A DNA stretch of 64,000 bases from Leeuwenhoekiella sp. (GTDB lineage: Bacteria > Bacteroidota > Bacteroidia > Flavobacteriales > Flavobacteriaceae): NCBI GenBank assembly GCA_002708845.1, contig PAPI01000036.1:62001-126000 (forward strand). The letters run 5' to 3'. The notes below the pieces were generated by a model, which searched no databases, was not told the origin of the DNA, and saw only the letters and a program-made list of their open reading frames with translations. This document shows positions 1 through 64,000 of the stretch, one piece after another. A program made the translations under genes and the position numbers. Within the stretch, counting starts at the first letter, position 1, and each line of letters opens with the position of its first letter.

Positions 1-372
1 TGCCTTTTCTAACTCAAAGGCTTCATCTAGCGTTAGGGTTACCGGTTTATCACAAATCACATGAAACCCGTTTTCAAGCGCCAGTTTTGCCGGTGGAAAG
101 TGCATATGGTTTGGCGTTACGATCGAGACAAAATCCATACGCTCACCCTCGGGTAATTCTTTTTCTTTTTTGATCATCTCCTCAAAACTCTTGTAAGCTC
201 GATCGGGAGCCACCCCAAGTTCTTCGGCAGACTCCAGGCTGCGTTGCGGGTTGCTGCTAAATGCGCCACACACCAGGTCAACCATTCCGTCTATACGGGA
301 AGCTCTACGGTGTACATCGCCAATAAACGAGCCTTTACCGCCGCCTACCATTCCCATTTTTAATTTTTTCAT
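1..372 (-). CDS. Gfo/Idh/MocA family oxidoreductase (N-terminal part; runs off the window)
   Basis: The minus-strand frame opens at an ATG at 372 and stays open to base 1, giving about 124 residues. It begins MKKLKMGMVGGGKGSFIG, a GxGxxG-like Rossmann NAD(P)-binding start. The EKP-type motif of Gfo/Idh/MocA dehydrogenases appears as 'HVICDKPVTL', preceded by 'VSIVTPNHMHFPPA', also typical. Family members oxidise or epimerise sugar hydroxyls with NAD(P). The C-terminal substrate domain lies outside the window. It follows the MFS gene on the same strand, but a hairpin with a T-run at 397-434 separates them. Neighbouring sugar isomerases and a GMC oxidoreductase suggest a role in oxidised-sugar metabolism, which is inference. 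Confidence 0.88.
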   Translation of the reverse strand, partial: MKKLKMGMVGGGKGSFIGDVHRRASRIDGMVDLVCGAFSSNPQRSLESAEELGVAPDRAYKSFEEMIKKEKELPEGERMDFVSIVTPNHMHFPPAKLALENGFHVICDKPVTLTLDEAFELEKA

Positions 373-396
373 TGTAGTTGATTTTTGGTCAGAGAA

Positions 397-434
397 ATTA
401 AAAAGGCACTTAGTGTTAGTGTTTAAGTGCCTTT
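397..434 (-). terminator. Rho-independent terminator downstream of the MFS gene
   Basis: An 11-bp perfect stem (402-412 with 424-434, arm AAAGGCACTTA) is followed in the minus direction by a run of five Ts. It lies between the stop of the MFS permease gene and the start of the Gfo/Idh/MocA gene, so it could end or attenuate transcription between them. Confidence 0.7.
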
Positions 435-441
435 ATGTGAT

Positions 442-1671
442 TTATACTTTTTCTCCTTTATATTCTATTTTTTCATTTTTAAATGCAATCAGGAAAAACA
501 GGAATACCAGCGCGGCAAAGCCTGCGGGATAGACCCAGATCGTTCTCCAGTCATGCAACTCGCCAATAAGATACGTATCTGTAATCTGGCCTGCAACCCA
601 GAAACCGATCAACATTCCCACACCATAGGTTGCCAGGGTAATTAAGCCCTGTGCCGCACTCTTGTTATCTGATCCGGCTTTCGAATCGGTGTAAATTTGA
701 CCCGAAACGAAAAAGAAGTCATAACAAATACCGTGTAATGCGATACCAATAATTAGCATAAACGACAGCTCGTCTGCGTTACCAAATGCGAAAAGCAAAT
801 AGCGAAGCACCCAGGCGATCATACCAAAAAGTAAAGTTTTCTTGATGCCGAAGCGCAATAGAAACACAGGTAAAAGCAACATAAACAGGACTTCAGAAAT
901 TTGACCTATGGACTGCTTGAGAGTCGGATTTTCCATTTTCAATTCAGTTAAAAATGGATTGGTATTTTGATAATAAAAAGCCAATGGAATACAGATCAAT
1001 ATTGAAGAAATAAAGAAGATCAAAAAGTTCTTGTTTTTCAGCATAGTGATCGAACTGAGTCCTGTTTTCTCAAGAAGAGATTGCTCTTTATCTGATTTTA
1101 CCGGCGGGGTTTTAGGTAGCAGAAAGCTGAAAACCCCAAGAATTGCTGAAGCAATTGCAGTCATCGTAAACGTATTGTTTAGTAAACCTTCCTCAATACC
1201 CGTTTGAGAATCCCAGCCCAAAAGACTGATTAAAAACCCGGCTACAATCCAGCCGATGGTACCAAAAACTCGAATCCACCCAAAGTCTTTAGAAGGATTT
1301 TTCATCTGTCTGAATGCTACGGAGTTTACCAAAGCTAAGGTTGGCATATAGGCAATCATATATCCTAAAACATAAGGATAAAATGCTGCGAAGTCTGTGG
1401 TTTGACTCATTTGATACATCAAAAAAGCTCCGGCCAGATGCAAAACACCTAAGATGCGCTCTGCATTAAAAAATTTATCGGCAATAAGACCTATAATAAA
1501 AGGAGCGATGATAGCTCCCCAGGACTGTGTGGAAAAGGCCATCGCACTTTGTGCGCCGGTAGCTTCCAGATTATTTCCTAAAAAGGTTCCTAATGTCACA
1601 AACCAGCCCCCCCAGATAAAAAACTCCAGGAACATCATGAGTGATAATTGAAATCGAACGTATGGTTTCAT
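442..1671 (-). CDS. MFS permease of the nucleoside:H+ symporter (NupG-like) type
   Basis: This 409-residue polytopic membrane protein has about 12 predicted hydrophobic segments, the first at residues 10-30. The start 'MKPYVRFQLSLMMFLEFFIWGGWFV' type N-terminus and the 'FGWIRVFGTIGWI' segment near residue 130 resemble Nuc_H_symport permeases widespread in Bacteroidota sugar loci. It lies 6 nt after the TIM-barrel isomerase gene on the same strand, so the two are probably cotranscribed. I infer import of a sugar or sugar derivative processed by the neighbouring oxidoreductases; the actual substrate cannot be read from sequence. Confidence 0.85.
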   Translation of the reverse strand: MKPYVRFQLSLMMFLEFFIWGGWFVTLGTFLGNNLEATGAQSAMAFSTQSWGAIIAPFIIGLIADKFFNAERILGVLHLAGAFLMYQMSQTTDFAAFYPYVLGYMIAYMPTLALVNSVAFRQMKNPSKDFGWIRVFGTIGWIVAGFLISLLGWDSQTGIEEGLLNNTFTMTAIASAILGVFSFLLPKTPPVKSDKEQSLLEKTGLSSITMLKNKNFLIFFISSILICIPLAFYYQNTNPFLTELKMENPTLKQSIGQISEVLFMLLLPVFLLRFGIKKTLLFGMIAWVLRYLLFAFGNADELSFMLIIGIALHGICYDFFFVSGQIYTDSKAGSDNKSAAQGLITLATYGVGMLIGFWVAGQITDTYLIGELHDWRTIWVYPAGFAALVFLFFLIAFKNEKIEYKGEKV

Positions 1672-1677
1672 AAATAA

Positions 1678-2655
1678 TTAGTTAAGATTTTGAGCAGATT
1701 TAATTAGTAATTCTTTTGTGAGTTTTATGCCTTCCTCTTCACTGAGGTCTTCTCCTTCATATTCGATACCTATAAAACCAGTATAGCCGGCATCTTTGAC
1801 GATTTTAAGGATTTTAGAATAATCCATTGATGTTTCCTGACCTTCTTCATTAAAGTTGTACGTTTTGGCGCTTACCGCAAGCGCTTTGGGCATGAGTTCT
1901 TCAATGCCCTGATAACGCGGATACTCTTTAATGCAGTCAGCACCCCACATTTCGCCATTTTCGCGTTCCATGCAAAAGTTGCCAAAATCGGGTAGAGTAC
2001 CGCAATTGGGTTTATTAATAGCATTGATAATTTCCATTAGGAATGCTGCGTCAGAGGAGTAGCCGCCGTGGTTTTCAACAGTTACTTCAATATTTTTGGA
2101 AGCTCCATATTCGGCCAGTTTGCCGAGGCCGGCAATGGCACTTTGTTTAAAATTTTCCTTGTCTTTAGGGCCAATTAAATTTACACGAATAGCGTGACAG
2201 CCCAGATAAGCTGCAGCATCCACCCATTTTTTATGATTTTCGACTGCGGTATTGCGCTCTTCCTCATCTGCTGAAGCCAGATTGCCTTCTCCATCAATCA
2301 TAATCAAAACATTCTGTACTCCGTATTGCTTACTGCTGGCCTTTAGTTTGGGTAGAATAGAATCGAGTGCGATTTCAGCACTCTCGTATTTTTCCATTTC
2401 AGGTCTGTAAAGTTGGCTTACGTATTCGATGCCATTAAAACCCATTTCATTTGCCTTTTGCGCAAAGTCCATAGGACTCAAATTACCATTTTGAAATGCC
2501 CGGTGCAGCGACCATTGCGCCAAAGAAATATCGAAGAAAGGTTCAAATTGGGCAGTTTCGGTAGGTGATTCAGCTTGATTTTCTTCTTTTTTTTCATTTT
2601 TACAACCTGTCAAAATAAAAATAATAAGCAGGGCTGTATAGAGTTTAGTAGTCAT
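1678..2655 (-). CDS. Sugar phosphate isomerase/epimerase-like TIM-barrel lipoprotein
   Basis: The protein is about 325 residues. I chose the ATG at 2655, because the only in-frame codon further upstream is a TTG at 2667. The N-terminus is a lipoprotein signal ending in 'FILTGC' followed by a polar KNEKKEE linker, so it is probably exported and lipidated. The remainder is an AP endonuclease 2/xylose isomerase-like barrel: 'NGIEYVSQ', 'TVENHGG', 'PDFGNF', and a final 'GFIGIEYEGE' acidic metal-binding strand. Exported members are common in Bacteroidota sugar loci, including 3-keto-sugar loci. First gene of a minus-strand operon with the MFS permease, divergent from the GMC oxidoreductase gene. 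Confidence 0.85.
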   Translation of the reverse strand: MTTKLYTALLIIFILTGCKNEKKEENQAESPTETAQFEPFFDISLAQWSLHRAFQNGNLSPMDFAQKANEMGFNGIEYVSQLYRPEMEKYESAEIALDSILPKLKASSKQYGVQNVLIMIDGEGNLASADEEERNTAVENHKKWVDAAAYLGCHAIRVNLIGPKDKENFKQSAIAGLGKLAEYGASKNIEVTVENHGGYSSDAAFLMEIINAINKPNCGTLPDFGNFCMERENGEMWGADCIKEYPRYQGIEELMPKALAVSAKTYNFNEEGQETSMDYSKILKIVKDAGYTGFIGIEYEGEDLSEEEGIKLTKELLIKSAQNLN

Positions 2656-2739
2656 TAGATTAGTCAATTAGGTGTTTGAAAATAGGATCAAAAATTGCAA
2701 AAAGCGCAACTAAAACCTATTAGTTCCCTAAATTATACT

Positions 2740-2759
2740 TTTTTTGGTTTACCAAAAAA
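2740..2759. promoter_or_regulatory. Candidate operator palindrome between divergent sugar genes
   Basis: The bases TTTTTTGGT-TT-ACCAAAAAA form perfect 9-bp inverted arms around a 2-bp centre. The site lies in the 167-bp divergent region between the isomerase lipoprotein and the GMC oxidoreductase genes, upstream of a -7-like TATATTTG at 2774-2781. Position and symmetry suggest a binding site for a dimeric regulator. No regulator gene is present in the visible part of the locus. Confidence 0.4.
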
Positions 2760-2773
2760 TAACTTAAAATTTA

Positions 2774-2781
2774 TATATTTG
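2774..2781 (+). promoter_or_regulatory. Bacteroidota -7 element (TATATTTG) for the GMC operon
   Basis: TATATTTG matches the TAnnTTTG consensus of Bacteroidota housekeeping promoters and lies 41 bp upstream of the GTG start at 2823. No well-spaced TTTG -33 word is present; the poly-T palindrome at 2740-2759 occupies that region. Confidence 0.4.
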
Positions 2782-2822
2782 ATAGCATAGGCTAGATTAT
2801 ATTATCAAAAACAAAATAAAGC

Positions 2823-4532
2823 GTGAGTAGTATTAAACCAGAAGAAATGTACGATGCCATCGTGGTGGGTACAGGAATTAGTGGTGGCTGGGCTGCCAAA
2901 GAATTATGTGAACAGGGTCTTAAAACCTTAGTTCTTGAGCGGGGCCGTATGGTAAAGCATATTGAAGATTATCCTACAATGAACATGGATCCCTGGGATT
3001 TTAAGTTTAAAGGCCGGCCTACAGAAGAAGAAAAAGCCAAGCAGTTTAAACAGGCTCGTACCGGTTATACTGTTGACCGTGCACACAGCCATTTTTTCGT
3101 TAATGATTTAGAACATCCTTATAATGAAACCAAGCGTTTTGACTGGATGCGTGGTTATCACGTGGGAGGGCGTTCTATTATGTGGGGGCGTCAGAGTTAC
3201 CGTCTCAGCGATATAGATTTTGAAGCCAATAAGAAAGAAGGTGTTGCCGTTGATTGGCCTGTGCGTTATGCTGATATCGAGCCCTGGTATGACAAGGTTG
3301 AAGAATACATTGGCGTAAGTGGTGAAAGCCTGGGTCTTCCGCAATTACCTGATGGTAAATTTGGGCCTCCTATGGAGCTGAATTGTGTAGAGGAGAACCT
3401 TAAGAAAAACATGGCGCAAAATTATAAAGACCGCTTGCTTACCATAGGTCGTACTGCTCATATTACATCTACAGAAAAAACCTATGAAGGCCGTTCTGCC
3501 TGCCAGTATCGTAACCGTTGTATGCGTGGTTGTCCGTTTGGGGCTTATTTCAGCAGTAACTCTTCTACCTTGCCTGCTGCCGAGCGTACCGGAAATATGA
3601 CCTTGAGACCGTTTAGTATTGTAAGCGAGGTTATTTACGATGATGCTACCAAGCTTGCAACCGGAGTAAAAGTAATTGATGCCGAAACCAAAGAAGAAAT
3701 GACCTTTAATGCTAAAGTAATTTTCTTATGTGCTTCAGCAATTGCTTCCGCTTCTATTCTGATGCAATCTAAATCTGATCGTTTCCCTAATGGTTTAGGA
3801 AATGACAGTGGTGAATTGGGTCACAATATTATGGACCATCACTTTAGAGTAGGAGCTTCTGCTGAGGTTGAAGGATTTGACGATAAGTATTATAAAGGTA
3901 GACGCGCAAACGGTTTATATATTCCGAGATTCAGAAATCTGGGCGGCGATACTGATCAACCTAATTTTAAGAGAGGTTATGGCTATCAGGGTGGTGCGAG
4001 TCGTGGGGATTGGAGTGAAGCCATCTCAGAAATGTCTTATGGGGCAGATCTAAAGAAGGCGATTTCAAAACCCGGAAAATGGACCATCGGGATGACAGCC
4101 TTTGGTGAGTGCCTACCGTATCACGAGAACAAAATGACTCTGGACTACGATAAACTTGATAATTGGGGTCTGCCTACAATAACTTTTGATGCAGAATGGA
4201 AAGAAAACGAGTGGGAGATGCGAAAAGATATGAAAGCTCAGGCGGCAGAAATGCTAACCAAAGCTGGTTATAAAAACGTACAAACCTACGACAGTCCCGG
4301 TGCGCCAGGTTTGGGTATTCACGAGATGGGTACTGCCCGTATGGGAAGAGATCCTAAGACTTCGGTACTTAACGGAAACAATCAGGTGCATACAGTGCCT
4401 AATGTATATGTAACAGATGGTGCATTTATGACTTCCGCAAGTTGCGTGAACCCATCGCTTACTTATATGGCTTTTACTGCCCGTGCTGCCAAGCATGCTG
4501 CAGAACAACTTAAGAACGGTAAATTTGCATAA
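2823..4532 (+). CDS. GMC family oxidoreductase with putative Fe-S motif (glucoside 3-dehydrogenase-type large subunit)
   Basis: This 569-residue FAD enzyme starts at GTG 2823; the alternative ATG is at codon 9. The FAD-binding Rossmann motif is 'VVGTGISGGWAA' near residue 15. The C-terminal catalytic region has 'GIHEMGTARMG' (His) and 'SCVNPSLT' (Asn), typical of GMC enzymes. Residues C227, C233 and C237 form C-x5-C-x3-C. That spacing matches the 3Fe-4S ligands of bacterial FAD-glucose dehydrogenase catalytic subunits. No signal peptide is visible. The next gene encodes the small partner subunit, which in this family carries the export signal. I infer periplasmic oxidation of a sugar hydroxyl, plausibly at C3 of glucosides. 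Glucose or gluconate dehydrogenase activity is an alternative. Confidence 0.88.
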   Translation: MSSIKPEEMYDAIVVGTGISGGWAAKELCEQGLKTLVLERGRMVKHIEDYPTMNMDPWDFKFKGRPTEEEKAKQFKQARTGYTVDRAHSHFFVNDLEHPYNETKRFDWMRGYHVGGRSIMWGRQSYRLSDIDFEANKKEGVAVDWPVRYADIEPWYDKVEEYIGVSGESLGLPQLPDGKFGPPMELNCVEENLKKNMAQNYKDRLLTIGRTAHITSTEKTYEGRSACQYRNRCMRGCPFGAYFSSNSSTLPAAERTGNMTLRPFSIVSEVIYDDATKLATGVKVIDAETKEEMTFNAKVIFLCASAIASASILMQSKSDRFPNGLGNDSGELGHNIMDHHFRVGASAEVEGFDDKYYKGRRANGLYIPRFRNLGGDTDQPNFKRGYGYQGGASRGDWSEAISEMSYGADLKKAISKPGKWTIGMTAFGECLPYHENKMTLDYDKLDNWGLPTITFDAEWKENEWEMRKDMKAQAAEMLTKAGYKNVQTYDSPGAPGLGIHEMGTARMGRDPKTSVLNGNNQVHTVPNVYVTDGAFMTSASCVNPSLTYMAFTARAAKHAAEQLKNGKFA

Positions 4533-4534
4533 TT

Positions 4535-5173
4535 ATGAATAGAAGACAAGTCTTAAAAAATATTGGTCTGGGAGCGGGTTATGTTATGGTGGCCCCTGCA
4601 GCTTTCAACTTATTACAGAGTTGTAAAAGCGAACCAAAGAATGAATGGCAACCCGTTTTTCTGAATGTGACAAACGGTATGGCACTAACCCATATTCTGG
4701 ATGTAATTTTGCCAAAAACAGATACTCCCGGAGCTTCCGATTTGAATATAGCTCAGTTTATTGATGCGTATATGGATGAAGTTGCTGAAGAGGGTCAAAA
4801 AAAAGAATTTGAAGCCGGTGCAAATGCTTTCGCTTTAAGTTTTAAAGAAAATTTAGACAAAGATCTAAAGGATGGTGAACATGAAGATTTTGAAAAGGTA
4901 GTTGCCAAGTATTTAGGTGCTGATAAAGAAACCCGTGATGCTTACGTAAAAGTCATCTCGGCGACTCAGGATCCTGAAGCTCCAGAGGTTGAATTTGATG
5001 CTCATGCAGGTTCTTATGCCTATCTCTCAGCAGTACGTGATTTAGGAATATGGGCTTGGAAAAACAGTGAGGAAGTGGGCGAAAATGTGCTATGGTACGA
5101 TCCAATTCCTGGAGTGTATCAAGGCTGCTTACCTCTTGAAGAAGCCGGAGGCGGTAAAACCATGTCTTTATAA
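4535..5173 (+). CDS. Gluconate 2-dehydrogenase subunit 3 family protein (small subunit of the GMC dehydrogenase)
   Basis: The protein is 212 residues, beginning MNRRQVLKNIGLGAG, a twin-arginine-like signal. The hydrophobic stretch ends at 'NLLQSC', so it could be a Tat-exported lipoprotein. The body resembles the gluconate 2-dehydrogenase subunit 3 family ('THILDVILPKTDTPGA', 'AQFIDAYMDE'). These small subunits help export and mature the GMC subunit, which lacks its own signal. The gene starts 2 nt after the GMC stop and its own stop overlaps the next start (TAATG), indicating tight translational coupling of the three genes. Confidence 0.85.
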   Translation: MNRRQVLKNIGLGAGYVMVAPAAFNLLQSCKSEPKNEWQPVFLNVTNGMALTHILDVILPKTDTPGASDLNIAQFIDAYMDEVAEEGQKKEFEAGANAFALSFKENLDKDLKDGEHEDFEKVVAKYLGADKETRDAYVKVISATQDPEAPEVEFDAHAGSYAYLSAVRDLGIWAWKNSEEVGENVLWYDPIPGVYQGCLPLEEAGGGKTMSL

Positions 5174-6102
5174 TGAAACGAAGATCATTTATACAAAAAG
5201 GAGCCTTAAGTGGCTCTTTTTTCGCTTTAGGCGGAACAGGCTTGTTTGCCTTAGATGCTGCCAAAGCGGGTAATCCTGAGCCTTTACATCAGTTTAATCT
5301 CAATTACGCCCCGCATTTAGGAATGTTTAAAAACATGGCAGGCGATGATCCTATAGCTCAGCTCAATTTTATGGCCGATCAGGGTTTTACGGCTTTTGAA
5401 GATAACGAGATGCGTAACCGCCCCGTTGAGTTGCAGCAAAAAATGGCAGATACGATGCAAAAGCGCGGTTTACAAATGGGTGTTTTTGTAGCCCATAAAA
5501 TCTATTGGACCGAAGGTAACCTGACCAGCGGAAATGCTGATAAGCGCACTGAATTCCTAGAAGATATTAAACAATCTGTAGAAGTAGCTAAACGTGTAAA
5601 TGCCAAATGGATGACTGTGGTTCCCGGTTATGTTGATCAAAGACTTGAGGTGAATTACCAAACTGCAAATGTGATTGAAAGTTTGAAGCAGGCTTCTGCT
5701 ATTCTTGAAAAGGAAAACCTAACTATGGTGCTTGAGCCGCTTAATTTTTTCAATCACCCCGGTTTGTTTTTAAAGGAAAGTCCGCAAGCGTATATGATTT
5801 GTAAAGCGGTTGATAGCCCGGCCTGTAAAATCTTGTTTGATATCTATCATCAGCAAATTCAGGAAGGGAATCTAATACCTAATATTGATGCGTGCTGGGA
5901 TGAAATCGGATATTTTCAGGTTGGGGATAATCCCGGAAGAAAGGAACCTACAACCGGTGAGATTAATTATCTGAATGTATTCAAACACCTGCACGATAAA
6001 GGCTTTACAGGAATTGTGGGAATGGAACACGGCAACTCAATGCCCGGTGCAGCAGGAGAACAGGCGGTTATAGATGCGTACGTGACCTGTGATAATTTTT
6101 AA
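5173..6102 (+). CDS. Hydroxypyruvate isomerase-like TIM-barrel protein with Tat signal
   Basis: This 309-residue protein starts MKRRSFIQKGALSG, a twin-arginine signal, so it is probably exported folded. The mature part is a xylose isomerase-like TIM barrel of the hydroxypyruvate isomerase (Hyi) type: 'TMVLEPLNFFNHPG', 'ILFDIYHQQIQEG', 'GYFQVGDNPGRKEPTTGEIN' and 'GIVGMEHG'. The E, D, H and E residues in these segments are the expected metal and catalytic ligands. The start overlaps the stop of the previous gene by one base. A periplasmic Hyi-like enzyme beside a sugar dehydrogenase suggests isomerisation of an oxidised sugar rather than hydroxypyruvate itself; that is inference. Confidence 0.85.
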   Translation: MKRRSFIQKGALSGSFFALGGTGLFALDAAKAGNPEPLHQFNLNYAPHLGMFKNMAGDDPIAQLNFMADQGFTAFEDNEMRNRPVELQQKMADTMQKRGLQMGVFVAHKIYWTEGNLTSGNADKRTEFLEDIKQSVEVAKRVNAKWMTVVPGYVDQRLEVNYQTANVIESLKQASAILEKENLTMVLEPLNFFNHPGLFLKESPQAYMICKAVDSPACKILFDIYHQQIQEGNLIPNIDACWDEIGYFQVGDNPGRKEPTTGEINYLNVFKHLHDKGFTGIVGMEHGNSMPGAAGEQAVIDAYVTCDNF

Positions 6103-6120
6103 TTGACACCTCAAAAATTA

Positions 6121-6150
6121 AAGGCTGATTTATCATAAATCAGCCTTTTT
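6121..6150. terminator. Bidirectional terminator between the Hyi-like gene and trehalase
   Basis: The near-perfect 13-bp inverted repeat AAGGCTGATTTAT-c-ATAAATCAGCCTT (6121-6147) is followed by a T-run on the plus strand. It lies between two convergent genes and can serve both. Confidence 0.8.
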
Positions 6151-6159
6151 TGTGCGCTC

Positions 6160-7773
6160 TTATTTGGAGTCTTTTTTCAGATCGAGATAGACTCCGTTTG
6201 TCCAGCCAAATCCGTCCTGGTTGGGGTATTCGCCACCTCCGGCGGTTAATGTGGTATCTATAACATTATATTTTTCGAGCATTTTGCCGGTGCGTTTGTA
6301 CACGCGCTCATTCAGTTTTATCCAGCGGTTACTTATTTGACCAGCAATATCACCAAGGCCATAAGTTTGAAGGCCACGAACGGCCATCCATTGATGTGGA
6401 GGCCACCCGTTAGGACTGTCCCATTGTTGCCCGTTAGTGTTAAGCGTGGTAACCAAACCACCGGGTTTTAAAAAGTCGCGCTCCAAAACTTTAGCTACCT
6501 GCTCAGCCTGAGCTGGTGACGCAGCTTGAAAATAAAGTGGATATACCATGGCTAGCGACAAGGTTTCAGATGGAGATTGGTTCTTAAAATTATAATCGGT
6601 GTAGGTCTTTTGATCTGAACTCCATAAATAGGCATCCATAGCATCCTTACGCGCAGAGGCAGCTTCTACCATCTTTTGAGCTCCCTCATGATCTCCGTTA
6701 AAACGTCGTGCAACAGCAAGAATTTCTTGCATATTATAGAGCAGTGCATTCAAGTCTACCGGAATGATTTCAGTGGTTTGAATTGTCGCCAAATCATCGG
6801 GATTAGCAAACCATCTGCTGCTAAAATCCCACCCGCTTTCACAGGCAGCAGTGATGTTAAGGTAAACCTCTTCAGCAGATTTACCGGTCGCTTCTTCAGC
6901 AGTTAAAATGTCTTCCCGGTAACTTTCGGCACGAGGCTCAGCGCGATTGCTGTAAAACCGATTTAAAACAGAACCATTTGGCATTTTAACCACACGTTCA
7001 GCTGCTTCGCCTTCGGTTAAATTTTCAGCGCCCTTCATCCAGAAAGCATATTCTTTTTCAAGAGGCTCCAGGTACTTCAAATAAATATCTTTTTCAGTTC
7101 CTGTGGATGCATATAGGCGCACCATTTCAGCAAAAAAAGGAGGTTGAGAGCGGTTGAGGTAGTAGGTGCGGTTTCCGTTAGGAATAAAACCAATAGTATT
7201 AATTTGATAGGCAAAGTTGTCCAGAATATTCTCAATGAGTTTGATTTCTCCAGATTCCTTCAGCCCCAGCATAATAAAGAACGAATCCCAGTAGTACACT
7301 TCTCTAAAACGACCTCCGGGTACGATGTAGGGATTGGGCAACGAAATACGTGATCCGTTTTCCTCAGCATCAGCATCTCGTTTTAAATACGGCCAAAGCG
7401 CTTTAATGTGTTCTGCAGTGGTGCGCGTGGTGTCTGAGGTGAAGCTCGCTGTAGGCGATTCGGGGAGATTAAAATTTTGAAGTACAAAAGCCTTCAGGTC
7501 AAAGTCCTCTTCACTTGAAGCCTCGTGATAGCGTGCCAAAATGGTATCTGCAGGAAACAGGGGCTCGCAATCTACAAAGGTCTTTCCGTCTTCAAAAACA
7601 CTTTGCATTTGCACATCAACCAGCAGATCGCCATAGCGGTCAATGGGGTTTTCATTTTTCTGGGGAAAATCAAAAGTCTGTTGATCAAGGGTTTCAGACT
7701 TGTTTTCTTCTTTACACGAGAATAGGGATAGGATCACTAAGAGAGCGAGAATTTTAGGGTAATGGGTTTTCAT
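6160..7773 (-). CDS. treA: Alpha,alpha-trehalase (GH37), lipoprotein
   Basis: The protein is 537 residues from the ATG at 7773. That start gives a clean lipoprotein signal, MKTHYPKILALLVILSLFSC, whereas the longer frame from 7803 adds an unlikely ten residues. Both trehalase signatures are present: 'PGGRFREVYYWDSFF' in the N-terminal half and 'QWDSPNGWPPHQW' near the C-terminus. The family hydrolyses trehalose to two glucoses on an (alpha/alpha)6 barrel. The predicted lipidation places it in the periplasm or on the outer membrane. It is convergent with the adjoining sugar dehydrogenase locus, so a functional link (trehalose as substrate) is possible but unproven. Confidence 0.95.
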   Translation of the reverse strand: MKTHYPKILALLVILSLFSCKEENKSETLDQQTFDFPQKNENPIDRYGDLLVDVQMQSVFEDGKTFVDCEPLFPADTILARYHEASSEEDFDLKAFVLQNFNLPESPTASFTSDTTRTTAEHIKALWPYLKRDADAEENGSRISLPNPYIVPGGRFREVYYWDSFFIMLGLKESGEIKLIENILDNFAYQINTIGFIPNGNRTYYLNRSQPPFFAEMVRLYASTGTEKDIYLKYLEPLEKEYAFWMKGAENLTEGEAAERVVKMPNGSVLNRFYSNRAEPRAESYREDILTAEEATGKSAEEVYLNITAACESGWDFSSRWFANPDDLATIQTTEIIPVDLNALLYNMQEILAVARRFNGDHEGAQKMVEAASARKDAMDAYLWSSDQKTYTDYNFKNQSPSETLSLAMVYPLYFQAASPAQAEQVAKVLERDFLKPGGLVTTLNTNGQQWDSPNGWPPHQWMAVRGLQTYGLGDIAGQISNRWIKLNERVYKRTGKMLEKYNVIDTTLTAGGGEYPNQDGFGWTNGVYLDLKKDSK

Positions 7774-7784
7774 GGGTTTATTTT

Positions 7785-7832
7785 TAAAGCCAAAAAAGCC
7801 CAAAAATTAATCGGTAAAGATAATTTTTGGGC
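7785..7832 (-). terminator. Terminator downstream of the azurin gene
   Basis: A perfect 12-bp stem GCCCAAAAATTA / TAATTTTTGGGC (7798-7809 and 7821-7832) has an 11-nt loop and is followed in the minus direction by a T-rich tract. It lies between the azurin stop and the trehalase start. Confidence 0.7.
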
Positions 7833-7862
7833 CTTAATGTGTGTTAGGAGTAGATCGAAAAA

Positions 7863-8375
7863 TTACTCTACAATAAATTTACCTTTCATAACACTATAGT
7901 GACCGGGAAAACTACAAATGAAATCGTAGGTTCCGGGAGCAGGTGGGTCAAACTCAATAGTGTCAGACTGGCCACCGCCCAGCATTTTGGTATGTACAAT
8001 CACAGCGTCTGTATCTGCAGGGATATAGCCATTGTCACGTGCTGCAGAAGCTTTAGCTCCAAAAGCAGGAATCTCGGTTCCCTGAGTAAGCAATACAAAA
8101 TTATGACCCATTACTTCAACAGCTTGTTTACCAACGTGTCTAAGTGTAAGTTTTACTTTTTTACCAGCAGGAACTTTGATTTCGTTTTTGTTGAATTTCA
8201 TCATATCATCTGCAAGCAGGACTACTTCGGTCACATTTTCATCAGATTTTTTGCTGGTATCCGAGCTTTTAGCTCCAATTGTAACGCTTTCTTTTTCATC
8301 TTTCTTTTTATCGTCACCGCAGGCAGTTAGGGTCACGGCAAAAAGAAATACTAGGGTTATTTTTAATAGTTTCAT
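7863..8375 (-). CDS. Azurin-type blue copper protein (lipoprotein)
   Basis: The protein is 170 residues from the ATG at 8375. The lipoprotein signal is MKLLKITLVFLFAVTLTAC, followed by a charged DDKKKDEKE linker. The cupredoxin copper site is visible: His in 'EVMGHNFVL', then Cys, His and Met in 'CSFPGHYSVMKG', the azurin C-x4-H-x3-M spacing. Azurins carry single electrons between periplasmic redox partners such as cytochromes. No redox operon surrounds it, so the partner is unknown. Compared with soluble azurins it has an added low-complexity linker and lipid anchor, as often in Bacteroidota. Confidence 0.93.
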   Translation of the reverse strand: MKLLKITLVFLFAVTLTACGDDKKKDEKESVTIGAKSSDTSKKSDENVTEVVLLADDMMKFNKNEIKVPAGKKVKLTLRHVGKQAVEVMGHNFVLLTQGTEIPAFGAKASAARDNGYIPADTDAVIVHTKMLGGGQSDTIEFDPPAPGTYDFICSFPGHYSVMKGKFIVE

Positions 8376-8430
8376 TTTATAAAATTTAATTGAACGACTA
8401 ATATACATAAGATTTTACCGCAGTACAATA

Positions 8431-9399
8431 TTATGTATAGCTCTGAATAAAATCGAGTGTGCGTTTTTCACAGTAAGTATGCGTGCCGAGCGTCATAAAA
8501 CCTACATGGCCACCCCTTTTGGGCATTTCAAGAAAGAGATTTGAATTTTGCCCGGCTTCTTTAACAGGATAGCATTTTGCATTTAAAAACGAATCATCCT
8601 GAGCGTTAAGAATTAGAGCAGGTATATCGATATGGGTAAGCACAAGCTTGCTGCTGCTTTTTTTATAGTAATCTAAAGCATCTTTAAAACCATTCGCAGG
8701 GGCAGTGTAAAGTTCGTCAAACAAGCGCAGCGACCTGATTTTTTTATAATCTGCTGCCGAAAGATTTTCAGGATATTGCTCCATTTTCTGTTTGTATTTA
8801 CCGCGAAGACCTTTTAAAAATGACCAGCGATACACCCAGTTTTGTTTTTGCTGAAGCGCTTCGAGCGAATCGTATAAATCTACAGGGGTTGAGACGGCCA
8901 CTCCTGCTTTAATGCTATCGGGCCGTTTTCGATTTTCACCCAGATATTTCAGCACCAGATTTCCGCCCAGACTAAAACCACATAAAAAGAGTTGATCGTA
9001 AGTTTTTTTGTGGGTTATAAAGTCTACTACATCACTCACATCCTCTGTAGCGCCCGAGTGATAAGAGCGTAACTTTAAGTTAGTCTCACCGCTGCATCCT
9101 CTAAGGTTAACCGCTGCACAATCAAATCCGTTTGCATTAAGAATCTTGGTTGTGCCCGCCATATAGGGTCTTTTGGCGTGTCCCTCGAGTCCGTGAAAAA
9201 GCAAAACGACTTGAGTTGATTTTTTTTCGCTTTGCGAAAAACTCCAGTCAATGTCGAGAAAGTCTCCGTCTTGCAGGTTTATGCGTTCCCGCTCGTAACG
9301 AAGACCGGTTACGGTTCTGATCTTTGCAGCGTAAATAGTATTGAAATGATTGTTTTTAAAAATCGGGGGAGGCGTGTATGAGTCTTGAATAACAGGCAT
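8431..9399 (-). CDS. Alpha/beta hydrolase, YheT (EMB8) family
   Basis: The protein is 322 residues. Family features include 'LLFHGLEGHAKRPYMAG', the 'NLRGCSGETN' segment, the nucleophile elbow 'GFSLGGN' with Ser, and the catalytic His near the C-terminus in 'GGHVGFM'. YheT-like hydrolases are predicted esterases with poorly known substrates. There is no signal peptide, so it is probably cytoplasmic. Its start overlaps the stop of the upstream bestrophin gene by one base (TAATG on the minus strand), suggesting coupled translation. I cannot say more about its substrate. Confidence 0.9.
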   Translation of the reverse strand: MPVIQDSYTPPPIFKNNHFNTIYAAKIRTVTGLRYERERINLQDGDFLDIDWSFSQSEKKSTQVVLLFHGLEGHAKRPYMAGTTKILNANGFDCAAVNLRGCSGETNLKLRSYHSGATEDVSDVVDFITHKKTYDQLFLCGFSLGGNLVLKYLGENRKRPDSIKAGVAVSTPVDLYDSLEALQQKQNWVYRWSFLKGLRGKYKQKMEQYPENLSAADYKKIRSLRLFDELYTAPANGFKDALDYYKKSSSKLVLTHIDIPALILNAQDDSFLNAKCYPVKEAGQNSNLFLEMPKRGGHVGFMTLGTHTYCEKRTLDFIQSYT

Positions 9400-10421
9400 T
9401 AATAAAGAATTTCTCCTTTGGGTTCTATTTTTTTGGGTAGATCAGTTTCATCAAGCATATCGCGAAGATCGATCTCAATGGTACGGCATAAGGCAGTCAT
9501 AGGGACGTCATTGGCTTTACCCTCAAAAGGATCTTCACTGGCATCACCTATATATTCCATCGTGGTAAAAATCCACATAATAATTATTGTGAATGGAATC
9601 ATCTGTAAAAACAGAATCGCTATTTGCTGAGACGGGTGCAAGGTGTCTGTCACATGATTCTCAAATATGTTAAGCAACCCCAGCGGAAGCAGTAACGAAA
9701 AGAGCCAGGTGAAAATCTTTGAAAAATAACCGTATTGTCTGGGAAAAGGAGTGTTTTTGATGCGCTCGCACATACCTTGAAAGTCGTAAAATTTAGCCAG
9801 GGCTTCCTGCAGTTGCATTTCCTGAAACCCATCTATGAGATTATCCCTGCGCAATCGCTGAATAATCAATGCCTGATTTTTTATAAAATGGGTTGCCGGA
9901 TTTTTCCGTTCTTTAATTTCTTCATATTCGTCCTGACTCAAAAATTGATATGCTTGATTGCTTTCAATATTCCGCTCTGCGTGACGGTCAAATAAACGTT
10001 CTACCAAAGCTCCTTCCTGCAGACTCCAGCTACGCGGCTGTCGCAGTTGCACACGCAATGCGTTAATCCAGGCAATGTGTCTGTAAATCAGGTCACGTTT
10101 TATTTCTTTTGCTGCCTCCTCATCCTCAATGTGGATAAGGCTTATAACGCGTACACCCCAGGTGCGACTCCAGTTAACAATCATTCCCCAGATTTTGCGA
10201 CCTTCCCAAAAACGATCATAACTCTGACTGTTTTTAAAACCCAAATAAAAAGAAACAGCGATGCCAATCACCGTGAGCGGCTCAAACGGAATATCTATAA
10301 ATTCCCAACCCAGATCGTGATAGAGGTAAAATATAAACAGCGAGTAGATGAGAAAAAACAGCAAGTTTTTCCAGGTATATCGTAAGATGAGTTTCCAACT
10401 AATATTTCTTTTGATTAACAT
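9399..10421 (-). CDS. Bestrophin-family ion channel protein
   Basis: The protein is 340 residues with membrane segments near residues 20-45, 50-65, 215-240 and 250-275. The stretch 'IAVSFYLGFKNSQSYDRFWEGRKIWG' near residues 50-77 is the bestrophin/UPF0187 hallmark. Bacterial homologues form pentameric ion channels. The gene is followed without a gap by the YheT-type hydrolase and transcribed away from the thioesterase gene at 10545. Confidence 0.92.
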   Translation of the reverse strand: MLIKRNISWKLILRYTWKNLLFFLIYSLFIFYLYHDLGWEFIDIPFEPLTVIGIAVSFYLGFKNSQSYDRFWEGRKIWGMIVNWSRTWGVRVISLIHIEDEEAAKEIKRDLIYRHIAWINALRVQLRQPRSWSLQEGALVERLFDRHAERNIESNQAYQFLSQDEYEEIKERKNPATHFIKNQALIIQRLRRDNLIDGFQEMQLQEALAKFYDFQGMCERIKNTPFPRQYGYFSKIFTWLFSLLLPLGLLNIFENHVTDTLHPSQQIAILFLQMIPFTIIIMWIFTTMEYIGDASEDPFEGKANDVPMTALCRTIEIDLRDMLDETDLPKKIEPKGEILY

Positions 10422-10519
10422 ACCTGTTTTGCTTTACTGCCAAAGATACTTTGGAATACTAAGATCTTGTGATAGTATTAAGGTTATTTTAAAGTCTTAT
10501 GCGCGCACAATATATTGTG

Positions 10520-10527
10520 TAATTTTG
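10520..10527 (+). promoter_or_regulatory. -7 element TAATTTTG upstream of the thioesterase gene
   Basis: TAATTTTG matches the Bacteroidota TAnnTTTG consensus, 17 bp before the ATG at 10545. The leader would be very short. No clear TTTG -33 word is seen. Confidence 0.4.
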
Positions 10528-10544
10528 CAGTCTAAATTGAATTT

Positions 10545-11021
10545 ATGTATACCAAAGAATTTGAAATACGCTGGAGTGACATTGATGCCAACCGCCACCT
10601 GGCCAATAGTGCTTACATCAATTTTATGAGTCATACGCGTATGGCTTTTTTGATGGAAAACGGTTTTGGACAGCATGAAATGGCCAAACACAACATTGGT
10701 CCCGTGGTTTTTTATGAGCATATGTATTATTTCAAAGAAGTCTTTGCGGGTAAGCCCGTAAAAGTATCCTTGCAGTTAAAAGGTCTGGCCGAAGACGGCA
10801 TGTATTTTGAGTTTGTACATAACTTCTACGATGATAAAGGTCGAAATTTTGCAAGTTGCGAAATGATGGGCGCCTGGATAGATCTTAAAGAACGCAAGCT
10901 CACCGCACTTCCCGAAGAGTTGTTCAAAAATCTATCTTCGTTAGAACATACCGAAGATTTTAGAACCCTGACCAAAGAAGATACCCGCAAATACGGTAAA
11001 AAACCTCAGGATCTTAGCTAG
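10545..11021 (+). CDS. Acyl-CoA thioesterase, hotdog fold (4HBT type)
   Basis: The protein is 158 residues. The N-terminal 'IRWSDIDANRHLANSAYINF' is the classic 4-hydroxybenzoyl-CoA thioesterase/FadM-type sequence, with the catalytic Asp in 'SDIDANRH'. Such enzymes hydrolyse acyl- or aryl-CoA thioesters in the cytoplasm; the substrate here is unknown. The 3' end overlaps the convergent EamA gene by 8 nt, so no separate terminator lies between the two. Confidence 0.9.
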   Translation: MYTKEFEIRWSDIDANRHLANSAYINFMSHTRMAFLMENGFGQHEMAKHNIGPVVFYEHMYYFKEVFAGKPVKVSLQLKGLAEDGMYFEFVHNFYDDKGRNFASCEMMGAWIDLKERKLTALPEELFKNLSSLEHTEDFRTLTKEDTRKYGKKPQDLS

Positions 11022-11913
11022 TTTGAGCTGTTTTTTTGGTGCGGGTTGACATGTAAACGCCTGTAAAAATCATTAATCCCGCAATCAAACGTACCGGTGT
11101 GATTCGGTCTGCACCGGTAAGTACGGCAAAAAGCACTGCAATAAGTGGCTGCAAATAAATAAACGCTCCTACGGTAGAAGCTTTAAGCGTTCTCAGGGCG
11201 TAGAGGTTGAGAAAATAAGTCGAAAAAGTAGTCCCCACCACCACAAAAACCATTACCCAGATTGCCCAGGCCGGCAGATTTAACCAGTCTACTGCAGCAA
11301 AATCACCATAGGTAAACGGAAGGTTTAAAAACACACCGGTAAGAAAAAGCCATTTCATCATCGTGACGACGTTGTACTTTTTGGTAAGCGGTTTTATCAA
11401 AACCAGATATACCGCATAAGCCGAACTGTTTATCAAAAACATAATATTCCCTAACGGAATATTAGGCGCGTTCTGTTGAGTCGAGGCGCCAAAAAGTACC
11501 AGAACCAAAGCTCCCAGCATACCAATTGCAATTCCCAGAATTTTTAAAGCTGAAATTTTTTCTTTTAAAAACAGGGCCGAAAGCACCAATAAAATTACGG
11601 GGCTTAGGGTAATAATCACCGAACTGTTTACCGGAGTAGATAATTGTAAACCGGTAAAAAAGGCCAGCATATTGATAAACATTCCAAAAAAGGCACAGCC
11701 CAGCAGGCGCCAATAATCCTTGCGGTCAATCTTTTCAGATTTGGTAAACAGACTTACGATCCAGAACAGTACCGAAGCTCCCAGAACCCGGAGTAAGATA
11801 AACCCAAACGGACTAATAAATTGAGGCATAACGCCTTTAGCCAGCGTATGGTTAATACCGTAGATTGTTCCGGCCAGGGTTGCTGCGATGAGCGCCAGCG
11901 TGCGTTTGCTCAT
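11014..11913 (-). CDS. EamA/DMT-family transporter
   Basis: The 299-residue membrane protein has about ten hydrophobic segments in two EamA halves. The first half has 'GTIYGINHTLAKGV' and 'SAYAVYLVLIKP' begins the second. The family exports or exchanges metabolites such as amino acids; no specific substrate is indicated. The stop lies inside the 3' end of the convergent thioesterase gene. It is 8 nt downstream of the ArsC-like gene and probably cotranscribed with it. Confidence 0.9.
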   Translation of the reverse strand: MSKRTLALIAATLAGTIYGINHTLAKGVMPQFISPFGFILLRVLGASVLFWIVSLFTKSEKIDRKDYWRLLGCAFFGMFINMLAFFTGLQLSTPVNSSVIITLSPVILLVLSALFLKEKISALKILGIAIGMLGALVLVLFGASTQQNAPNIPLGNIMFLINSSAYAVYLVLIKPLTKKYNVVTMMKWLFLTGVFLNLPFTYGDFAAVDWLNLPAWAIWVMVFVVVGTTFSTYFLNLYALRTLKASTVGAFIYLQPLIAVLFAVLTGADRITPVRLIAGLMIFTGVYMSTRTKKTAQTS

Positions 11914-11921
11914 AAAAAAGC

Positions 11922-12275
11922 TTAGTTGTGAATAGCTTCTTTCGCAGCTGCTACCGTTTTTTTACTATTGCCAATAAAGATCTGATCGTTGTTTACAATC
12001 ACAGGGCGTTTTAAAAAAGTGTAATGTTCTAAAATCAATTCGGCATACTTTTCTTCATCAAGCTTTTCATTGTTGAGGCCACGCTCTCGATACAGGCGTG
12101 CACGTTTGTTAAAAAGCTCTTCGTAGCTCCCGCTAAGGTTGTAGAGTTCATCAAGTTGCTCTTCGGTAGGCGGGTCTGTTTTGATGTCCTGCTTTATAAA
12201 TGCCTGAGGCAATTCAATTTCATTCATAATACGGGTGCACGTATCGCAGGTCGAGAGGTAATATATTTTTTTCAA
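11922..12275 (-). CDS. ArsC/Spx-family thioredoxin-fold protein (TTG start)
   Basis: The protein is 117 residues. The N-terminal 'IYYLSTCDTCTRIM' contains the CxxC redox motif at residues 10-13, and 'FLKRPVIVNND' near residue 88 is the ArsC-family Arg-Pro motif. Members include glutaredoxin-dependent arsenate reductases and Spx-type regulators, which cannot be separated by sequence alone. The start is TTG at 12275; the next ATG would remove the CxxC motif, so TTG is preferred. No other arsenic-resistance genes are nearby, so an arsenate role is unlikely to be the main one. Confidence 0.85.
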   Translation of the reverse strand: MKKIYYLSTCDTCTRIMNEIELPQAFIKQDIKTDPPTEEQLDELYNLSGSYEELFNKRARLYRERGLNNEKLDEEKYAELILEHYTFLKRPVIVNNDQIFIGNSKKTVAAAKEAIHN

Positions 12276-12450
12276 AACGGATTGTTTTATTAATTAATGC
12301 CCTGCAAAGTAATTATATTTTAAGCTAAAACGGTACTTTTATTGGCACCGCCAAGGGTATAATGCACATGGCTTTTCTTAAAATGAAAAAATTGTTTCCA
12401 ACACCTGCCTCGTAGGCTTGCCACGAGACTGGTTACTCCAAATTGAACCT

Positions 12451-12927
12451 ATGAATCCTATTCTCGATTTTACACTTAAAAACACGTACAAAACCAGAGT
12501 TATTTTAAAAAATTACCTGGAAACATTTTCCGTAGAAGATCTAAACAAAATACCGCAAGGTTATAACAATAACATCTTCTGGAATATCGCACATCTGGTG
12601 GCTACACAGCAAATTCTGGTTTATAAATTTTCAGATGTTCCGGCTTTGGTTTCAGATGAAATCATAGCCAAATATAGAAAAGGCACAAAGCCTGAAGGAG
12701 ATGTCACACAAGCCGAAGTTGATGAAATCAAGGAGTTGCTTTTTACTACTCTGGATCAAACCAAAAAGGATTATGAAGCCGGAGTTTTTAAAACCTACAA
12801 CAGCATCACGACATCAATGGATAGTACGCTGACTAACGTAGATGAAGCTATTGCGTATAATAATTTCCACGAAGGTATACACCTGGGTTCGGTGTTGGCA
12901 TTACGCCATGCTATAGGTTTGGTTTGA
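12451..12927 (+). CDS. DinB-like superfamily protein
   Basis: The protein is 158 residues from the ATG at 12451; a TTG and an earlier ATG in frame upstream (12418) would add an implausible extension. Histidines in 'NIAHLVATQQ' and in 'NFHEGIHLGSVLALRHA' sit where the DinB/YfiT four-helix-bundle family binds a divalent metal. The family includes thiol transferases, but the function here is unknown. A second, decayed copy of the last third of this gene lies at 19351-19509. Confidence 0.82.
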   Translation: MNPILDFTLKNTYKTRVILKNYLETFSVEDLNKIPQGYNNNIFWNIAHLVATQQILVYKFSDVPALVSDEIIAKYRKGTKPEGDVTQAEVDEIKELLFTTLDQTKKDYEAGVFKTYNSITTSMDSTLTNVDEAIAYNNFHEGIHLGSVLALRHAIGLV

Positions 12928-13313
12928 GAAAAGCGAGAGGAAACGATATTAAAAGCAAACTTGCAATCAACGTAAACTCCTCTATTTATATTTATAGCAC
13001 GTATAGGTCAAAATTAAAACCAAGTCGTTTTTGATTCTTTTTTTGAATATGATAATCAGGCTATAGCAAACTTAAGCTGCTAGCCGTATTGGCAATGCTA
13101 AAGGCTACACCTTTATTTTAGTAGCATTCAGAAGTTTTAATAAGAACGTCAATCTTAATTTTGATGATGTGATATCTATTTATTAGAAAGGTCATATTTA
13201 TAATAGAGCAAAGCGAAAGGGCCTCACCGGGTGAACCGTAATTTTCAGAACAATTCAACAACTTTAGAATATCTTTAAAAACAAGCCATACATTTGGTTT
13301 AAATTTTGGGTTT
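12928..13313. other. 386-bp intergenic region without a recognisable gene
   Basis: This AT-rich spacer lies between the DinB-like gene and the response regulator gene. No open frame with a credible start, no tRNA-like fold and no convincing terminator was seen. Its 3' end holds the -7 element at 13289-13296. The length is unusual for this compact window and may reflect decayed sequence. Confidence 0.5.
13289..13296 (+). promoter_or_regulatory. -7 element TACATTTG for the two-component operon
   Basis: TACATTTG fits the TAnnTTTG consensus and lies 17 bp before the ATG of the response regulator gene at 13314. Confidence 0.4.
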
Positions 13314-13988
13314 ATGAAGTTTCTTATTGCAGAAGATGAACAGGATTTACGGGATGCAATCGTTAATTACCTTTCTGATGAGGCTAATATTTGCGAGCAA
13401 GCAGCCGACTTTAATGAAGCTTCTGAAAAATTAGAACTTTACGATTACGACATTGCTGTTCTCGACATCAATTTAATTACAGGTAGCGGACTCGACCTGC
13501 TTAAAAGGCTCAAGGCACAAAACAAGAGTTGTGGAGTGATTATCATCTCGGCAAACAATTCTCTTGAAAATAAGCTGGAAGGACTCGACCTGGGTGCAGA
13601 CGATTATATAACCAAACCTTTTCATTTGGCGGAACTCAATTCTCGCATTAAAGCAGTGCTTAGACGCAGCAGTTTTGGCGGAAATGACAGTATAACCTTT
13701 CACGAATTAAGACTGGATACAGCTTCACGTACAGCGTTTGTAAATGAAAAAGCTATTTCGCTTACGCGAAAAGAATACGACTTACTTTTATTCTTTATCA
13801 CCAATCAGGGACGTGTTTTATCTAAAGCCATAATTGCAGAACACCTGTGGGGAGATGACAGTGATATGCTGGATAATTTTGATTTTATTTATGTCCACAT
13901 CAATAACCTGCGTAGGAAATTAACTACCGAAGGAGCAAAATACATTCAGACTGCATATGGAACCGGATATAAATTTACTGCGATATAA
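13314..13988 (+). CDS. OmpR/PhoB-type response regulator
   Basis: The protein is 224 residues. The receiver domain (1-115) has the acidic pair E8-D9 region 'AEDEQD', the phospho-acceptor D51 in 'AVLDINL', and 'ADDYITKPF' with the conserved Lys. A winged-helix Trans_reg_C domain follows from about residue 130 to 222 ('LTRKEYDLLLFF', 'NNLRRKL', 'TAYGTGYKF'). The histidine kinase gene starts one base after its stop. The next gene encodes an outer-membrane receptor, a plausible regulatory target. Confidence 0.96.
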   Translation: MKFLIAEDEQDLRDAIVNYLSDEANICEQAADFNEASEKLELYDYDIAVLDINLITGSGLDLLKRLKAQNKSCGVIIISANNSLENKLEGLDLGADDYITKPFHLAELNSRIKAVLRRSSFGGNDSITFHELRLDTASRTAFVNEKAISLTRKEYDLLLFFITNQGRVLSKAIIAEHLWGDDSDMLDNFDFIYVHINNLRRKLTTEGAKYIQTAYGTGYKFTAI

Positions 13989-15269
13989 ATGAAAGCCTTA
14001 AAAAAGACACCGCTGCTTCGTAAGGCTTCAAAAGCATTTTTACTCAACAGTATTGCTTTTATGTTGCTTTCTGGTGTCGCACTCTATTTTTACACTCAAT
14101 CGCTTCTACAGAATGAGATTGAAGAAGAATTACTTTCTACAAAAGATCGGGTTGAGCATTTACTGCAATCCAATCCTAATATTCAGGATATTCCTCCCGT
14201 AATCGCCATTGCAAAATCAAAAATCCAACAAAAAAACAGCTTAAAAGACACGCTTATTTATGACCCGCTACAGGACGAGGTCGAGTTATTCAGGCAGCTG
14301 TCGGGCACCAAGTTAATCAATGGTACAAACTACCGCATAACCGTTAGGGCGATGGTTATTGAATCCCAACAGATTTTGCTTGCTATAGTTTTTATCTTTT
14401 TACTATTAATAGTTTTAGCATTTGTCTTCCTCTTTTATCTCAATCGCTCCCGAAATGCTAAACTGTGGCAACCCTTTTTCAATAATCTGGCTCGAATAAA
14501 AAGCTTCAATGTAAAATCTGATGAGCCTATACACCTTGAGGAGTCTGATATTCTGGAATTTGACGAACTCAACCAGGAAGTGGCACATCTTACTTCAAAA
14601 ATTCAGGTCGATTACCGTAATCTCAAACAGTTTACAGAAGATGTATCCCATGAAATCCAGACACCACTTGCTATGATGCAGGCAAAAATTGAAACCGGTT
14701 TTAATGAACCCGATCTAAGTGAAGGACAGTACGTGATGTTATCGGCCTTGCAAGACGATATAAGGCGATTAAAAAACCTCAATAAACGTCTGATTCTTCT
14801 GGCAAAAATTGAGAACAATCAATTTACTCAGGAAGAGGAAATTTCTATAAAAAACATAGTCGTAGAAATTACCGGCAACTTTAGAGAGCTAACCGATACT
14901 GTATTTGAATTGAAGGGAAACACACCGCTTCAAGTAAAAATGGACCCACATCTGGCTCAGATTCTATGCACAAATCTGATTTCAAACGCAGTAAAATACA
15001 CGATTGAAAATCAGCCTATTTTAATAAAATTTACAGCTAAAAGTCTTCAGATATGTAATGCCGGCGTTCAGGAGCTCAAAGACGCTACCCAGGTTTTTGA
15101 CCGGTTTTATAAAGAAGGAAATCAAAAAGATTCAACAGGTCTTGGTCTTTCAATTGTAAAAAAAATCTGTGAGCATTACGGGTTTTACCCGTCCTATTCC
15201 TTTAAAAACAAAGCTGATTCTACAGAAAATATAGGCTTTCATTGTTTTGAAATAAAGTTCTTTACCTAA
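13989..15269 (+). CDS. Sensor histidine kinase
   Basis: The 426-residue kinase has two transmembrane segments (about 15-35 and 130-153) flanking a short periplasmic domain of about 95 residues. A HisKA domain follows with the phospho-His H221 in 'DVSHEIQTPLA'. The HATPase has the N-box 'NLISNAVKYT' and G-box 'STGLGLSIVKKI'. It is directly adjacent to the response regulator gene and surely its partner. The small sensor domain resembles kinases that sense membrane or ion signals, though the ligand is unknown. Confidence 0.95.
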   Translation: MKALKKTPLLRKASKAFLLNSIAFMLLSGVALYFYTQSLLQNEIEEELLSTKDRVEHLLQSNPNIQDIPPVIAIAKSKIQQKNSLKDTLIYDPLQDEVELFRQLSGTKLINGTNYRITVRAMVIESQQILLAIVFIFLLLIVLAFVFLFYLNRSRNAKLWQPFFNNLARIKSFNVKSDEPIHLEESDILEFDELNQEVAHLTSKIQVDYRNLKQFTEDVSHEIQTPLAMMQAKIETGFNEPDLSEGQYVMLSALQDDIRRLKNLNKRLILLAKIENNQFTQEEEISIKNIVVEITGNFRELTDTVFELKGNTPLQVKMDPHLAQILCTNLISNAVKYTIENQPILIKFTAKSLQICNAGVQELKDATQVFDRFYKEGNQKDSTGLGLSIVKKICEHYGFYPSYSFKNKADSTENIGFHCFEIKFFT

Positions 15270-15332
15270 GATCGATAAACTTTAAATTTCCTTAAGAATG
15301 CTCTTTTAGTTTTACGCCAAACTAAATTTGCT

Positions 15333-17750
15333 ATGCTGATAAACCGCTTTTTGCTCTCTGTTTTATTTTTTACCACATTCGCCTCTTATGCTCAAAAAAC
15401 TATCGTCATTCAGGGTACTGTGGTCGAAGAAAATGCACAACCGCTCCCTTTTGTAAATGTCGTCCTTAAAAATGCTCAGGATGGTTCAACGGTAACCGGT
15501 ACCATTACAGACGAATCAGGTGCTTTCAGCTTAAATAACCTGCCAACCGGGAATTATAATTTGGAGATTTCTTTTATAGGTTATGAAAACGTAGCTCGTA
15601 AAATTACTGCCGGAGGCCTCAACCCCATATTTGACTTTGGTAAAATTCAAATGACACCTTCGGCAGAAGCTCTAACCGAAGTCCAAATCCTGGCAAAACA
15701 AGCCGCCGTAAGTGCAGATCTAGCTAAAAAATCGTTTAGTCTTGATGAAAATCTTGCTCAAGCGGGCGGGTCTGTGCTTGATGCGATGAAAACGATGCCC
15801 GGTGTCGCCTTTGATCAGGAAGGCAAAGTTGTTTTACGTGGTAGCGATAAAGTTGTGGTTCTTATCGACGGTAAGCAATCAAGTCTTACCGGGTTTGGCA
15901 ACCAAAAAGGCCTTTCTAACATCCCGGCTGCAAATATTGAACGTATAGAAATCATCAACAATCCTTCAGCCAAATACGATGCAAATGGTTTTGCCGGCAT
16001 CGTAAATATCATTTACAAAAAAGAAAAACAAACCGGCTTTAATGGGGATGCCGGAATTTCTTTTGGTCTGGGCGCGTTTGGCAAACGCAAACCCGACACC
16101 CCAACAGATTTTGGCAGTTATTCGGTGAATCCAAAACTCATTCCCAGTTTAAACCTCAATTACAGAACGGGCAAACTCAACTACTTTTTACAAAGCCAGT
16201 TTATCATTCAGAAAGCTTTACCTAACAATGAATTCACAAGCCGTTTTTACGATGATGGGCGTAATATCCTGTCTCAGGTTCCTGAGAATAGAAAGCAATT
16301 TCGATCTATTATTTCAGGCGGTGTAGACTATCAATTGAGCGAAAATGATATGCTTACGTTCTCGGGGATGTTTGACCGCGAAAAACACATTGACACCTCA
16401 CAGGTTGCATTTATCAATCTCAATCAAAATCTTAGAAACCGACTCTATACGTGGAAAGAAGAAGAAATTACCAGCTTTATTAATGCAGCGATTAATTACA
16501 AACACAATTTTGAGCAGGCCGGGCATTCACTTGCTGCAAACCTACAATATACCCGAGGTCTTGAGGATGAAAGCTACTTTCTAAACGACAGCTCTGCAGT
16601 GCGTATTGGGCGTGATATGACAAACATTCGTGCGATTGAACACACGACGCTTGCGGCAGTAGATTATACCCGTGCGCTAAGCAGTGGTAAAATTGAATTA
16701 GGAGCAAAAGGAAGGTTTAGAAGGCTTCCGGTAGATTATACCATTATGCGTGGCAATCAATCCATCATTTATCCCAATCTTGGGGACTATTCGAAGTGGA
16801 GCGAAAACCTCTACGGTGCATACGTCAATTATTTACTAGAGCAGGAAAAATTTGATGTAGAAGCCGGGTTACGCGCCGAGCAAACGGAAGTCTCCTACAA
16901 GCTTGATCCACAAAATACATATTACAATACCAATGACAACTATGATTATTTTGAGCTTTTTCCCAGCGTACGCTTTACCTATAAGCTGAATACCGAAAAT
17001 AAAATTTCGCTCTTTTACAACCGCAGGGTAGACCGTCCGGGAGAACCGGAATTGCGCATTTTTCCCAAGTACGATGATCCCGAACTTTTAAAAGTTGGGA
17101 ATCCCTATTTACGACCTCAATTTACCAATACAATTGAGTTGGCGCACCGCTTTTCGTGGGAAAACGGTTCGTTATTTTCTGCGGTGTATCACCGCAATAT
17201 AGATGGAGCTTATCAGCGTATATTTAGCATAGACAACAGCAATCCGCAATACGATATTGTAAACCGAATTTACCAAAACACGGGTCACAGCACCAACTCC
17301 GGAGTTGAAGTATTATTCAGTCAGGATCTCACCGATCACTGGAAACTTTCGTCCAGTTTCAACATTTATAGTAATGGGATCGATGCCTTTCAGGGAACCT
17401 TATTGTTTCCGTACGAGCGGCCTTTTACTATTGAAAAATCAAGCGATATTGCAGGAGATTTTAAAATCACCAATACGGTTCAGCTTCCGCTACAGATGGA
17501 AGCGCAGCTTACCGGTTTATACTACTCTAAAAAGAACATTCCGCAGGGAGAAGAATTGGCGCGCTATTCGGTTGATTTTGGTTTTAAAAAATCAATTTGG
17601 GATAAACGTGGCGAGCTCAGCCTCTCTTCAACCGATTTGTTCAACCGTTTTGGCCTAAGACAACGCCTTACCGGTAACGGTTTTACTGCGGTTTACGAGA
17701 ATTATTACGAGACCCAGATCGTGCGTGTAGGCTTTAATTATAAGTTTTAG
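15333..17750 (+). CDS. TonB-dependent receptor-like outer-membrane beta-barrel protein
   Basis: The protein is 805 residues. The signal peptide ends near residue 20 ('ASYAQKT'). A CarboxypepD_reg-like domain follows (about 25-105, 'IQGTVVEENAQPLPFVNV'), then a plug-like domain ('LDAMKTMPGVAFDQEG', 'VVLIDGKQSS', 'ERIEIINNPSAKYDANGFAGIVNI') and a large beta barrel ending in aromatic 'VGFNYKF'. It matches the Bacteroidota outer membrane beta-barrel (OMP_b-brl_3) family, which often follows two-component genes. The ligand is unknown; the flanking DUF347 membrane protein may share the pathway. Confidence 0.9.
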   Translation: MLINRFLLSVLFFTTFASYAQKTIVIQGTVVEENAQPLPFVNVVLKNAQDGSTVTGTITDESGAFSLNNLPTGNYNLEISFIGYENVARKITAGGLNPIFDFGKIQMTPSAEALTEVQILAKQAAVSADLAKKSFSLDENLAQAGGSVLDAMKTMPGVAFDQEGKVVLRGSDKVVVLIDGKQSSLTGFGNQKGLSNIPAANIERIEIINNPSAKYDANGFAGIVNIIYKKEKQTGFNGDAGISFGLGAFGKRKPDTPTDFGSYSVNPKLIPSLNLNYRTGKLNYFLQSQFIIQKALPNNEFTSRFYDDGRNILSQVPENRKQFRSIISGGVDYQLSENDMLTFSGMFDREKHIDTSQVAFINLNQNLRNRLYTWKEEEITSFINAAINYKHNFEQAGHSLAANLQYTRGLEDESYFLNDSSAVRIGRDMTNIRAIEHTTLAAVDYTRALSSGKIELGAKGRFRRLPVDYTIMRGNQSIIYPNLGDYSKWSENLYGAYVNYLLEQEKFDVEAGLRAEQTEVSYKLDPQNTYYNTNDNYDYFELFPSVRFTYKLNTENKISLFYNRRVDRPGEPELRIFPKYDDPELLKVGNPYLRPQFTNTIELAHRFSWENGSLFSAVYHRNIDGAYQRIFSIDNSNPQYDIVNRIYQNTGHSTNSGVEVLFSQDLTDHWKLSSSFNIYSNGIDAFQGTLLFPYERPFTIEKSSDIAGDFKITNTVQLPLQMEAQLTGLYYSKKNIPQGEELARYSVDFGFKKSIWDKRGELSLSSTDLFNRFGLRQRLTGNGFTAVYENYYETQIVRVGFNYKF

Positions 17751-17765
17751 GAATTAGAATAAATT

Positions 17766-17817
17766 AAAAATCCCAAGGAGTAACCTCTTTAAAATGTCTT
17801 TAGAATTGGGATTTAAC
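17766..17817 (+). terminator. Possible weak terminator/attenuator after the receptor gene
   Basis: A 9-bp stem AAATCCCAA / TTGGGATTT (17768-17776 and 17806-17814) encloses a 29-nt loop that can form a smaller inner stem. The T-tract is weak, so it may attenuate rather than stop transcription into the DUF347 gene. Confidence 0.3.
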
Positions 17818-17841
17818 TTTAGATCCTAAAAACTTCAGGTT

Positions 17842-18591
17842 ATGAGCTCAACAGGATTAAATAAGGTAGCTGAAATCACTATTCTCTTTTGGATTATGAA
17901 GATTATCGCTACCACGCTCGGGGAAACCTTGGGCGATTTTATTGCACAAACGCTGGGCCTCGGTTATACAGTAGGTATCGCAATTACACTCGCTTTTTTT
18001 GCAATCGTGCTGGCTATACAGCTCAATGCTAAAAAATACGTGCCGTTATATTTTTGGCTGGTCATAATTGCCACGACTACACTGGGAACTGAAATTTCTG
18101 ATTTTATGGATCGAAGTCTGGGTCTGGGCTATATCTGGGGAAGTCTTGTGCTCTTCTCGCTTCTCATTCTAACGTTGGTGGGATGGTACGCTAAGTTTAA
18201 AAACCTGGCCGTTTACCCTATTATTCAACGTTCAAAAGAATGTTTTTTCTGGGCCGCCGTTTTGTTATCAAACAGTCTGGGTACAGCTTTTGGGGATTAT
18301 CTGAGTGATGCGATTGGCCTGAGTTATTTAAGGGGTGCTTTGGTAACTGCAGCTATTATTGGTATGGTTATGTTACTGCATTATTTCTCTAAAATCAATC
18401 AGGTATTGCTGTTCTGGGTCGCTTTTGTATTTACGAGACCTTTTGGTGCCACATTTGGAGACTTTTTAACCAAACCTCTTGCCAGTGGCGGTCTTGACCT
18501 GGGAACCCTTCAGGCATCGGTTGTTTCTGTTATTCTTATATGCATACTGATTGTTGTTTCGCACAAGCGAAATAAAAACGTGACCGTATAA
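17842..18591 (+). CDS. DUF347-repeat (COG4705-like) integral membrane protein
   Basis: The protein is 249 residues, almost entirely hydrophobic with about eight membrane helices. It is built of four repeats of about 60 residues. Each carries a motif like 'TTLGETLGDFIAQTLGLGY': 'TTLGTEISDFMDRSLGLGY', 'NSLGTAFGDYLSDAIGLSY' and 'RPFGATFGDFLTKPLASGG'. The conserved acidic residues within helices suggest metal or cation binding. This is the DUF347 repeat architecture; the transported substrate is unknown to me. The gene follows a two-component system and a receptor, suggesting a regulated transport unit, which is inference. Confidence 0.82.
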   Translation: MSSTGLNKVAEITILFWIMKIIATTLGETLGDFIAQTLGLGYTVGIAITLAFFAIVLAIQLNAKKYVPLYFWLVIIATTTLGTEISDFMDRSLGLGYIWGSLVLFSLLILTLVGWYAKFKNLAVYPIIQRSKECFFWAAVLLSNSLGTAFGDYLSDAIGLSYLRGALVTAAIIGMVMLLHYFSKINQVLLFWVAFVFTRPFGATFGDFLTKPLASGGLDLGTLQASVVSVILICILIVVSHKRNKNVTV

Positions 18592-18613
18592 TCATTTAAA
18601 ACCCTATTTCTCT

Positions 18614-19204
18614 TTGAAGTATTCCACTCTTAATAATTTACGCTCACTTTTATTCCTGATTTTCATTACAAGTTGTCTGTTTATGCAGACCGCTGCTTTT
18701 TCTCAAGACACCAGTGAGACCAAACCTCAAATAGGTACAACTCAAAAAATTGGTGATATTGCTCTATTTGCGCTGCCTGTTGCAACTTTTGGAGCCACGC
18801 TTATTAAAGGCGATACCAAAGGAGCCTGGCAGTTTACAAAAGGATTTGTTCTTACCGAAGCACTCACCTACGGTCTTAAAACAACAATTAATAAACCACG
18901 GCCAGATCTAAGTAATGATAACTCGTTTCCTTCTGGACATACATCTACGGTATTTCACAGTGCAGGTTTTATTCACCGTCGTTATGGTTTTAAGTACAGT
19001 ATTCCGGCTTATGCAATTGCTGGTTTCACAGCCGCCAGTCGTGTTGACTCAAAGAAACACGATATGTTAGACGTAATTGCCGGAGCAGCTATAGGATTAG
19101 GTAGTAATTTATTGTTTACATCAGAATATCAACAAAAACATATGGAACTCAGTTACATCAATACTAATGGAGATCATATGGTTGGTTTTAGATATAAATT
19201 CTGA
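18614..19204 (+). CDS. PAP2-family phosphatase, exported (TTG start)
   Basis: The protein is 196 residues. The three phosphatase motifs are visible: 'KTTINKPRP', 'PSGHTS' and 'SRVDSKKHDMLDV' (SR-x5-H-x3-D). A signal peptide covers residues 1-31 (ending 'AFSQD'). The start is TTG at 18614; the nearest ATG, at codon 24, would cut into the signal. PAP2 enzymes dephosphorylate lipid phosphates such as undecaprenyl pyrophosphate or phosphatidate. It lies 22 bp after the DUF347 gene on the same strand. Confidence 0.88.
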   Translation: MKYSTLNNLRSLLFLIFITSCLFMQTAAFSQDTSETKPQIGTTQKIGDIALFALPVATFGATLIKGDTKGAWQFTKGFVLTEALTYGLKTTINKPRPDLSNDNSFPSGHTSTVFHSAGFIHRRYGFKYSIPAYAIAGFTAASRVDSKKHDMLDVIAGAAIGLGSNLLFTSEYQQKHMELSYINTNGDHMVGFRYKF

Positions 19205-19350
19205 AAAATTAAAATTTTGATGATATCCTCAAGTTATAGGTGATTGTGACTCAAAAATCTTTCGCGTCCCCAATCTTTAAACTATGAGGCATACAGTTTA
19301 GCTTCCTGCCTTATGATCAAAGAGCTGTTATTCAGTATCTAATAGCAAAA

Positions 19351-19509
19351 CAAAAGGATTATGAAGCCGGAGTTTTTAAAACCTACAACAGCATCACGAC
19401 ATTAATAGATAGTAGGCTGACTAACGTAGATGAAGCTATTGCGTATAAAAATTTTTACGAAGGCTTACACTTGAGTTCTGTCCTGGCATTACGCCACGCT
19501 ATAAATTAG
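19351..19509 (+). pseudogene. Decayed 3' fragment duplicated from the DinB-like gene at 12451
   Basis: Hand alignment with 12763-12918 is gapless and about 89% identical over 156 nt. The frame is retained and ends at TAG 19507-19509. The first 17 codons are nearly unchanged; differences crowd the 3' half. The metal-site His in 'FHEG' is Tyr in the copy. There is no start codon: the frame is closed upstream by TGA at 19285-19287. It is therefore a non-functional remnant. It sits in the spacer between the PAP2 gene and the convergent DUF3298 gene; the 146 bases before it (19205-19350) hold nothing I recognise. Confidence 0.85.
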
Positions 19510-20257
19510 GATTAAGATAATCTTTAACCTCGGCAAGATCAAATCTTAAAATGAGCTGTCCCTCTGCGTAAGAGGCAATTTCATACGGATTGTATAGCAA
19601 AATGAGTTGGTCATTTTTAAAGCCAATGTTTTGAGGTAAATCAAAGTTGTCTTCGGTAAAAAAATACCCGGTTTCGCCAAGGTCCTCTTTGGGGGCTAGC
19701 TGGTATTGACTTCTAAATCGCTTTTCCGCAAGAATCTTAAAACCTTCCAGATCTTTAAAAAGTGTTTCAGTTGTAAGAACCTCCTTTGTATTTTCATCAA
19801 AATTGATAAAGTGGGTGCTGCCATAGCCATGGGCACCGCCGTAGTAGGTATAATCATCAAAAGCCAGGCACAGGAGTTTGCCGTTGTCAAAGCTTATTGA
19901 TGATGTGCTGCTAACCTCATATTCCGGTATTGCCTCGGGAAAATCATTTCGATATACCCGGTAATTTTGAACAAAATTTTTAAGAGCTTCATCAAGGCTT
20001 GTTATCGTGTTAACTTCGTCGGGATCAATGATAAGTAAATTGATGAGGTGCTGCTCAACAGCTTTATTGATGGTGTCGGCAAAGGCACCACCTCCCATGG
20101 TAATTTTGTCTATAGAAATTTCAGGACATAAACCCTCGTCGCAAAGAGATAAATTTTCAGCCTTGATAACTTTTAAATCATAGGTGAGGGGTTTTTCTTC
20201 ATTTTGACAGGCAACTAAAAATATTAATAAAACAAGGACCAGACTTACTTTTTTCAA
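19499..20257 (-). CDS. DUF3298/DUF4163-type lipoprotein (TTG start)
   Basis: The protein is 252 residues. The signal, MKKVSLVLVLLIFLVAC, is read from a TTG start at 20257; the upstream ATG at 20268 is out of frame. The C-terminal half holds 'SFDNGKLLCLAFDDYTYYGGAHGYG' type sequence and 'FFTEDNFDLPQNIGFKNDQLILLYNPYEIASYAEG' type sequence, the RsiV/PdaC-like DUF3298 fold. Homologues bind peptidoglycan or lysozyme in some Gram-positives, but the role in Bacteroidota is unknown. Its 3' end overlaps the end of the DinB fragment. Confidence 0.8.
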   Translation of the reverse strand: MKKVSLVLVLLIFLVACQNEEKPLTYDLKVIKAENLSLCDEGLCPEISIDKITMGGGAFADTINKAVEQHLINLLIIDPDEVNTITSLDEALKNFVQNYRVYRNDFPEAIPEYEVSSTSSISFDNGKLLCLAFDDYTYYGGAHGYGSTHFINFDENTKEVLTTETLFKDLEGFKILAEKRFRSQYQLAPKEDLGETGYFFTEDNFDLPQNIGFKNDQLILLYNPYEIASYAEGQLILRFDLAEVKDYLNPNL

Positions 20258-20362
20258 ATCAGATTCATTTCGTGTTAAACATTAAATAAAGATACAGCCA
20301 ATTTTGGGAATGGAGCTTGGGCTTCCTACATTTACGTGCTAGTTAATGAAATTTTTGAGGAT

Positions 20363-21505
20363 ATGAAATTCAATACCAAAACCATTCACGGAGGGCAACA
20401 CAATACTGATCCCGCTTACGGAAGCGTGATGCCTCCAATATACCAGACTTCGACTTACTCCCAGACTACACCGGGAGGTCATAAAGGTTTTGAATATTCG
20501 CGAAGCGGAAACCCTACCCGTAAAGCGCTTGAAGATGCACTGGCAAGTATTGAAAATGGGGAGTTTGGCCTCGCTTTTGGCTCTGGTTTGGCTGCGATTG
20601 ACGCGGTGTTGAAGCTTTTTAAGCCTGGAGACGAAATCATTTCAACTAATGACTTATACGGTGGTTCCTATCGTTTGTTTACCAAAATATTTGAGGATTT
20701 TGGTCTTAAATTTCATTTTGTACCGATGCAGGATACCTCAAAAATTGAAGCTGCAATCACCGAAAAAACCAAACTCATTTGGGTAGAGACTCCTACTAAC
20801 CCAATGATGAACATTATTGATATTGAAGCGGTTTCTAAAGTCGCTAAAGCTCATAACTTATTACTTGCTGTTGACAATACGTTTGCAACTCCGTACCTGC
20901 AGCAGCCTTTGGATCTAGGCGCAGATATCGTGATGCACAGTGTGACCAAGTATCTCGGTGGCCATAGCGATTTAGTTATGGGTGGCCTGGTTGTGCGTGA
21001 TAAAGAACTGGCAGATAAGCTGTATTTTATACAAAATGCAAGTGGTGCTGTTTGTGGCCCGCAAGATAGTTTTCTTGCGCTTCGCGGAATAAAAACCCTA
21101 CACGTACGCTTACAAAGACATTGTGAGAACGGGAAAGCCGTCGCTCATTTCTTAAAGAGTCATCCTAAGGTAGATCAGGTATATTGGCCCGGTTTTGAAG
21201 ATCATCCCAATCATGATGTGGCCAAAAAGCAAATGAACGATTTTGGAGGAATGGTTTCGTTTACAACTAAAAATGATTCCCTCGAGGGCGCGGTTGAAGT
21301 AGTTGAAAAATTAAAAGTGTTTACCCTTGCTGAAAGTTTGGGCGGCGTAGAAAGCCTTGCAGGACACCCTGCGACAATGACACACGCCAGTATACCTAAA
21401 GAAGAACGTCAAAAAACCGGAATCAAAGATTCACTCATTCGCCTGAGTGTAGGTATTGAAGATATTGATGATCTTTTGGAAGACTTAAAGCAGGCCTTAG
21501 GTTAA
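20363..21505 (+). CDS. Cystathionine gamma-synthase / gamma-lyase (PLP enzyme)
   Basis: The protein is 380 residues from the ATG at 20363; a frame start at 20336 lacks family similarity. It begins MKFNTKTIHGGQ and contains 'PPIYQTSTY', 'EYSRSGNPTR' and the PLP-binding Lys in 'HSVTKYLGGHSD'. This is the Cys/Met metabolism PLP family. It catalyses trans-sulfuration, either cystathionine formation from an O-acylhomoserine and cysteine or its breakdown; gamma-synthase and gamma-lyase cannot be separated safely here. It stands alone, without met genes nearby. Confidence 0.92.
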   Translation: MKFNTKTIHGGQHNTDPAYGSVMPPIYQTSTYSQTTPGGHKGFEYSRSGNPTRKALEDALASIENGEFGLAFGSGLAAIDAVLKLFKPGDEIISTNDLYGGSYRLFTKIFEDFGLKFHFVPMQDTSKIEAAITEKTKLIWVETPTNPMMNIIDIEAVSKVAKAHNLLLAVDNTFATPYLQQPLDLGADIVMHSVTKYLGGHSDLVMGGLVVRDKELADKLYFIQNASGAVCGPQDSFLALRGIKTLHVRLQRHCENGKAVAHFLKSHPKVDQVYWPGFEDHPNHDVAKKQMNDFGGMVSFTTKNDSLEGAVEVVEKLKVFTLAESLGGVESLAGHPATMTHASIPKEERQKTGIKDSLIRLSVGIEDIDDLLEDLKQALG

Positions 21506-21518
21506 AAGAAGCCGGCTT

Positions 21519-22325
21519 TTAATAGTTGAGGTAGTAAATATACCCAATATTGAGCCATACGATAGAGTCGTCATATTTATTAGGAGGGTAAAATTCCTGA
21601 TCTGGGTTGAGACCATCTACCCAGTTTGAAAAATAGCGGTGATAACGCAACTCCAGGTTGATATCACTTAAAAAGTTCAATTTATAGCGAATACCCACGC
21701 TGCTTGTAATTGCCCAAGTATTGCCTGGACTATCATCAATACCTCCCAATTCGCCATCACCCACTAAAAAGGGATTAAAATAAATGTCTTCGGGTAGGGC
21801 GCCGGGAGTATCGAGGCTGGATTCATATTTGGGTTGATAGCCTACATAATGCGCTCCAAGAGAGATGTAAGGCGCAATTTTAAAAGCCCCTGCCTGAAAA
21901 TCTCTAATGCTTAATGGGAAATACTCGAGCTGCATACCCAGCTCAAAAACTAAAGAGCTTCCGGTATGAGAGCGCAATTGTAGGCCTCCTAAGCTTTGTT
22001 TTTCAGATTCGTAGCCTTCGTGAGTTAATTTGGTATAATGTAAGTCAGCCTCAGAACGCAGCTTAAAATGATCATTAAAATAGGTGTCTCTGGAGTAGCA
22101 GTTACAATCAGCGCGGTAAGCAAAGTTCATATAGTGCACAATACCAATGCCCAGACCCTGATTGTTGATATTGGTGTCATAATTATTTCGCAGTCCATAA
22201 TCTGACTGAAACAATAAAGGGCCCGCAATGATCCCCACCTCATGAGAAAAGCCAAGTTGTGCTTTACCGGAGAATGGCACTAAAAGGCAAAAGGACAATA
22301 TCACAAGTAAGATTTTGGTATTCAT
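21519..22325 (-). CDS. Outer-membrane beta-barrel-like protein, flavobacterial family next to gdhA
   Basis: The protein is 268 residues. A signal peptide ends near 'FSGKAQLGF'. The rest is a series of amphipathic strands ('FELGMQLEYFPLSI', 'ITSSVGIRYKLN', 'INLELRYHRYFSNW', terminal 'LNIGYIYYLNY'), as in small outer-membrane barrels. I recall flavobacterial families of this type that are sometimes mislabelled 'glutamate dehydrogenase' because of the neighbouring gene; that is a memory, not a search. It is divergent from gdhA across a 210-bp spacer. No enzymatic motif is seen. Confidence 0.72.
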   Translation of the reverse strand: MNTKILLVILSFCLLVPFSGKAQLGFSHEVGIIAGPLLFQSDYGLRNNYDTNINNQGLGIGIVHYMNFAYRADCNCYSRDTYFNDHFKLRSEADLHYTKLTHEGYESEKQSLGGLQLRSHTGSSLVFELGMQLEYFPLSIRDFQAGAFKIAPYISLGAHYVGYQPKYESSLDTPGALPEDIYFNPFLVGDGELGGIDDSPGNTWAITSSVGIRYKLNFLSDINLELRYHRYFSNWVDGLNPDQEFYPPNKYDDSIVWLNIGYIYYLNY

Positions 22326-22480
22326 TAGGTTTGGGGAAAATATTCGTGTACAAATATAGGAAAACTTGCAATTTAACCTAAAATTGTGTTTATCATCTAT
22401 TTTTTATTTGAAATTTGATAAAAATGGATTTTCAATATTAAGAATATCTAAAAATATGAAGGTGATTTTTGACGATATCA

Positions 22481-22488
22481 TATATTTG
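22481..22488 (+). promoter_or_regulatory. -7 element TATATTTG of gdhA
   Basis: TATATTTG matches TAnnTTTG and lies 48 bp upstream of the gdhA ATG, leaving a leader of about 40 nt. Confidence 0.45.
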
Positions 22489-22535
22489 CGCAGAATTAGA
22501 GCCTTAAAAATTATAAATTCTAAAAAAACTTAAAA

Positions 22536-23879
22536 ATGACAGATAGCATAAAAAAGTTTGTCGACTCTGTTGAAAAGGCAAATCCTAATGAACCCGAATT
22601 CATTCAGGCGGTTCAGGAGGTCGCAGAGACGGTTATTCCATTTATAGAAAACAACCCCAAATACCAGGGTAAAAAACTCTTAGAACGTATGGTTGAACCG
22701 GAGCGTGCTATTCTGTTTAGAGTTCCCTGGGTAGATGATAATGGCGAAACACAAGTGAACAAAGGGTATCGTATTGAGTTTAACTCTGCAATAGGTCCTT
22801 ACAAAGGTGGTTTGCGTTTTCACCCTTCGGTAAACCTGAGTATTTTAAAGTTTTTAGGTTTTGAACAGGTTTTCAAAAATAGTCTTACTTCATTGCCTAT
22901 GGGAGGTGGTAAAGGCGGTTCCGATTTTAATCCAAGAGGTAAGAGCGACGCAGAAGTAATGCGCTTTTGCCAGAGCTTTATGACTGAACTTTATCGTCAC
23001 ATAGGCCCTAATACTGACGTGCCTGCGGGTGATATAGGTGTTGGTGGTCGCGAGATTGGCTATATGTTTGGTCAGTACAAACGCATTCGGAATGAATTTA
23101 CCGGCGTTTTAACCGGAAAAGGATTGTCATATGGCGGTTCTAAAATTCGACCTGAGGCAACCGGCTATGGTAATGTATATTTCACCAAATATATGCTGAA
23201 TAATATAGGTGAAAAGATTTCTGGTAAAACCATCGTGATTTCAGGATCGGGTAACGTTGCGCAATATGCCGCTGAGAAAGCAACACAGCTTGATGCAAAA
23301 GTGGTAACTCTTTCAGATTCTGATGGATTTATCTACGACGAAGCCGGTATTGGTAAAGAAAAACTGGCTTTCATTATGGAAATCAAAAACGAGCGTCGCG
23401 GTCGTATTAAGGAATATTTAGATAAATATCCGGATGCAGAATACCATGAAGGTAAAGCGCCCTGGGGTATTAAATGCGATATCGCTCTGCCTTGTGCAAC
23501 TCAAAATGAGTTAGATAAGGAAGATGCCGAACTTTTGGTTAAAAACGGTGTAATGAGCGTTGGAGAAGGAGCAAATATGCCATGTACACCTGAGGCAATT
23601 GAAGTTTTTCTTAAAGCCAAAATATTGTTTTCTCCAGGTAAAGCATCTAATGCTGGTGGGGTTGCAACTTCAGGTCTTGAAATGTCTCAAAACAGCATCC
23701 GTTATAACTGGTCTGCAGAGGAGGTTGATAAAAAGCTTCACGAGATCATGTACGATATTCACAAGTCGTGTGTAGAATATGGTAAGCAGGAAGATGGTTT
23801 TGTTGACTATGTAAAAGGGGCAAACGTTGCTGGCTTCGTAAAAGTCGCAGACGCCATGTTGGCTCAGGGAATCGTTTAA
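22536..23879 (+). CDS. gdhA: Glutamate dehydrogenase (NADP-type, hexameric)
   Basis: The protein is 447 residues, the usual length of the hexameric bacterial enzyme. Motifs include 'GPYKGGLRFHPSVN', the catalytic Lys region 'LPMGGGKGGSDF', 'PAGDIGVGGREIG' and the dinucleotide fold 'VISGSGNVAQYAAEKA'. It reductively aminates 2-oxoglutarate with ammonium, linking nitrogen and carbon metabolism in the cytoplasm. A strong terminator at 23907-23933 follows. The strong promoter-like word and terminator make it monocistronic. Confidence 0.97.
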   Translation: MTDSIKKFVDSVEKANPNEPEFIQAVQEVAETVIPFIENNPKYQGKKLLERMVEPERAILFRVPWVDDNGETQVNKGYRIEFNSAIGPYKGGLRFHPSVNLSILKFLGFEQVFKNSLTSLPMGGGKGGSDFNPRGKSDAEVMRFCQSFMTELYRHIGPNTDVPAGDIGVGGREIGYMFGQYKRIRNEFTGVLTGKGLSYGGSKIRPEATGYGNVYFTKYMLNNIGEKISGKTIVISGSGNVAQYAAEKATQLDAKVVTLSDSDGFIYDEAGIGKEKLAFIMEIKNERRGRIKEYLDKYPDAEYHEGKAPWGIKCDIALPCATQNELDKEDAELLVKNGVMSVGEGANMPCTPEAIEVFLKAKILFSPGKASNAGGVATSGLEMSQNSIRYNWSAEEVDKKLHEIMYDIHKSCVEYGKQEDGFVDYVKGANVAGFVKVADAMLAQGIV

Positions 23880-23906
23880 AACAGCGGTTACTTATAGATC
23901 AAATTA

Positions 23907-23933
23907 GCCCCGGGACAATCCCGGGGTTTTTTT
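23907..23933 (+). terminator. Terminator of gdhA
   Basis: An 8-bp GC-rich stem CCCCGGGA / TCCCGGGG (23908-23915, 23919-23926) with a 3-nt loop is followed by seven Ts. Textbook Rho-independent terminator. Confidence 0.9.
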
Positions 23934-23973
23934 ATATCAGAAATTGTACTTTTAGCTTGCTTCAAAACGGGCT

Positions 23974-26241
23974 ATGAAACCTAAATTACTCACATTTCTT
24001 TGTTTGGTACTGGTTACTCTGGTCAGAGCTCAGGATTACTCAGATTCCTGGACCGGCTATTTCTCCTATAGTACTATCACTGCGGTTACGCCGGGTGGCA
24101 ATCGGGTTTTTGCCGCTGCTCAAAATTCGGTTTTCAGCTATGACTTTAATACCAATGAGATCAAAACCTATTCTACGATACAGGGGCTTACAGGTGAGCA
24201 AATAAGCGCTTTGCACTATTCGGAAGCATATGACATACTCTTTGTAGGTTATGCTTCGGGACTTTTAGATTTGGTTTTGCCTGACGGAAACGTACGAACT
24301 CTGGTTGCCATTCGCGATAAACCAGTTATCCTTCCGCAGGAGAAAATCATCAACAGCTTTCAGGAATTTGAAAATACCCTATACATCGCAAGCGGTTTTG
24401 GTATTTCGTTATTTGATTTGCAGCGTCTGGAGTTTGACGATTCCTATTTTATAGGTCCTAATGGTTCGCGCATTCCTATCGCGCAAACTACCATTTTTGA
24501 TGGATTTATTTATGCAGCATCGCCTACGGCCGGTTTGCAACGTGCAAATGCTACTAATGCAAACCTGATTGATTTTCGCAATTGGGAGCGTCTCGATGCT
24601 TCAGGGTGGCTGGGAATACAGGTGCTGGGCGAAAAACTTGTGGGTTTAAAAACAGACCGCAGTCTACAGGAATATAACGGCACCGGTTTTACCACTGTTG
24701 AAACGCTTCCGGCAGTTCCGGTTGATTTTCAAACTAATGGAATCCATCTAAGCATAAGCCTTCCCGATGGTATTTTGGTTTATGACCAAAACGGGGTGCG
24801 TAGCACAACCATCCCATTATTTTCGGAATTTCCGGGGCTTTATACTTCCGGACTTTTTAGCGACGGACAGATTTATGCGGGTACTTCGCAAAGCGGAATG
24901 CTTTTGATTGCAGATAATACGTCTGCTCCCTTACAGATTTTACCAGACGGACCCTTGCGCAATGATCCCTTCAGTATCGAAGCTGCACCCGATCAGCTGT
25001 GGGTGGTTTACGGGGATTATTCGGCAAATTATAATCCGTTTCCCTTAAAACAGCGGGGCGCATCACATCTCACTTCAGAAAATGGCTGGCAAAACATCCC
25101 TTACAGTGAACTTTTGGGAGCCAATAATCTGACCAATATCACCTACAATCCCGAAGACTTCTCACAGGTATTTTTAAGTTCGTATAATCAGGGTTTGCTT
25201 GAAGTGGTTGAAGAAGTGGCTGTAAAAATCTACGATGAGACCAACACGGGATTGAGCGATATTCCGGTCAACCCAACAGATGTGCGTATCAATGGTGCTG
25301 CCTTTGATCGCAATGGTACGTTGTGGATGAACAACAGTCAGGTTGAAAATGCCCTTGCGCGCAAAACCGGAGACCAGATTCAGGGGATATCAATTGCTGA
25401 ACTTATACCGGATTTTCCGATGGTTGAAGGCTATACGGAACTCGTAATAGGCAGGCAGCAAAACATCTATTTCGGCTCTTCAAACCGCGGACTAATTGGT
25501 TATGATCCCGATGCCAATCGTTTTGCGCGCCTGGATGCCGAACGGTCCAATTTACCCTCAAACGCGGTACAGGCACTTGCTGTTGATGTAAACGGAAGTC
25601 TTTGGATAGGTACTGCTCAGGGATTACGGGTGTTGTTTTCACCAGCTCAAATGTTTGAAAATCCTGAGTTGCAAGCTCGGCCCATAATCATAGAAGAAAA
25701 TGGTGTTGCGGTTGAGCTGCTTAATGATCAGGTTATTCGCTCTATCGCTGTTGATGGCAATAACAATAAATGGGTAGGCACCATTTCAAGCGGTGTGTTT
25801 TACTTTAGCGCTGATGGTCAGGAAACCTTACTACAGTTTGATACTTCAAATTCCCCGCTCCCTTCTAATAATATTCAGGATATAACGATAGATCAGGTAA
25901 GTGGCGAAGTCTATTTTGCGACTCCCTTGGGTCTGGTTTCGTATTCCGGTTTCGCTGTCGCCCCTAATGAAACCCTTGAAGAAGCACGGGTGTTTCCCAA
26001 TCCGGTAAGACCGCAGTTTACCGGTCAGGTAACTATAGATGGCTTAACCGAACGTGCCAATGTGAAAATCACCGATTTGAACGGCAATTTGGTTCACGAA
26101 GCCGTTTCAGAAGGGGGAAGTATTCAATGGGATACGACCGTTTTTGGAGGGAATAAGGTAGCATCCGGAGTGTACTTTATTTTGATAACCGGAGAGGATG
26201 CGGTCGAGACTAAGGTGGTTAAACTTATGATCATACGCTGA
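23974..26241 (+). CDS. porZ: PorZ-like two-beta-propeller protein with type IX C-terminal domain
   Basis: The 755-residue exported protein has a signal peptide ending near 'LVRAQDYSD'. Repeated propeller blades follow ('NRVFAAAQNSVFSYD', 'SLWIGTAQGLRVL', 'NKWVGTISSGVFYF'), resembling two-component regulator propeller repeats. The last 85 residues are a type IX secretion C-terminal domain ('ARVFPNPVRP', 'KITDLNGNLV', 'SGVYFILI', 'VVKLMIIR'). Length, architecture and the overlapping recO gene match PorZ, part of the attachment complex that handles anionic LPS in Porphyromonas. The stop overlaps the recO start by one base (TGATG). Confidence 0.83.
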   Translation: MKPKLLTFLCLVLVTLVRAQDYSDSWTGYFSYSTITAVTPGGNRVFAAAQNSVFSYDFNTNEIKTYSTIQGLTGEQISALHYSEAYDILFVGYASGLLDLVLPDGNVRTLVAIRDKPVILPQEKIINSFQEFENTLYIASGFGISLFDLQRLEFDDSYFIGPNGSRIPIAQTTIFDGFIYAASPTAGLQRANATNANLIDFRNWERLDASGWLGIQVLGEKLVGLKTDRSLQEYNGTGFTTVETLPAVPVDFQTNGIHLSISLPDGILVYDQNGVRSTTIPLFSEFPGLYTSGLFSDGQIYAGTSQSGMLLIADNTSAPLQILPDGPLRNDPFSIEAAPDQLWVVYGDYSANYNPFPLKQRGASHLTSENGWQNIPYSELLGANNLTNITYNPEDFSQVFLSSYNQGLLEVVEEVAVKIYDETNTGLSDIPVNPTDVRINGAAFDRNGTLWMNNSQVENALARKTGDQIQGISIAELIPDFPMVEGYTELVIGRQQNIYFGSSNRGLIGYDPDANRFARLDAERSNLPSNAVQALAVDVNGSLWIGTAQGLRVLFSPAQMFENPELQARPIIIEENGVAVELLNDQVIRSIAVDGNNNKWVGTISSGVFYFSADGQETLLQFDTSNSPLPSNNIQDITIDQVSGEVYFATPLGLVSYSGFAVAPNETLEEARVFPNPVRPQFTGQVTIDGLTERANVKITDLNGNLVHEAVSEGGSIQWDTTVFGGNKVASGVYFILITGEDAVETKVVKLMIIR

Positions 26242-26957
26242 TGCTGGTAACAACAAAGGCACTGGTGATTTCGGCTTTAAAATATGGTGAGGCAGACCTT
26301 ATTGTAAAATGTTATACCGAAGAAGCCGGCCTTAAATCCTATTTATTGCGCGGCATTCTTAAGTCTAAAAAAGGAAAGTTGCGTACGGCGATGTTTCAGC
26401 CTGCCATGCAACTCGAGCTGGTTGCGATGCATAAAGATAAGGGAACCTTAGAGAGTATACGCGATGCCAAAGTGACCCAGCCCTACATCAGTCTACATAC
26501 CGATATTTTTAAATCGAGCATTGTACTGTTTCTTTCTGAAATGTTGCGGAATTCGATACAGGAAGAAGAGACCAACCGCCCGCTTTTTGCCTTTTTAGAG
26601 CACGCCTTTTTATGGCTCGATCTGCACGGACATTCGGCTAATTTTCATTTGTTGTTTTTGTTGGAATTAACGAAATACCTGGGCTTTTATCCCGATACCT
26701 CTGCTACAGCTCACGAATACTTCAATCTTGAGACGGGTTTGTTTGAAACCATAGAAAGCCGCTACAGTGTTTCCGAAGAGAATTTAGAAACGCTCAAAGC
26801 CCTATTGGGTACAAATTTTGATGCACTTTCTGAGATTAAACTAAACCAAAAACTAAGAACAAGCTTTGTAAATATGCTGCTCGCATATTATGAATTACAT
26901 TTGCACGGCTTTAAAAAGCCAAAGTCTTTGGCGGTTTTGAGCAGCTTGTTCAACTAA
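26241..26957 (+). CDS. recO: DNA repair protein RecO
   Basis: The protein is 238 residues. The N-terminal OB-fold starts 'MLVTTKALVISALKYGEADLIVKCYTEEAGLKSY', a typical RecO beginning in which 'YGEADLIVKCYTEEAG' is diagnostic. The RecO C-terminal helical domain follows. RecO anneals and loads RecA in the RecFOR repair pathway. The gene is translationally coupled to porZ and followed 10 bp later by a TonB receptor gene, so repair and envelope genes share one transcript. Confidence 0.93.
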   Translation: MLVTTKALVISALKYGEADLIVKCYTEEAGLKSYLLRGILKSKKGKLRTAMFQPAMQLELVAMHKDKGTLESIRDAKVTQPYISLHTDIFKSSIVLFLSEMLRNSIQEEETNRPLFAFLEHAFLWLDLHGHSANFHLLFLLELTKYLGFYPDTSATAHEYFNLETGLFETIESRYSVSEENLETLKALLGTNFDALSEIKLNQKLRTSFVNMLLAYYELHLHGFKKPKSLAVLSSLFN

Positions 26958-26966
26958 AAATCCAAT

Positions 26967-29372
26967 ATGCGGATTCTTTTTACGCTCCTTTTTTTTATCA
27001 ACTTCGGTTGTGCAATTTTCGCGCAGCAGATACGCGTTTTAGATCTTCAGACCGGCGAAGCGATTGAAAATGCCAGTCTCTACAATACCGAAAAAAGCCA
27101 TTCCGCAGTTTCTGATGCAGATGGCCGGGTCGATGTTTCGGCATTTACAAATGGAGAGACGATTTTTATTTCTCACGTTTCTCATCTCACAAAAAAAACA
27201 ACAAAAGCAGCACTCATTGCCGCAGGTAATGTGGTTTATCTGGCAGATGATGAAAACCTGCTGAATGAGGTGGTGCTTTCGGTATCAAAGTTTGAGCAAA
27301 AAGAGCGCGAAGTCGCCCAAAAAATCATTTCGTTGGATGCCGAAGATGTAGAGCTTAAAAATCCACAAACTGCAGCCGATTTGTTAGATCAAAGCGGGCA
27401 GGTTTTTGTTCAAAAAAGTCAGTTGGGTGGCGGTAGCCCGATGATACGTGGTTTTTCTACTAACCGCTTGCTGATCACCGTAGATGGCGTGCGGATGAAT
27501 ACCGCAATTTTTCGCTCCGGAAACCTGCAAAACGTGATTAATATAGATCCCTTTAGTGTGGACCAAACTGAAATTATTTTAGGTCCGGGCTCGGTGATTT
27601 ATGGTAGCGACGCGGTAGGCGGGGTAATGAATTTTTATACCAAAAGAACGGCTTTTTCTTTTGAAGATAACACCGCTTTAAGCGGAATGGCTTTAACCCG
27701 ATACGCTACCGCAAACAACGAAAAAACGGGTCACGTCGAGCTCAATATCGGCCGAAAAAAATGGGCTTTTTTAAGCAGCATCAGTTATTCGGATTTTGAT
27801 GATTTACGTATGGGCGAGCACGGCCCGGACGATTACTTAAGGTCTGAATATGTTGTTACGGAAAATGGTGTGGATCGCGTTGTTGAAAACGACAATCCAC
27901 TGGTACAGGTGCCCACCGGATATGATCTGCTCAATCTCACACAAAAAATACGTTTTATGCCTAATGCGATTTGGGATTTTAACCTGGGTCTGCATTACAG
28001 CACCACTTCCGATTATGCCCGTTATGATAGGCTTACCCGCAAGCGCGACCGTCAATTGCGTGCAGCCGAGTGGTATTACGGGCCGCAAACCTGGTTTATG
28101 GGTAATTTTCAGATTGATAAAAAAGGAAATGGCGATTTCTATGATGAAGCTAAGCTGAATGCGGTTATTCAGTATTTTGAAGAAAGCCGAAACGACCGGG
28201 ATTTTGGAAAAACAGACTTATTCACCACCCAAGAGCAGGTTAATGCGTATTCGCTAAGTGCCGATTTTACTAAAAAATGGCGGGAACATCGTTTGTTTTA
28301 CGGCTTAGAATATGTTTTGAATAAAATCGGTTCATACGGTAAACAAACCGATATCACTACTGGGGAAGAAGCACCCACAGCCAGCCGCTATCCCGATGAC
28401 TCAAGTTGGCAATCCCTCGCTGCTTATGTAAGCGGGCAGTTTGATTTAGCTGAAGATTTAACGTTTCAGACCGGACTGCGCTACAACCAGATTTTTCTAA
28501 ATGCCCGTTTTGATGATACCTTTTACGATTTTCCGTTTAAAGAGGCTGATTTAAATTTTGGGAATGTCACCGGCTCAGCAGGCTTAAACTGGCAAACCAA
28601 CGAAACACTTAATTTACGCCTCAATCTGGGGACTGCGTTTCGTGCGCCCAACATTGATGATATCGGGAAGATTTTTGACAGCGAACCCGGTTCAGTTGTA
28701 GTGCCCAATCCCGATTTAAAAGCGGAATATGCATACAATGCCGAAATTGGCGCCGGTTTGCGCGTAGGCGAAAAGTTGCGTTTGGATTTTGCGACCTATT
28801 ACACCAAATTGAATAATGCGCTGGTACGCCGCGATTATAGTTTAAATGGTGAAACCATTATTGATTATCAGGGCGAGCCCAGCACTGTGCAGGCCATACA
28901 AAACGCTGCGAGTGCTGAAGTGTACGGTCTGGAAGCCGGCCTCGAATATTTATTTACTAAAAACTTAAAGCTTACCTCGCAAATCACGATTACTGAAGGC
29001 AGTCAGGAAGAAGATGATGGCAGCAACGCGCCTTTGCGTCATGCGGCTCCCACTTTTGGAAATACCCATATCATTTACCGAATGAAGCGTTGGAAGTTTG
29101 ATGCTTCTGCGATCTACAACGGGCAGTTTGATTTTGATGAACTCGCCCCATCTCAGGTAGGCAATGCTTATTTGTACGCGCTTGATGCTAATGGTAATCC
29201 CTATTCTCCGCGCTGGTACACGCTCAATCTCTACAGCGAATACCAGATTGCCAAAAACTGGAAAGCTACCGCTGCTCTGGAAAACATCACCGATCAACGC
29301 TATCGCCCCTATTCTTCAGGTATTTCAGCGCCCGGAAGGAATTTGATTGTGGCGTTGAAATATAGTTTTTAG
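26967..29372 (+). CDS. TonB-dependent receptor
   Basis: The 801-residue outer-membrane receptor has a signal peptide ending 'CAIFAQQ', a carboxypeptidase-like N-terminal domain (about 20-95) and a plug domain ('AADLLDQSGQVFVQKSQLGG', 'MIRGFSTNRLLITVDGVRMN', 'IILGPGSVIYGSDAVGGV'). A 22-strand barrel ends in 'GRNLIVALKYSF'. It has FRAP ('TAFRAPNIDD') and NPDL ('VVPNPDLKAEY') boxes seen in haem/haemoglobin receptors, but the usual His between them is absent, so a haem ligand is only one possibility. It starts 10 bp after recO. Confidence 0.93.
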   Translation: MRILFTLLFFINFGCAIFAQQIRVLDLQTGEAIENASLYNTEKSHSAVSDADGRVDVSAFTNGETIFISHVSHLTKKTTKAALIAAGNVVYLADDENLLNEVVLSVSKFEQKEREVAQKIISLDAEDVELKNPQTAADLLDQSGQVFVQKSQLGGGSPMIRGFSTNRLLITVDGVRMNTAIFRSGNLQNVINIDPFSVDQTEIILGPGSVIYGSDAVGGVMNFYTKRTAFSFEDNTALSGMALTRYATANNEKTGHVELNIGRKKWAFLSSISYSDFDDLRMGEHGPDDYLRSEYVVTENGVDRVVENDNPLVQVPTGYDLLNLTQKIRFMPNAIWDFNLGLHYSTTSDYARYDRLTRKRDRQLRAAEWYYGPQTWFMGNFQIDKKGNGDFYDEAKLNAVIQYFEESRNDRDFGKTDLFTTQEQVNAYSLSADFTKKWREHRLFYGLEYVLNKIGSYGKQTDITTGEEAPTASRYPDDSSWQSLAAYVSGQFDLAEDLTFQTGLRYNQIFLNARFDDTFYDFPFKEADLNFGNVTGSAGLNWQTNETLNLRLNLGTAFRAPNIDDIGKIFDSEPGSVVVPNPDLKAEYAYNAEIGAGLRVGEKLRLDFATYYTKLNNALVRRDYSLNGETIIDYQGEPSTVQAIQNAASAEVYGLEAGLEYLFTKNLKLTSQITITEGSQEEDDGSNAPLRHAAPTFGNTHIIYRMKRWKFDASAIYNGQFDFDELAPSQVGNAYLYALDANGNPYSPRWYTLNLYSEYQIAKNWKATAALENITDQRYRPYSSGISAPGRNLIVALKYSF

Positions 29373-29406
29373 AAATACACTAACTTCAGCCTAAACTAAA
29401 ACCGGG

Positions 29407-30729
29407 ATGAACTTGAAACTACATCACGTTTTCTATTTAGGTTTTGTACTGTTACAGATTATTTCTGTGCAGGCTCAAACCTATTCGCCTAACCGTACTT
29501 ATAACGATACACTCGATTACCGCCCTGTAAATTCTGATTTTATCATTTCCAAAGTAGATTCCATAATGAATCTGGGAATTGAAAATCAGGCATTTCCCGG
29601 AGCGCAAGTGTTGGTGGCCAAAAACGGCAGTATTATTTTTCACAAAGCATACGGGTTTCATACGTATGACAGTTTGCAGCCGGTTAAAAATGATGATTTA
29701 TACGATCTGGCTTCGGTGACCAAAGTGACGGCAGCTTTACCCGCGATTATGAAGCTGGTTGATGCAGGTAAACTCGATCTGGATTCACCTTTTAGCACCT
29801 ACTGGACCCCCTGGAAGCGGCGCCGCGATAAACGCGATTTGACCCTTCGCGAAATTCTTGCACATCAGGCCGGTCTGGAACCTTATATTGTTTTTTTAAG
29901 CGATGTACTTAAAAAAGACGGAAGCTTTAAGCATCGATTTGTACACGATAAAAAATCCCGGCGGTTTTCGGTACAGACGTATAACAACCTGTGGTTAAAC
30001 AAACGTTTTGTGCGCAAAATGTATCGTAAAATCAACCGCTCTGAAGTTTCCGAAGAGAAGAAATACACCTATTCGGGGCTTTCGTTTTTGCTCTATCCTC
30101 AAATTGTGGAGAACCTAACAGGTGTGCCGTACGAGCAGTATCTTAAGGAAAACTTTTACGGCCCGCTGGGTGCTAAAACCTTGATGTTTAATCCCGAACA
30201 ACACGGTTTTCCGCAGGAACGCATCATTCCCACCGAGGCCGATTCCATCTACCGCAAAGCGGAGGTTTTAGGCTGGGTACACGATGAGAATGCAAGTTTG
30301 ATGGGCGGTGTTTCGGGCAATGCAGGCCTGTTTGCGACCGCAGCTGATTTGGCCAAACTGATACAGATGTATATGAATATGGGCATCTATGACGGCAAGC
30401 GTTATATTTCAGAAAAAACCATGCGCGAATTTACACGGGTTCAATATCCGGATAACGATAACCGCCGCGGTTTGGGTTTTGATAAACCTTATTTAAACAA
30501 TGCCGAAAAACCACTGGCAGAAGCCTATCCCAATCCTGAAGTGAGCCCTGCAAGCTTTGGGCACAGCGGGTTTACCGGTACTTTTGTGTGGGCAGACCCG
30601 GTTAACGAATTGGTTTTTGTCTTTCTATCTAACCGGGTTTACCCCAGCCGAACGCATACTGCGATTTACGATCTGAACATCAGGCCGGCACTGATGCAGG
30701 TTTTTTATCAGGCTCCGGAATTGAATTAG
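29407..30729 (+). CDS. Exported serine hydrolase, class C beta-lactamase family
   Basis: The protein is 440 residues with a signal peptide ending 'ISVQAQTYSP'. The beta-lactamase/D-Ala-D-Ala-carboxypeptidase fold is shown by S-x-x-K in 'DLASVTKVTAAL', the Tyr motif 'YTYSGLSF', and 'GHSGFTG' replacing the KTG motif. Such enzymes are esterases, amidases or transpeptidases. A genuine beta-lactamase role is not indicated. It starts 35 bp after the receptor gene and may share its transcript. Confidence 0.9.
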   Translation: MNLKLHHVFYLGFVLLQIISVQAQTYSPNRTYNDTLDYRPVNSDFIISKVDSIMNLGIENQAFPGAQVLVAKNGSIIFHKAYGFHTYDSLQPVKNDDLYDLASVTKVTAALPAIMKLVDAGKLDLDSPFSTYWTPWKRRRDKRDLTLREILAHQAGLEPYIVFLSDVLKKDGSFKHRFVHDKKSRRFSVQTYNNLWLNKRFVRKMYRKINRSEVSEEKKYTYSGLSFLLYPQIVENLTGVPYEQYLKENFYGPLGAKTLMFNPEQHGFPQERIIPTEADSIYRKAEVLGWVHDENASLMGGVSGNAGLFATAADLAKLIQMYMNMGIYDGKRYISEKTMREFTRVQYPDNDNRRGLGFDKPYLNNAEKPLAEAYPNPEVSPASFGHSGFTGTFVWADPVNELVFVFLSNRVYPSRTHTAIYDLNIRPALMQVFYQAPELN

Positions 30730-30798
30730 GAATAAATTCTCAGAAAAACTGCTGTTGACAGCTTGCTTTTCCTCATCTGTTTTCTAACCAAAATTGTC

Positions 30799-30806
30799 TA
30801 ATTTTG
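30799..30806 (+). promoter_or_regulatory. -7 element TAATTTTG of the ileS operon
   Basis: TAATTTTG matches the Bacteroidota consensus and lies 25 bp upstream of the ileS ATG at 30831. Confidence 0.45.
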
Positions 30807-30830
30807 CACACTTATTAGAAAACGCATATC

Positions 30831-33800
30831 ATGAGCACAAAGTTCCCTGAATATAAAGGACTTGACCTGCCAAAAGTGGCCGAAGAAATTTTAGCCTACT
30901 GGCAGGAAAACGAAATCTTTGAAAAGAGTATCTCAACCCGCGAAGGTAATGAGCCCTACATCTTTTTTGAAGGTCCGCCATCTGCAAACGGAATGCCCGG
31001 TATTCACCACGTGATGGCACGTGCGATTAAAGATATTTTCTGTCGTTTTCAAACCCAAAAAGGGAAGCAGGTAAAGCGTAAGGCCGGTTGGGATACTCAC
31101 GGACTTCCGGTAGAGTTGGGTGTTGAGAAAGAACTCGGCATTACCAAAGAAGACATCGGTAAAAAAATAAGCGTTTCTGAATACAACGAAGCCTGTAAGA
31201 ATGCAGTAATGCGCTACACCGATGTGTGGAACAACCTTACTGAACAAATGGGGTATTGGGTAGATATGGAAGATCCCTACATTACCTACAAGCCCAAATA
31301 CATGGAAACGGTATGGTGGCTGCTTAAAAACATTTATGATAAAGGCCTTATTTACAAAGGCTACACGATACAACCTTATTCTCCTAAGGCAGGAACTGGT
31401 TTAAGTTCGCACGAACTCAACCAGCCCGGTACCTATCAGGATGTGACTGATACTACAGTAACAGCATTTTTTCCCCTGGCCCCCCAAGGGGGAAATGTGG
31501 AACGTTTCAAAAAGGCTTTCAAAATAAGTAAAAGCTCCCCCTTGGGGGGCGGGGGGGGATTTGGTTTTCTTGCCTGGACGACCACGCCCTGGACTTTGCC
31601 TTCTAACACCGCGTTGACGGTTGGGAAAAAGATCGATTATGTATTGGTTAAAACCTTTAATCAGTACACGTTTGAGCCTATTCAGGTGGTTTGTGCTAAA
31701 GCTTTGGTGGATAAACAATTCTCTAAAAAATTCTTCGTTGCTGAAAGTGAGGAAGATTTTACCAATTTCAGCGAAAAAGATAAAAAGATCCCATATCAAA
31801 TCGTAGCTGAATGCAAAGGCAGCGACCTGCTTGAGTTGCGTTACGAGCCGGTGATTGATTATGTGCAACCGCATGACAATCCGGAAAATGCATTCCGGGT
31901 GATTGCCGGGGATTTTGTAACTACTGAAGATGGTACCGGTATCGTGCATACCTCACCCACTTTTGGTGCAGACGATGCTATGGTAGCCAAACAGGCAGAG
32001 CCACCCGTACCGCCTATGCTTGTTAAAGATGAGAACGGAAACTTAGTACCGCTTGTAGACCTTCAGGGTCGTTTTCGTCCTGAGTTGAAAGAATTTGGAG
32101 GTAAATACGTTAAAAACGAGTATTACGACGACGGTGAAGCACCCGAAAAGAGTGTTGACGTTGAGATTGCGATTAAATTAAAGGAAGAAAACAAAGCCTT
32201 CAAGGTGGAAAAATACGTGCACAGTTATCCCAACTGCTGGCGTACCGATAAACCTATTTTATACTATCCGCTAGATTCTTGGTTTATCAAAGTGACCGAT
32301 GTACGTGATCGTATGCACGAGTTAAATTTAGGCATCAACTGGAAACCTAAAGCGACCGGAGAAGGCCGTTTCGGCAACTGGCTGGCTAATGCCAACGACT
32401 GGAATTTATCACGCTCGCGTTACTGGGGAATTCCGTTGCCAATCTGGAGAACAGAGGATGGCAAAGAGGAAATCATCATTGGTTCGGTTGCCGAACTAAA
32501 AGAAAAAATCACCGAAGCGATAAATGCCGGAGTGATGGATGCCGATCCGTTTGCAGATTTTGTGCCGGGCGACATGAGTGAAGCGAATTATGATTTAATC
32601 GATCTGCATAAAAATGTGGTAGATGAGATAAAACTGGTTTCGCAAAGCGGAAAAGTTATGCGTCGCGAAGCAGATCTGATCGATGTGTGGTTTGACAGCG
32701 GAAGCATGCCGTACGCACAATGGCATTACCCGTTTGAAAACAAAGAGAAAGTAGAAAAAACCTGGCGTAAAGCCGATTTTATCGCAGAAGGGGTTGACCA
32801 AACCCGTGGATGGTTTTATACCCTTCACGCGATTGCTACAATGACTTTTGACGATGTAGCGTATAAAAATGTAGTCTCAAACGGACTTGTACTCGACAAA
32901 AACGGACAAAAAATGTCGAAGCGTTTGGGTAATGCAGTAGATCCGTTTACGACGCTTAATACCTTTGGTCCAGATGCGACCCGCTGGTATATGATCAGCA
33001 ATGCAAACCCATGGGATAACCTGAAGTTTGATCTGGACGGGATTACTGAAGTACAACGTAAATTCTTCGGTACCCTTTATAATACCTATTCATTCTTTTC
33101 GCTTTATGCGAATTTGGATAATTTCAGCTATGCTGAAGAAGAAATTGCCTGGAAAGACCGCCCGGAGATTGACCGCTGGATTCTTTCAGAATTAAATACA
33201 TTGATCGATCAGGTAGATGCTTTTTACGCCGATTATGAGCCTACCAAGGCTACGCGTGCGATTTCAGATTTTGTGCAGGAAAACCTGAGTAACTGGTTCG
33301 TGCGTTTAAGTCGCCGCCGTTACTGGAAAGGCGAGTATGCGCACGATAAAATTTCGGCCTATCAAACTTTATATACCTGTTTGATTACGGTTGCAAAACT
33401 GGGCGCTCCGGTAGCTCCATTTTATATGGATCGTTTGTATAAAGACCTGAACGGATTAACCGGTCGCGAAGCTTCAGAAAGTGTACATTTGGCAGATTTT
33501 CCGGTGAGTGATGCTTCACAAATAGACCGCAGTCTGGAACGCAAGATGCAAAAAGCACAGACCATTTCATCGTTAACGCTTTCGCTTCGTGCAAAGGAAA
33601 AAATAAAGGTAAGGCAGCCTTTACAGCGTATTATGATCCCGGTTTTGGATGAGAGTCAGCGGGAAGAAATACTTTCGGTACAGGATTTGATAAAATCTGA
33701 GGTAAATGTCAAGCAAATTGAACTGATTGATGATGCTTCGGGAATCCTGGTGAAGAATATTAAACCCAATTTTAAGGTGTTGGGACCTCGTTTTGGAAAA

Positions 33801-34271
33801 GATATGAAGCTGGTAGCCGGTGCTATAACTGCTATGAGTGCCAAAGATATAGCCACTATTGAAAATGAAGGAAAAATCACGGTGGACATTAATGGAAAAA
33901 GTGTTATTTTGGCGCCCGAAGATGTGGAAATCACCTCTCAGGATATTGAAGGTTGGCTAGTTGCAAGCGGCGGCGGACTCACCGTTGCACTCGATGTAAC
34001 GCTAACCGAAGAATTGAAAAATGAAGGTATTGCCCGCGAACTGATTAATCGCATTCAAAACCTGCGTAAAGACAGTGGTTTTGAAGTAACCGATAAGATT
34101 GAAGTACAATTACAGCGTGACGGAAAGGTCGAGAAAGCCGTTAGCGAGAATTTAGACTATATAAAAATGGAAACGCTCACCGCAAAACTCGACGTTGCAG
34201 AGCAGGTTACTAACGGAATAGCTATTGCTTTTGATGATGTAGAAACAATATTGGCTATTAAAAAACAGTAA
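30831..34271 (+). CDS. ileS: Isoleucyl-tRNA synthetase, type 2, with GXHH signature and in-frame repeat insertion
   Basis: The protein is 1146 residues, longer than the roughly 940 residues of type 1 enzymes, and reads as a eukaryote-like type 2 IleRS ('DTHGLPVELGVEKELGI'). It charges tRNA-Ile. The class I HIGH motif position reads G57-I58-H59-H60 instead of HXGH. The KMSKS motif is 'QKMSKRLG'. The CP1 editing domain begins around residue 195; 'FLAWTTTPWTLPSN' follows. Immediately before it, residues about 214-246 are encoded by a palindromic repeat (31471-31559; Gly/Pro-rich ends around 'ERFKKAFKISK'). The reading frame is intact. It heads an operon with a DksA-like gene, a hypothetical gene and lspA. 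Confidence 0.96.
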   Translation: MSTKFPEYKGLDLPKVAEEILAYWQENEIFEKSISTREGNEPYIFFEGPPSANGMPGIHHVMARAIKDIFCRFQTQKGKQVKRKAGWDTHGLPVELGVEKELGITKEDIGKKISVSEYNEACKNAVMRYTDVWNNLTEQMGYWVDMEDPYITYKPKYMETVWWLLKNIYDKGLIYKGYTIQPYSPKAGTGLSSHELNQPGTYQDVTDTTVTAFFPLAPQGGNVERFKKAFKISKSSPLGGGGGFGFLAWTTTPWTLPSNTALTVGKKIDYVLVKTFNQYTFEPIQVVCAKALVDKQFSKKFFVAESEEDFTNFSEKDKKIPYQIVAECKGSDLLELRYEPVIDYVQPHDNPENAFRVIAGDFVTTEDGTGIVHTSPTFGADDAMVAKQAEPPVPPMLVKDENGNLVPLVDLQGRFRPELKEFGGKYVKNEYYDDGEAPEKSVDVEIAIKLKEENKAFKVEKYVHSYPNCWRTDKPILYYPLDSWFIKVTDVRDRMHELNLGINWKPKATGEGRFGNWLANANDWNLSRSRYWGIPLPIWRTEDGKEEIIIGSVAELKEKITEAINAGVMDADPFADFVPGDMSEANYDLIDLHKNVVDEIKLVSQSGKVMRREADLIDVWFDSGSMPYAQWHYPFENKEKVEKTWRKADFIAEGVDQTRGWFYTLHAIATMTFDDVAYKNVVSNGLVLDKNGQKMSKRLGNAVDPFTTLNTFGPDATRWYMISNANPWDNLKFDLDGITEVQRKFFGTLYNTYSFFSLYANLDNFSYAEEEIAWKDRPEIDRWILSELNTLIDQVDAFYADYEPTKATRAISDFVQENLSNWFVRLSRRRYWKGEYAHDKISAYQTLYTCLITVAKLGAPVAPFYMDRLYKDLNGLTGREASESVHLADFPVSDASQIDRSLERKMQKAQTISSLTLSLRAKEKIKVRQPLQRIMIPVLDESQREEILSVQDLIKSEVNVKQIELIDDASGILVKNIKPNFKVLGPRFGKDMKLVAGAITAMSAKDIATIENEGKITVDINGKSVILAPEDVEITSQDIEGWLVASGGGLTVALDVTLTEELKNEGIARELINRIQNLRKDSGFEVTDKIEVQLQRDGKVEKAVSENLDYIKMETLTAKLDVAEQVTNGIAIAFDDVETILAIKKQ
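31471..31559. repeat. Palindromic repeat element inserted in frame within ileS
   Basis: Two 15-nt arms are exact inverted copies: GCCCCCCAAGGGGGA at 31479-31493 and TCCCCCTTGGGGGGC at 31536-31550. They are separated by 42 nt and extended on both sides by C-runs and G-runs with imperfect pairing. The base composition is unlike flanking ileS DNA. The right arm shares the order AGCTCCC-CTT-G-run-C-G-run-GGAT with the right end of the intergenic element at 59051-59145. It is read in frame through the editing-domain linker. Confidence 0.8.
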
Positions 34272-34277
34272 ACAACT

Positions 34278-34661
34278 ATGGCGGCAGACATTAAAGAACG
34301 TTACAGCGATGCCGAACTCGAAGAGTTCAGAGTATTAATTCAGCAAAAGATTGATAAGGCTCAAAAAGATCTTGACCTTATTAAGAGTGCTTATATGAAT
34401 GATGGGAATAACGGTACAGATGATACTTCACCTACATTTAAAGCTTTTGAGGAAGGTAGCGAGACTATGAGTAAAGAAGCAAATTCTGCTTTGGCCATCC
34501 GTCAGGAGAAGTTTATCCGGGATCTTAGAAACGCGCTTAACCGTATTCAAAATAAGACCTATGGTATATGTCGTGTAACAGGTAAACTGATTAATAAAGA
34601 ACGTTTGAAGTTAGTGCCTCACGCTACACTGAGCATCGAAGCAAAAAACATGCAGAAATAA
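34278..34661 (+). CDS. DksA/TraR-family protein with degenerate zinc finger
   Basis: The protein is 127 residues. A coiled-coil helical hairpin (about residues 8-90, with acidic tip 'NNGTDDTS') precedes the zinc-finger region 'YGICRVTGKLINKERLKLVPHATL'. Only the first of the four zinc Cys ligands remains; the others read Thr, Ser and Ala. DksA-family proteins bind RNA polymerase in the secondary channel, with ppGpp. It starts 6 nt after ileS, with a terminator after it at 34687-34716. Confidence 0.9.
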   Translation: MAADIKERYSDAELEEFRVLIQQKIDKAQKDLDLIKSAYMNDGNNGTDDTSPTFKAFEEGSETMSKEANSALAIRQEKFIRDLRNALNRIQNKTYGICRVTGKLINKERLKLVPHATLSIEAKNMQK

Positions 34662-34686
34662 ACTTTTAACAAGTATAGATTAAGAG

Positions 34687-34716
34687 ACGCTTCAGATTTT
34701 TCTGGAGCGTTTTTTG
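34687..34716 (+). terminator. Terminator after the DksA-like gene
   Basis: A 10-bp stem ACGCTTCAGA / TCTGGAGCGT (one G-T pair) with a 4-nt loop is followed by a T-run. It lies between the DksA-like gene and the 208-residue hypothetical gene, so lspA may need a second promoter. Confidence 0.75.
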
Positions 34717-34731
34717 TTAGTTTAGAGCCCT

Positions 34732-35358
34732 ATGCGGTTACAGAAATTCATTTTGTTAGTTCTTTTTTTGGGAAGCTTTGCCGGTTTTTCGCAGAAAACC
34801 ATGCTTAACACGCTCGATGCGCAATCTGTAAAAGGAATATTTATTGATTCTGATCAGGTTTTTGAGGTGTTTGTAAAAGCTACAAGCAGTTCAGAATTTA
34901 GCGTAACAGCTGAGGTGGAAGGTGAAACCTTTGAAACGCTCAAGTTAGACACTAAAATAGAAAATGGCCTGTGGTATATAAAAACCGGCCGTAGCATAGG
35001 ATTTAAGAATATAGATGATAAGCTGGCGGCGCATAAAGTATTATCAGTAGTATTGTATGTTGAAATGCCTTTAAATAAAGAAGTATGGGTGGATTCGGAT
35101 CTGGCTTCGGTGCAATTAACGGGAGCCTTTAATCAAATCAATCTCAATTTGTTAGGAGGAGGCTGTATACTGAATGATTTTCGCGGTAACGGAATTGTAA
35201 ACACGCTGCGCGGAAATATCAAGGCGAAAGTGAATGATACGCGAGTGCTGGCTGAAAGCCGCAATGGCATTGTTAATATTAAAGAAACCGGTTTCGGAAG
35301 CTTTCTGCTTAGCCTAAAAACGATTGATGGCGATATAAGCGTAAGCCAATCTGAATAA
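34732..35358 (+). CDS. Exported hypothetical protein, beta-repeat (DUF4097-like)
   Basis: The protein is 208 residues with a signal peptide ending 'FAGFSQKT'. The body is beta-rich with short repeats: 'VWVDSDLASVQLTGAFNQINL', then 'ILNDFRGNGIVNTLRG', 'VLAESRNGIVNIKETG', ending 'TIDGDISVSQSE'. This resembles the right-handed beta-helix of DUF4097 (putative adhesin) proteins. No catalytic motif is visible. It lies between the DksA-like gene and lspA. Confidence 0.7.
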   Translation: MRLQKFILLVLFLGSFAGFSQKTMLNTLDAQSVKGIFIDSDQVFEVFVKATSSSEFSVTAEVEGETFETLKLDTKIENGLWYIKTGRSIGFKNIDDKLAAHKVLSVVLYVEMPLNKEVWVDSDLASVQLTGAFNQINLNLLGGGCILNDFRGNGIVNTLRGNIKAKVNDTRVLAESRNGIVNIKETGFGSFLLSLKTIDGDISVSQSE

Positions 35359-35474
35359 ATTAAGTATTTTTACGCGCCTTTACCGCTATATATCCTTAGT
35401 TGAAATGCGGGAAAGGTGTCAGGAATTGAAGAACCTGCGATTTAAAAATCGCGTTCGGCTATTAAAAGAAGTAC

Positions 35475-36101
35475 ATGTCATTAAAGAAATCTATAGGGAT
35501 TATTGTCCTGATTTTGCTGGTGGACCAAATCAGTAAAATTTATATTAAAACACATTTTCAACTTCAGGAGGAAGTTGTTGTTTTTGACTGGTTCCGTATT
35601 TTATTTGTAGAGAATGAAGGTATGGCCTGGGGAGCACAAATCCCCGGTAATTACGGTAAAATTATCCTGACGCTTTTTAGAATAGGTATTCTGCCTTTAA
35701 TTGGTTACTGGTTGTATGACAGTGTCAGGAAAGGAGCTTCCAAAATATTAATTACCGGTATCGCGCTCATATTTGCGGGAGCTTTTGGTAACATTATAGA
35801 TTCTGTTTTTTACGGGGTGATCTTTGACAGCAGTGCAGGTCAGTTGGCAAGCTTTATGCCCGAAGATGGCGGCTATGCCACACTTTTTCATGGCAGGGTA
35901 GTAGATATGTTGTATTTCCCAATGTGGAAAGGCTATTTGCCCGAGTGGTTACCTGTGTGGGGCGGCAAGTACTTTACATTTTTTAATGCGGTTTTCAACA
36001 TCGCCGATATGGCTATTAGTACGGGCGTTGGGTTGCTTTTGGTATTTAATAAGCGTGCTTTTGCAAAAGGCAAGAACGAAGAGCAAGAAACTACAGCATA
36101 A
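35475..36101 (+). CDS. lspA: Lipoprotein signal peptidase (signal peptidase II)
   Basis: The protein is 208 residues, longer than the E. coli enzyme (164), with four membrane segments. The two catalytic Asp motifs are visible: 'AGAFGNIIDSVFYG' and 'FNIADMAISTG'. The extra length lies between them ('DSSAGQLASFMPEDGG...'), as in other Bacteroidota. It cleaves prolipoprotein signal peptides in the inner membrane. Its 3' end overlaps the convergent histidine kinase gene by 11 nt. Confidence 0.95.
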   Translation: MSLKKSIGIIVLILLVDQISKIYIKTHFQLQEEVVVFDWFRILFVENEGMAWGAQIPGNYGKIILTLFRIGILPLIGYWLYDSVRKGASKILITGIALIFAGAFGNIIDSVFYGVIFDSSAGQLASFMPEDGGYATLFHGRVVDMLYFPMWKGYLPEWLPVWGGKYFTFFNAVFNIADMAISTGVGLLLVFNKRAFAKGKNEEQETTA

Positions 36102-37233
36102 TTATAAACTTGGTGCCGTAGCCCAGCTTGCTGGTGACGTCAATTTTTCCGCCTAAAGCTTCAACTTCATTCTTTACAATAAACAATCCTACATTCTGAC
36201 TGGTGTCTGAATTGCTGGTTTCGTTAGAAGACATTTGAAATATCTTATCTGTATTGCCCTGCAAATCATAACCCCTTCCGTTATCTTCAACAATTAAAGA
36301 CAGCTTCTTTTTATTTTCAAGACAATAGGCCTTGATTTCGGGTTTGCGATCTGGACTTTTATTAACGATGCCGTTTTTTATAAGCGTACAAAAAATATTG
36401 TGTAAAAACTCCGGATTATATTTGATTACGGGTGTTTCTGAAAAGTCGGAATACAGATACGCTTCTTCCATTTCAATTAGGGACCGCAACTCTTCCTTGC
36501 TTTTTTCAAAAGCTTCTTCTAGGCTAATTGCTACCAAAGGATCTGAAGCTTTGTTTTGTATTGATACTACTTCTTTAAGCCTCGAAACCGTTTTGTTAAG
36601 ACTATTTGCAATCTCTTTGTAATTTACAAACAACTCTTTTTGATCGGCCGGAAGTTTAGTGGTGTCTACGAGTTGGCTGGTAAGTTCCAGGTTGTTTACG
36701 TGAGACTTGATATTATGTGACACATAATTGGCAAAAGTAAACAGGCGCGAATTATTAGCCTCTACCACCTCAATGGCTTTTTGAAGCATGAGTTCGCGTT
36801 CTTTCTTCTCATTGATGTTGATCAATATCCCTTTAATACCGATTACACGACCTCTGGAATTGACAATGGGTTTTGCTATGCCGTGCGCCCAAAAGGCCTT
36901 ATTGGAGTAGGTAACCATCTTAACAACCCCATCAAATTCAGACTGTCCTTCCGCCAGCTCCTGAAAGGTTTTAATAATAAGGTCGTGGTACTCCATGTCA
37001 AAAAAATGAAGCCCATGTTTAAGAGAAGGATTGTAATTATCAGGAGTTTCCAGGATATCCTGAAGCTGTTTATCAAACCATGTTTTCTTTTCGGTAAAAT
37101 TGATACTCCAGCCTCCAGCTTCGGTAACTTTGGCGACCTGCTCGTAATAAAAGCTGTCCTGCTTCTCTTTTGAAGCTTCAACTTCAGGTCTAGATAAAAA
37201 TGAGAAAAATCCGGTATTAGACGATTTTGACAT
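36091..37233 (-). CDS. Cytoplasmic PAS-domain sensor histidine kinase
   Basis: The protein is 380 residues without membrane segments. A PAS/PAC domain covers about residues 30-145 ('WSINFTEKKTWFDKQLQDIL', 'IKGILININEKKERE'). The phospho-acceptor His lies in 'NYVSHNIKSHVNNL' near residue 175, a variant common in Bacteroidota. The ATPase part has an unusual N-box ('FCTLIKNGIVNKS'), 'VEDNGRGYDL' and 'NVGLFIVKNEVEALGG'. No response regulator is adjacent, so it is an orphan kinase. Confidence 0.9.
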   Translation of the reverse strand: MSKSSNTGFFSFLSRPEVEASKEKQDSFYYEQVAKVTEAGGWSINFTEKKTWFDKQLQDILETPDNYNPSLKHGLHFFDMEYHDLIIKTFQELAEGQSEFDGVVKMVTYSNKAFWAHGIAKPIVNSRGRVIGIKGILININEKKERELMLQKAIEVVEANNSRLFTFANYVSHNIKSHVNNLELTSQLVDTTKLPADQKELFVNYKEIANSLNKTVSRLKEVVSIQNKASDPLVAISLEEAFEKSKEELRSLIEMEEAYLYSDFSETPVIKYNPEFLHNIFCTLIKNGIVNKSPDRKPEIKAYCLENKKKLSLIVEDNGRGYDLQGNTDKIFQMSSNETSNSDTSQNVGLFIVKNEVEALGGKIDVTSKLGYGTKFIIML

Positions 37234-37285
37234 CTTGTTTGGAGATTAAAATAAAGTTGAAGATAACAAAAATATCGGTGTTCTG

Positions 37286-37849
37286 TTAAAAGCAATATGT
37301 GTTCTGGGGTGTAATGCAGTGTGTTAAGGGGATATCTTCAGTATTATGAGGTAATGAAATTTCGGGTTCAAAATAATTTAAACCAATTTTCAGAGCCCCG
37401 GGTTTGCAATTTGCCAGAAACCGGTCGTAAAAACCCTTGCCATAGCCCAGGCGATTACCGTTTAGATCACAGGCTAACAATGGGATAAAGATAACATCTA
37501 ATTGCTGGGCTTTTATCTCTAAACCGTTTTGAGGCTCCGGGATTCCCCAGGCGTTAGGTTTTATTACCAGATTATCGGTAAGCAGGTAATGCGTCATGCT
37601 TAATTGCTCAAAATTGCTTTTAGAAAGCACTACATTTTTATCTTTTCCACTTAAAATATTTAGTGTGTATTCTGTATTGATCTCGCCAAGTTTAATAATG
37701 GGTAAAAATATATGGTAAAACTCGTGCTGCCAGATGTCAAGGGAAAGCAATTGATTTGCGATTTGCAAACTGGCCTCCTCGCGTTCTTCTGAAGTAAGTT
37801 GCTTGCGAAGGTCCTTATACTTTTTTCGATATTCGGCTTTACTCGTCAT
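37286..37849 (-). CDS. 5-formyltetrahydrofolate cyclo-ligase
   Basis: The protein is 187 residues from the ATG at 37849 (MTSKAEYRKKYKDLRKQL), a start that matches family length; upstream in-frame codons lie within the previous gene. The family signature is 'GNRLGYGKGFYDRFLA' near residue 135. It converts 5-formyl-THF to methenyl-THF with ATP. The start overlaps the preceding AstE-like gene by 11 nt, so it belongs to the rim-like operon. Confidence 0.92.
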   Translation of the reverse strand: MTSKAEYRKKYKDLRKQLTSEEREEASLQIANQLLSLDIWQHEFYHIFLPIIKLGEINTEYTLNILSGKDKNVVLSKSNFEQLSMTHYLLTDNLVIKPNAWGIPEPQNGLEIKAQQLDVIFIPLLACDLNGNRLGYGKGFYDRFLANCKPGALKIGLNYFEPEISLPHNTEDIPLTHCITPQNTYCF

Positions 37850-38831
37850 CTTCTGCCAATGCTGTTGATATGTGAAAGATCGCATCACCCTGATACACTA
37901 AAGAGGCTTCGTTCGTGTTGATAATATAACCATCATTTGGCGCTTTTACTTTATGCCTAAAGGAACCATACGGGTCTGTAATGGTCGCGATGACTTCGTT
38001 TTTTTCTACGAAATCGCCACAGGTGATTTTAAGGTGCAATAAGCCGCTATACTTGGCGCGTAACCATGTACTGGTTTTAATAGTCACTACCTTACTGGGG
38101 CTGATCGTATCTTGTAAGTTGTGCTCCTTTGAAAGCATTTTAAAATGATCAAGAATACGCATTACTCCGTGTACGCCTGTGCGTGCGATATCTTTATCAC
38201 TTATCTGAGATTTTCCGCCTTCAAAAAGGAGAATAGGGATATTCATCTTTTCACAGGTAGAGCGATAGGATTTTGTAATATTTTTAGAGTACACAATAAA
38301 TGGAGCGCCAAAAATCTGCGCATATTGCAATAATTCCTCTTTCTCGGGGTCAACCCGGATTTGAGCGACATTAAAACGGCTGCCACCGCCGGTGTGAAAA
38401 TCAAGGCAGAAATCGGCAATGGGTAAAATCTTATTGGTAAACTGGTATGCAAATCTGCTGGCCAGAGAACCGTTACGCGTACCCGGAAATACCCGGTTGA
38501 GGTCTCTGCCATCTGGAAACGCCCGGTCCATATTTAGAAAACCAAAAACGTTGATAACCGGAATGCATACGATAGTACCCCGAGTGGGTTTGTTTATTTT
38601 CTTTGAAATGACCTGACGTACAATTTCTACCCCGTTGATTTCGTCGCCATGAATTCCTGCAGTAATCAGGATGCAGGGCCCTGGTTTTTTTGACCGTTGA
38701 ATTATTATAGGAACCTCAACAGAAGTGGTTGTGTAAAGTTTGGCAAGATTAAAATTGAGTGTACGCTTAACTCCGGGCGGAATTTTTTCGCCCAAAATAT
38801 GCAACACATTTTTCTCATCAATTCCCGTCAT
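37839..38831 (-). CDS. Succinylglutamate desuccinylase/aspartoacylase family protein
   Basis: The protein is 330 residues. The zinc carboxypeptidase-like fold has 'AGIHGDEINGVEIV' (His and Glu ligands) near residue 60, 'DRAFPDGRDLNRVFPG' (Asp/Asn-Arg) near 112, and 'CLDFHTGGGSRFN' (third ligand His). The C-terminal part is a beta-barrel lid. AstE/aspartoacylase members cleave N-acyl amino acids. Here it follows RimK by 3 nt, so it may act on a RimK-type glutamylated or amide product; that role is inference. Confidence 0.9.
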   Translation of the reverse strand: MTGIDEKNVLHILGEKIPPGVKRTLNFNLAKLYTTTSVEVPIIIQRSKKPGPCILITAGIHGDEINGVEIVRQVISKKINKPTRGTIVCIPVINVFGFLNMDRAFPDGRDLNRVFPGTRNGSLASRFAYQFTNKILPIADFCLDFHTGGGSRFNVAQIRVDPEKEELLQYAQIFGAPFIVYSKNITKSYRSTCEKMNIPILLFEGGKSQISDKDIARTGVHGVMRILDHFKMLSKEHNLQDTISPSKVVTIKTSTWLRAKYSGLLHLKITCGDFVEKNEVIATITDPYGSFRHKVKAPNDGYIINTNEASLVYQGDAIFHISTALAEDDE

Positions 38832-38834
38832 AGG

Positions 38835-39707
38835 CTATACTCCGCGTTCGATGTATCTAATGACGCTTTTGGCAATATCCTTTCCTGTTGCTTTCTCAAT
38901 ACCTTCAAGACCGGGAGAAGAATTTACTTCCAAAATAAGCGGTCCACGGGCACTTTGAAGCATATCAACTCCGGCAACGCCAAGACCCATAGCCTTAGCC
39001 GCTTTTATGGCCGCATTTTCTTCATCGTCGCTAAGTTGTATAACTTCGGCGGTGCCGCCGCGATGCAAATTAGATCTGAATTCACCTTCTTTTCCCTGGC
39101 GTTTCATCGCGCCGACAACCTGACCGTCAATTACAAAAGCCCTGATGTCAGCACCTTTGGCCTCCTTAATAAATTCCTGAACAATTACGCGCGCTTCGAG
39201 ACCGTTAAAGGCTTCGATTACAGATTCAGCCGCATTTTTAGTCTCTGCAAGAACAACTCCCAACCCTTGTGTACCTTCAAGAAGTTTAATAATGAGTGGA
39301 GCTCCTCCTACGTGATCTATAACCTCAGCTACGTCTCTGCTGTAGTTGGTAAATACCGTTTTAGGAAGTCCCAAACGAGCACGTGAGAGGATTTGCAAAC
39401 TGCGCAACTTGTCGCGACTGCGCACCAGAGCTTGAGATTCGGTTGTGGTAAAGCAGCCCATCATTTCAAATTGACGTACCACAGCGGTACCATAATACGT
39501 TATCGAAGCGCCAATACGCGGTACAATGGCATCTGTTTCAGAAAGATACCTGCCTTTATAATAGACCGAAGGTTTTTTCTTTTCAATAATGAGATCACAT
39601 TTCAAGGGATCAATAACCTCGACATCGTGTTTACGCTTCTTGGCAGCCTCAACAAGGCGGGCTGTAGAATATAATCCAGAGTTTCTGGAAAGAATTTTTA
39701 TGTTCAT
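38835..39707 (-). CDS. rimK: RimK-family ATP-grasp glutamate ligase
   Basis: The protein is 290 residues, close to E. coli RimK (300). Features include the N-terminal RimK domain ('[18 protein letters not shown]'), '[10 protein letters not shown]', the glycine-rich ATP loop '[10 protein letters not shown]', '[17 protein letters not shown]', and the metal/nucleotide motif '[15 protein letters not shown]'. RimK adds glutamates to the C-terminus of ribosomal protein S6. It overlaps the RimB-like gene by 4 nt (ATGA). Confidence 0.94.
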
Positions 39708-40129
39708 AGTTGCTTTTGTGAGTAGGAAACATCGGTTAGCTCCGTGTCTACTACAAATTTTTTGGTCAGAAATTTTCGACCTATCAAAACCGGAAAACGC
39801 ATGTCTTCACGGGAGCTCAGTGTAAGCGAAATTTTATGGACTTTATTAAAAAGCCGGATGTTGCTTTGCACTACATAGCGGTATTGAATCTCGCCATTAC
39901 TGCTTTTGACAGCTGTGATATCATAAGATTCAAAGCGCATTTCTTTCCCGTTATATTCCGGGTGTTTGGGATCTAAAAAAGTACAGCACAGGATGTTGTC
40001 TTCTTCGCGAATGTGATTGCAATGTATAGATGAGGTATAGGCACCCGTATCGATTTTAATATCGATATCTGATAATCCCAGTGCGGGGAAGTCTGCCTGG
40101 TCGGTACGACCTATTACCTTCTTTTCCAT
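39704..40129 (-). CDS. RimB-like retropepsin-type protease (ATP-dependent zinc protease family)
   Basis: The protein is 141 residues from the ATG at 40129 ([14 protein letters not shown]); longer in-frame starts add a basic stretch with no family similarity. The DTGA motif in '[13 protein letters not shown]' is the retropepsin-like catalytic Asp, and '[11 protein letters not shown]' is the conserved flap-like end. RimB partners RimK in controlling S6 glutamylation in Pseudomonas. It is first in the operon that continues with RimK, the AstE-like protein and cyclo-ligase. Confidence 0.88.
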
Positions 40130-40290
40130 GGCTTGCAAAATACGAAAAGCATGTTTGATTTGCATGAAACGATGTTTAAAACAATCCAAAATTCTTAAAA
40201 GTCATTTTAGCAAATAACTATTTAAATTTTGGTTTCCGGCTGGCCGGTATTTCTTTTTTTAGCGACCAATAAGCCGTAATTTTGAGAGGT

Positions 40291-42087
40291 ATGGAAACCC
40301 CAGATTTAGAAATTCAACTCAAGACCTTGCCCTCCAGCCCCGGAGTCTATCAATACTACGATAAGAAGGGTAAGCTGCTCTACGTAGGCAAAGCCAAAAA
40401 CCTGAAGAAACGGGTGTCGTCGTACTTTAATAAAAAGCACGACAACGCCCGTACGCATATGCTGGTGCGCAAAATTGTGCAAATAAAACATATTGTTGTA
40501 GAAAGCGAGACCGATGCTTTGCTGCTTGAAAACAATATGATCAAAAATTACCAGCCACGGTATAATGTCATGCTTAAGGATGACAAGAGTTACCCGTGGA
40601 TTTGCATCAAGAATGAGCGTTTTCCCAGAGTGTTTCCTACGCGGCGGTTGATTAAAGACGGGAGTGAGTATTATGGACCATACACAAGCATGAAAACCGT
40701 GCACACCTTGCTTGATTTGATCAAAGGCCTTTACCCATTACGCACCTGTAACTACGATCTTTCAAAAGAAAAAATTGAGTCGGGTAAATACAAAGTCTGC
40801 CTGGAGTATCATTTGGGAAATTGCCTGGGTCCCTGTGAGGATAAAATTTCTGCGGAAACCTATCACGATAATATTGAAGCGATTCGGGATATTGTGAAAG
40901 GTAATTTTAAAGATTCTTTGCATCGCTTTCGCTCTAAAATGAAAGCCCACGCAGAGGCGATGGAGTTTGAAGATGCCCAACGCATCAAGGAAAAAATTGA
41001 AATTCTGGAAGGTTATCAGGCAAAAAGTACGGTTGTGAACCCATCAATTAATAATGTTGATGTGTTTAGCATTGTTTCAGATGAAGGTTATGGCTATGTG
41101 AACTTTTTACAGCTTTCGCACGGCGCGATTATACGTTCGCATACCCTTGAATTAAAAAAGAAATTAGACGAGTCTGATCAGGAACTTTTAGAAATAGGTA
41201 TCATCGAGATCCGGCAGCGGTTTAACTCGCAGTCTCTTGAAATTTATACACCTTTTGAGGTTGATCTGGGCGAAAAATTTAAAGTTACCGTACCAAAACT
41301 GGGCGATAAAAAGCGTATCGTGGAACTCTCTGAACGTAATGCAAAATACTTCAGAATGGAGCGGTTTAAACAAACTAAGATTGTTGATCCTGATCGACAC
41401 GTTAATCGCCTGATGGCGCAGATGAAAGCCGATTTAAGACTCTCTGTCGAGCCACGGCACATTGAGTGTTTTGATAATTCAAATATTCAGGGAACCAATC
41501 CGGTTGCGGCTTGTGTGGTTTTTAAAGATGGAAAACCGAGCAAGAAAGATTATCGTAAATTTAATATCAAGACTGTAACGGGGCCTGATGATTTTGCGTC
41601 TATGGAAGAAGTGGTTTTTAGACGTTATCGTCGTTTACTTAATGAAGACGAACCCTTACCGCAGCTCATCATTGTTGATGGGGGAAAAGGGCAGTTGTCA
41701 TCTGGAGTAAAAGCACTTGAGGCACTAGGGCTTCGCGGCAAAATTGCTATAATAGGTATTGCCAAAAGACTTGAGGAGTTGTTTTATCCCGGTGATTCCA
41801 TTCCGCTTTATCTGGATAAAAAGAGCGAAACATTAAAAGTAATACAGCAACTGCGTAATGAAGCGCACCGTTTTGGTATTACCTTTCATAGAAATAAGCG
41901 TAGCAGCAGCGCCTTAAATACAGAACTTGAAACCATTAGTGGTATAGGTGAAAAGACCGTAGTTGAGTTGCTGAGGCATTTTAGATCAGTAAGTAAAGTT
42001 AAAGCTGCTTCAGAAAAAAACCTTGCCGAAGTGATAGGTCCGGCAAAGGCCAAAATTATTTACAAGCATTATCAACAAAGCGAATGA
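40291..42087 (+). CDS. uvrC: Excinuclease ABC subunit C
   Basis: The protein is 598 residues from the ATG at 40291; a TTG three codons upstream is less likely. It has the GIY-YIG nuclease domain at 10-95 ('SSPGVYQYYDKKGKLLYVGKA'), the UVR motif near residue 200 ('HAEAMEFEDAQRIKEKI'), the UvrC homology domain with the second active site ('ECFDNSNIQGTNPV', 'LIIVDGGKGQL') and C-terminal HhH ('ETISGIGEKTVVELLRHF'). It performs dual incision in nucleotide excision repair. It overlaps the next gene by 4 nt. Confidence 0.96.
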   Translation: METPDLEIQLKTLPSSPGVYQYYDKKGKLLYVGKAKNLKKRVSSYFNKKHDNARTHMLVRKIVQIKHIVVESETDALLLENNMIKNYQPRYNVMLKDDKSYPWICIKNERFPRVFPTRRLIKDGSEYYGPYTSMKTVHTLLDLIKGLYPLRTCNYDLSKEKIESGKYKVCLEYHLGNCLGPCEDKISAETYHDNIEAIRDIVKGNFKDSLHRFRSKMKAHAEAMEFEDAQRIKEKIEILEGYQAKSTVVNPSINNVDVFSIVSDEGYGYVNFLQLSHGAIIRSHTLELKKKLDESDQELLEIGIIEIRQRFNSQSLEIYTPFEVDLGEKFKVTVPKLGDKKRIVELSERNAKYFRMERFKQTKIVDPDRHVNRLMAQMKADLRLSVEPRHIECFDNSNIQGTNPVAACVVFKDGKPSKKDYRKFNIKTVTGPDDFASMEEVVFRRYRRLLNEDEPLPQLIIVDGGKGQLSSGVKALEALGLRGKIAIIGIAKRLEELFYPGDSIPLYLDKKSETLKVIQQLRNEAHRFGITFHRNKRSSSALNTELETISGIGEKTVVELLRHFRSVSKVKAASEKNLAEVIGPAKAKIIYKHYQQSE

Positions 42088-44345
42088 AAAAAGTCATACT
42101 CTTCTTATTGTCTTGTCTTACGTATACATCCTACGCTCAGGACAGTACGAGTATTGATTTCAGAAAATTGCCCAGAGGTAATGATTTAAAAGTGGGTCTG
42201 GTGCTCAGTGGAGGCGGTGCAAAAGGTCTGGCGCATATAGGAGTGCTTAAAGAACTGGAAGAAGCCGGTATTAAAATAGATTTTATAGGTGGTACCAGTA
42301 TGGGGGCGATTGTGGGTGGTCTCTATGCAGCCGGATACAACGCACATCAGTTAGACTCCATTTTTAAAGTCGTTAATTTCGAGAAACTCATTCAGGATGA
42401 TATACCGCGTAGCGCACAGTCCTTTCAGGAACGTACCGATGCTGAAAAGTTTGCTTTAAGTCTACCTTTTGATCATTTTAAAGTTTCTTTTCCTTCCGCT
42501 TTATCAAAGGGACAAAATGTCTATAACCTATTCATCAGGCTCACGCATCACGTTGAGGAAGTTGATGATTTTAGCAAACTGGAAATTCCATTTTTTTGCG
42601 TTGCGACAGATGCTGAAAAAGGAGAGGCAATTCTACTGGACAACGGTTGTCTGGCAGAAGCAATCTCTGCCAGCGGTGCTTTACCATCTATTTTTAGTCC
42701 CGTGATTTTAGATGGTCAATTACTCATAGATGGAGGGGTAGTTAACAACTATCCGGTAGAAGAATTGCGCCGCCGTGGCGCTAACTTTATTATAGGTGTT
42801 GACGTGCAAGATGATCTTAGAGATAAGGAGGAGCTGAAAACCGCACCTGAGATGCTGGTGCAAATAAATAATTACCGCACTATCAATGCGATGAAAGAAA
42901 AGGCTGAACTTACAGACATCTACATCAAACCAAACATCGAAGGCTATACGGTGATGGATTTTGAAAAGGGAGCCGCAATTATTGAAGAGGGAAATAAAAA
43001 AGCGCAGGAATTTGCCGGGGATCTAAAAAAACTGGCTGCTTTACAAGATACACTTTACCGTAAGCCACCGGCTTTGATAAATCAGGGCGATACCTTACGC
43101 ATTCGTAGCGTGGCGATTAACGGAAATACCTACTATACACGTAGTTATATTCTTGGGAAACTCAAAATCAAATTACCTGCAGAGATCACATACGACAAGC
43201 TCTTTGAAGGGATAAATAACCTTGCGGCAACCAATAATTTTGAACGTATAAATCACCGCTTGGAGAAATACGACAGTGGTCAGTATCATTTGGTGCTTAA
43301 CCTTAATGAGAGCGAATCAACCACCTATCTAAAAGCAGGATTGCACTATGACGATATTTATAAAAGTGCAGCTATCATAAACATCACTAAGAAACGGGCG
43401 CTATTCAAAAATGACATCGCTTCACTGAGCGTGGGTTTGGGAGACAACATTCGCTATGATTTTGATTACTATAGCGATAATGGTTTTTATTTGGGGTTTG
43501 GGCTCAAATCACGGTATAACAGTTTTGAAACACGGGTGGATGCTCGTTTTATTGAGCAGTTGAGTGATCTGCCTCTGGAGAGCTTTAATAGTCTTACGGT
43601 TGATTATATGGATATAACCAACCAAATTTACCTGCAAACGTTGTTTCAGAAACAGTTTGCATTGCGAATAGGAATTGAGCATAAGTTTTTAGAAATAGAC
43701 ACCGAAAGTGTTAGGTTAGAAGAAAATCCAGACAGTAAGGTCTATTTTGATAACAGCCATTATTTTAGCGCTTACGGCAATTTGTTACTTGATACTTTTG
43801 ATAATAAATACTTCCCAACCAGTGGCTGGTATTTTAACGGGGACTTTAATTTATACCTGTTTTCGTCAGATTACAATAACAATTTTGAAGAGTTTTCACT
43901 GGGAAGTGCGCAGCTTAAGTATGCGGCAAGCCTGAGTTCACGTGTTGCTATGGTTTTTGGGGTAGAAGGCGGTTTTAAAATAGGAGGTACATCTGTAAAC
44001 ACACTAGACTACGTGTTGGGCGGCTGGGGAAATGATTTCATAAATAACATTGTTTCATTCTACGGCTACGATTACGTGAGTCTTACCGGTGATGGTCTGG
44101 TAAAATCTGAGATTACCTTCGATTACAATTTTTACAAAAAGCACCACCTCAATGTCGGAGCCAATATTGCCAATATTGAAAATGACCTTTTTACAACCGG
44201 TAACTGGCTTTCTGCGCCCAACAACACAGGATATTTTCTAGGCTATGGCCTGGAAACTTTGGTGGGGCCTTTACAAACCAAACTCTCCTATTCTCCAGAA
44301 ATCGATAAGGTCTTTTGGAACTTCAGTTTGGGTTTTTGGTTTTAA
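42084..44345 (+). CDS. Patatin-like phospholipase fused to POTRA and outer-membrane barrel (type Vd, PlpD-like)
   Basis: The protein is 753 residues with a signal peptide ending 'TSYAQDS'. The patatin domain (35-300) has the oxyanion motif 'VLSGGGAKGLAH', the nucleophile 'GGTSMGAIVGG' (GxSxG) and the catalytic Asp 'IDGGVVNN'. A POTRA-like domain follows (about 345-415, 'LRIRSVAINGNTYYTRSYI'). The last 330 residues are a BamA-type barrel ending 'VFWNFSLGFWF'. This is the type Vd autotransporter architecture: a lipase translocated through its own barrel. It overlaps uvrC by 4 nt. Confidence 0.9.
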   Translation: MKKVILFLLSCLTYTSYAQDSTSIDFRKLPRGNDLKVGLVLSGGGAKGLAHIGVLKELEEAGIKIDFIGGTSMGAIVGGLYAAGYNAHQLDSIFKVVNFEKLIQDDIPRSAQSFQERTDAEKFALSLPFDHFKVSFPSALSKGQNVYNLFIRLTHHVEEVDDFSKLEIPFFCVATDAEKGEAILLDNGCLAEAISASGALPSIFSPVILDGQLLIDGGVVNNYPVEELRRRGANFIIGVDVQDDLRDKEELKTAPEMLVQINNYRTINAMKEKAELTDIYIKPNIEGYTVMDFEKGAAIIEEGNKKAQEFAGDLKKLAALQDTLYRKPPALINQGDTLRIRSVAINGNTYYTRSYILGKLKIKLPAEITYDKLFEGINNLAATNNFERINHRLEKYDSGQYHLVLNLNESESTTYLKAGLHYDDIYKSAAIINITKKRALFKNDIASLSVGLGDNIRYDFDYYSDNGFYLGFGLKSRYNSFETRVDARFIEQLSDLPLESFNSLTVDYMDITNQIYLQTLFQKQFALRIGIEHKFLEIDTESVRLEENPDSKVYFDNSHYFSAYGNLLLDTFDNKYFPTSGWYFNGDFNLYLFSSDYNNNFEEFSLGSAQLKYAASLSSRVAMVFGVEGGFKIGGTSVNTLDYVLGGWGNDFINNIVSFYGYDYVSLTGDGLVKSEITFDYNFYKKHHLNVGANIANIENDLFTTGNWLSAPNNTGYFLGYGLETLVGPLQTKLSYSPEIDKVFWNFSLGFWF

Positions 44346-44423
44346 GAAAATATTAGCCCAAAACGCTTCTGATTTTACGATATTTGTAAACAACGATAAC
44401 GTTTTCGAAGAAAAATATAAATT

Positions 44424-45584
44424 ATGCCTTTTTATCATAAACTTGGCGAAATACCCCCTAAACGCCACACGCAATTTAGAAAGCCAGACGGTAGCCTGTA
44501 TTACGAGCAGCTTTTTGGCACTATTGGCTTTGACGGGATGTACTGCAATATGTATCACGAGCAGCGCCCCACTCAGGTTAAGGAAATTAAGGGAAGTAAA
44601 AACATAAAGCCTAAGATCGCTAAGGCAAATCACATTCAATCGTATCGCTTCAGAGGTTTTGAGATCAAGCCTGAAGGCGATTATCTCGAAAGTCGTAAAC
44701 CGGTACTAACCAATAGCGACTGCACCATCATTCTGGCAGCCCCGCAAAACAAAACACAGGATTATTTTTACAAAAACAGCGATGCAGACGAACTCATTTT
44801 TGTGCATCGCGGGAGTGGTAAATTCCGCAGTCATTTAGGAAATCTCGATTTCAAATACGGCGATTATATCGTAGTGCCACGCGGCACAATCTATAAAATG
44901 GACTTTGACGACAGCGACAACCGCCTGTTTATTGTAGAGTCAAGACATCCCATTTATACACCCAAGCGCTACCGCAACTGGTTTGGTCAATTGCTGGAGC
45001 ATTCTCCTTTTTGCGAACGGGATTTGCGCAGACCGCATGAATTGGAAACTAACAATGAAACCGGAGATTTCCTGATGAAAATCAAGAAGCAGGACGATTT
45101 GTTTGAGATGATTTATGCCACACACCCGTTTGATGTGGTGGGCTATGATGGGTATAATTACCCGTACGCATTCTCCATTCACGATTTTGAGCCCATTACC
45201 GGGCGCATACATCAACCACCACCGGTGCACCAGACTTTTGAGACCAGCGCTTTTGTAGTGTGTAGTTTTTGTCCGCGCAAATACGATTACCACCCTAAAA
45301 GTATTCCGGCACCCTATAATCACAGCAATATTGACAGCGATGAGGTGCTGTATTATGTAGATGGTGATTTTATGAGTCGCAATGATATTGAGGCCGGGCA
45401 CATTTCGCTGCATCCTGCGGGAATCCCTCACGGGCCGCATCCGGGAGCAACTGAGCGCAGCATTGGCAAAACCGAAACCGAAGAATTAGCGGTAATGGTA
45501 GACACTTTTAAACCTTTGCAAATTTGCGAAGATGCGATGCCTATAGCAGATGAGAGCTATTATAAATCATGGTTGCCTCACTAG
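44424..45584 (+). CDS. hmgA: Homogentisate 1,2-dioxygenase
   Basis: The protein is 386 residues, a short bacterial form. It starts 'MPFYHKLGEIPPKRHTQFRK' and has the cupin-type iron region near the C-terminus: 'PPPVHQTFETSAFVVCSF', 'EVLYYVDGDFMSR' and 'ISLHPAGIPHGPHPG' with His and Glu ligands. It opens the aromatic ring of homogentisate to maleylacetoacetate. With hppD downstream it forms two consecutive steps of tyrosine catabolism. The two genes are separated by the hairpin element at 45591-45720. Confidence 0.94.
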   Translation: MPFYHKLGEIPPKRHTQFRKPDGSLYYEQLFGTIGFDGMYCNMYHEQRPTQVKEIKGSKNIKPKIAKANHIQSYRFRGFEIKPEGDYLESRKPVLTNSDCTIILAAPQNKTQDYFYKNSDADELIFVHRGSGKFRSHLGNLDFKYGDYIVVPRGTIYKMDFDDSDNRLFIVESRHPIYTPKRYRNWFGQLLEHSPFCERDLRRPHELETNNETGDFLMKIKKQDDLFEMIYATHPFDVVGYDGYNYPYAFSIHDFEPITGRIHQPPPVHQTFETSAFVVCSFCPRKYDYHPKSIPAPYNHSNIDSDEVLYYVDGDFMSRNDIEAGHISLHPAGIPHGPHPGATERSIGKTETEELAVMVDTFKPLQICEDAMPIADESYYKSWLPH

Positions 45585-45590
45585 ATTTTT

Positions 45591-45720
45591 CAGGAGCTGA
45601 TACCTGCTTTCCGCTATATCTTTTTAAGTGCTCCTTCGATAGTTGAATAATTTGCTTCAAGCAAATTGTATCGAAGCGGGAGCACTTAAAAAGGATGCCG
45701 CTGCAATCAGGGCTAGGTTT
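45591..45720. repeat. Three-tier hairpin repeat element between hmgA and hppD
   Basis: A perfect 14-bp arm (45621-45634, TTTTTAAGTGCTCC) pairs with 45679-45692. A 6-bp arm (TTCGAT/ATCGAA, 45635-45640 with 45670-45675) continues across a GCG bulge. An inner perfect 9-bp arm (AATTTGCTT/AAGCAAATT, 45649-45657 with 45659-45667) completes the fold. Conserved-looking flanks ('GAGCTGATACCTGCTTTCC' left; 'GGATGCCGCTGCAATCAGGG' right) resemble a dispersed intergenic repeat known to me from flavobacterial genomes. No second copy was found in this window. Confidence 0.75.
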
Positions 45721-45761
45721 AATTACGAGTACAGAATAAGAAATATAGAATATAGAACATC

Positions 45762-46922
45762 ATGAGTAAAGAATTAAAATCCGTTGATTACGGACTCGAA
45801 AAAATATTTGAAGGAGCGCAGGATTTTCTCCCGCTTCTAGGTACAGACTACGTTGAATTTTATGTAGGGAACGCCAAGCAGGCGGCACATTTCTATAAAA
45901 CCGCTTTTGGTTTTCAATCATTTGCCTACAGCGGTCTGGAAACCGGTCAAAAAGATCGGGTGAGTTATGTTTTAAAGCAGGATAAAATACGTCTGGTGCT
46001 TACGTCCCCTCTTAATAGTGACTCGCCGATTAATGACCATATTGTAAAACACGGTGACGGAGTTAAAGTAGTTGCGCTCTGGGTAGAAGATGCGCGTAGC
46101 GCTTTTGAAGAAACCACAAAACGCGGTGCAAAACCCTTTATGGAACCGAAAGTAGAAACTGATGAGCACGGGGAAGTCGTGCGCTCCGGGATTTATACCT
46201 ACGGTGAGACGGTGCATATGTTTGTAGAGCGCAAAAACTACGACGGTCAGTTTATGCCCGGCTTTAGAAAATGGGAATCTGATTACAACCCGGAGCCTAC
46301 CGGCTTAAAATACATTGACCATATGGTGGGTAATGTAGGCTGGGGTGAAATGAATACCTGGGTAAAATGGTATGAAGAGGTAATGGGCTTTGTAAACTTT
46401 CTAACTTTTGATGATAAGCAAATCACCACCGAATATTCAGCCTTGATGAGTAAAGTGATGAGTAACGGCAATGGGCGCATTAAGTTTCCTATCAACGAAC
46501 CGGCAGAAGGCATTAAAAAATCACAGATTGAAGAATATTTGGACTTTTACGAAGGTCCTGGTGTACAACATCTTGCCGTGGCAACAGATGATATTGTGAA
46601 GACAGTTTCGGCATTAAAGGCCAGAGGTGTCGAATTTTTACCACCACCTCCACAAGCCTATTATGATGATATCCCACGCAGGTTGGGTGCACATATGGAT
46701 ACCATGAAAGAAGATCTTAACAAATTGCAGGAACTTTCGATACTGGTAGACGCCGATGAAGAAGGCTATTTACTTCAGATTTTTACCAAGCCGCTACAGG
46801 ATCGCCCGACTTTGTTTTTTGAAATCATTCAGCGTATGGGGGCAAAAGGTTTTGGTGCCGGTAATTTTAAAGCGCTTTTTGAATCTATTGAGCGCGAGCA
46901 GGCTCAGCGTGGAACACTTTAA
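45762..46922 (+). CDS. hppD: 4-hydroxyphenylpyruvate dioxygenase
   Basis: The protein is 386 residues with two VOC-type halves. Iron ligands are seen in 'YIDHMVGNVG' (His), 'GVQHLAVATDD' (His) and the C-terminal 'TLFFEIIQRMGAKGFGAGNF' (Glu). This C-terminal segment is diagnostic of HPPD. It converts 4-hydroxyphenylpyruvate to homogentisate, the substrate of the upstream HmgA. A strong terminator follows at 46948-46979. Confidence 0.95.
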   Translation: MSKELKSVDYGLEKIFEGAQDFLPLLGTDYVEFYVGNAKQAAHFYKTAFGFQSFAYSGLETGQKDRVSYVLKQDKIRLVLTSPLNSDSPINDHIVKHGDGVKVVALWVEDARSAFEETTKRGAKPFMEPKVETDEHGEVVRSGIYTYGETVHMFVERKNYDGQFMPGFRKWESDYNPEPTGLKYIDHMVGNVGWGEMNTWVKWYEEVMGFVNFLTFDDKQITTEYSALMSKVMSNGNGRIKFPINEPAEGIKKSQIEEYLDFYEGPGVQHLAVATDDIVKTVSALKARGVEFLPPPPQAYYDDIPRRLGAHMDTMKEDLNKLQELSILVDADEEGYLLQIFTKPLQDRPTLFFEIIQRMGAKGFGAGNFKALFESIEREQAQRGTL

Positions 46923-46947
46923 ACCACTTGAAGTATACTAATAATGT

Positions 46948-46979
46948 AAAATCCCTGTTGTATCAACGGGGATTTTTCA
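46948..46979 (+). terminator. Terminator of hppD
   Basis: A 13-bp stem AAAATCCCTGTTG / CAACGGGGATTTT (46948-46960 and 46964-46976, one G-T pair) has a 3-nt loop and ends in Ts. Confidence 0.9.
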
Positions 46980-47073
46980 TTTTAATGAATGCATAACCTG
47001 TGAATAATACACTTTTGGCTACTTTTGGAACAACTCTTGTAAAAGCATAGGTATATGCTTCAAATATAAGATT

Positions 47074-47850
47074 ATGAAAAAGATTATTATACTTGCAATA
47101 CTGCTCATTATGGGCGGTTCTACCTATGCACAGGATCCTGCTTTTGAGGATGGGGAGTGGTTTCGGTTCCGCATAAGCTACAGTGGCTGGTGGAAGGCAG
47201 GAGAAGCAACTCTGGGCGTTGTAAACGATACCTACAAGGGTAAGCCGGTATATCACGTCAAAGGAAAAGGAGTTACCACAGGGATGACCAAATTATTTTT
47301 TGGCGTTGAAGACTATTATGAGACCTATGTAGATAAGCAAACCACGCTGCCCTATCGTTTTATCCGTAAAATTGATGAAGGCGGTCACACTAAAGACAAG
47401 GTAATAGACTTTGATCAGCAGGCTCGTGTGGCTACAGTAAATGATAAAAAGCATAACAATACCAGTACGTATAAAACAGAGCCTTCTATTCACGATATGG
47501 TAAGTAGTTTTTACTACCTGCGTAATTCAATAGATACGAAGACCTTAAAAGAAGGAGACGAGACGGTGATCAATATGTTTTTTGATCAGGAAAACTTCAA
47601 GTTTAAGCTTAAGTTTTTGGGGCGTGAGGTGATTAAGACCAAATTCGGAAAGGTAAACAGCCTAATTTTTAGACCATACGTTCAGGCGGGACGGGTTTTT
47701 AAAGAAAAAGAAAGTCTTACGGTTTGGATTAGTGATGATCAAAATAAAATACCTTTGCAAATCAAAGCAGATTTAGCGGTAGGCTCTTTAAAAGCAGACA
47801 TTGAAGCTTATAAGGGCTTAAAGCATCCATTCTACATTATACAAGATTAA
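47074..47850 (+). CDS. DUF3108 domain protein, exported
   Basis: The protein is 258 residues with a signal peptide ending 'GGSTYAQDP'. The domain start 'GEWFRFRISYSGWWKAGEATLGV' and the later 'TVWISDDQNKIPLQIKADLAVGSLKADIEAY' segment are typical of DUF3108. No catalytic residues are apparent; a lipocalin-like or barrel fold is likely. Its stop overlaps the start of the tryptophan dioxygenase gene by one base, so the two are coupled despite different subjects. Confidence 0.85.
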   Translation: MKKIIILAILLIMGGSTYAQDPAFEDGEWFRFRISYSGWWKAGEATLGVVNDTYKGKPVYHVKGKGVTTGMTKLFFGVEDYYETYVDKQTTLPYRFIRKIDEGGHTKDKVIDFDQQARVATVNDKKHNNTSTYKTEPSIHDMVSSFYYLRNSIDTKTLKEGDETVINMFFDQENFKFKLKFLGREVIKTKFGKVNSLIFRPYVQAGRVFKEKESLTVWISDDQNKIPLQIKADLAVGSLKADIEAYKGLKHPFYIIQD

Positions 47851-48803
47851 TGACGCATACGAGCAGTCCTGAAACTCAAGAACAATTAGAAGCGCTACAA
47901 GAGAAGTTTGATGCAATGGGTCAAAATCTGGATCATCAGCTTGAAGGTTTTGTTCACAGTAAACCTATAAATTACTGGGATTACATTCAGGTTGACACCT
48001 TGCTCAGTTTGCAAAACCAGCGTACGCTCGTTCCTGATGAGATGGTGTTTATTATGTACCATCAGATCAATGAACTGCTTTTTAAAATGAGCCTTTGGGA
48101 AATAGAGCAGGTAGCCAATGCGAATGAACTCACAGTTCAATTATTCAGCGAAAAATTAGATCGAATAAGCAGGTATTTTGATATGCTTACCACTTCATTC
48201 ACGATCATGCGCGAAGGAATGCAGATGGAGCAGTATCTTAAATTCAGAAGAACGTTGAGTCCGGCAAGTGGTTTTCAAAGTGCTCAGTATCGCCTTATAG
48301 AATTTGCTTCCACAGAATACATCAATCTCATTGATGCTCGCTTTCGCGAAAGCTTTAAAACCAAAAATAACCAAGACCCCCAGTATTATGATGAGGTTTT
48401 AGAGCACCTGTACTGGCAGGCTGCCGGTAAAGACTATACTACCGGTAAAAAAAGCTACACTTTAAAAGACTTCGAATTGAAATATAAGGAAGACTTTATA
48501 CGTTTTCTAAAAGCTTACAAAAACTTAAATTTGTGGTCAAAGTTTAAAATGTTGCCCGCCGAAGATCAAAAGGATGCAACGCTCGTAGCAGCTATGCGTC
48601 ATTATGACCATACGGTAAATATTAACTGGGTGATGTCTCATTACCATACTGCGGTTCATTATTTAAATCAGGGTAAAGAGCCCCTGGAAGCCACAGGTGG
48701 TAGTGACTGGGTCAAATACATGCATCCCAAATATCAAAAACGTATATTTTTTCCTGATTTGTGGTCTGAACAAGAGCGCGCAGATTGGGGTAAAGACATT
48801 TAA
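47850..48803 (+). CDS. Tryptophan 2,3-dioxygenase family protein
   Basis: The protein is 317 residues. Typical segments are 'INYWDYIQVDTLLSLQ', 'DEMVFIMYHQINELLFK', 'RRTLSPASGFQSAQYR' and 'NWVMSHYHTAVHYL', with the haem-ligand His in the HxxTAxxYL-like stretch. The family oxidises tryptophan to N-formylkynurenine. It lies beside tyrosine-degrading enzymes, suggesting a broader aromatic amino acid catabolic set. A perfect palindrome GCTTTCGCGAAAGC lies inside it at 48340-48353. Confidence 0.9.
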   Translation: MTHTSSPETQEQLEALQEKFDAMGQNLDHQLEGFVHSKPINYWDYIQVDTLLSLQNQRTLVPDEMVFIMYHQINELLFKMSLWEIEQVANANELTVQLFSEKLDRISRYFDMLTTSFTIMREGMQMEQYLKFRRTLSPASGFQSAQYRLIEFASTEYINLIDARFRESFKTKNNQDPQYYDEVLEHLYWQAAGKDYTTGKKSYTLKDFELKYKEDFIRFLKAYKNLNLWSKFKMLPAEDQKDATLVAAMRHYDHTVNINWVMSHYHTAVHYLNQGKEPLEATGGSDWVKYMHPKYQKRIFFPDLWSEQERADWGKDI

Positions 48804-48833
48804 TCGTAATCCTTAACTATCAAAAGTCCAAAA

Positions 48834-50072
48834 TTGAAAAAATTAAGTCTCATACTTATGGCTATGCTTACCCTGATAGGCTGTGCCGACGATGAAACAA
48901 AAGAAAAAGAACCAGTAGTACAGGAGGTTAAAAAACCGAAAGTAAAAAAGTTTGGTTACACACTAGAGGATTATGAAGTTGTTTCAGACACCATACAGCC
49001 CGGTGATAGTTTTGGGCAGATTCTCTTCGAAAATGGGATTGATTACGGCACGATTCAGCAGATTACCGATTCGGTGGCTTCAGTGTTTGATACCCGAAAG
49101 ATCGTTGCGGGTAAACCCTACACACTTTTAAAAAGTAAGGATTCTACCGGCCAGGCTCAGGTGTTTATCTACGAGCAAAATAAGATTGACTACGTAGTGC
49201 TCGATTTTAAGGATGAGGTTGTAAAAGCAGATGCAAAAAAGCGACCGGTAACCGTTAAGGAGCGCATTGCCTATGGCGTGATAGAAGATAACCTTTCAAC
49301 TACCTTTGATGACTTAGGTCTTAATATTCTTGTGGCTTACGGGATGGCAGATATTTATGCCTGGACCATCGACTTCTTTAAGCTTCAACCCGGAGATAAG
49401 TTTAAAGTTATTTATACTGAAAAGTATATCAACGACACCATTCCGGCAGGTTTTGGTAAGATTAAAGCCAGTTGGTTTGAACATAAGGGGAAACCCATTT
49501 ATGCTTTTGGTTTTGTAAGTGACAGTATTAAAGGCAAGCCAGACTATTATGATGAGAATGCAGACAATTTAAGACGTGCTTTTTTAAAGAGTCCGCTTAA
49601 GTTTGGCCGTATATCTTCACGTTATAACCTGAAACGACGTATTGCATACTATGGCAATCGTGTGCGCCCTCATAAAGGAACTGATTTTGCTGCACCTGTT
49701 GGCACACCTATTATGGCCACTTCAGACGGTACCGTGATTGCTTCAGAATATAGGGGTGGTAACGGGAACTATGTAAAATTACGCCATAACGGCACTTACG
49801 ACACTCAGTATCTACATATGAGTAAGCGCGCTGTAAGTCGCGGAGATTATGTGCGTCAGGGTGAGGTAATTGGTTATATTGGTATGACCGGAAATACAAG
49901 TGGGCCACATGTATGTTACCGCTTTTGGAAAAATGGCAAACAGGTAGACCCATTTAATATTGACTTGCCTACTTCAGAGCCGCTTGTAAAAGAGCTTCAG
50001 CCTGAATATTTTGAATATATAGCTCCTTTAAGAGCACAACTAGATGAAATAACCTTCGAAAAATCAACCTAA
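48834..50072 (+). CDS. M23-family peptidoglycan peptidase-like lipoprotein (TTG start)
   Basis: The protein is 412 residues. The lipoprotein signal starts at TTG 48834 ([17 protein letters not shown]). A LysM/OapA-like middle region ('[18 protein letters not shown]') precedes the LytM domain at about 270-390: '[22 protein letters not shown]' (HxxxD) and '[18 protein letters not shown]'. The last metal motif reads H-V-C where most M23 peptidases have HxH, so Zn ligation and activity may be changed. It probably acts on, or regulates enzymes acting on, peptidoglycan. Confidence 0.9.
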
Positions 50073-50073
50073 G

Positions 50074-51717
50074 ATGAAAAAAATCAATCCCACACAGACC
50101 AAAGCCTGGAAGGCACTTCAATCGCATTTTGAAAACGTGAAAAATCTTCAAATGAAAGATTTATTTGAGGATGCCGGCCGCGCAGAAGCGTTTACCTTAA
50201 AATGGGATGATTTTTTCGTGGATTACAGTAAAAACCGGATGACATCAGAAACCAAATCACTGTTGCTTGATTTGGCTAAAGAAATGAATCTGGAAGAAGC
50301 ACGCGCAGCTTATTTTGGCGGAGCTGAAATCAACGAGACCGAAGGTCGTGCTGTTATGCACACCGCTCTACGCCAGCCTAAAAGTGCGCACGTAAAGATT
50401 GACGGTGAAGATGTGATCCCAGAAGTAAATGAAGTAAAGGAAAAGATCAAAGGTTTTTGTGATAGCGTTATTAGCGGAAGCCACAAGGGTTATACGGGTA
50501 AAGCCATTACCGATGTGGTGAATATAGGGATTGGAGGATCAGATTTAGGCCCGGTGATGGTTGCAGAAGCTTTAGCGTATTACCATAACCATTTAAAGGT
50601 TCACTTTATTTCTAATGTTGATGGAGATCACGTTCACGAGTCTTTAAAGAATTTAAATCCCGAGACCACACTTTTTGTTGTTGTGTCTAAATCTTTTACT
50701 ACGCAGGAAACCCTTTCTAATGCGAATACAGCACGCAAATGGTTTCTTGGTAAAGTGGCGGGTGCTTCGGCTGAAGGAGAAGCCGTGGCTAAACACTTTG
50801 TGGCTGTTTCTACAAATGAGAAGGCTGTAAAAGAGTTTGGGATAGACCCCAATAACATGTTTACGATGTGGGATTGGGTTGGTGGCCGTTTTTCACTATG
50901 GAGTTCAGTTGGCCTTTCTATAGCACTGGCTGTAGGATATAGCAATTTTGAGAGTATGCTTGCAGGTGCCCATAAAGCTGACGAGCATTTTAAAAATGCT
51001 GATTTAGGCGAAAATATCCCGGTTATGATGGCGCTTACCACGGTTTGGTACAATAACTTTTTTGGCGCCGAAAGCGAAGCGATTATACCCTACACACAGT
51101 ACCTGCACCGTTTTCCCGCCTATTTGCAACAGGCAATTATGGAGAGCAATGGTAAAAGTGTAGACCGCAATGGGGAACATGTAGATTATCAAACCGGACA
51201 AATTGTTTGGGGCGAACCGGGAACCAACTCGCAACACGCATTTTTTCAGTTAATACACCAGGGGACTAAAATCATACCGACCCATTTTATTGGTTACAAA
51301 CATTCCCTTCACGGCGATACCGATCATCACAATAAATTGATGGCCAACTTTTTTGCTCAGACCGAAGCTTTGATGAATGGTAAAACCCAAGCAGAAGCCC
51401 GGGAGGAGTTAAAATCTTCAGGTATGGATGCAGCTGCCATTGATAAGCTGGTTCCGTTTAAAGTATTTGATGGTAACAAGCCCACAACAACGCTTCTTAT
51501 TGATAAACTAACGCCCGAAAGTCTAGGTGCGCTAATCGCTTTGTACGAACACAAAATATTTACAGAGGGTATCCTTTGGAACATCTACAGTTACGATCAA
51601 TGGGGTGTTGAACTGGGCAAGCAATTGGCAAAAAACGTGTTAAAAGATTTAAATTCAGACCAGATTGCCGCTCATGATTCTTCTACAACTCAATTGATTA
51701 AACAGTTTAAGAGTTAA
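50074..51717 (+). CDS. pgi: Glucose-6-phosphate isomerase
   Basis: The protein is 547 residues, full family length (E. coli 549). Signatures are '[11 protein letters not shown]', '[16 protein letters not shown]' and '[18 protein letters not shown]'. It interconverts glucose-6-phosphate and fructose-6-phosphate in the cytoplasm. It starts one base after the M23 gene stop and may be cotranscribed with it. A 175-bp spacer follows before the nuclease/TonB receptor locus. Confidence 0.97.
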
Positions 51718-51892
51718 TTAACGCTTGTTGATAAGTTTTAGATTTAATTCAACGAACTGGCTTTTAGGTAGTTGTTTGTTGCGTTATTTTTAGCAGAAGT
51801 TAAAAAAGAGAAAATAATCCTTAACGTTCTCTTAATATTTAATTTAGTCTTTTATAAGACTTTTGCGCAAAATCTAAACTTAAACAAGCACA

Positions 51893-54448
51893 ATGAAAAA
51901 AATTACAAGTTTACTTACACTTGTGTTTCTTTTGCTAACTGCTGCGGCACAGGCTCAAGGGACTATTCGTGGAACTGTTGTAGATGGTGAGAATGGTACA
52001 CCCCTACCCGGAGTTAACGTTGTTATTGAAGGCACTACTAACGGTGTTTCTACAGACTTTGACGGTAAATTCACCATTCAGGTTGTAGAGAATACCGGTT
52101 CTGTACGTATATCTTACGTCGGCTTTGCTCCACAAACACTTCCTTTTAATCTTGCAGGTCAAAAAGTAATTGATTTAGGTACGATTAAATTGGAAATGGA
52201 CTCTGACGCTCTTGACGAAGTTATCGTAAAAGCATATTCATTAGCTATTGATCGTAAAACACCTGTTGCTGTTTCTACAATTAAAGCTGAAACCATTGAG
52301 AACGAATTGGGTTCTCAGGAATTCCCAGAAATTCTTAAAACGACTCCGGGTGTATATGTAACCCGTGGTGGTGGTGGTTTTGGAGATGCAGAACTACGTA
52401 TACGTGGTTTCAACTCTCAAAACGTTGCGGTGATGATAAATGGTATTCCGGTTAATGATATGGAGAACGGGAATGTATACTGGAGTAACTGGGCTGGACT
52501 TTCTGATGTAACCAGCTCTATGCAGGTTCAAAGAGGTCTTGGTGCCGCAATGATAGGACTTCCTTCAATTGGAGGTACGGTAAACATTGTTACCAAATCA
52601 ACAGATCTTGCTAAGGGCGGTAATGTTATGATGGCGACCGGTAATGATGGGTATACCAAATACGGTTTCACACTTTCTACTGGTATGTTAGAAAATGATT
52701 GGGCGGCTACAGTAAGTCTTTCAAGAACGACGGGAGAGCAGTTTGTTGATGCAACCACTATTGATGCGTATTCGTATTTTTTAAATGTAGCTAAAAAAAT
52801 AGGTGAAAATCACGAACTATCATTTACAGCTTTTGGAGCTCCACAACGACACGGGCAACGTCAAAACAGATTGTTAATTGATGATTTTAGAAGAAGTCCG
52901 CGTGGTATTCGTACAAATACTGACTATGGTTATAAAAATGGTCAGTTAGTTAATTATGAAGATAATTTCTATCATAAACCACAGATTTCGTTGAATCATT
53001 ACTGGACTATTAATGAAATATCTTCACTTACGACATCAGTTTATGCATCGTTTGGTACTGGTGGTGGTGGTGGAACAGCTGGGGTTAATAAATTTGGTAA
53101 ATACAACACAGACTACAGAGATGAAGAATTTGCACCTGTAAACTTTGATCAGATTGTTGCCGAAAATAAAGCTCTAGGTGCAGCCACAAGTGCAGAAACA
53201 GTTTTGAGGGCTTCACGTAACAATCATCAGTGGTATGGAGCTTTGTCAACTTACAGCACCGAGCTTTCTGAATATATCGATTTGACTGCCGGTGTAGACG
53301 TGCGTATTTACAAAGGGGATCACTATACAGAACTTACGGATTTATTAGGTGGAGCTTTCTTCTTAGATAATAATGATGAAAATAATCCTAATAAGATTGT
53401 AAGAGAAGGTGATAAATACAATTATTATGATTCTGGCTATACTAACTGGGCTGGTCTTTTCGCACAGGCAGAATATAATAAAGATGCTTTGTCAGCAGTA
53501 CTTTCTGTTGCAGCAAATACCACGTACTATAAGCGTAAAGATTATTTTAACTATCTAGACACAGATCCTGCCCGTGAGACAGACTGGATTGATTTCCCTG
53601 CTTTCAGTACTAAAGGTGGTGTGAACTACAGATTGGATGATGTGAACAACGTATTTGCTAATATTGGTTATTTTGAAAGAGCACCATTTAATGATGCAGT
53701 ATTCCTTAACTTTCAGAATGATGTAAATGCTGATGCTAAAAATCAAAAGATTTTTAGTGCTGAAGTTGGTTACGGTTTCAGAGGTGACAATTTTAGAGCA
53801 GACTTAAACGTTTATCGTACGAAATGGAGTGACAGAACGTATACAATTACTCGTACTGATCAAGAAGGGAACCAGCAAATTGCTAATATTTTAGGTCTGA
53901 ATCAGTTGCACCAAGGTATTGAATTGGAAATGTCATATCGTCCTATAGAAACACTTACCTTAACTGGTATGGCGTCTATTGGAGACTGGAAGTTTGCAAA
54001 CGACATTAACAACGTTCAGGTTTTTGACGATCAGCAAAATCCAATAGGAGATCCAATTGATGTATATTTGGATGGAGTAAAAGTGGGTAACTCTGCACAA
54101 ACAACATTTGCATTAGGAGCGGACTATTTGGTTCTAGCTTCAACAACCGTAAGAGCCTCATTTAACTATGCTGCAGATTATTTTGCAAGTTATGACCCAA
54201 CAGGTCGTTTACAACCTGATCTTCCACAAACTTGGGAAATGCCGGCTTTTGGTTTATTAGACCTTGGTTTGACCCATCGCTTTGAGTTTGGTGGTTTTAA
54301 TGCGCAAATCAATGCAAACGTGTTCAACGTATTAGATACAGAATATATTTCTGATGCTCAAGATGGTAATAATTCCGTTGCAGAAACTGCTTTGGTATAT
54401 TATGGAGCTGGTAGAACTTACACAGTAGGAGCTAAAATTAATTTTTAA
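51893..54448 (+). CDS. TonB-dependent receptor of the endonuclease locus
   Basis: The protein is 851 residues with a signal peptide ending 'AAAQAQGT'. A CarboxypepD_reg-like domain spans about 22-110 ('IRGTVVDGENGTPLPGVNV'). The plug is 'FPEILKTTPGVYVTRGGGG', 'LRIRGFNSQNVAVMINGIPV', 'VQRGLGAAMIGLPSIGGTVN'. The barrel ends 'GRTYTVGAKINF'. The glycine-rich 'RGGGGFGDAELR' in the plug and 'GTGGGGGTAG' in the barrel are notable. It starts the locus with a repeat lipoprotein 11 bp downstream. The imported substrate is unknown; nucleic-acid products are suggested by the third gene. Confidence 0.93.
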   Translation: MKKITSLLTLVFLLLTAAAQAQGTIRGTVVDGENGTPLPGVNVVIEGTTNGVSTDFDGKFTIQVVENTGSVRISYVGFAPQTLPFNLAGQKVIDLGTIKLEMDSDALDEVIVKAYSLAIDRKTPVAVSTIKAETIENELGSQEFPEILKTTPGVYVTRGGGGFGDAELRIRGFNSQNVAVMINGIPVNDMENGNVYWSNWAGLSDVTSSMQVQRGLGAAMIGLPSIGGTVNIVTKSTDLAKGGNVMMATGNDGYTKYGFTLSTGMLENDWAATVSLSRTTGEQFVDATTIDAYSYFLNVAKKIGENHELSFTAFGAPQRHGQRQNRLLIDDFRRSPRGIRTNTDYGYKNGQLVNYEDNFYHKPQISLNHYWTINEISSLTTSVYASFGTGGGGGTAGVNKFGKYNTDYRDEEFAPVNFDQIVAENKALGAATSAETVLRASRNNHQWYGALSTYSTELSEYIDLTAGVDVRIYKGDHYTELTDLLGGAFFLDNNDENNPNKIVREGDKYNYYDSGYTNWAGLFAQAEYNKDALSAVLSVAANTTYYKRKDYFNYLDTDPARETDWIDFPAFSTKGGVNYRLDDVNNVFANIGYFERAPFNDAVFLNFQNDVNADAKNQKIFSAEVGYGFRGDNFRADLNVYRTKWSDRTYTITRTDQEGNQQIANILGLNQLHQGIELEMSYRPIETLTLTGMASIGDWKFANDINNVQVFDDQQNPIGDPIDVYLDGVKVGNSAQTTFALGADYLVLASTTVRASFNYAADYFASYDPTGRLQPDLPQTWEMPAFGLLDLGLTHRFEFGGFNAQINANVFNVLDTEYISDAQDGNNSVAETALVYYGAGRTYTVGAKINF

Positions 54449-54459
54449 TAAAAATTGAA

Positions 54460-55620
54460 ATGAAAAAATTACTTTATTTATTCACAGTAGCCATTTTGGG
54501 CTATTCAGCTACAGGATGTGATCCTGTAGAAGACATCAACGATGAGTTGGCAGCAAATGAAGAAGGTATAGTTGATGAATTTGACTATACATTAACTGAA
54601 GATGATTATACTGAAATACTTGAATTGAGTTTTCCTAATTTCAATAGTATTGATGATGCTAAGGAATTAATTCCTCAGGTGTTAACAGCAAACTTTCCAT
54701 ATTTGGGAGCAAATTCTTTAGCATTTGTCTCGTATGATTTATATCAACCTGTACAAACTGAACGATCATTAATCGTTTACACCGTTACAACTGAAGATTA
54801 TGATGCATATCCAGACACCGCCGAGTATAATAACTTTGACGATGAAGATCAGATCTATACTTTTTTAGATGATAAATTTGGAGACGTCGCAAACAGGACT
54901 CTTGTTTCTCTAACATATAAATTTTACAATGGTTCAGCGCAAACCCTGAATAATGGATTTCTTAGAGTAAATGGTAGTTGGCAATTTGCATTAGGGCTTA
55001 CAAATTCAGAATATAATGCTGTAGGACAGGGGTTTGCTAATTTCAACACCGAGGATGAGGCATTAAGAAAGCTTCCTATTTTCCTAAAAGATAAATTCAA
55101 GTATGATGATATTCAAGAGGGAGATGTAAAATCAGTCATGTATAAATTATATACCACTGATGTTGATGATCTTGATGAAGATGGTAGAGTAGATGATAAT
55201 GCAACTTACAGCTTTATTGCTAATTTTATATTTCAGGGATCGGAATGGGTTGAATATAATAACGTAGTTTCACAAACTCTTCAATTTGGGAATGATGGCA
55301 CCAACTGGATTCCAGATAACACCATTTCTTATTCTTTAACTGCTGCAGATTACAATCTCATAGGTACATCCTTAGAATCAAAATATCCTGCGCAAACCGC
55401 AAGTATGCTTCGCTACGGAAATCTTGATCGTCGTAATGGGAATGATGCTTTTTGGAGTGATGATATGATTTTAGAAGCTCTAAATTTACTTTTAGATAAT
55501 CTTGACCCTAACGCTGAGGAAGGTCAGAAATATGCTGTAACTTTTGATATCTACAATGGTTCGAATACAACAGAAACTGACTTTGTAATCAAAACTGATG
55601 GAATTTGGGTAAGACAATAA
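54460..55620 (+). CDS. Surface lipoprotein of four tandem repeats, function unknown
   Basis: The protein is 386 residues, acidic, with a lipoprotein signal ending 'SATGC'. About four repeats of 80-100 residues can be aligned by eye. Each starts like 'YTLTEDDYTEI', 'YTVTTEDYDAY', 'LGLTNSEYNAV' or 'YSLTAADYNLI', and ends with a strand pair such as 'YKFYNGSAQTLNNGF...W' or 'FDIYNGSNTTETDFVIKTDGIW'. I do not recognise the family. Its place between a TonB receptor and a secreted nuclease suggests a SusD-like substrate-binding partner, though it has no SusD-like sequence. That role is inference. Confidence 0.75.
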   Translation: MKKLLYLFTVAILGYSATGCDPVEDINDELAANEEGIVDEFDYTLTEDDYTEILELSFPNFNSIDDAKELIPQVLTANFPYLGANSLAFVSYDLYQPVQTERSLIVYTVTTEDYDAYPDTAEYNNFDDEDQIYTFLDDKFGDVANRTLVSLTYKFYNGSAQTLNNGFLRVNGSWQFALGLTNSEYNAVGQGFANFNTEDEALRKLPIFLKDKFKYDDIQEGDVKSVMYKLYTTDVDDLDEDGRVDDNATYSFIANFIFQGSEWVEYNNVVSQTLQFGNDGTNWIPDNTISYSLTAADYNLIGTSLESKYPAQTASMLRYGNLDRRNGNDAFWSDDMILEALNLLLDNLDPNAEEGQKYAVTFDIYNGSNTTETDFVIKTDGIWVRQ

Positions 55621-55640
55621 CCCTTTGAATAATTTTAAAA

Positions 55641-55676
55641 AACCTCCTGTTCTTGTTGAATAAGGGGGTTTTGTTT
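55641..55676 (+). terminator. Possible terminator after the repeat lipoprotein gene
   Basis: A short stem AACCTCC / GGGGGTT (one T-G pair) with a 16-nt loop is followed by TTTGTTTTTT. It lies between the repeat lipoprotein and endonuclease genes. Confidence 0.5.
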
Positions 55677-55692
55677 TTTATAAATAAAAGAT

Positions 55693-57051
55693 ATGAAATT
55701 GAATTTTAAATATGTTTTTGGTTTTCTCACGTTATTTTTGATGGCGTGTTCTGAATCTGAAGACCCAATAGTTGAAACAGAACCGGAGATCGAATTAGAG
55801 GAACCTGTCGCTGTTGACGATGAATTTTCTGGGGTAGAAAATCAGGATTTAATTCTTGATGATTTAATTGGTAATGATGATCTGGCTGATGGTGCGCGTA
55901 TAACATCCGTTACTTCTACTACAACTCAAGGCGGTGCTATTACAGATAATCGCAATGGCTCATATACGTATGTTGCTCCAGAAAATTTCGTTGGTCAGGA
56001 TAACTTTACTTATGAATTATGTTTGAATGCAGACACGAATATTTGCTCAACAGGTAATGTTCTGATAACGATTGAAGATGCTGGTACGGCGGTGGCTAAT
56101 GATGATGAAGTTGGCACGGGTAAAAATCGCAGTTTGGTAATTGATGACCTGTTAGAAAATGATGACCTGGTTGATGGAGCTATTATTGCTTCGGTAGATG
56201 CGTCGGCATCTACTGGTCAAGCTGTTCTTAACACCGATGGAACGGTCACCTATACGCCAACTTCAGATTTCGTTGGTCAGGATAGTTTCACATACACCCT
56301 TTGTGATAATGATACTCCTGCAACTTGCGTTACTGCTACAGTTACCGTAAATGTAATAGAGGCACTTAGCTTTAATATTCCTTCAGAATTAGTTTCGTAT
56401 TACAGCACAGCAAGTTTTTTTGAAGACGAAGATTTGACATTTGATGCACTTTCTAATCTTACCCAAAATAAGCATACTACCATTCTCACATATTTTCAAA
56501 GACACGAATATTTATACGACGCAGACGAAGACCCTTCAAATCCCGCAAATGTGATTTTGATGTACACCGGTGAAAGTCGTGATCGCAGGGAATATACTTC
56601 GGGTAGCAATCCACATTCTCCTCAGACGTTTAATACCGAACACATTTTCCCACAATCTTTACTGTCAACCGAAGATGCGGTGACTGACTTGCATCATTTA
56701 AGATCTGCAGATGATGCGATTAATTCATTGCGGCTTAATTACCCGTTTGTAGACGGAAGCGGAATTTACAAACTGGTAAACAACAATTCGTGGTATCCAG
56801 GAGATGAGTGGAAAGGGGATGTAGCACGTATGGTGCTTTATCTAAATATTCGCTATGGCGAAGATTTTAATAAAGTAGGCAATCTTGACCTATTCCTAAA
56901 GTGGAACCGCGAAGATCCGGTGTCTGAATTTGAGATACAACGCAACAACGTAATTCAGGGTGCTCAGGGCAACCGTAACCCCTTTATTGATAACCCGTAT
57001 TTAATTACACTTATTTGGGGTGGAACACCTGCTGAAAATACCTGGGAGTAA
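55693..57051 (+). CDS. Secreted endonuclease I with two Ig/cadherin-like repeats (lipoprotein)
   Basis: The protein is 452 residues, with a signal 'LFLMAC' and an acidic linker. Two repeats of about 90 residues follow, each of the 'AVDDEFSGVENQDLILDDLIGNDDL' type ending 'FVGQDNFTYELC' or 'FVGQDSFTYTLC' (tandem-95/Big_9-like), spanning about 37-225. An endonuclease I (EndA/NucM) domain covers about 235-450, with the catalytic 'FNTEHIFPQSL' (H317) and 'DLHHLRSAD'. Such nucleases cut DNA and RNA non-specifically outside the cell. There is no type IX C-terminal domain. It is third in the locus with the TonB receptor. Confidence 0.9.
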   Translation: MKLNFKYVFGFLTLFLMACSESEDPIVETEPEIELEEPVAVDDEFSGVENQDLILDDLIGNDDLADGARITSVTSTTTQGGAITDNRNGSYTYVAPENFVGQDNFTYELCLNADTNICSTGNVLITIEDAGTAVANDDEVGTGKNRSLVIDDLLENDDLVDGAIIASVDASASTGQAVLNTDGTVTYTPTSDFVGQDSFTYTLCDNDTPATCVTATVTVNVIEALSFNIPSELVSYYSTASFFEDEDLTFDALSNLTQNKHTTILTYFQRHEYLYDADEDPSNPANVILMYTGESRDRREYTSGSNPHSPQTFNTEHIFPQSLLSTEDAVTDLHHLRSADDAINSLRLNYPFVDGSGIYKLVNNNSWYPGDEWKGDVARMVLYLNIRYGEDFNKVGNLDLFLKWNREDPVSEFEIQRNNVIQGAQGNRNPFIDNPYLITLIWGGTPAENTWE

Positions 57052-57070
57052 ATAACATCCCTTTAAATCT

Positions 57071-57100
57071 AAAAACCCTTTCATCCTGAAAGGGTTTTTT
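57071..57100 (+). terminator. Terminator of the endonuclease gene
   Basis: An 11-bp stem AAAACCCTTTC / GAAAGGGTTTT with a 5-nt loop is followed by a T-run. Confidence 0.85.
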
Positions 57101-57169
57101 GCTTTCTGTTCTTTAGTTTTCGATTGTTTTCGACCCAAAAAGTTATCTTTGAATTTCAAAAATTACACT

Positions 57170-57610
57170 ATGTATAATACGATTCAATTTGTACACTCCT
57201 ACTGGGCTTATTTGGTCCTCATTGTACTTACTATAACTGTTATCAATTCACTGGTCTCTTATTTTGGAAACAAAGAATTTGGTGCCCGTGATTTTAGACT
57301 GGCTTTATTTACGCTGATTGTCACGCACATTCAGTTGTTGATAGGAATTGTGCTCTATTTTGTTTCACCACTCGGAGCTAAAGCAATTGCTTCTGAAGGA
57401 ATGAGCGCAGCGATGAAAGATCCCAATTTGCGATTGTATGTGGTAGAGCATCCTCTTGCGATGATCATAACTGTTGTGTTGATAACTGTAGGCTACAGCA
57501 AGCATAAAAAGAAATTGACATCTAAGCCTAAATTTAAGCTTCTGGCTATTTTTTATACCCTTGGACTTTTAGTGATGCTTACGCGTATTCCGTGGTCTAA
57601 CTGGTTTTAA
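57170..57610 (+). CDS. Small four-helix membrane protein, cytochrome b-like
   Basis: The protein is 146 residues from the ATG at 57170; a start at 57149 adds seven residues. It has four membrane helices. Histidines lie in the first three: 'FVHSYWAYL', 'VTHIQLLIGI' and 'VVEHPLAMII'. Flavobacterial homologues are usually called 'cytochrome B', and the paired His residues make haem binding plausible. It is a stand-alone gene between two strong terminators. Partners are unknown. Confidence 0.7.
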   Translation: MYNTIQFVHSYWAYLVLIVLTITVINSLVSYFGNKEFGARDFRLALFTLIVTHIQLLIGIVLYFVSPLGAKAIASEGMSAAMKDPNLRLYVVEHPLAMIITVVLITVGYSKHKKKLTSKPKFKLLAIFYTLGLLVMLTRIPWSNWF

Positions 57611-57648
57611 AATAGACTTGAGATTTTATACCTCAGAATTTTAGATTT

Positions 57649-57686
57649 AAAAACCCTTTGAATAGCAAGCTACTCAAAGGGTTTTT
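57649..57686. terminator. Bidirectional terminator between the cytochrome b-like gene and pepP
   Basis: A 13-bp stem AAAAACCCTTTGA / TCAAAGGGTTTTT (57649-57661, 57674-57686) has an inner TAGC/GCTA stem and A/T tracts on both sides. It serves two convergent genes. Confidence 0.85.
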
Positions 57687-57692
57687 AATTTT

Positions 57693-57720
57693 GTCTAACG
57701 TCTAACGTCTAACGTCTAAC
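57693..57720. repeat. Four perfect tandem copies of GTCTAAC at the end of pepP
   Basis: GTCTAAC occurs four times without interruption. The last unit contains the pepP stop codon (CTA on the plus strand, TAG on the coding strand). Unit-number changes would not alter the protein, because the repeat lies essentially downstream of the stop. Confidence 0.9.
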
Positions 57721-59008
57721 GATTCATCCAATCTTCAATCTCTTCCACTTCAAGGGGAATGTTGCGCATCAGATTAAACGGCTCTCCGTTTTCCTGAATT
57801 ACGACATCATCTTCCAGACGAATACCGAAACCTTCATCCGGTAAATAAATTCCAGGTTCTACAGTAAACACGTTATTGGCCTGCATCGGTTCGTGTAAAA
57901 GTCCGTAATCGTGGGTGTCCAAACCAATATGGTGCGAGGTGCCGTGCATAAAGTACTTTTTATACGCCGGCCAGTCTTTATTTTCGTTTTGAACATCTGC
58001 TTTATCAAGCAGGCCAAGACCTAATAATTCGGAAGTCATCAATTTACCGACTTCTTCATGATATGGTCCCCATAAGTTTCCGGGAGTAAGCATTTTTGTG
58101 GCTTCTTTTTTAACCCGTAATACCGCATTGTAAACGTCTTTCTGACGATCTGTAAACTTTCCGCTCACCGGGATGGTTCTGGTCATATCGCTGCTGTAGT
58201 TGGCATACTCAGCACCAATATCAAGCAGTATCAATTCACCGGCTTTACATTCTGAATTGTTGACCACATAATGCAACACATTGGCGTTGTTTCCGCTTGC
58301 GACAATAGGTGTATAGGCAAATCCGCGTGAACGATTCCTTAAAAACTCGTGCATAAATTCCGCTTCAATCTCGTACTCCATCACGCCGGGCTTTACGAAT
58401 TGCAAAACACGCTTGAAGCCTTTTTCGGTAATATCACAGGCCTTTTGCAACAAGTCCAGCTCAATAGGATCTTTTACAGACCTGAGGCGGTGTAAAATAG
58501 GATTACTCTTAGCCACACTATGTGCAGGGTACTGTTCTTTTACTTTTTTGTTGAAACGAGCTTCCCGGGTTTCGGTCTCCATATTTGCGCGATAATGCTC
58601 ATTGGTATTGATGTAAATGGTTTCCGCCTGGGTCATCAATTCGTAAAAAATCTTGTCCCATTCTTTAAGCCAATAAACAGTCTCCACTCCACTTACTTCA
58701 AGGGCTTTTTCTTTGGTCAACTTTTCACCTTCCCAAACAGCAATGTGGTCATTGGTTTCTTTCAGAAATAAAATTTCGCGGTGCTTCGCTTTTGGACAAT
58801 CAGGGAATAAAACCAAAATGCTTTCTTCCTGATCTACTCCGCTTAAAAAGAATAAATCCCGGTTTTGCTGAAAAGGCATGGTGCTGTCTGCACCTATGGG
58901 GTAAATGTCATTACTGTTGAAAACGGCAAGGCTATTTGGCTTCATTGCAGCCATGAAGTCTTTGCGGTTTTTTATAAAAAGATTACGGTCTATTAAGTCG
59001 TATTTCAT
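57716..59008 (-). CDS. pepP: Aminopeptidase P (Xaa-Pro aminopeptidase, M24B)
   Basis: The protein is 430 residues. The N-terminal AMP_N domain and the pita-bread metallopeptidase domain are present. Metal ligands are visible: 'LLDIGAEYANYSSDMTRTIP' (two Asp), 'HGTSHHIGLDTHD' (His), 'VFTVEPGIYLPDEGFG' (Glu) and 'GIRLEDDVVI' (Glu). It removes N-terminal residues before proline. No signal peptide, so cytoplasmic. The stop lies within the GTCTAAC tandem repeat. Confidence 0.94.
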   Translation of the reverse strand: MKYDLIDRNLFIKNRKDFMAAMKPNSLAVFNSNDIYPIGADSTMPFQQNRDLFFLSGVDQEESILVLFPDCPKAKHREILFLKETNDHIAVWEGEKLTKEKALEVSGVETVYWLKEWDKIFYELMTQAETIYINTNEHYRANMETETREARFNKKVKEQYPAHSVAKSNPILHRLRSVKDPIELDLLQKACDITEKGFKRVLQFVKPGVMEYEIEAEFMHEFLRNRSRGFAYTPIVASGNNANVLHYVVNNSECKAGELILLDIGAEYANYSSDMTRTIPVSGKFTDRQKDVYNAVLRVKKEATKMLTPGNLWGPYHEEVGKLMTSELLGLGLLDKADVQNENKDWPAYKKYFMHGTSHHIGLDTHDYGLLHEPMQANNVFTVEPGIYLPDEGFGIRLEDDVVIQENGEPFNLMRNIPLEVEEIEDWMNR

Positions 59009-59050
59009 AGTAGTATTTAAATTTTTTCAAAGGTACAGGAAATTGGATAG

Positions 59051-59145
59051 ACATCCCCCTCCAAACTCTTTCCCGATCCTTCGGAGCGAAGGGAAGGTTG
59101 AGAATCAAGCTCCCTGCCTTTGAAGGGAGGGCTAGGGAGGGATGT
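59051..59145. repeat. Intergenic palindromic repeat related to the ileS insertion
   Basis: The 95-bp element begins ACATCCC and ends GGGATGT (inverted termini). An inner perfect stem CCTTCG-GAG-CGAAGG lies near its centre, and 'CTTTGAAGGGAGGGCTAGGGAGGGAT' type G-rich sequence forms its right end. It lies in the 201-bp region between the divergent pepP and BNR-repeat genes. Its right end has the same word order as the right arm inside ileS (31534-31559). Confidence 0.7.
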
Positions 59146-59209
59146 TTTTAGTTAGGTCATTCTTTTTAAAAACGGTATTTTAGAGCTTCTTAATTTTATA
59201 CACTTATTT

Positions 59210-62053
59210 ATGCGTCCGTTTTTTGTAGTTCTTTCTTTATTGGTTTTTTTATGCAGTACTGCTCAGGAATCCATCGTAAAAAATATTCCGTTTAAAAATA
59301 TAGGTCCGACCATTATGAGTGGCCGCGTGGTTGATATCGATGTAAATCCGCAAAACCCAGCCGAGTTTTATGTGGGTTACGCCACAGGCGGAGTCTGGCA
59401 CACGGTCAACAACGGGATTACCTTTGAGTCGGTTTTTGATACAGCGCCAACCCAAAACGTAGGCGATATCGCCATTAATTGGGACGAAAACATAATTTGG
59501 GTAGGAACTGGCGAGACAATTTCTTCACGTTCGTCGTATGCCGGTGTTGGGCTTCTAAAAAGTGCCGACGGTGGTAAAACCTGGGAACAGAAAGGACTTT
59601 TAGACTCGCACCACATCAGCGATATCATTCTGGACGAAAACAACCCGGAGGTGGTAGTCGTCGCCTCTTTAGGACATTTGTATTCACCTAACGAAGAGCG
59701 CGGAGTTTTCAAAACCACTGATGGTGGCGATAGCTGGAGCAAAACACTGTTTGTAAGCGATGATGCCGGAATCATTAGTCTTGTAGCAGCACCCGAAAAT
59801 CCCAATGTTATGTATGCCGCATCCTGGGATCGCGAGCGTGCTGCCTGGAATTTTAGAGGTGCAGGTGTTAATTCTGGTATCTATAAATCAACAGACGCAG
59901 GCGATACCTGGCAACTGGTGACTGCGGATACCGCATTTCCGCAGGGCGAAGGTACAGGCCGCATAGGTCTTGCCGTGGTTGATGCCAATACCGTCTATGC
60001 GGTACACGACAATCAAAATTACCGCGATGAAGAGGAAAAGAAAGATTCTAAAAAGAAAGACGAGCTGGAGCCTGAACAATTTCAGGGAATGACCAAAGCT
60101 GAATTTTTGGCTCTAGAAGAAGCAAAGCTGAAAGACTATCTGCAAAACAAACGTTTCCCCAGAGAATACGATGTGGAAAAGGTAAAAGAGTTGGTCAAAA
60201 ATGACGAACTCAAACCGATTGACTTTTACAAATACACCTACGACCGTAATGCACCTGATGAAGAAGGTGAAGTCATAGGTGCCGAAGTATTCAAAACGAC
60301 TGACGGCGGTAAGACCTGGAATCGAACTCATGAAGGTTATATTGATGATTTTTTCTTTTCGTACGGATACGTTTTTGCTGAAATGACGGTAAATCCACAA
60401 AACCCGGATGAGTTTTATATGGTGGGTGTGCCTATTGTTAAGTCAGAAGATGGCGGAAAGACCTTCAGCTATATCGATGAACCCAATCTGCATGTAGATC
60501 ACCACGTGGTATGGATTGATCCTAAAATGCCTAATCACCTCATTAACGGTAACGACGGCGGACTCAACATGTCGTACGATGGTGGTAAAACCTGGTCCAA
60601 GCTTAACTCGATGCCTTTGGGTCAGTTTTATGCAATCAATGTCGATTATGAAAAACCCTATAATGTGTATGGTGGATTGCAGGATAACGGTACCTGGAAA
60701 GGGCCTAGCACCTATGAAGCTTCCACTTCCTGGGAGGCCGAAGGTAAATACCCTTACGAGCGCGTAGGCGGCGGCGATGGCATGCAGGTGCAAATAGATC
60801 GTAGAAACAGCGATATCATTTATGTAGGTTCTCAGTTTGGGTATTACAACCGCATCAATCTGGAAACCGGCGATCGCAAATTTATACGCCCCAGTCACGA
60901 TTTGGGTGAAGAACCCTATCGTTTCAACTGGGAGACACCTATTTTACTTTCGTCGCATAACCAGGATATTTTATATCTGGGCGGAAACAAACTGATGCGC
61001 TCTATGAATCAGGGAGATGACTGGACGGCTATTTCTCCAGATTTGACAACAGGCGGCAAGAAGGGAAATGTGCCTTATGGTACGTTAACAACTATTAGCG
61101 AATCTCCTTTTCAGTTTGGACTTTTGTACACGGGTAGTGACGACGGACTCATTCAGGTGACTCAGGATGCGGGTGGAAGCTGGGATGTGATCTCTCAAAA
61201 TCTTCCGCAGGAATTATGGATCAGCACGGTTTTGGCTTCTAAACATAAAAAAAGTCGGGTTTACACATCGCTCAACGGGTATCGGTACGATGATTTCAAG
61301 CCTTACGTTTACGTGAGTGACGACTATGGAACAACCTGGAAAGACATCAGTGCTAATCTGCCCAATTCTCCAGTCAATGTGATTATCGAAGATCCCGTTA
61401 AAGAAAATATCCTGTATTTGGGAACCGACGAGGCTTCTTATGTTTCTTTTGACAGCGGAAAATCCTGGGAATTATTTAAGGGAAGTATGCCCGCCGTGGC
61501 CGTGCACGATATGGTTGTGCAGACCGAAGCAAACGACCTGGTTGTAGGAACACACGGGCGATCTATTTTTATTTCTAACTTAAATGATATTCAAAGTTTT
61601 GATCCCGGTAAGAACGAAGCCTTACAGCTTTTTAAAATAGAGGATGTTGATTTTTCGACCAATTGGGGCCGAAGCTGGAGCGCCTGGAGCGAGGCTTATA
61701 CTCCTGAAATCCAAATTGGTTTTTACGCGCCGGTTGCAGGAACTGCAATGCTTGAAATACAGTCTGAAACCGGAAAAACACTTAAATCCTGGGAGGTAGC
61801 GGTAGATAAAGGCTTTAATTATGTGCCATACGACCTGAGTATCACCGAAAAAGGAAAAGACCAACTCGAGAAAGCAACTAAAGATTTAAAGTTAAAGAAA
61901 GCCGACAACGGCGTGTATTACCTGCCCGCCGGGAAATATACTTTAGAGGTTAATTTGGGCGGAAATTCTAAAACTATTACTCTCGAGGTAAAAGAAGGCA
62001 GTCGTCGCAGAGATGCTGCGCAGGCTGCTGCTAACAGTCCGGAAGAGGATTAG
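59210..62053 (+). CDS. Exported VPS10/sortilin-type BNR-repeat propeller protein
   Basis: The protein is 947 residues with a signal peptide ending 'CSTAQESI'. Asp-box (BNR) repeats of the form S-x-D-x-G-x-T-W are abundant: 'KSADGGKTWEQ', 'KTTDGGDSW', 'KSTDAGDTW', 'KTTDGGKTWN', 'MSYDGGKTW', 'VSDDYGTTW', 'VSFDSGKSW'. This makes one or two ten-bladed propellers of the sortilin type. Often mislabelled 'glycosyl hydrolase'; no catalytic residues are identified. A Lys/Glu-rich insertion lies near residues 270-300. The substrate is unknown. DUF2721 follows 14 bp later. Confidence 0.88.
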   Translation: MRPFFVVLSLLVFLCSTAQESIVKNIPFKNIGPTIMSGRVVDIDVNPQNPAEFYVGYATGGVWHTVNNGITFESVFDTAPTQNVGDIAINWDENIIWVGTGETISSRSSYAGVGLLKSADGGKTWEQKGLLDSHHISDIILDENNPEVVVVASLGHLYSPNEERGVFKTTDGGDSWSKTLFVSDDAGIISLVAAPENPNVMYAASWDRERAAWNFRGAGVNSGIYKSTDAGDTWQLVTADTAFPQGEGTGRIGLAVVDANTVYAVHDNQNYRDEEEKKDSKKKDELEPEQFQGMTKAEFLALEEAKLKDYLQNKRFPREYDVEKVKELVKNDELKPIDFYKYTYDRNAPDEEGEVIGAEVFKTTDGGKTWNRTHEGYIDDFFFSYGYVFAEMTVNPQNPDEFYMVGVPIVKSEDGGKTFSYIDEPNLHVDHHVVWIDPKMPNHLINGNDGGLNMSYDGGKTWSKLNSMPLGQFYAINVDYEKPYNVYGGLQDNGTWKGPSTYEASTSWEAEGKYPYERVGGGDGMQVQIDRRNSDIIYVGSQFGYYNRINLETGDRKFIRPSHDLGEEPYRFNWETPILLSSHNQDILYLGGNKLMRSMNQGDDWTAISPDLTTGGKKGNVPYGTLTTISESPFQFGLLYTGSDDGLIQVTQDAGGSWDVISQNLPQELWISTVLASKHKKSRVYTSLNGYRYDDFKPYVYVSDDYGTTWKDISANLPNSPVNVIIEDPVKENILYLGTDEASYVSFDSGKSWELFKGSMPAVAVHDMVVQTEANDLVVGTHGRSIFISNLNDIQSFDPGKNEALQLFKIEDVDFSTNWGRSWSAWSEAYTPEIQIGFYAPVAGTAMLEIQSETGKTLKSWEVAVDKGFNYVPYDLSITEKGKDQLEKATKDLKLKKADNGVYYLPAGKYTLEVNLGGNSKTITLEVKEGSRRRDAAQAAANSPEED

Positions 62054-62067
62054 CCAGAAGCCAAATT

Positions 62068-62457
62068 ATGGAATTGAGTCTTAGCATACCGGCCTTGTTA
62101 TTTCCAGCGATATCCTTAACGATGTTGGCGTACAATGCCCGGTATCTGGCTATTGCGGCACTTATACGTGATTTGCATAAACAATATCAGGATCATTCTT
62201 CAAGTCCGGTAAAAAAGCAAATCAAGCAACTGCGTAAACGCCTTGGGATTATCAAAGCAATGCAGGCGATGGCTATAGCGAGCTTTATTTTGGCAGTGGT
62301 GACGATGTTTTTAATCTATATCGAAATGAAAATGATAGCCAATCTATTTTTTGGGATCAGTCTGGTTGCGCTAATGATTTCCCTCACGCTGTCTTTCATA
62401 GAAGTTCAGTTAAGTACTAAAGCATTAGGGATACAACTCAACGATATGGAAGATTGA
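62068..62457 (+). CDS. DUF2721 membrane protein
   Basis: The protein is 129 residues. Hydrophobic segments at about 5-30, 68-90 and 95-118 flank a basic cytoplasmic loop ('HKQYQDHSSSPVKKQIKQLRKRL'). The start 'SIPALLFPAISLTMLAYNARYLAIAALIRDL' and overall layout fit DUF2721. Function unknown. Located 14 bp after the BNR-repeat gene, presumably cotranscribed. Confidence 0.82.
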   Translation: MELSLSIPALLFPAISLTMLAYNARYLAIAALIRDLHKQYQDHSSSPVKKQIKQLRKRLGIIKAMQAMAIASFILAVVTMFLIYIEMKMIANLFFGISLVALMISLTLSFIEVQLSTKALGIQLNDMED

Positions 62458-62647
62458 TGTTGAACGCACGAATTTTTTCGGCTAAGTGTTTCTGCTGAAT
62501 AGTCCTCAATGTTTTGAGTTTCAGCATCAATTTTTAGATTATTTTAAAATTCTGTGTTTAACGAAAGGCCCATATTTCAAAGGTTTTCGGAAGAAATCTT
62601 AAACAGTTTTCATATTATTTAAAACCATTCCAAAAGCGTGCTCAAAG

Positions 62648-62679
62648 TTTGTGAAAACAAGCGCTGAGCCGTATTTTTG
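62648..62679 (+). promoter_or_regulatory. Complete Bacteroidota promoter of the sdh operon
   Basis: TTTG (62648-62651) and TATTTTTG (62672-62679) are separated by 20 bp, matching the -33/-7 consensus and spacing of Bacteroidota primary sigma-factor promoters. The start of sdhC lies 27 bp downstream. Confidence 0.65.
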
Positions 62680-62705
62680 CATCACTAAATTAAAAACGTA
62701 AATAA

Positions 62706-63362
62706 ATGGGAATCATTTCCTCTTCTATCGCCCGAAAAGTTGCTATGGCACTTTCAGGTTTATTCCTTGTACTGTTTTTAGGACAGCATTTTACCATCAA
62801 CGTAACCTCTACTTTTAGTCCGGAAACCTTCAATTCCTGGTCTCATTTTATGGGAACCAATTTTTTAGTACAGGCGATCTTACAGCCCGTTCTAATTTTT
62901 GGGGTGATTTTTCACTTTGTGATGGGCTTTATTCTTGAGGCACGCAACCGTTCGGCTCGTAAGATCAGCTATGTGAGTTACAAAGGGAATACCAATTCAA
63001 GCTGGGTAAGTCGCAATATGATTTATACCGGTCTTGTGGTTTTGGCATTCTTAGGATTGCACTTTTATGATTTCTGGTTTCCGGAGATCGTACACAAATA
63101 TGTAGAGTCTAATCCGGAAGACGCTACGCGTTATTATGGTGAGTTGGTAGAGAAATTTCACGATCCGCTTCGCACCGGTTTTTACGTGATTTCATTTATA
63201 TTCCTGGCTTTGCACCTGTTTCACGGCTTTGCATCTTCCTTTCAGTCAGTGGGCTTTAATAACAAATACGCGACCGGCTTAAAGAAATTTGCTAAGGTTT
63301 ACGCAATTGCTATTCCTGCAGGTTTCATCTTTATCGCGTTGTTTCACCATTTTAATCACTAG
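62706..63362 (+). CDS. sdhC: Succinate dehydrogenase cytochrome b subunit
   Basis: The protein is 218 residues, the single-subunit (SdhC-type, five-helix) diheme cytochrome b of Bacteroidota quinone-coupled complexes. It has helices near 12-30, 55-75, 100-120, 150-175 and 190-212. Haem-ligand-type His residues lie in 'LGQHFTINV', 'WSHFMGTNF', 'VIFHFVMGF', 'FLGLHFYDF' and 'LALHLFHGFASSFQSVGFNN'. It anchors the flavoprotein and iron-sulfur subunits and passes electrons to menaquinone. The flavoprotein gene begins 3 nt later. Confidence 0.93.
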   Translation: MGIISSSIARKVAMALSGLFLVLFLGQHFTINVTSTFSPETFNSWSHFMGTNFLVQAILQPVLIFGVIFHFVMGFILEARNRSARKISYVSYKGNTNSSWVSRNMIYTGLVVLAFLGLHFYDFWFPEIVHKYVESNPEDATRYYGELVEKFHDPLRTGFYVISFIFLALHLFHGFASSFQSVGFNNKYATGLKKFAKVYAIAIPAGFIFIALFHHFNH

Positions 63363-63365
63363 ACC

Positions 63366-64000
63366 ATGTCAGAATTAAAATCAAATATACCAGAAGGACC
63401 ACTTGCAGATAAGTGGACTAAACATAAAAACGATATTAATCTCGTTAACCCGGCAAACAAGCGTAACATTGATGTTATTGTAGTAGGTACGGGTCTTGCG
63501 GGAGGTAGTGCTGCTGCTACACTGGCAGAATTGGGCTACAACGTAAAAACTTTTTGCTATCAGGATTCTCCGCGTCGTGCGCACTCTATTGCTGCACAGG
63601 GAGGGATCAACGCAGCAAAAAACTATCAGGGAGACGGGGATTCTAACTACCGCTTATTTTACGATACCGTAAAGGGGGGTGACTACCGTTCGCGTGAAGC
63701 AAATGTGTATCGCCTTGCTGAAGTTTCTTCAAATATTATCGACCAGTGTGTGGCTCAGGGTGTTCCTTTTGCACGTGAATACGGTGGGTTACTTGACAAC
63801 CGTTCTTTTGGTGGGGTTTTGGTTTCCAGAACCTTTTATGCGAAAGGACAAACGGGACAGCAGTTGCTTTTAGGCGCTTATTCTGCAATGAACCGTCAAA
63901 TCAACCGTGGTAAGATACAGCCATTTAACCGTCACGAGATGCTAGATTTGGTGTTGGTAGATGGTAAAGCGCGTGGCATTATTGCCCGTGACCTGGTTAC
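63366..64000 (+). CDS. sdhA: Succinate dehydrogenase/fumarate reductase flavoprotein subunit (N-terminal part; runs off the window)
   Basis: The frame opens at ATG 63366 and remains open to base 64000 (211 codons). The FAD-binding fold '[21 protein letters not shown]' type segment is near residue 38, the covalent flavin His region is '[20 protein letters not shown]' type near residue 70, and '[20 protein letters not shown]' type sequence follows near residue 155. It oxidises succinate to fumarate in the TCA cycle. The rest of the gene and the iron-sulfur subunit lie outside the window. Confidence 0.95.

Follow-up and report, generated by a model that had tools for sequence, protein, structure and literature searches.

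How does a palindromic repeat come to lie in frame within an essential gene? The question is raised by ileS in the window, the whole 64,000-nucleotide stretch of Leeuwenhoekiella sp. DNA that was analysed (GCA_002708845.1, contig PAPI01000036.1, positions 62,001 to 126,000). We propose, at roughly even odds, that the ileS insert belongs to a flavobacterial family of homing-like, non-splicing elements with palindromic ends, in which it would be a short member lacking the nuclease. The features concerned are listed below in window numbering; G and L numbers are our handles for genomes and loci.

30831-34271, plus strand: ileS, isoleucyl-tRNA synthetase, 1146 aa, unbroken (open reading frame and NCBIfam match)
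31472-31493, plus strand: left arm (half-repeat), coding for P215-G221, PLAPQGG
31494-31535, plus strand: centre, coding for N222-S235, NVERFKKAFKISKS; in the model, 222-229 form a short helix
31536-31557, plus strand: right arm, reverse complement of the left arm
31569-31628, plus strand: 60 nt of ileS 3' of the insert, possible co-conversion tract
59051-59145, minus strand: intergenic inverted-repeat element of similar design and different sequence

The open reading frame 30831-34271 matches the NCBIfam ileS profile with 982 bits (cut-off 621) and is the only ileS match in this Leeuwenhoekiella genome. Both the exact 15-bp inverted arms and the uninterrupted frame claimed by the preliminary description were borne out: GCCCCCCAAGGGGGA (31479-31493) and TCCCCCTTGGGGGGC (31536-31550) are exact reverse complements, and the frame runs through the element. 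The extended arms (31473-31493 and 31536-31556) are 21 nt long, 90% complementary and spaced by 42 nt; the pair comes second among the 16 inverted pairs listed for the window (arms of at least 14 nt, at most 120 nt apart). As RNA, the 101 nt from 31465 to 31565 fold with -54.7 kcal/mol, compared to -37.8 +/- 3.3 for dinucleotide shuffles (z -5.05), none of the 200 shuffles folding as well. A phage search gave no match, and an Rfam search gave sub-threshold matches only, so that a known RNA family was rejected as the identity of the element (best 22.3 bits, threshold 44).

The element codes for about 29 residues (215-243), the right arm together with 31558-31559 specifying S236-G243 (SPLGGGGG). 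The "about 30 added residues" of the preliminary description thus hold for what is coded but not for the net gain, which is 10 residues over the sister species and 10-13 overall, since residues of an older loop were replaced. The loop of the window IleS (from DTT to LAWTT) has 37 aa; it has 27 aa in 8 of 12 Leeuwenhoekiella genomes and 24-25 aa in 97 of 138 distinct ileS rows. The IleS of L. blandensis, whose flanks are identical to those of G201 of the same genus, is 91% identical to that of the window. In an alignment with the IleRS structure 8c8w, NRDNEY alone stands where the loop is, and we therefore interpret the site as a tight hairpin turn where the CP1 editing domain begins. An AF2 model of the window IleRS, of modest overall quality (mean pLDDT 66.4, pTM 0.50) and used for the hairpin region alone, places strands at 207-216 and 244-250 and a short helix, formed by the centre, at 222-229; residues 235-241 have a pLDDT under 50. 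When translated, the ends of such elements give peptides rich in Pro and Gly (PLAPKGG, PPLGVRG, SSPLGGG); if these serve as linkers, the intervening segment would hang off the hairpin turn. A different ileS loop of 43 aa (KFYDYI..NNL), with no palindromes, is found in L124, L127 and L280-L283, including two named Flavobacterium species.

At least 196 genomes of the family have an ileS match; 32 loops were read (30 loci and two more). Among 152 ileS loci, seven gave no loop by the expression used, and seven of the remaining 145 were identical rows, leaving the 138 distinct ones. Inserts of the arm-centre-arm type, at the same codons and in the same frame, occur in 12 of these, with two further rows of decayed appearance; 14 of 138 is no frequency, because the set is biased to the best matches. 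The bearers are the window and G207 (same genus), G125, G138, G073, G135 (degenerate), Maribacter flavus, a Croceitalea MAG, HGW-Bacteroidetes-2, a Flavobacteriaceae MAG, Flavobacterium ichthyis and Flavobacterium sp. Ww15. Ten of the 12 have the strict C-run/G-run hairpin, the arms of L032 and L092 being imperfect. G205 and Zunongwangia mangrovi have the right arm alone, beside a loop of the ordinary type. The preliminary description had asked for an alignment of IleS from relatives; it had not foreseen that the same site would be filled in other genera too. It had also held that the same residues in distant IleS proteins, lacking DNA palindromy, would speak against an inserted repeat, and this was seen in part: L275 and L276, of another family, have the centre and no visible palindromes. 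We read these two as decayed copies, and they support as well the rival explanation that an xNSIxKAFxL loop allele entered ileS once as an old protein-level insertion, was subsequently lost or passed on by exchange of gene segments, and has arms that are a remnant or a later decoration.

The distribution of the insert counts against a single old entry. With the loop left out, an IleS tree (FastTree, 34 of 135 inner branches starred) requires 13 changes for the 14 insert rows, which were picked by eye (shuffled mean 13.5, 187 of 500 shuffles as low); starred branches force at least 10 of these changes. The rows with only a right arm (L056 and L069) were counted as insert-free, together with degenerate or differently armed loops including L083, L031, L039, L049, L143 and L064; 15 changes are needed once L056 and L069 count as inserts. 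In a genus tree based on the ileS and leuS flanks, the window species is nested within a set of species whose loop has 27 aa, and the two nearest to it, G200 (support 89/98) and G144 (83/99), are both without the insert. As these neighbours share a different, near-identical loop, the rival would require several losses to the same sequence. The right arms that stand next to ordinary loops in G205 and Z. mangrovi also count against it. Filled and empty alleles of both ileS and leuS coexist among 12 Leeuwenhoekiella genomes, and we infer that the lineage of the window gained the insert, rather than that the others lost it.

The centres lend support to the old-insertion rival. A motif close to [NK]S[IV]x[KD]AF is present in many inserts and is kept in L275 and L276. 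The centre DNA of the window matches that of G125, at a level reached by 0 of 1000 shuffles, and, more weakly, those of F. ichthyis (1/1000), G073 (5/1000) and HGW-Bacteroidetes-2 (9/1000), while nine of the 13 other insert centres do not match it (33-811 of 1000 shuffles as good), as the rival would have it. The centre of G207 matches those of F. ichthyis and HGW-Bacteroidetes-2 (0/1000 each). Third positions of the centre are about as diverged as those of the host gene (4 of 12 against 45%, and 7 of 12 against 47%), which agrees with an old insertion; therefore no recent donor is shown. Downstream of the insert, block 31569-31628 has five third-position bases found in none of nine sister species, compared to 0-2 in each of 30 other 60-nt blocks (single-block Poisson tail 0.001); in this same block G206 has three such unique bases, G199 two and the rest 0-1. 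No donor was found for this tract, and G125 and F. ichthyis were rejected as recent donors on account of both the third positions and the unmatched tract. Weighed against the recurrence and the nested position of the window, an old protein-level insertion appears unlikely. Another candidate, an ancestral loop trapped between two arms, was rejected as well: the best of ten sister-genus loops was equalled by 44 of 1000 shuffles for the window centre and the best of five by 131 of 1000 for G207, in a test that is weak owing to the 42-nt centre, the hand-cut centres and the single-base shuffles.

The palindrome-bounded family that we propose is supported by the dispersal of the arms. The preliminary description had suggested a repeat dispersed in the genome, and this holds for the half-repeat but not for the whole insert. 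A BLAST search of the genome with the latter recovers the insert, its two arms and otherwise short matches (the best of 22 nt, E 0.11), and the 12-mer CCCCCTTGGGGG occurs in ileS alone. The half-repeat YCCCCTRRCCCCCNAAGGGGGAA, with at most three mismatches, has nine copies, two in ileS, two in leuS and five at gene borders, and the reversed pattern none in the same genome. The further suggestion that such a repeat can land in genes is upheld by this dispersed palindrome lying in frame in essential ileS. The intergenic element at 59051-59145, which had been thought related, is similar in design only: genome searches with either element do not find the other, and its own best other place is 82% identical over 38 nt, with few weak matches elsewhere. 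Of 23 chosen genomes, 15 contain the half-repeat and all lack its reversed control. With at most three mismatches, and with the ileS copies themselves included, it is present in 12 of 15 genomes that have an ileS insert, half-insert or arm-like loop (absent in the other three) and in 3 of 8 genomes without one. An inverted partner lies within about 200 nt of 17 of 37 sampled half-repeats; 13 of these 17 are outside long open reading frames, where the elements formed are 81-151 nt long, close to the ileS insert in size. Ten of the 37 are inside long open reading frames, namely ileS, leuS or metH.

In leuS of this genome, half-repeats are located at the hairpin homologous to the ileS site, before VFTTRPDTIFG, and between them a 104-residue DUF559 domain (126.6 bits) is inserted in frame.

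L330 (G000:C9:500-5200): LeuRS, 1141 aa; in the region of residues ~280-430, DUF559 at 315-418, bracketed by half-repeats

Further on in the same LeuRS, before LELNTMPGWAGSSW, stands an arm-like segment, SPVGGDREGD, with similar ones in L206 and L228. Over 30 genomes the leuS turn holds a short loop, a DUF559 insert or another short sequence. DUF559 is present in 11 of the 29 loops extracted (one of the 30 was not) and in 7 of 12 Leeuwenhoekiella genomes, where six states of leuS were distinguished and 7 changes are needed. Turns without the nuclease elsewhere carry AATTC-, GTCACTTCGAGC-, GTCATTGCGAGC- and CACTGAGCGTAGCC-type sequences, which we take to be dispersed repeats. The leuS hairpins L244-L273 show AATTCAGAATTC runs and GTCACTTCGAGC, GTCATTGCGAGCGAAACGAAGCAATC and CACTGAGCGTAGCCGAAGTG types, with the look of dispersed repeats.

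MetH also has long versions, in which the arms bracket an in-frame DUF559; in metH of G213 (L219/L230) a single open reading frame contains a DUF559 insert at each of two sites, with half-repeats on both sides of either insert. The hosts named by Pfam, in eight proteins scanned, are LeuRS, MetH and RecG, together with fusions to HemD and HisD; further hosts were named by short motifs. Scores of the embedded or fused domains (PF04480) are 103-127 bits, against a cut-off of 20.6. Of 15 chosen genomes 14 have a DUF559 match, and so do 89 of 199 Flavobacteriaceae genomes when weak matches of 23-30 bits are counted; the insert-bearing draft G212 has no match and G210 one, of 29 bits. The ileS loops extracted, the longest of 53 aa, hold no DUF559, so the tie between ileS and the nuclease rests on the shared arms and the homologous site.

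Pfam names DUF559 as a family of unknown function; we take it to be a Vsr-like domain of the PD-(D/E)XK type, and 26 of 27 embedded copies conform to a loose D...ExD-type expression, the exception (L232) having been cropped wrongly. Its lineages are sorted by site. In a tree of 48 domains (quick method, 8 of 45 branches starred, 8 of 56 rows left out), seven site groups need 6 changes, the minimum, a value reached by none of 200 shuffles. The hemD, metH1 and recG copies each form one side of a branch; 2 changes are required for the free copies and 4 for the leuS copies, which are not one clade. The half-repeat, with at most five mismatches and within 330 nt of the middle of the locus, is found at 16 of 27 embedded copies (leuS 9/17, metH 7/7, recG 0/2, hisD 0/1) and, within the same limits, at 0 of 17 free copies, 0 of 7 hemD fusions and 0 of 30 Y1_Tnp loci (5 of 56 DUF559 rows left out); embedded and free copies differ with a Fisher value of 4.9e-5. 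A sequence-blind test for inverted ends was positive at 29 of 51 DUF559 loci, 3 of 80 random places and 1 of 30 Y1 loci. Since inverted repeats of other sequence surround 12 of 17 free copies (among L224-L243 and L312-L329), inverted repeats mark DUF559 loci generally, and it is the particular arm sequence alone that separates embedded from free copies. In recG, hisD and hemD, related DUF559 copies have other ends or no clear ones. A PADLOC scan gave nothing for the two host proteins; one free DUF559 weakly matched two models, one for a methyl-directed restriction enzyme (E 5.9e-5) and one for a homing endonuclease (E 1.5e-4).

The half-repeats invite comparison with REP/BIME sequences, which they resemble as GC-rich hairpins that occur in inverted pairs and at gene borders, some being intragenic. 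The second rival explanation is accordingly that the repeat is an ordinary REP/BIME-like one, spread by a RAYT (Y1, HUH) transposase, with ileS as a tolerant landing place. The dispersal in hairpin pairs (17 of 37 partnered) conforms to this, and the accessible part of PMC3733652 reports, in other bacterial groups, REPs inside genes, tRNA synthetase genes among them, as well as a GTAG or CGTC tag at one end of REPs with a RAYT. Y1_Tnp matches exist in 14 of the 23 genomes, but there is none in the genome of the window, and the half-repeat adjoins none of 30 Y1 loci (of 53 matches; 94,229 bases) against 16 of 27 embedded DUF559 loci. The association found is with DUF559, and on the 30 Y1 loci covered RAYT/Y1 is disfavoured as the partner. 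In some genera the centre moreover recurs along with the arms at one site, which also argues against a plain REP, and we regard this rival as improbable. Very improbable is a third one, in which the hairpin turns in the editing domains of IleRS and LeuRS accept in-frame DNA and common repeats accumulate there with no dedicated mechanism: the repeat-like sequences at the leuS turn and the few residues of 8c8w at the IleRS turn agree with it, but it predicts neither the sorting of DUF559 by site across genera nor the recurrence of some ileS centres, both of which are seen.

The evidence points to, though it falls short of proving, a homing-like mobile element retained in the protein, and the mechanism of the proposed family may be outlined as follows. 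Its members would enter housekeeping genes in frame, at places that code for permissive loops, and remain in the product, as the reading frame indicates for ileS. Two inverted half-repeats, each a C-run/G-run hairpin, would form the ends and would be read through as Gly/Pro-rich stretches (PLAPKGG ... SSPLGGG), possible linkers. In the long members, in leuS and metH, DUF559 would be carried in frame between these ends; as a putative nuclease it would cut the empty allele of its own site, and repair of the break would copy the element plus some flank. The short members of the ileS type would move by the same repair route, the nuclease being made elsewhere or once present and lost, which would make the ileS form a satellite or a deletion derivative. 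The wider proposal, to which we give somewhat less than an even chance, is a class of non-splicing homing elements with linker-like palindromic ends, DUF559 between them, site-specific lineages in LeuRS, MetH and RecG, and nuclease-less satellites in IleRS.

As in inteins and homing endonucleases, particular nuclease lineages here go with particular sites in conserved housekeeping genes, and filled and empty alleles occur within one genus; these elements differ in having palindromic-repeat ends, which also exist alone. Site-specific lineages were found for DUF559 at metH1, recG and hemD, with 4 changes for leuS; ileS, having no nuclease, does not lend itself to this comparison. Filled and empty alleles were found for ileS and leuS among the 12 Leeuwenhoekiella genomes. 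The Pfam matches of nine proteins scanned included no splicing domain, and no intein family was found in the window IleRS or the LeuRS of this genome (Pfam, E <= 0.001). The many copies inside LeuRS, MetH and RecG, or fused to HemD and HisD, distinguish the DUF559 set described here. In the parts of the literature consulted, a DUF559 gene is reported with inteins and placed in a homing endonuclease family, EDxHD (PMC9403480), and a DUF559 gene is linked with repeated transposase segments (PMC12308824); palindrome-bounded, non-splicing in-frame DUF559 inserts are not described in those parts, including that of PMC6399143. Repeats in synthetase genes (PMC3733652) and DUF559 as a homing-type nuclease (PMC9403480), as far as these sources were covered, are thus precedents.

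Rickettsia palindromic elements are short palindromic repeats that lie in frame in genes, and the preliminary description had invoked them as a parallel. The situation is indeed similar, with a dispersed palindromic repeat read through in an essential coding gene, a likeness of arrangement. The parallel ends where the present elements, of another phylum, fill one site repeatedly, consist of an inverted pair with a centre and have long nuclease-type versions. Intragenic RPE-4 and RPE-6 are mentioned in the accessible part of PMC3733652. The first interpretation of the ileS element is hence partly supported, and the palindromic arms around an in-frame DUF559, with no splicing, are an arrangement that goes beyond it. 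According to the usual view, in-frame mobile elements depend either on splicing, as inteins do, or on luck, as palindromic elements do; in the present case the ends encode linker-like peptides and the same structural loop is filled repeatedly in two related synthetases. If the proposal is true, it offers a testable role for many DUF559 copies, explains the length variation of IleRS, LeuRS and MetH, and shows how parasitic DNA can persist within essential genes when there is no splicing.

Outside the host genes, four of the five gene-border half-repeats of this genome directly adjoin a stop or start codon. The fifth, L337 (G000:C31:30293), lies between two genes, presumably ruvC and hemW, and seemingly extends both frames: the element appears to supply C-terminal residues of the ruvC-like gene and N-terminal residues of the hemW-like gene.
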